Source: Chloroflexota bacterium
GTDB taxonomy: Bacteria > Chloroflexota > Anaerolineae > Fen-1058
DNA: 6,844 nucleotides
NCBI GenBank assembly: GCA_016219235.1
Contig: JACRBO010000585.1
Location: 1-6,844 of the forward strand
Direction of reading: 5' to 3'
Part shown: in pieces, positions 1 to 6,844 of the stretch
Layout of the letters: every line of letters starts with the position of its first letter
Numbering within the stretch: position 1 is the first letter of the stretch
Notes under the pieces: generated by a model
What the model was told of the DNA's origin: nothing
Database searches by the model: none
The model's input: only the letters and a program-made list of their open reading frames with translations
Made by a program: the position numbers and the translations under genes

Positions 1-426
1 CGCCTTCTCGACCCGCGTCGAGACGTCGGCCAGCGTCGTTTTATCGAGAATATCGGCGATGGCGTTCCGCACGTCCAGCATCGTCAGCCGCAGGCCGCAC
101 GTCGCTTCGTCGTCACATACACAGCGCTCGTAAGCCATCTGGCTCACGCACTGAATCGGCGCCAGCGGCCCGTCGAGCGTCCGCACGATCTGCCCCAACG
201 TAATGTCAGCCGGCGGCTTCGCCAGATAATAACCGCCGCCCACGCCGGCCCGGCTGCGCAGCAGGCCCGCATTCTTCAGCGTCAGCAAAATCTGCTCCAG
301 AAATTTCACCGGAATCTGTTGGCGCGCGGCGATGTCTTTGATCTGGGTGACGGCGGTCGGCTCGGCCTGTGACGCAAGATCGATCATCGCCTTCAGGCCG
401 TACTCACCGCGTTTGGACAGTTTCAT
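1..426 (-). CDS. Rrf2/IscR-family transcriptional regulator (C-terminus cut by window edge)
   Basis: The reading frame opens with ATG at 426 and stays open for 142 codons to the window edge, so only the C-terminal tail is missing (family members are usually about 140-165 residues). The start MKLSKRGEYGLKAMIDLA is the typical Rrf2 winged-helix opening. It is followed by the recognition region (IPVKFLEQIL, residues 39-48) and the glycine-rich wing (RAGVGGGYYLAKP, 59-71). Four cysteines at 93, 102, 104 and 110 lie where IscR-like members bind an Fe-S cluster, so the protein may sense Fe-S, redox or cysteine status; this is inference from the family. A modest AGGA sits 5 bases before the start. 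A dyad element lies just upstream and suggests autoregulation. The gene may lead an Fe-S or cysteine-metabolism operon beyond the window. The family call is firm; the ligand and targets are unknown. Confidence 0.93.
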   Translation of the reverse strand, partial: MKLSKRGEYGLKAMIDLASQAEPTAVTQIKDIAARQQIPVKFLEQILLTLKNAGLLRSRAGVGGGYYLAKPPADITLGQIVRTLDGPLAPIQCVSQMAYERCVCDDEATCGLRLTMLDVRNAIADILDKTTLADVSTRVEKA

Positions 427-438
427 CGAAATCCTAAA

Positions 439-455
439 AGTATACTAATACTATA
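439..455 (-). promoter_or_regulatory. AT-rich dyad upstream of the Rrf2 gene, candidate operator/promoter
   Basis: Positions 441-455 read TATACTAATACTATA on the plus strand, a near-perfect 7-1-7 inverted repeat with one mismatched pair. A perfect AGTAT-N4-ATACT repeat at 439-452 overlaps it. The element ends 12 bases before the Rrf2 start and stands out from the GC-rich surroundings. On the minus strand it contains TATACT and TATAGT, either of which could be a -10 box, but I see no convincing -35 box. Rrf2-family proteins commonly bind AT-rich dyads over their own promoters, so autoregulation is the natural guess. Confidence 0.4.
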
Positions 456-537
456 GACATTAGCGTGGAGATAGAATATCAGAAACTGGAGCCGCCGTCA
501 ACGGGCAAATTCGAGGGGCGAAATAAGGGCGATTGCG

Positions 538-1170
538 CTAGCTCTGCTTCGCCCCGCACTCGGGACAGAACTTGGGACTGCCACCCATCTTCGCGCCACA
601 CTCGGTGCAGAACTTCTCGCGCTGGATGGGCTGGCCGCACTCACCACAGAATTTGGCGTTAGCCGCGATGCTGGCTCCGCAGTTGGGGCACGCGCCGACG
701 ACGGTCTTGTCGAACTTTTCTTTGGTCACATACGTGGCTTCTTGCGCCACCTGCCGCGCTTGCTGAACGGCTGCCTCGGTCTGCGCGGCGGAATATTCCG
801 CCTCCAGATCCGGGGCGCACTCCAGGCACAGGCCGCGCTGCGGATTCCAGCAGGTGTCGTCCACCCATTTGGCGCAGCGTTTACACTGCTTGAAAAAGCC
901 TTTGACTTCTTCAATCGCCTTCTGGAATTCTTGATCGTGCTGCTTCTCCCACGAGGCCGAGTGGATTTTCTGGCTGGCGTTGGCGGCGCTGCCAAACAGG
1001 CCGCCCAGCAGGCCGCTGGCGACATCGAGCGCGTCGGTCAAGGCGCCGCTGGCCGAGCCGTGAAAGCTGCTTTGATAGCCGCTGCCGCAACGATCGCAGA
1101 AGAACTCGAACTGAAAGCCGCGATCGGTGCTGAGGTCGGTGTGATTACGAGTGAACTTGATAAGCGCCAT
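538..1170 (-). CDS. Multi-zinc-ribbon protein of unknown function
   Basis: This is a 210-residue protein with 15 cysteines, mostly in CxxC knuckles. An N-terminal CDRC (25-28) follows an FQFEFF stretch. A small Gly/Ala-rich segment (38-66) comes next. A central ribbon-like set lies at C96/C99, C107 and C115/C118. An Ala/Gln/Glu-rich helical linker spans about 121-150. Two compact C-terminal zinc ribbons follow: C161/C164 with C175/C178, and C188/C191 with C202/C205, both carrying CGA or CGQ knuckle endings. There is no clear signal peptide or catalytic motif, so a cytosolic protein- or nucleic-acid-binding role is likely, but the partner cannot be deduced. It starts 39 bases after the response-regulator stop on the same strand and could be co-transcribed. 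Its Shine-Dalgarno sequence is weak (an AGAGA-like stretch). The zinc-binding call is firm; the function is unknown. Confidence 0.85.
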   Translation of the reverse strand: MALIKFTRNHTDLSTDRGFQFEFFCDRCGSGYQSSFHGSASGALTDALDVASGLLGGLFGSAANASQKIHSASWEKQHDQEFQKAIEEVKGFFKQCKRCAKWVDDTCWNPQRGLCLECAPDLEAEYSAAQTEAAVQQARQVAQEATYVTKEKFDKTVVGACPNCGASIAANAKFCGECGQPIQREKFCTECGAKMGGSPKFCPECGAKQS

Positions 1171-1209
1171 AGGAGTCTCTTTGAGATGAAAGATTATCAG
1201 ATTCGAAAG

Positions 1210-1584
1210 TTAATCGGGGCGGACGGCCAGCCGCAGGCGTTTGGCCATATCCCGCAATTGACTGAAACTGATCGGCTTGATCAGCACCAGATCGGCTTGT
1301 TCGGCCAGGGCATCGGCTTTGACCGGATCGGCCGTGGCGACGATGATGCGAGTCTGGGTCAAGCGCCTGTCCGCCCGAATATGACTCAGGATTTGCTCGC
1401 CATCGACATGGGGCAAGTGGAGGTCCAGGACCACCACGGCCGGCACAATGGATGTCAGGCGAGTCAAGGCCTGCTTACCATCTTGAATGGATTCGACCTC
1501 GAAGTCCGCGTTCTGTACTGCTTCGGCGAAAATATTCGCCAGGTCAATGTCGTCTTCGATGATAAGTGCCAGTGGATTACTCAC
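1210..1584 (-). CDS. Single-domain response regulator (receiver only)
   Basis: This 124-residue protein consists of one CheY-like receiver domain with no output domain. The conserved residues are all visible: the acidic pocket E10-D11-D12, the phosphoacceptor D54 (in VVVLDLHLP), the switch threonine T84 (IIVATAD) and K103 followed by proline (VLIKPIS). It should accept phosphate from a histidine kinase, most likely the one encoded directly upstream, and signal by protein contact as CheY, Spo0F or DivK do. The start is GTG at 1584-1582, inside the kinase stop in a GTGA overlap, which implies translational coupling. An AGGAG 8 bases upstream, within the kinase gene, supports this start. Whether it signals back to the kinase or to a distant effector cannot be seen here. 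Confidence 0.93.
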   Translation of the reverse strand: MSNPLALIIEDDIDLANIFAEAVQNADFEVESIQDGKQALTRLTSIVPAVVVLDLHLPHVDGEQILSHIRADRRLTQTRIIVATADPVKADALAEQADLVLIKPISFSQLRDMAKRLRLAVRPD

Positions 1585-3299
1585 GCCGCTATCTCCTGTG
1601 CCGGTCTTAAGGGGAGCACCACACTGAATGTGCTGCCTTGCCCGACCTGGCTTTGAAGTCTGATTTCACCGCCCATCAGGCCCACCAACTGCTTGACAAT
1701 CGACAACCCCAGCCCGACGCCGGCCTGGTCGCGCGTGGCCGAACTGTCCACCTGATAGAACCAGTCGAACACATGCTCTTGTTCATCCAGCGGAATGCCC
1801 CGGCCTGTGTCGGCCACTTCCAGTAGCCAGTGAGCAGCATCGGGCCGTGCGAGCCGGACGCTAATCGTTCCGCGATCAGTGAACTTGATCGCATTGCTCA
1901 CCAGGTTGATCAGGATTTGACCCAGCCGGCGCGGATCGCCGTCCAGCGCATCCGGCAGATCGGCCGCTACGTTGGTCGTCACTTCAAGGCCCTTGGCCCT
2001 GGCCATGTCAGCCACGACGGCGCCCGTATCGTCGAGCAGTTTCGCCACAGAGAATTCAACCTGTCGCAGTGAGAGTTGGCCCGCTTCCAACTGCGTGCGA
2101 TCGAGCAGGTCATTCACCAGGCCAAGCAGACGCTGCGTATTGGTCAACAGGCGCTCGACCAGGTTAGACTGCTTATCCGTCAGGGGACCATACACCCGCT
2201 CTCGCAAGATCTCGGTGTAGCCCAGAATGGCATTGATCGGCGTGCGCAGTTCGTGCGAAACCATTGAGACGAAGATGCTCTTCATGCGATCCAGTTCCGC
2301 TTCGCGGGTAACATCACGGAACACGCCCACCACGCCACGTCGATGCCCGCTGCTGATATGAACCGGCGCGAAATTAGCGGACAGGGTCTTCTTTGCCCAG
2401 TGCAGGGTGAACGCGATATTATGGTCCAGCGCATCGCCCAGCCGGGCCAGGATGACTGCCCGTTCAGCTGCATCGACCATGTCGCCCGCTAGATCCAGCG
2501 GACTATGGCCGAGAATCTGTTGGGCCGGGAAATCCAACAGGCGCGAAATCGCGGGGTTAGCGACGATGGCCTGGCCCTGGTCGTCAAACACGATCACGCC
2601 GTCGGCGATGCTTTCCAAAATAGCCTGATTCTTGCCTGACTCAGCCTGCACCTGAATCAACGCCTCGGCCAGGTCCTTGGTTCGGTCGGCCACGCGGCGA
2701 TCGAGGTCGCGGTTGATGAGCTGGAGTTCGGTCAGCGCATTTTCCAGGCTGCGCGCCGCCAGCCAGCCGACCAGCGCGATCAACAAGAATTCGATGGTCT
2801 CCAGCAGCAACGGCCCGACGCTCAGGCTGTTGGCCACCGCCAGTCCGAACAACGCCAGACCGACCAGCCCGGCCACAACAAACGAGGCTGCCGGCGCAAT
2901 CAGTACACTGGCCATGATGATGGGCAATACCAGCGCGACGGTAGAGCGACCCGCGACGACTTGCTGCGGCTCGTCAGAGAGCGTCAGGATGATGATGAGT
3001 CCCAACACAAACAGGCTCGCCGCCGTGCTTGAGGGGCGGACGCGATTCAGCCGGTAGAGTCCCAAAATCAGCAGCACGCCGACTGTGCCGCTGACCACGA
3101 TCGAAACCGCGCCCGGACCAAACTTGCCCTGAAGCAAGGCCAGCAGTGCGGTCGCGACCACGGCCACAATACCGGCGACCCCGCTGCCGACCAACAGCAC
3201 ATTGAGCAACCGGCCACGCCGAGCCTGCACCGGATCGGCCTGATCGACGCGCAACAGGTCATCGAGCCGCTGATTGACTCTGCTTTGGAACTCGCTCAA
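1581..3299 (-). CDS. Membrane-bound PAS-domain sensor histidine kinase
   Basis: This is a 572-residue sensor kinase. The N-terminal third holds about six hydrophobic segments (roughly 31-55, 63-82, 92-107, 119-136, 138-157 and 166-183) with no large extracytoplasmic domain, so it probably senses something in or near the membrane. A helical, coiled-coil-like linker spans about 184-222. A PAS domain follows at about 223-332 (AILESIADGVIVFDD...GVFRDVTRE). The HisKA dimerisation helix carries phosphoacceptor H349 in SHELRTPINAILG. The HATPase domain has the N box (N465 and N469 in NLVSNAIKF), G1 (DTGRGIP, 497-503), an F-box region (DWFYQVD, 512-518) and G2 (GVGLGLSIV, 527-535). The start is TTG with GGAGG 5 bases upstream. 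The receiver gene overlaps its stop by 4 bases. It begins 48 bases after the diterpene cyclase stop, so co-transcription with the biosynthetic block is possible. Confidence 0.95.
   Translation of the reverse strand: MSEFQSRVNQRLDDLLRVDQADPVQARRGRLLNVLLVGSGVAGIVAVVATALLALLQGKFGPGAVSIVVSGTVGVLLILGLYRLNRVRPSSTAASLFVLGLIIILTLSDEPQQVVAGRSTVALVLPIIMASVLIAPAASFVVAGLVGLALFGLAVANSLSVGPLLLETIEFLLIALVGWLAARSLENALTELQLINRDLDRRVADRTKDLAEALIQVQAESGKNQAILESIADGVIVFDDQGQAIVANPAISRLLDFPAQQILGHSPLDLAGDMVDAAERAVILARLGDALDHNIAFTLHWAKKTLSANFAPVHISSGHRRGVVGVFRDVTREAELDRMKSIFVSMVSHELRTPINAILGYTEILRERVYGPLTDKQSNLVERLLTNTQRLLGLVNDLLDRTQLEAGQLSLRQVEFSVAKLLDDTGAVVADMARAKGLEVTTNVAADLPDALDGDPRRLGQILINLVSNAIKFTDRGTISVRLARPDAAHWLLEVADTGRGIPLDEQEHVFDWFYQVDSSATRDQAGVGLGLSIVKQLVGLMGGEIRLQSQVGQGSTFSVVLPLRPAQEIAA
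1593..1597 (-). promoter_or_regulatory. Shine-Dalgarno for the receiver gene (GTG start)
   Basis: The minus strand reads AGGAG, 8 bases before the GTG start and within the 3' end of the kinase gene. It supports the GTG start and coupled expression of the two proteins. Confidence 0.75.
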
Positions 3300-3304
3300 G
3301 CCTG

Positions 3305-3309
3305 CCTCC
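3305..3309 (-). promoter_or_regulatory. Shine-Dalgarno that decides the TTG start of the kinase
   Basis: The minus strand reads GGAGG, 5 bases before the TTG at 3299-3297. The ATG slightly upstream (minus strand, 3325-3323) is in another frame, and the first in-frame ATG lies deep in the protein, past several membrane segments. TTG is therefore the best start. Confidence 0.75.
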
Positions 3310-3347
3310 GTCCAGCCCCCGCCATCAATGTGGCGTAGTTTACCACA

Positions 3348-4838
3348 CTAGCGCGCAAAGATTTCACCATACAAGATCAACGCCGCCAGGATAGCGGCGC
3401 GGATCACCGCGTACGGGGCAAACAGGACTTTGCCAATGTACAGGCCGGGATAAGCGACATCCGGCTCAGTGTAGGCACGCTTCAGAAAGTCGGCCGCCCG
3501 GTGAAACACATCCACGTCGGCCAGGGGGTGCTGGCGGTGAAACTGCAACAAAGCCGTCAAGGCATAGGCCGTCTCTTCAGCCGTGCTCTCGTTGAAAAAG
3601 CCCCACGACCCGTCGTCGCGCTGTGTGTGCAGCAGCCACTCGATGGAATGGACCGCCATGTGGCCGGGCGAGAAACCCTCTTGCAGCAGGGTGATCACCG
3701 CATGGCTTGTCGCGTAATATGGCGAGGCGTGCCATTTGTCGATCCAGTACGTTTCGTAGATCCGATTGGTCAACAGCGCCACCGTGACTTCGTCGTGAAC
3801 TTGCTGTCGATCGGGATAGTCGGGCATCAGCCGCAGCGCGTCGAGCGCGTGCGCATTCACGCCCATACTGATGTTGCGCTCATAATCATAAGTCCGAAAC
3901 AACCGGGTTTTCTTGTCTTCGAAGCGCCGCAAAATCAGTGGATCAAACTCATAGCCGGCTTTGATCAGCAGCTGCGCGCCCACGGAGGTACAGTCGGCGT
4001 CGGCGATGCCGAAGGCCGGATCGAGCGCCAACCCGGCCGGCGTCACACTGGCTTGCAGATCGCGCCACACGTCAGGTCCAGCCAGTTCGGTCACCGGCAA
4101 CCCCGAGTAGGATAAATGCAGCATTACCCACGTCAATTCAAAAATATGGAAAGGATACAGGCAGACAGTCTGCGGGCTGGCTGCCTGCACCGAGTCAAGA
4201 TAAGCCCAGGCGCGCTGATCGTCTGCGTGGAAGGACAAATAGTAAGCGGTGGCAGCGGGGGAACTGCCTAATGAACCGTTAGCACTCTGGGCCGCCCGCA
4301 GCCGATCGGAGTCACCGGCGCGCCCCAGGAATTCCAGTGAATGCGCCGCCGTAATCCGCGACGAGTACAGCATCTCCGGCGGAATCAGGCGTAACTTGGC
4401 GGTTTGAATCTCGCCGTAGCCGCACGTATGCCGGGGGACGTCCAGCCCCAGCGCCTGCGCTTCTTGCAACAGCGTGGGCAGCAGCAATTCAAAGCCTACC
4501 AGCTCAAACGGATCACGCCGCAGGAGATGCAAATGATGCCACAGATAACGCTCGGCGCGTTGAATTGCGTGCGGCGCACGTGGATCGTGCCGGTGATAGT
4601 GGAGCGCGATCAGCGCCGAGATCGTGGAGATAATCCGGTGATGATAGTAGACGACGGTTCCGCCCCAACTGCCGTCTGCCAGCTGATTGCTGAACAGCCA
4701 ATCGAGCAAGGCCGGCCAGCGGGCGTCACCCGTCCCCGATTGATTCAGCCGCGCCAGCCAGGCGATGTCGTAGGCGCTGGGGCTCATCTGCTGATTGAGG
4801 TTTTGAACGAGTAACCGGGCTTCCAGCTTGTAATCCAT
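3348..4838 (-). CDS. Class II diterpene cyclase, Rv3377c / kolavenyl diphosphate synthase type
   Basis: This 496-residue protein matches the length of M. tuberculosis Rv3377c (about 501). The shared landmarks, compared from memory, are SAYDIAWLAR (21-30), a QW-like NQLADGSWG (51-59), FELVGFELLLPTL (111-123), FEDKKTRLFRTYDYE (306-320), DKWHASPYYATSHA (367-380), the second QW-like QRDDGSWGFF (406-415) and TAEETAYAL (419-427). The family protonates geranylgeranyl diphosphate to a bicyclic diphosphate such as halimadienyl, kolavenyl or copalyl diphosphate. The acid motif is DADCTS (280-285): the first Asp and the general acid D282 are present, but the usual last Asp (Thr in Rv3377c) is Cys283. 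There is no class I DDxxD site, so the diphosphate should be retained and passed to the protein encoded just upstream. The start follows an AGAGGGA stretch. The family call is strong; the product skeleton and stereochemistry cannot be read from sequence. Confidence 0.93.
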   Translation of the reverse strand: MDYKLEARLLVQNLNQQMSPSAYDIAWLARLNQSGTGDARWPALLDWLFSNQLADGSWGGTVVYYHHRIISTISALIALHYHRHDPRAPHAIQRAERYLWHHLHLLRRDPFELVGFELLLPTLLQEAQALGLDVPRHTCGYGEIQTAKLRLIPPEMLYSSRITAAHSLEFLGRAGDSDRLRAAQSANGSLGSSPAATAYYLSFHADDQRAWAYLDSVQAASPQTVCLYPFHIFELTWVMLHLSYSGLPVTELAGPDVWRDLQASVTPAGLALDPAFGIADADCTSVGAQLLIKAGYEFDPLILRRFEDKKTRLFRTYDYERNISMGVNAHALDALRLMPDYPDRQQVHDEVTVALLTNRIYETYWIDKWHASPYYATSHAVITLLQEGFSPGHMAVHSIEWLLHTQRDDGSWGFFNESTAEETAYALTALLQFHRQHPLADVDVFHRAADFLKRAYTEPDVAYPGLYIGKVLFAPYAVIRAAILAALILYGEIFAR

Positions 4839-4866
4839 TGAAAAGTCCCTCTATTAGCGAATTTGT

Positions 4867-4877
4867 AAAACAGTTTT
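4867..4877. repeat. Short perfect palindrome in the gap before the cyclase gene
   Basis: AAAAC-A-GTTTT forms a 5-1-5 inverted repeat in the 43-base AT-rich gap between the diterpene synthase stop and the cyclase start. The one-base centre makes a hairpin unlikely, so if it is functional it would be a protein-binding site. It could also be chance in AT-rich sequence. Confidence 0.25.
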
Positions 4878-4881
4878 GGTG

Positions 4882-5799
4882 TTACGGTTGGTCAGGCCAG
4901 ATCACCTGGGGCAGCGGACACCAGACATGGTGATCGATCAATGGCTGCCCGACGCCCAGCACGTGCCGGCGATTAACCCGGTAAAACTCGGCCAGGGTCT
5001 GCCAGTCTTGCGCTGAAAAATCAGCGTAATCGTCGCTAACCCGGCGGGCGTATAGGTGATCGTACAAAATCGAGCGTAGGGTAGGCGCGTCCAGATACAG
5101 CGACGGACTGACCGTGAAGTACAGGTCTTCGTTGCCGGTAGCGATCAGCGGCATATCAAACAGCGTGGGCCGATCGAAGCCGATGAAGAAAGCCAGGGGC
5201 GCAACGTACTCGCCATAGTAGGCTTCGATGATTTCGCGCTTGTCTGGCAGACGCAGCTGATCGCGCTGAAACTGTGCGCCGATGGCGGCGACGGTCTCAG
5301 CCGGATCGTGCGCACAGACGCCGAAGAACAGGCGGTGGCGGCGATGCCGGGCCGTCCGCTGCGTAAGGTCGTCAAAGATCTGCCGGAGCGGCGCGTAGCG
5401 CGCGCCCGACAACCAACGGGCCACATCGCCATACACCCGCACGCGCACGTCATACGCTTCATAGAAATCGAGGAAAGCCGGCTCTTGCGCAAACCAGGCC
5501 AGGCCCAGCTCGGCGAGCTTCAAGTACTCGTCGCCACGCTCCAGCAAATCGGGGCCAAAGACCGGGGTGAGTAAGGTATCGACGCCGTGATCAAACATCA
5601 GACGATAGACTTCAAGGTGCTTTTGCCCCGTGATCTGGAGATAGGCGGATAGATCGGTCAGGTCGGCCTGATCGGGATATTCCAGGCCGAACCAACGGCG
5701 CGTGCCATTGATCGGCAAACCGCAGACCAGCGGCCCGGTCTCACGGACTAACTGGGCGACGTCCGCCGTAGGCAGCTGCTGAAACGTCTCAATGTCCAT
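4882..5799 (-). CDS. Rv3378c-like diterpene synthase / diterpenyl transferase
   Basis: This 305-residue protein aligns along its whole length, from memory, with M. tuberculosis Rv3378c (about 296 residues) and so also with the kolavelool synthase Haur_2146. Shared blocks are NGTRRWFGLEY (31-41), DHGVDTLLTPVFGPDLLERGDEY (70-92), IFDDLTQRT (141-149), REIIEAYYGEYV (188-199), FIGFDRPTLFDMPL (205-218), EDLYFTVSPSLYL (224-236), TLRSILYDHLY (240-250) and VLGVG (280-284). The family has a cis-prenyltransferase-like fold, removes diphosphate from the class II cyclase product and adds water or, in Rv3378c, adenosine. One oddity is Asn31 in place of the Asp of the DGTRRW motif (Asp34 in Rv3378c, reported as important for activity). 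It overlaps the sulfotransferase gene by 11 bases, with a GAGG 9 bases upstream, and precedes its substrate-making cyclase by 43 bases. The exact product is open. Confidence 0.92.
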   Translation of the reverse strand: MDIETFQQLPTADVAQLVRETGPLVCGLPINGTRRWFGLEYPDQADLTDLSAYLQITGQKHLEVYRLMFDHGVDTLLTPVFGPDLLERGDEYLKLAELGLAWFAQEPAFLDFYEAYDVRVRVYGDVARWLSGARYAPLRQIFDDLTQRTARHRRHRLFFGVCAHDPAETVAAIGAQFQRDQLRLPDKREIIEAYYGEYVAPLAFFIGFDRPTLFDMPLIATGNEDLYFTVSPSLYLDAPTLRSILYDHLYARRVSDDYADFSAQDWQTLAEFYRVNRRHVLGVGQPLIDHHVWCPLPQVIWPDQP

Positions 5800-6670
5800 C
5801 AGGCAGCGCCTCGGCCAGAGTCAACAACTGATCCATGCTGCGCAAGTATTCCAGCCAGCCTGGATACAGCGCAAAGTCGTCGGCATGGTAGGCTTCATCG
5901 GGATACAGGGTTTTCACCCGCAGAAAATTGTAGAGCGCGCGTTGTTCGCGCGTCGCCTGCGGCATCTCGGCCAGCGCCTGCGATTGATGATAGTGCCGCT
6001 CGTGGTGTTGAATGTGCGGCGTCATGGCGGCCACTCGCTGTGACGCGGTCTCAGCCGGCAAGCCACACTGCTGATCAAGGAAGTGGCCCAGCCGCGTGCA
6101 CACCGTCTGCGGATCGACGATCAGTTGATCGTAGGCGATGAAGAACTTGCGCCGGCTGGCTTGCGTCAGGGCCAGAATATTCAGCATGCAGTATTGCCAG
6201 TAGGCGAAACCCGCCGAGAACGGCAGTTGATCGGCGGGAATGCCGTCCATCTCGGCCGCCGATAGAATGGTTTCAACCGGATGCCGGACGGTGATGACGT
6301 AGATGACATCACCCCACAGGTTAGCCCAGAACGGCAGCGCCAGGGGCAGCCGCGGGTCCTTCCAGGCCCAGGCGACCGCCTGCTGCGATTGCGCTTCGTC
6401 GTCCATGGCGTCGAGGATTTGTTTCGCGCGCGCCTGATAGATCGGATCGTGCGATTTCTCCACCAGCGACTCGATCGGCGTCGGCACGCGATCGTTGCTG
6501 CCGAGCAGCTCGTCGTTCAGTTTTTGCAGCGCCAGATGTTCCAGATAACCATATCGATCTTCAAACAAATCTTGTTCCTGTCCGACGTAGGCGCCCCAGC
6601 GTTGCGTCAGCGCCGTCGTCAGCGACGTTCCACTCCGATACATTCCCAGCACAATGATGCGATGTGGCAT
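5789..6670 (-). CDS. Sulfotransferase family protein (PAPS-dependent type)
   Basis: This 293-residue cytosolic protein opens with IIVLGMYRSGTSLTTAL (5-21), the 5'-phosphosulfate-binding loop of sulfotransferases. The 3'-phosphate-binding element is YVITVRHPVETILSA (124-138). A WAWKDPRLPLALPFW block (101-115) is typical of a sulfotransferase subgroup I associate with surface-glycan clusters. A YDQLIVDP segment (180-187) matches the usual 'Y-x-DL-x-DP' region of the family. Such enzymes transfer sulfate from PAPS to a hydroxyl or amine. Its stop overlaps the start of the diterpene synthase gene by 11 bases, so the two are probably translated together. A diterpenoid alcohol or its derivative is thus a candidate acceptor, but a glycan or lipid acceptor belonging to the upstream genes remains possible. 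The start is supported by GGAGG 7 bases upstream. The fold call is firm; the substrate is inferred only from context. Confidence 0.88.
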   Translation of the reverse strand: MPHRIIVLGMYRSGTSLTTALTQRWGAYVGQEQDLFEDRYGYLEHLALQKLNDELLGSNDRVPTPIESLVEKSHDPIYQARAKQILDAMDDEAQSQQAVAWAWKDPRLPLALPFWANLWGDVIYVITVRHPVETILSAAEMDGIPADQLPFSAGFAYWQYCMLNILALTQASRRKFFIAYDQLIVDPQTVCTRLGHFLDQQCGLPAETASQRVAAMTPHIQHHERHYHQSQALAEMPQATREQRALYNFLRVKTLYPDEAYHADDFALYPGWLEYLRSMDQLLTLAEALPDGH

Positions 6671-6677
6671 TCACCAT

Positions 6678-6682
6678 CCTCC
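6678..6682 (-). promoter_or_regulatory. Strong Shine-Dalgarno for the sulfotransferase gene
   Basis: The minus strand reads GGAGG, 7 bases before the ATG at 6670. It fixes the start and suggests efficient initiation at the head of the coupled sulfotransferase-diterpene synthase pair. Confidence 0.75.
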
Positions 6683-6700
6683 AGAAAAAACCGGCAGCCG

Positions 6701-6844
6701 TTAAGCCAGCCGCCGTGCCAGCCAATTCATCCAGCGGCCTTGCACGGCATAGCGTGCAAAATGATTGCTGTCAAGTACAAAGCCCAGCCGCTGTTTGATG
6801 TCGTAAGCGCCGCCGCCGCCGTGCAGGGTGTGCAGCCCGGCGTC
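6701..6844 (-). CDS. C-terminal fragment of an unidentified protein
   Basis: One minus-strand frame is open from the window edge to a TAA at 6703-6701, giving the last 47 residues of a gene that starts outside the window. The other two minus-strand frames meet stops. It contains a four-glycine run (9-12) and ends in a basic, aromatic tail: FVLDSNHFARYAVQGRW, then MNWLARRLA. I do not recognise the family. The basic amphipathic end would fit a glycosyltransferase or another peripheral membrane enzyme, but this is a guess. It ends 30 bases before the sulfotransferase start on the same strand, so it probably belongs to the same operon, and its identity would help decide what the sulfotransferase modifies. 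Confidence 0.65.
   Translation of the reverse strand, partial: DAGLHTLHGGGGAYDIKQRLGFVLDSNHFARYAVQGRWMNWLARRLA

What the first reader, a model, noticed from the sequence alone, without database searches (positions are those of the whole stretch)
3348..5799. Two-gene diterpenoid cassette related to Rv3377c-Rv3378c and Haur_2145-2146
A class II diterpene cyclase and an Rv3378c-type diphosphate-removing enzyme sit side by side. This pairing is rare in bacteria. It is known from M. tuberculosis, where it makes tuberculosinol and tuberculosinyl-adenosine, a virulence lipid, and from Herpetosiphon aurantiacus, where it makes kolavelool. Both proteins here match their counterparts along the full length as I recall them. 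The gene order is reversed relative to M. tuberculosis: the transferase-type gene precedes the cyclase. The window therefore probably encodes a free-living version of this pathway with an unknown product.
Basis: partly seen in the sequence, partly recalled or inferred. Interest (0 to 1): 0.85.

Follow-up and report, generated by a model that had tools for sequence, protein, structure and literature searches.

The report
Diterpenoid operon with its own sensor
This bacterial DNA carries two enzyme genes predicted to make a fatty, ring-shaped diterpenoid like one of the tuberculosis bacterium's lipids, and in free-living Anaerolineae these genes stand again and again beside genes for a membrane sensor kinase that would likely detect that product, which would make the pair part of a signalling circuit rather than a rare oddity.

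Summary
The pair is real. The 305-aa protein matches Rv3378c over nearly its full length (E 9.6e-66) and the 496-aa protein matches Rv3377c (E 4e-59). The pair is not rare, and its order is the same as in M. tuberculosis: 1921 database proteins match the first enzyme, and its clade occurs in 14 of 400 sampled Chloroflexota genomes.

Three things were missed. (1) The pair belongs to a larger conserved operon. A membrane histidine kinase starts directly after the cyclase in 42 of 43 loci with room, and a stand-alone receiver follows in 39 of 41. The kinase's six-helix sensor domain was found in 14 of 14 genomes with the enzyme clade and in 4 of 386 others. One cyclase is fused to the receiver; in that genome the kinase lies elsewhere, near two other cassette genes. 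(2) Asp34 of Rv3378c is Asn31 here, as in 119 of 120 nearest relatives and 14 of 14 sampled genomes; it is Gly or Ala in the Herpetosiphon branch. (3) Tyr479 of Rv3377c, the proposed halimane base, is Phe473.

Best reading: a diterpenoid pathway wired to its own two-component sensor, analogous to lipophilic-autoinducer systems. Families and linkage are shown; product and ligand are inferred.

The parts
6701..6844 (-). 3' end (47 aa) of a FemAB-like acyltransferase gene, recurring cassette neighbour ('cluster 2'), cut by the window edge
   Evidence: 98% identical over 47 aa to the 366-aa protein of L001; that protein hits FemAB_like E 5.9e-13; cluster 2 in 32 of the 60 loci
5789..6670 (-). sulfotransferase (Sulfotransfer_3), overlaps the next gene by 11 bp
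   Evidence: Pfam PF13469 E 1.3e-10; same family near TR in 4 of 60 loci, L001, L017, L018, L060, and in L077
4882..5799 (-). TR: Rv3378c-type diterpene synthase/transferase, 305 aa, cis-prenyltransferase fold
5707..5709 (-). Asn31 codon (AAT), at the position of Rv3378c Asp34
   Evidence: alignment; Asn in 119 of 120 nearest relatives and 14 of 14 clade genomes; codon read
3348..4838 (-). CY: class II diterpene cyclase, 496 aa, Rv3377c-like
   Evidence: PDB sequence match to Rv3377c E 4.4e-59; SQHop_cyclase_C E 6.6e-8
3987..4001 (-). DxDxT protonating-acid motif DADCT (residues 280-284)
   Evidence: Asp282 in 120 of 120 database relatives and 51 of 52 locus rows
3420..3422 (-). Phe473, at the position of Rv3377c Tyr479 (proposed base for halimane formation)
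   Evidence: alignment; 92 Tyr and 28 Phe among 120 relatives; role of Tyr479 from PMC9814783 passages
1581..3299 (-). HK: sensor histidine kinase (six-TM sensor, PAS, HisKA, HATPase_c), TTG start
   Evidence: Pfam; homologous sensor domain directly after the cyclase in 42 of 43 loci with room
2655..3299 (-). six-TM sensor domain of the HK (residues 1-215)
   Evidence: AlphaFold2 model pLDDT 95.9; found in 14 of 14 genomes with this TR clade and 4 of 386 others
1210..1584 (-). RR: stand-alone receiver-domain response regulator, 124 aa, overlaps the HK by 4 bp
   Evidence: Pfam Response_reg E 2.4e-17 over residues 7-114, no output domain seen; follows the HK in 39 of 41 loci with room

Best explanation
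The window holds a conserved operon in which an Rv3377c-type class II cyclase and an Rv3378c-type enzyme, predicted to make a diterpenoid from geranylgeranyl diphosphate, are encoded directly ahead of a six-helix membrane histidine kinase and a stand-alone receiver that would likely sense that diterpenoid and feed back on the pathway. Predicted steps: the cyclase protonates geranylgeranyl diphosphate with its DxD acid to give a bicyclic diphosphate, more likely of a non-tuberculosinyl type because the Tyr base is Phe. The Rv3378c-type enzyme then ionises it in a cis-prenyltransferase pocket that keeps the Arg-Arg pair and both catalytic tyrosines but has Asn in place of Asp, and adds water or another acceptor. 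Tailoring genes (FemAB-like acyltransferase, ICMT-like methyltransferase, GT87, sulfotransferase; they vary by lineage) would decorate it. The lipophilic product would sit in the membrane and bind the six-helix sensor domain. The kinase would phosphorylate the receiver, which has no DNA-binding part and, as one natural cyclase-receiver fusion suggests, would act on the cyclase itself. Shown: families, predicted folds, residue changes, gene order and co-occurrence. Inferred: product, ligand and direction of signalling.
Confidence: 0.45

Rival explanations
1. The kinase and receiver control the diterpenoid pathway in response to some other membrane or redox cue; the diterpenoid itself is a membrane lipid or defence compound and is not the ligand.
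For: Same linkage data; the cyclase-receiver fusion fits control of the enzyme equally well; two genomes keep the HK-receiver pair without the enzymes being found.
Against: The sensor domain tracks this enzyme clade and was not found in 30 genomes with other class II cyclases. The receiver has no DNA-binding output domain.
Confidence: 0.33
2. A free-living version of the M. tuberculosis cassette: the product is a terpene nucleoside or tuberculosinol-like alcohol used as a membrane or defence lipid, and the kinase is a neighbour with a separate job.
For: TR is closer to Rv3378c (225 bits; 39-41% identity) than to the Herpetosiphon enzyme (27% identity, E 5e-20). Both catalytic tyrosines are conserved. 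One subclade has nucleoside-handling genes about 5-9 kb upstream.
Against: Asn31 for Asp34 and Phe473 for Tyr479. The linkage to the kinase survives partner exchange and the kinase is retained where the cassette is split.
Confidence: 0.15
3. The constant gene order is only inherited synteny within Anaerolineae and says nothing about function.
For: All loci with the six-TM kinase are Chloroflexota by title; distances of all parts correlate as expected for common descent.
Against: TR and cyclase have been exchanged between cassettes (the window-type cyclase clade is rejected as one clade in the TR tree, AU p 0.0015) and upstream genes vary, yet the kinase stays; in G404 the kinase is unlinked but retained.
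Confidence: 0.07

Closest known systems
Rv3377c-Rv3378c of Mycobacterium tuberculosis (1-tuberculosinyladenosine)
   Different: Asp34 is Asn31; Tyr479 is Phe473; kinase and receiver genes follow the cyclase here, whereas the PMC3470408 passages describe isoprenoid-supply genes in the Mtb operon; Mtb neighbours were not examined here
Haur_2145-Haur_2146 of Herpetosiphon aurantiacus (kolavelool; L130)
   Same: same two families side by side; two-component genes next to the pair
   Different: 27% (TR) and about 28% (CY) identity to the window; reversed gene order; Gly at the Asp34 position; hybrid kinase without a match to the six-TM sensor; CMAS/UbiE-type methyltransferase instead of ICMT-like
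CqsA-CqsS and LqsA-LqsS lipophilic autoinducer systems
   Same: biosynthetic gene beside a six-TM histidine kinase without a periplasmic domain (gene neighbourhood of cqs and lqs recalled)
   Different: terpenoid enzymes instead of an alpha-hydroxyketone synthase; homology of the sensor domains not shown; ligand unknown
Bacterial class II diterpene cyclases such as Tpn2 and PtmT2
   Same: single-function class II cyclase with DxD acid
   Different: paired here with a cis-prenyltransferase-fold enzyme instead of a class I terpene synthase

Membership tests
Rv3378c-type diterpene synthase/transferase | full-length sequence similarity and the Rv3378c variant of the cis-prenyltransferase fold | tested here: met
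Rv3378c-type diterpene synthase/transferase | catalytic tyrosines (Y51, Y90, the residues changed in PDB entry 4kt8, title) and Arg-Arg pair | tested here: met
   Y53, Y92, R34, R35 by the alignment; all four invariant in the 30-row alignment
Canonical cis-prenyltransferase | catalytic, metal-binding Asp (Asp26 of E. coli UppS; role recalled) at the position of Rv3378c Asp34 | tested here: not met
   Asn31; Asn in 119 of 120 nearest relatives, 14 of 14 clade genomes; Gly or Ala in 10 of 10 Herpetosiphon-branch proteins read
Rv3378c-type diterpene synthase/transferase | product tuberculosinol, isotuberculosinol or tuberculosinyladenosine | not testable with these tools
   needs enzyme assay
Class II diterpene cyclase | DxD(D/T) protonating-acid motif | tested here: met
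   DADCT; Asp282 in 120 of 120 relatives
Halimadienyl (tuberculosinyl) diphosphate synthase | Tyr479 base at the C-terminal motif | tested here: not met
   Phe473 in the window; 92 Tyr and 28 Phe among 120 relatives
Squalene-hopene cyclase | best match to squalene cyclases over the full length | tested here: not met
   Rv3377c E 4e-59 against 1.8e-6 to 3.3e-6 for squalene-hopene cyclases; hopene-cyclase NCBIfam score 26.9 against cut-off 431.1
CqsS/LqsS-type lipophilic-autoinducer receptor | six-TM sensor without a periplasmic domain, in a histidine kinase, beside a lipophilic-product synthase gene | tested here: met
   model with six long helices; HK next to the cyclase; that the product is lipophilic is inferred
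CqsS/LqsS-type lipophilic-autoinducer receptor | common ancestry of the sensor domain | tested here: inconclusive
CqsS/LqsS-type lipophilic-autoinducer receptor | ligand is the product of the neighbouring synthase | not testable with these tools
   needs binding or phosphorylation assay

The most novel reading that the evidence does not exclude
A diterpenoid quorum-sensing system. Anaerolineae make a lineage-decorated diterpenoid autoinducer with an Rv3377c/Rv3378c-type pair and read it with a private six-helix membrane kinase, and the receiver acts directly on the cyclase. The M. tuberculosis virulence-lipid genes would then descend from, or share an ancestor with, a bacterial signalling pathway.
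Probability: 0.27. Interest if true: 0.93.

Novelty: new variant of a known kind. Interest (0 to 1): 0.74.

Why it matters
No bacterial diterpenoid is known to me as the dedicated ligand of a two-component system; four searches of the held open-access library found no paper joining these themes, but most subscription journals are not in it. The tight, recurrent linkage gives a concrete, testable receptor-ligand pair and a candidate ligand class for a six-TM sensor of the adenylyl-cyclase/MASE kind. It also bears on where the M. tuberculosis genes came from. [quoted passage not shown] Yet 1921 database proteins match the window's Rv3378c-type enzyme, and the 60 genome loci of a pattern-seeded scan are Chloroflexota by title but for one. 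The Asn/Gly/Asp variation at the catalytic position makes the metal-Asp model of this enzyme family testable with free-living enzymes.

Tried and rejected
Own-genome search: none is held for the window, so paralogs and the rest of the genome could not be examined. Squalene-hopene cyclase and ordinary cis-prenyltransferase readings: rejected by scores. 'Rare pairing': rejected. Mirror-tree test on the 33 rows with all parts: all pairs correlate, nothing sensor-specific. Foldseek for the sensor: no significant hit, and I saw no CqsS or LqsS entry in the rows shown. Pfam for the sensor: only weak, mixed hits. Asn31 among the 60 genome loci was not counted as evidence because that scan was seeded with a pattern containing Asn; the unseeded protein search and the phylum sample were used instead. 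A bold reading, that the Asn-Gly pair is an auto-deamidating pro-catalytic Asp, cannot be tested here; it is neither supported nor excluded, and the 92% identical P0001 carries Asp naturally. The cyclase-exchange test named its group after the identities had been seen, so its p-value is optimistic. Two papers looked up by id, on Rv3378c structure and on Rv3377c acid-base catalysis, were not held; roles of Asp34 and Asp26 are recalled.

Full report
What is in the window. All main genes lie on the minus strand: a FemAB-like acyltransferase end (6844-6701), a sulfotransferase (6670-5789), the Rv3378c-type enzyme TR (5799-4882), the class II cyclase CY (4838-3348), a sensor histidine kinase HK (3299-1581), a stand-alone receiver RR (1584-1210), then a zinc-ribbon protein and an Rrf2 regulator. 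The sulfotransferase and TR overlap by 11 bp, HK and RR by 4 bp; TR-CY and CY-HK are 43 and 48 bp apart. This is operon-like spacing.

The larger operon. In 48 of 60 loci the cyclase follows TR on the same strand. Of the other 12, six are cut by an end just after TR (L001, L019, L029, L045, L050, L059), L034 and L053 have it on the other strand, and L014, L027, L033 and L038 show none next to TR. Of 43 loci with at least 700 bp after the cyclase, 42 carry the HK sensor domain there, 41 of them at an estimated gap of about 100 bp or less and one at 613 bp; the exception is L025. Of 41 with at least 2400 bp, 39 have the receiver next; the misses are L025 and L041, and in L041 a receiver lies about 3.2 kb after the cyclase. 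Upstream genes vary: the FemAB-like cluster occurs in 32 loci, GT87 in 24, ICMT-like methyltransferase in 18, sulfotransferase in 4 loci and the window (family names from one or a few representatives). A radical-SAM/B12 protein (L003, L014) or a flavin monooxygenase (L027) can sit after TR.

Control. The sensor domain alone (residues 1-215) was searched in the same 400-genome sample. It was found in 18: all 14 with the close TR, plus G050, G236, G292 (weak) and G396. It was not found in the 10 genomes with the Herpetosiphon-type TR or in the 30 genomes that have a class II cyclase without the close TR. At most 7 candidates per genome were scored, so negatives are not absolute. In 13 of the 14 the open frame is of kinase length, 562-705 aa. 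In G015 the copy beside TR is the same sensor on a STAS domain, and that genome also holds six further copies on other contigs. G371 has TR directly followed by HK and RR with no cyclase detected.

Fusion and split. L025 encodes one protein made of a cyclase and a receiver domain that is 52% identical to the window's RR. A 99% identical protein is known from another record (P0242); by the precomputed Pfam labels it is the only one of the 120 listed relatives with a receiver domain. In L025's genome the HK lies on another contig, beside an ICMT-like gene and, on the other side and one gene further, a FemAB-like gene, two recurrent cassette members. The module was split but kept.

A second instance. 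There the order is hybrid HK, RR, CY, TR, methyltransferase, RR. Seven of 11 loci of this branch show the hybrid HK; in nine of the 11 a cyclase is near TR. Six of the seven are close relatives of L130 (L130 itself included), so perhaps two independent lineages. L135 and L138 show no HK and no cyclase, L136 and L141 only weak HK-like matches.

Catalytic residues. Rv3378c Asp34 corresponds to Asn31. Among 120 nearest relatives 119 have Asn (113 by the script's pattern, 6 read by eye in its printed rows) and P0001, 92% identical to the window, has Asp. In the phylum sample 14 of 14 close TRs have Asn; nine of 10 Herpetosiphon-type proteins read have Gly and one Ala; two second copies of intermediate similarity (32% identity, in G076 and G015) have Asp. 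Both catalytic tyrosines and the Arg pair are kept. So the Asp usual in cis-prenyltransferases is replaced in two branches of this family, which suggests that ionisation rests on the arginines, and perhaps on metal held otherwise; no rooted tree was made, so the direction of change is not shown. In CY the residue matching Rv3377c Tyr479 is Phe473, and Ala475 is Gly469. Since Tyr479 is the proposed base for the halimane product (PMC9814783 passages), a tuberculosinyl skeleton is less likely here, though 92 of 120 relatives keep Tyr.

Partner exchange. The window-type cyclases (7 of 48 rows) form one clade in the cyclase tree (SH-aLRT 100) but not in the TR tree (AU p 0.0015). L047 has a window-like cyclase with a distant TR, and L003, L006 and L008 the opposite. 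The cassette is modular while the kinase position stays fixed.

Origin. The nearest named relative is a Thermoflexales MAG (L001 and L150 in G002): TR 85%, sulfotransferase 93%, cyclase 94%, HK 90%. The window is thus likely from an Anaerolineae relative of it.

Verdict. The enzyme pair is ordinary for its clade. What is new is its tight, recurrent wiring to a private membrane kinase and receiver, and the variant catalytic residues. The linkage is solid; the signalling role is the best-supported inference and has not been tested.

Noticed in passing
L136:9209-9889 (+), L141:2947-3624 (-): HAD-family hydrolase genes lie between cyclase and TR in two Chloroflexota loci, as Rv3376 (a HAD protein, PMC11476799 passages) lies beside the M. 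tuberculosis pair; an older three-gene association is possible.
   Followed up: partly
L039, L040, L043, L046, L049 and others, about 3-9 kb upstream of TR: Nucleoside hydrolase, ECF transporter and ribokinase-like genes recur upstream of the cassette in one subclade; suggestive given terpene nucleosides, but distant and possibly plain synteny (names read from sequence by eye, not by Pfam).
   Followed up: no
P0001: The closest TR relative (92% identical) has Asp where the window has Asn31, so the residue switches between near-identical enzymes.
   Followed up: no
L034:10001-12572: Legionella erythra carries the pair in convergent orientation with no sensor-domain match in its genome; its cyclase appears as two reading frames.
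   Followed up: no
L003:8453-10045, L125:1851-3413, L027:2639-4225: Radical-SAM/B12 proteins or a flavin monooxygenase stand directly after TR in some cassettes, possible tailoring enzymes.
   Followed up: partly
G015 (L123, L124, L125, L126-L128): One genome holds seven copies of the sensor domain, in kinase, longer hybrid-like and STAS contexts.
   Followed up: partly
window 538-1170: Zinc-ribbon protein gene after the receiver gene, also downstream of the HK in the sister contig L150; function unknown.
   Followed up: no
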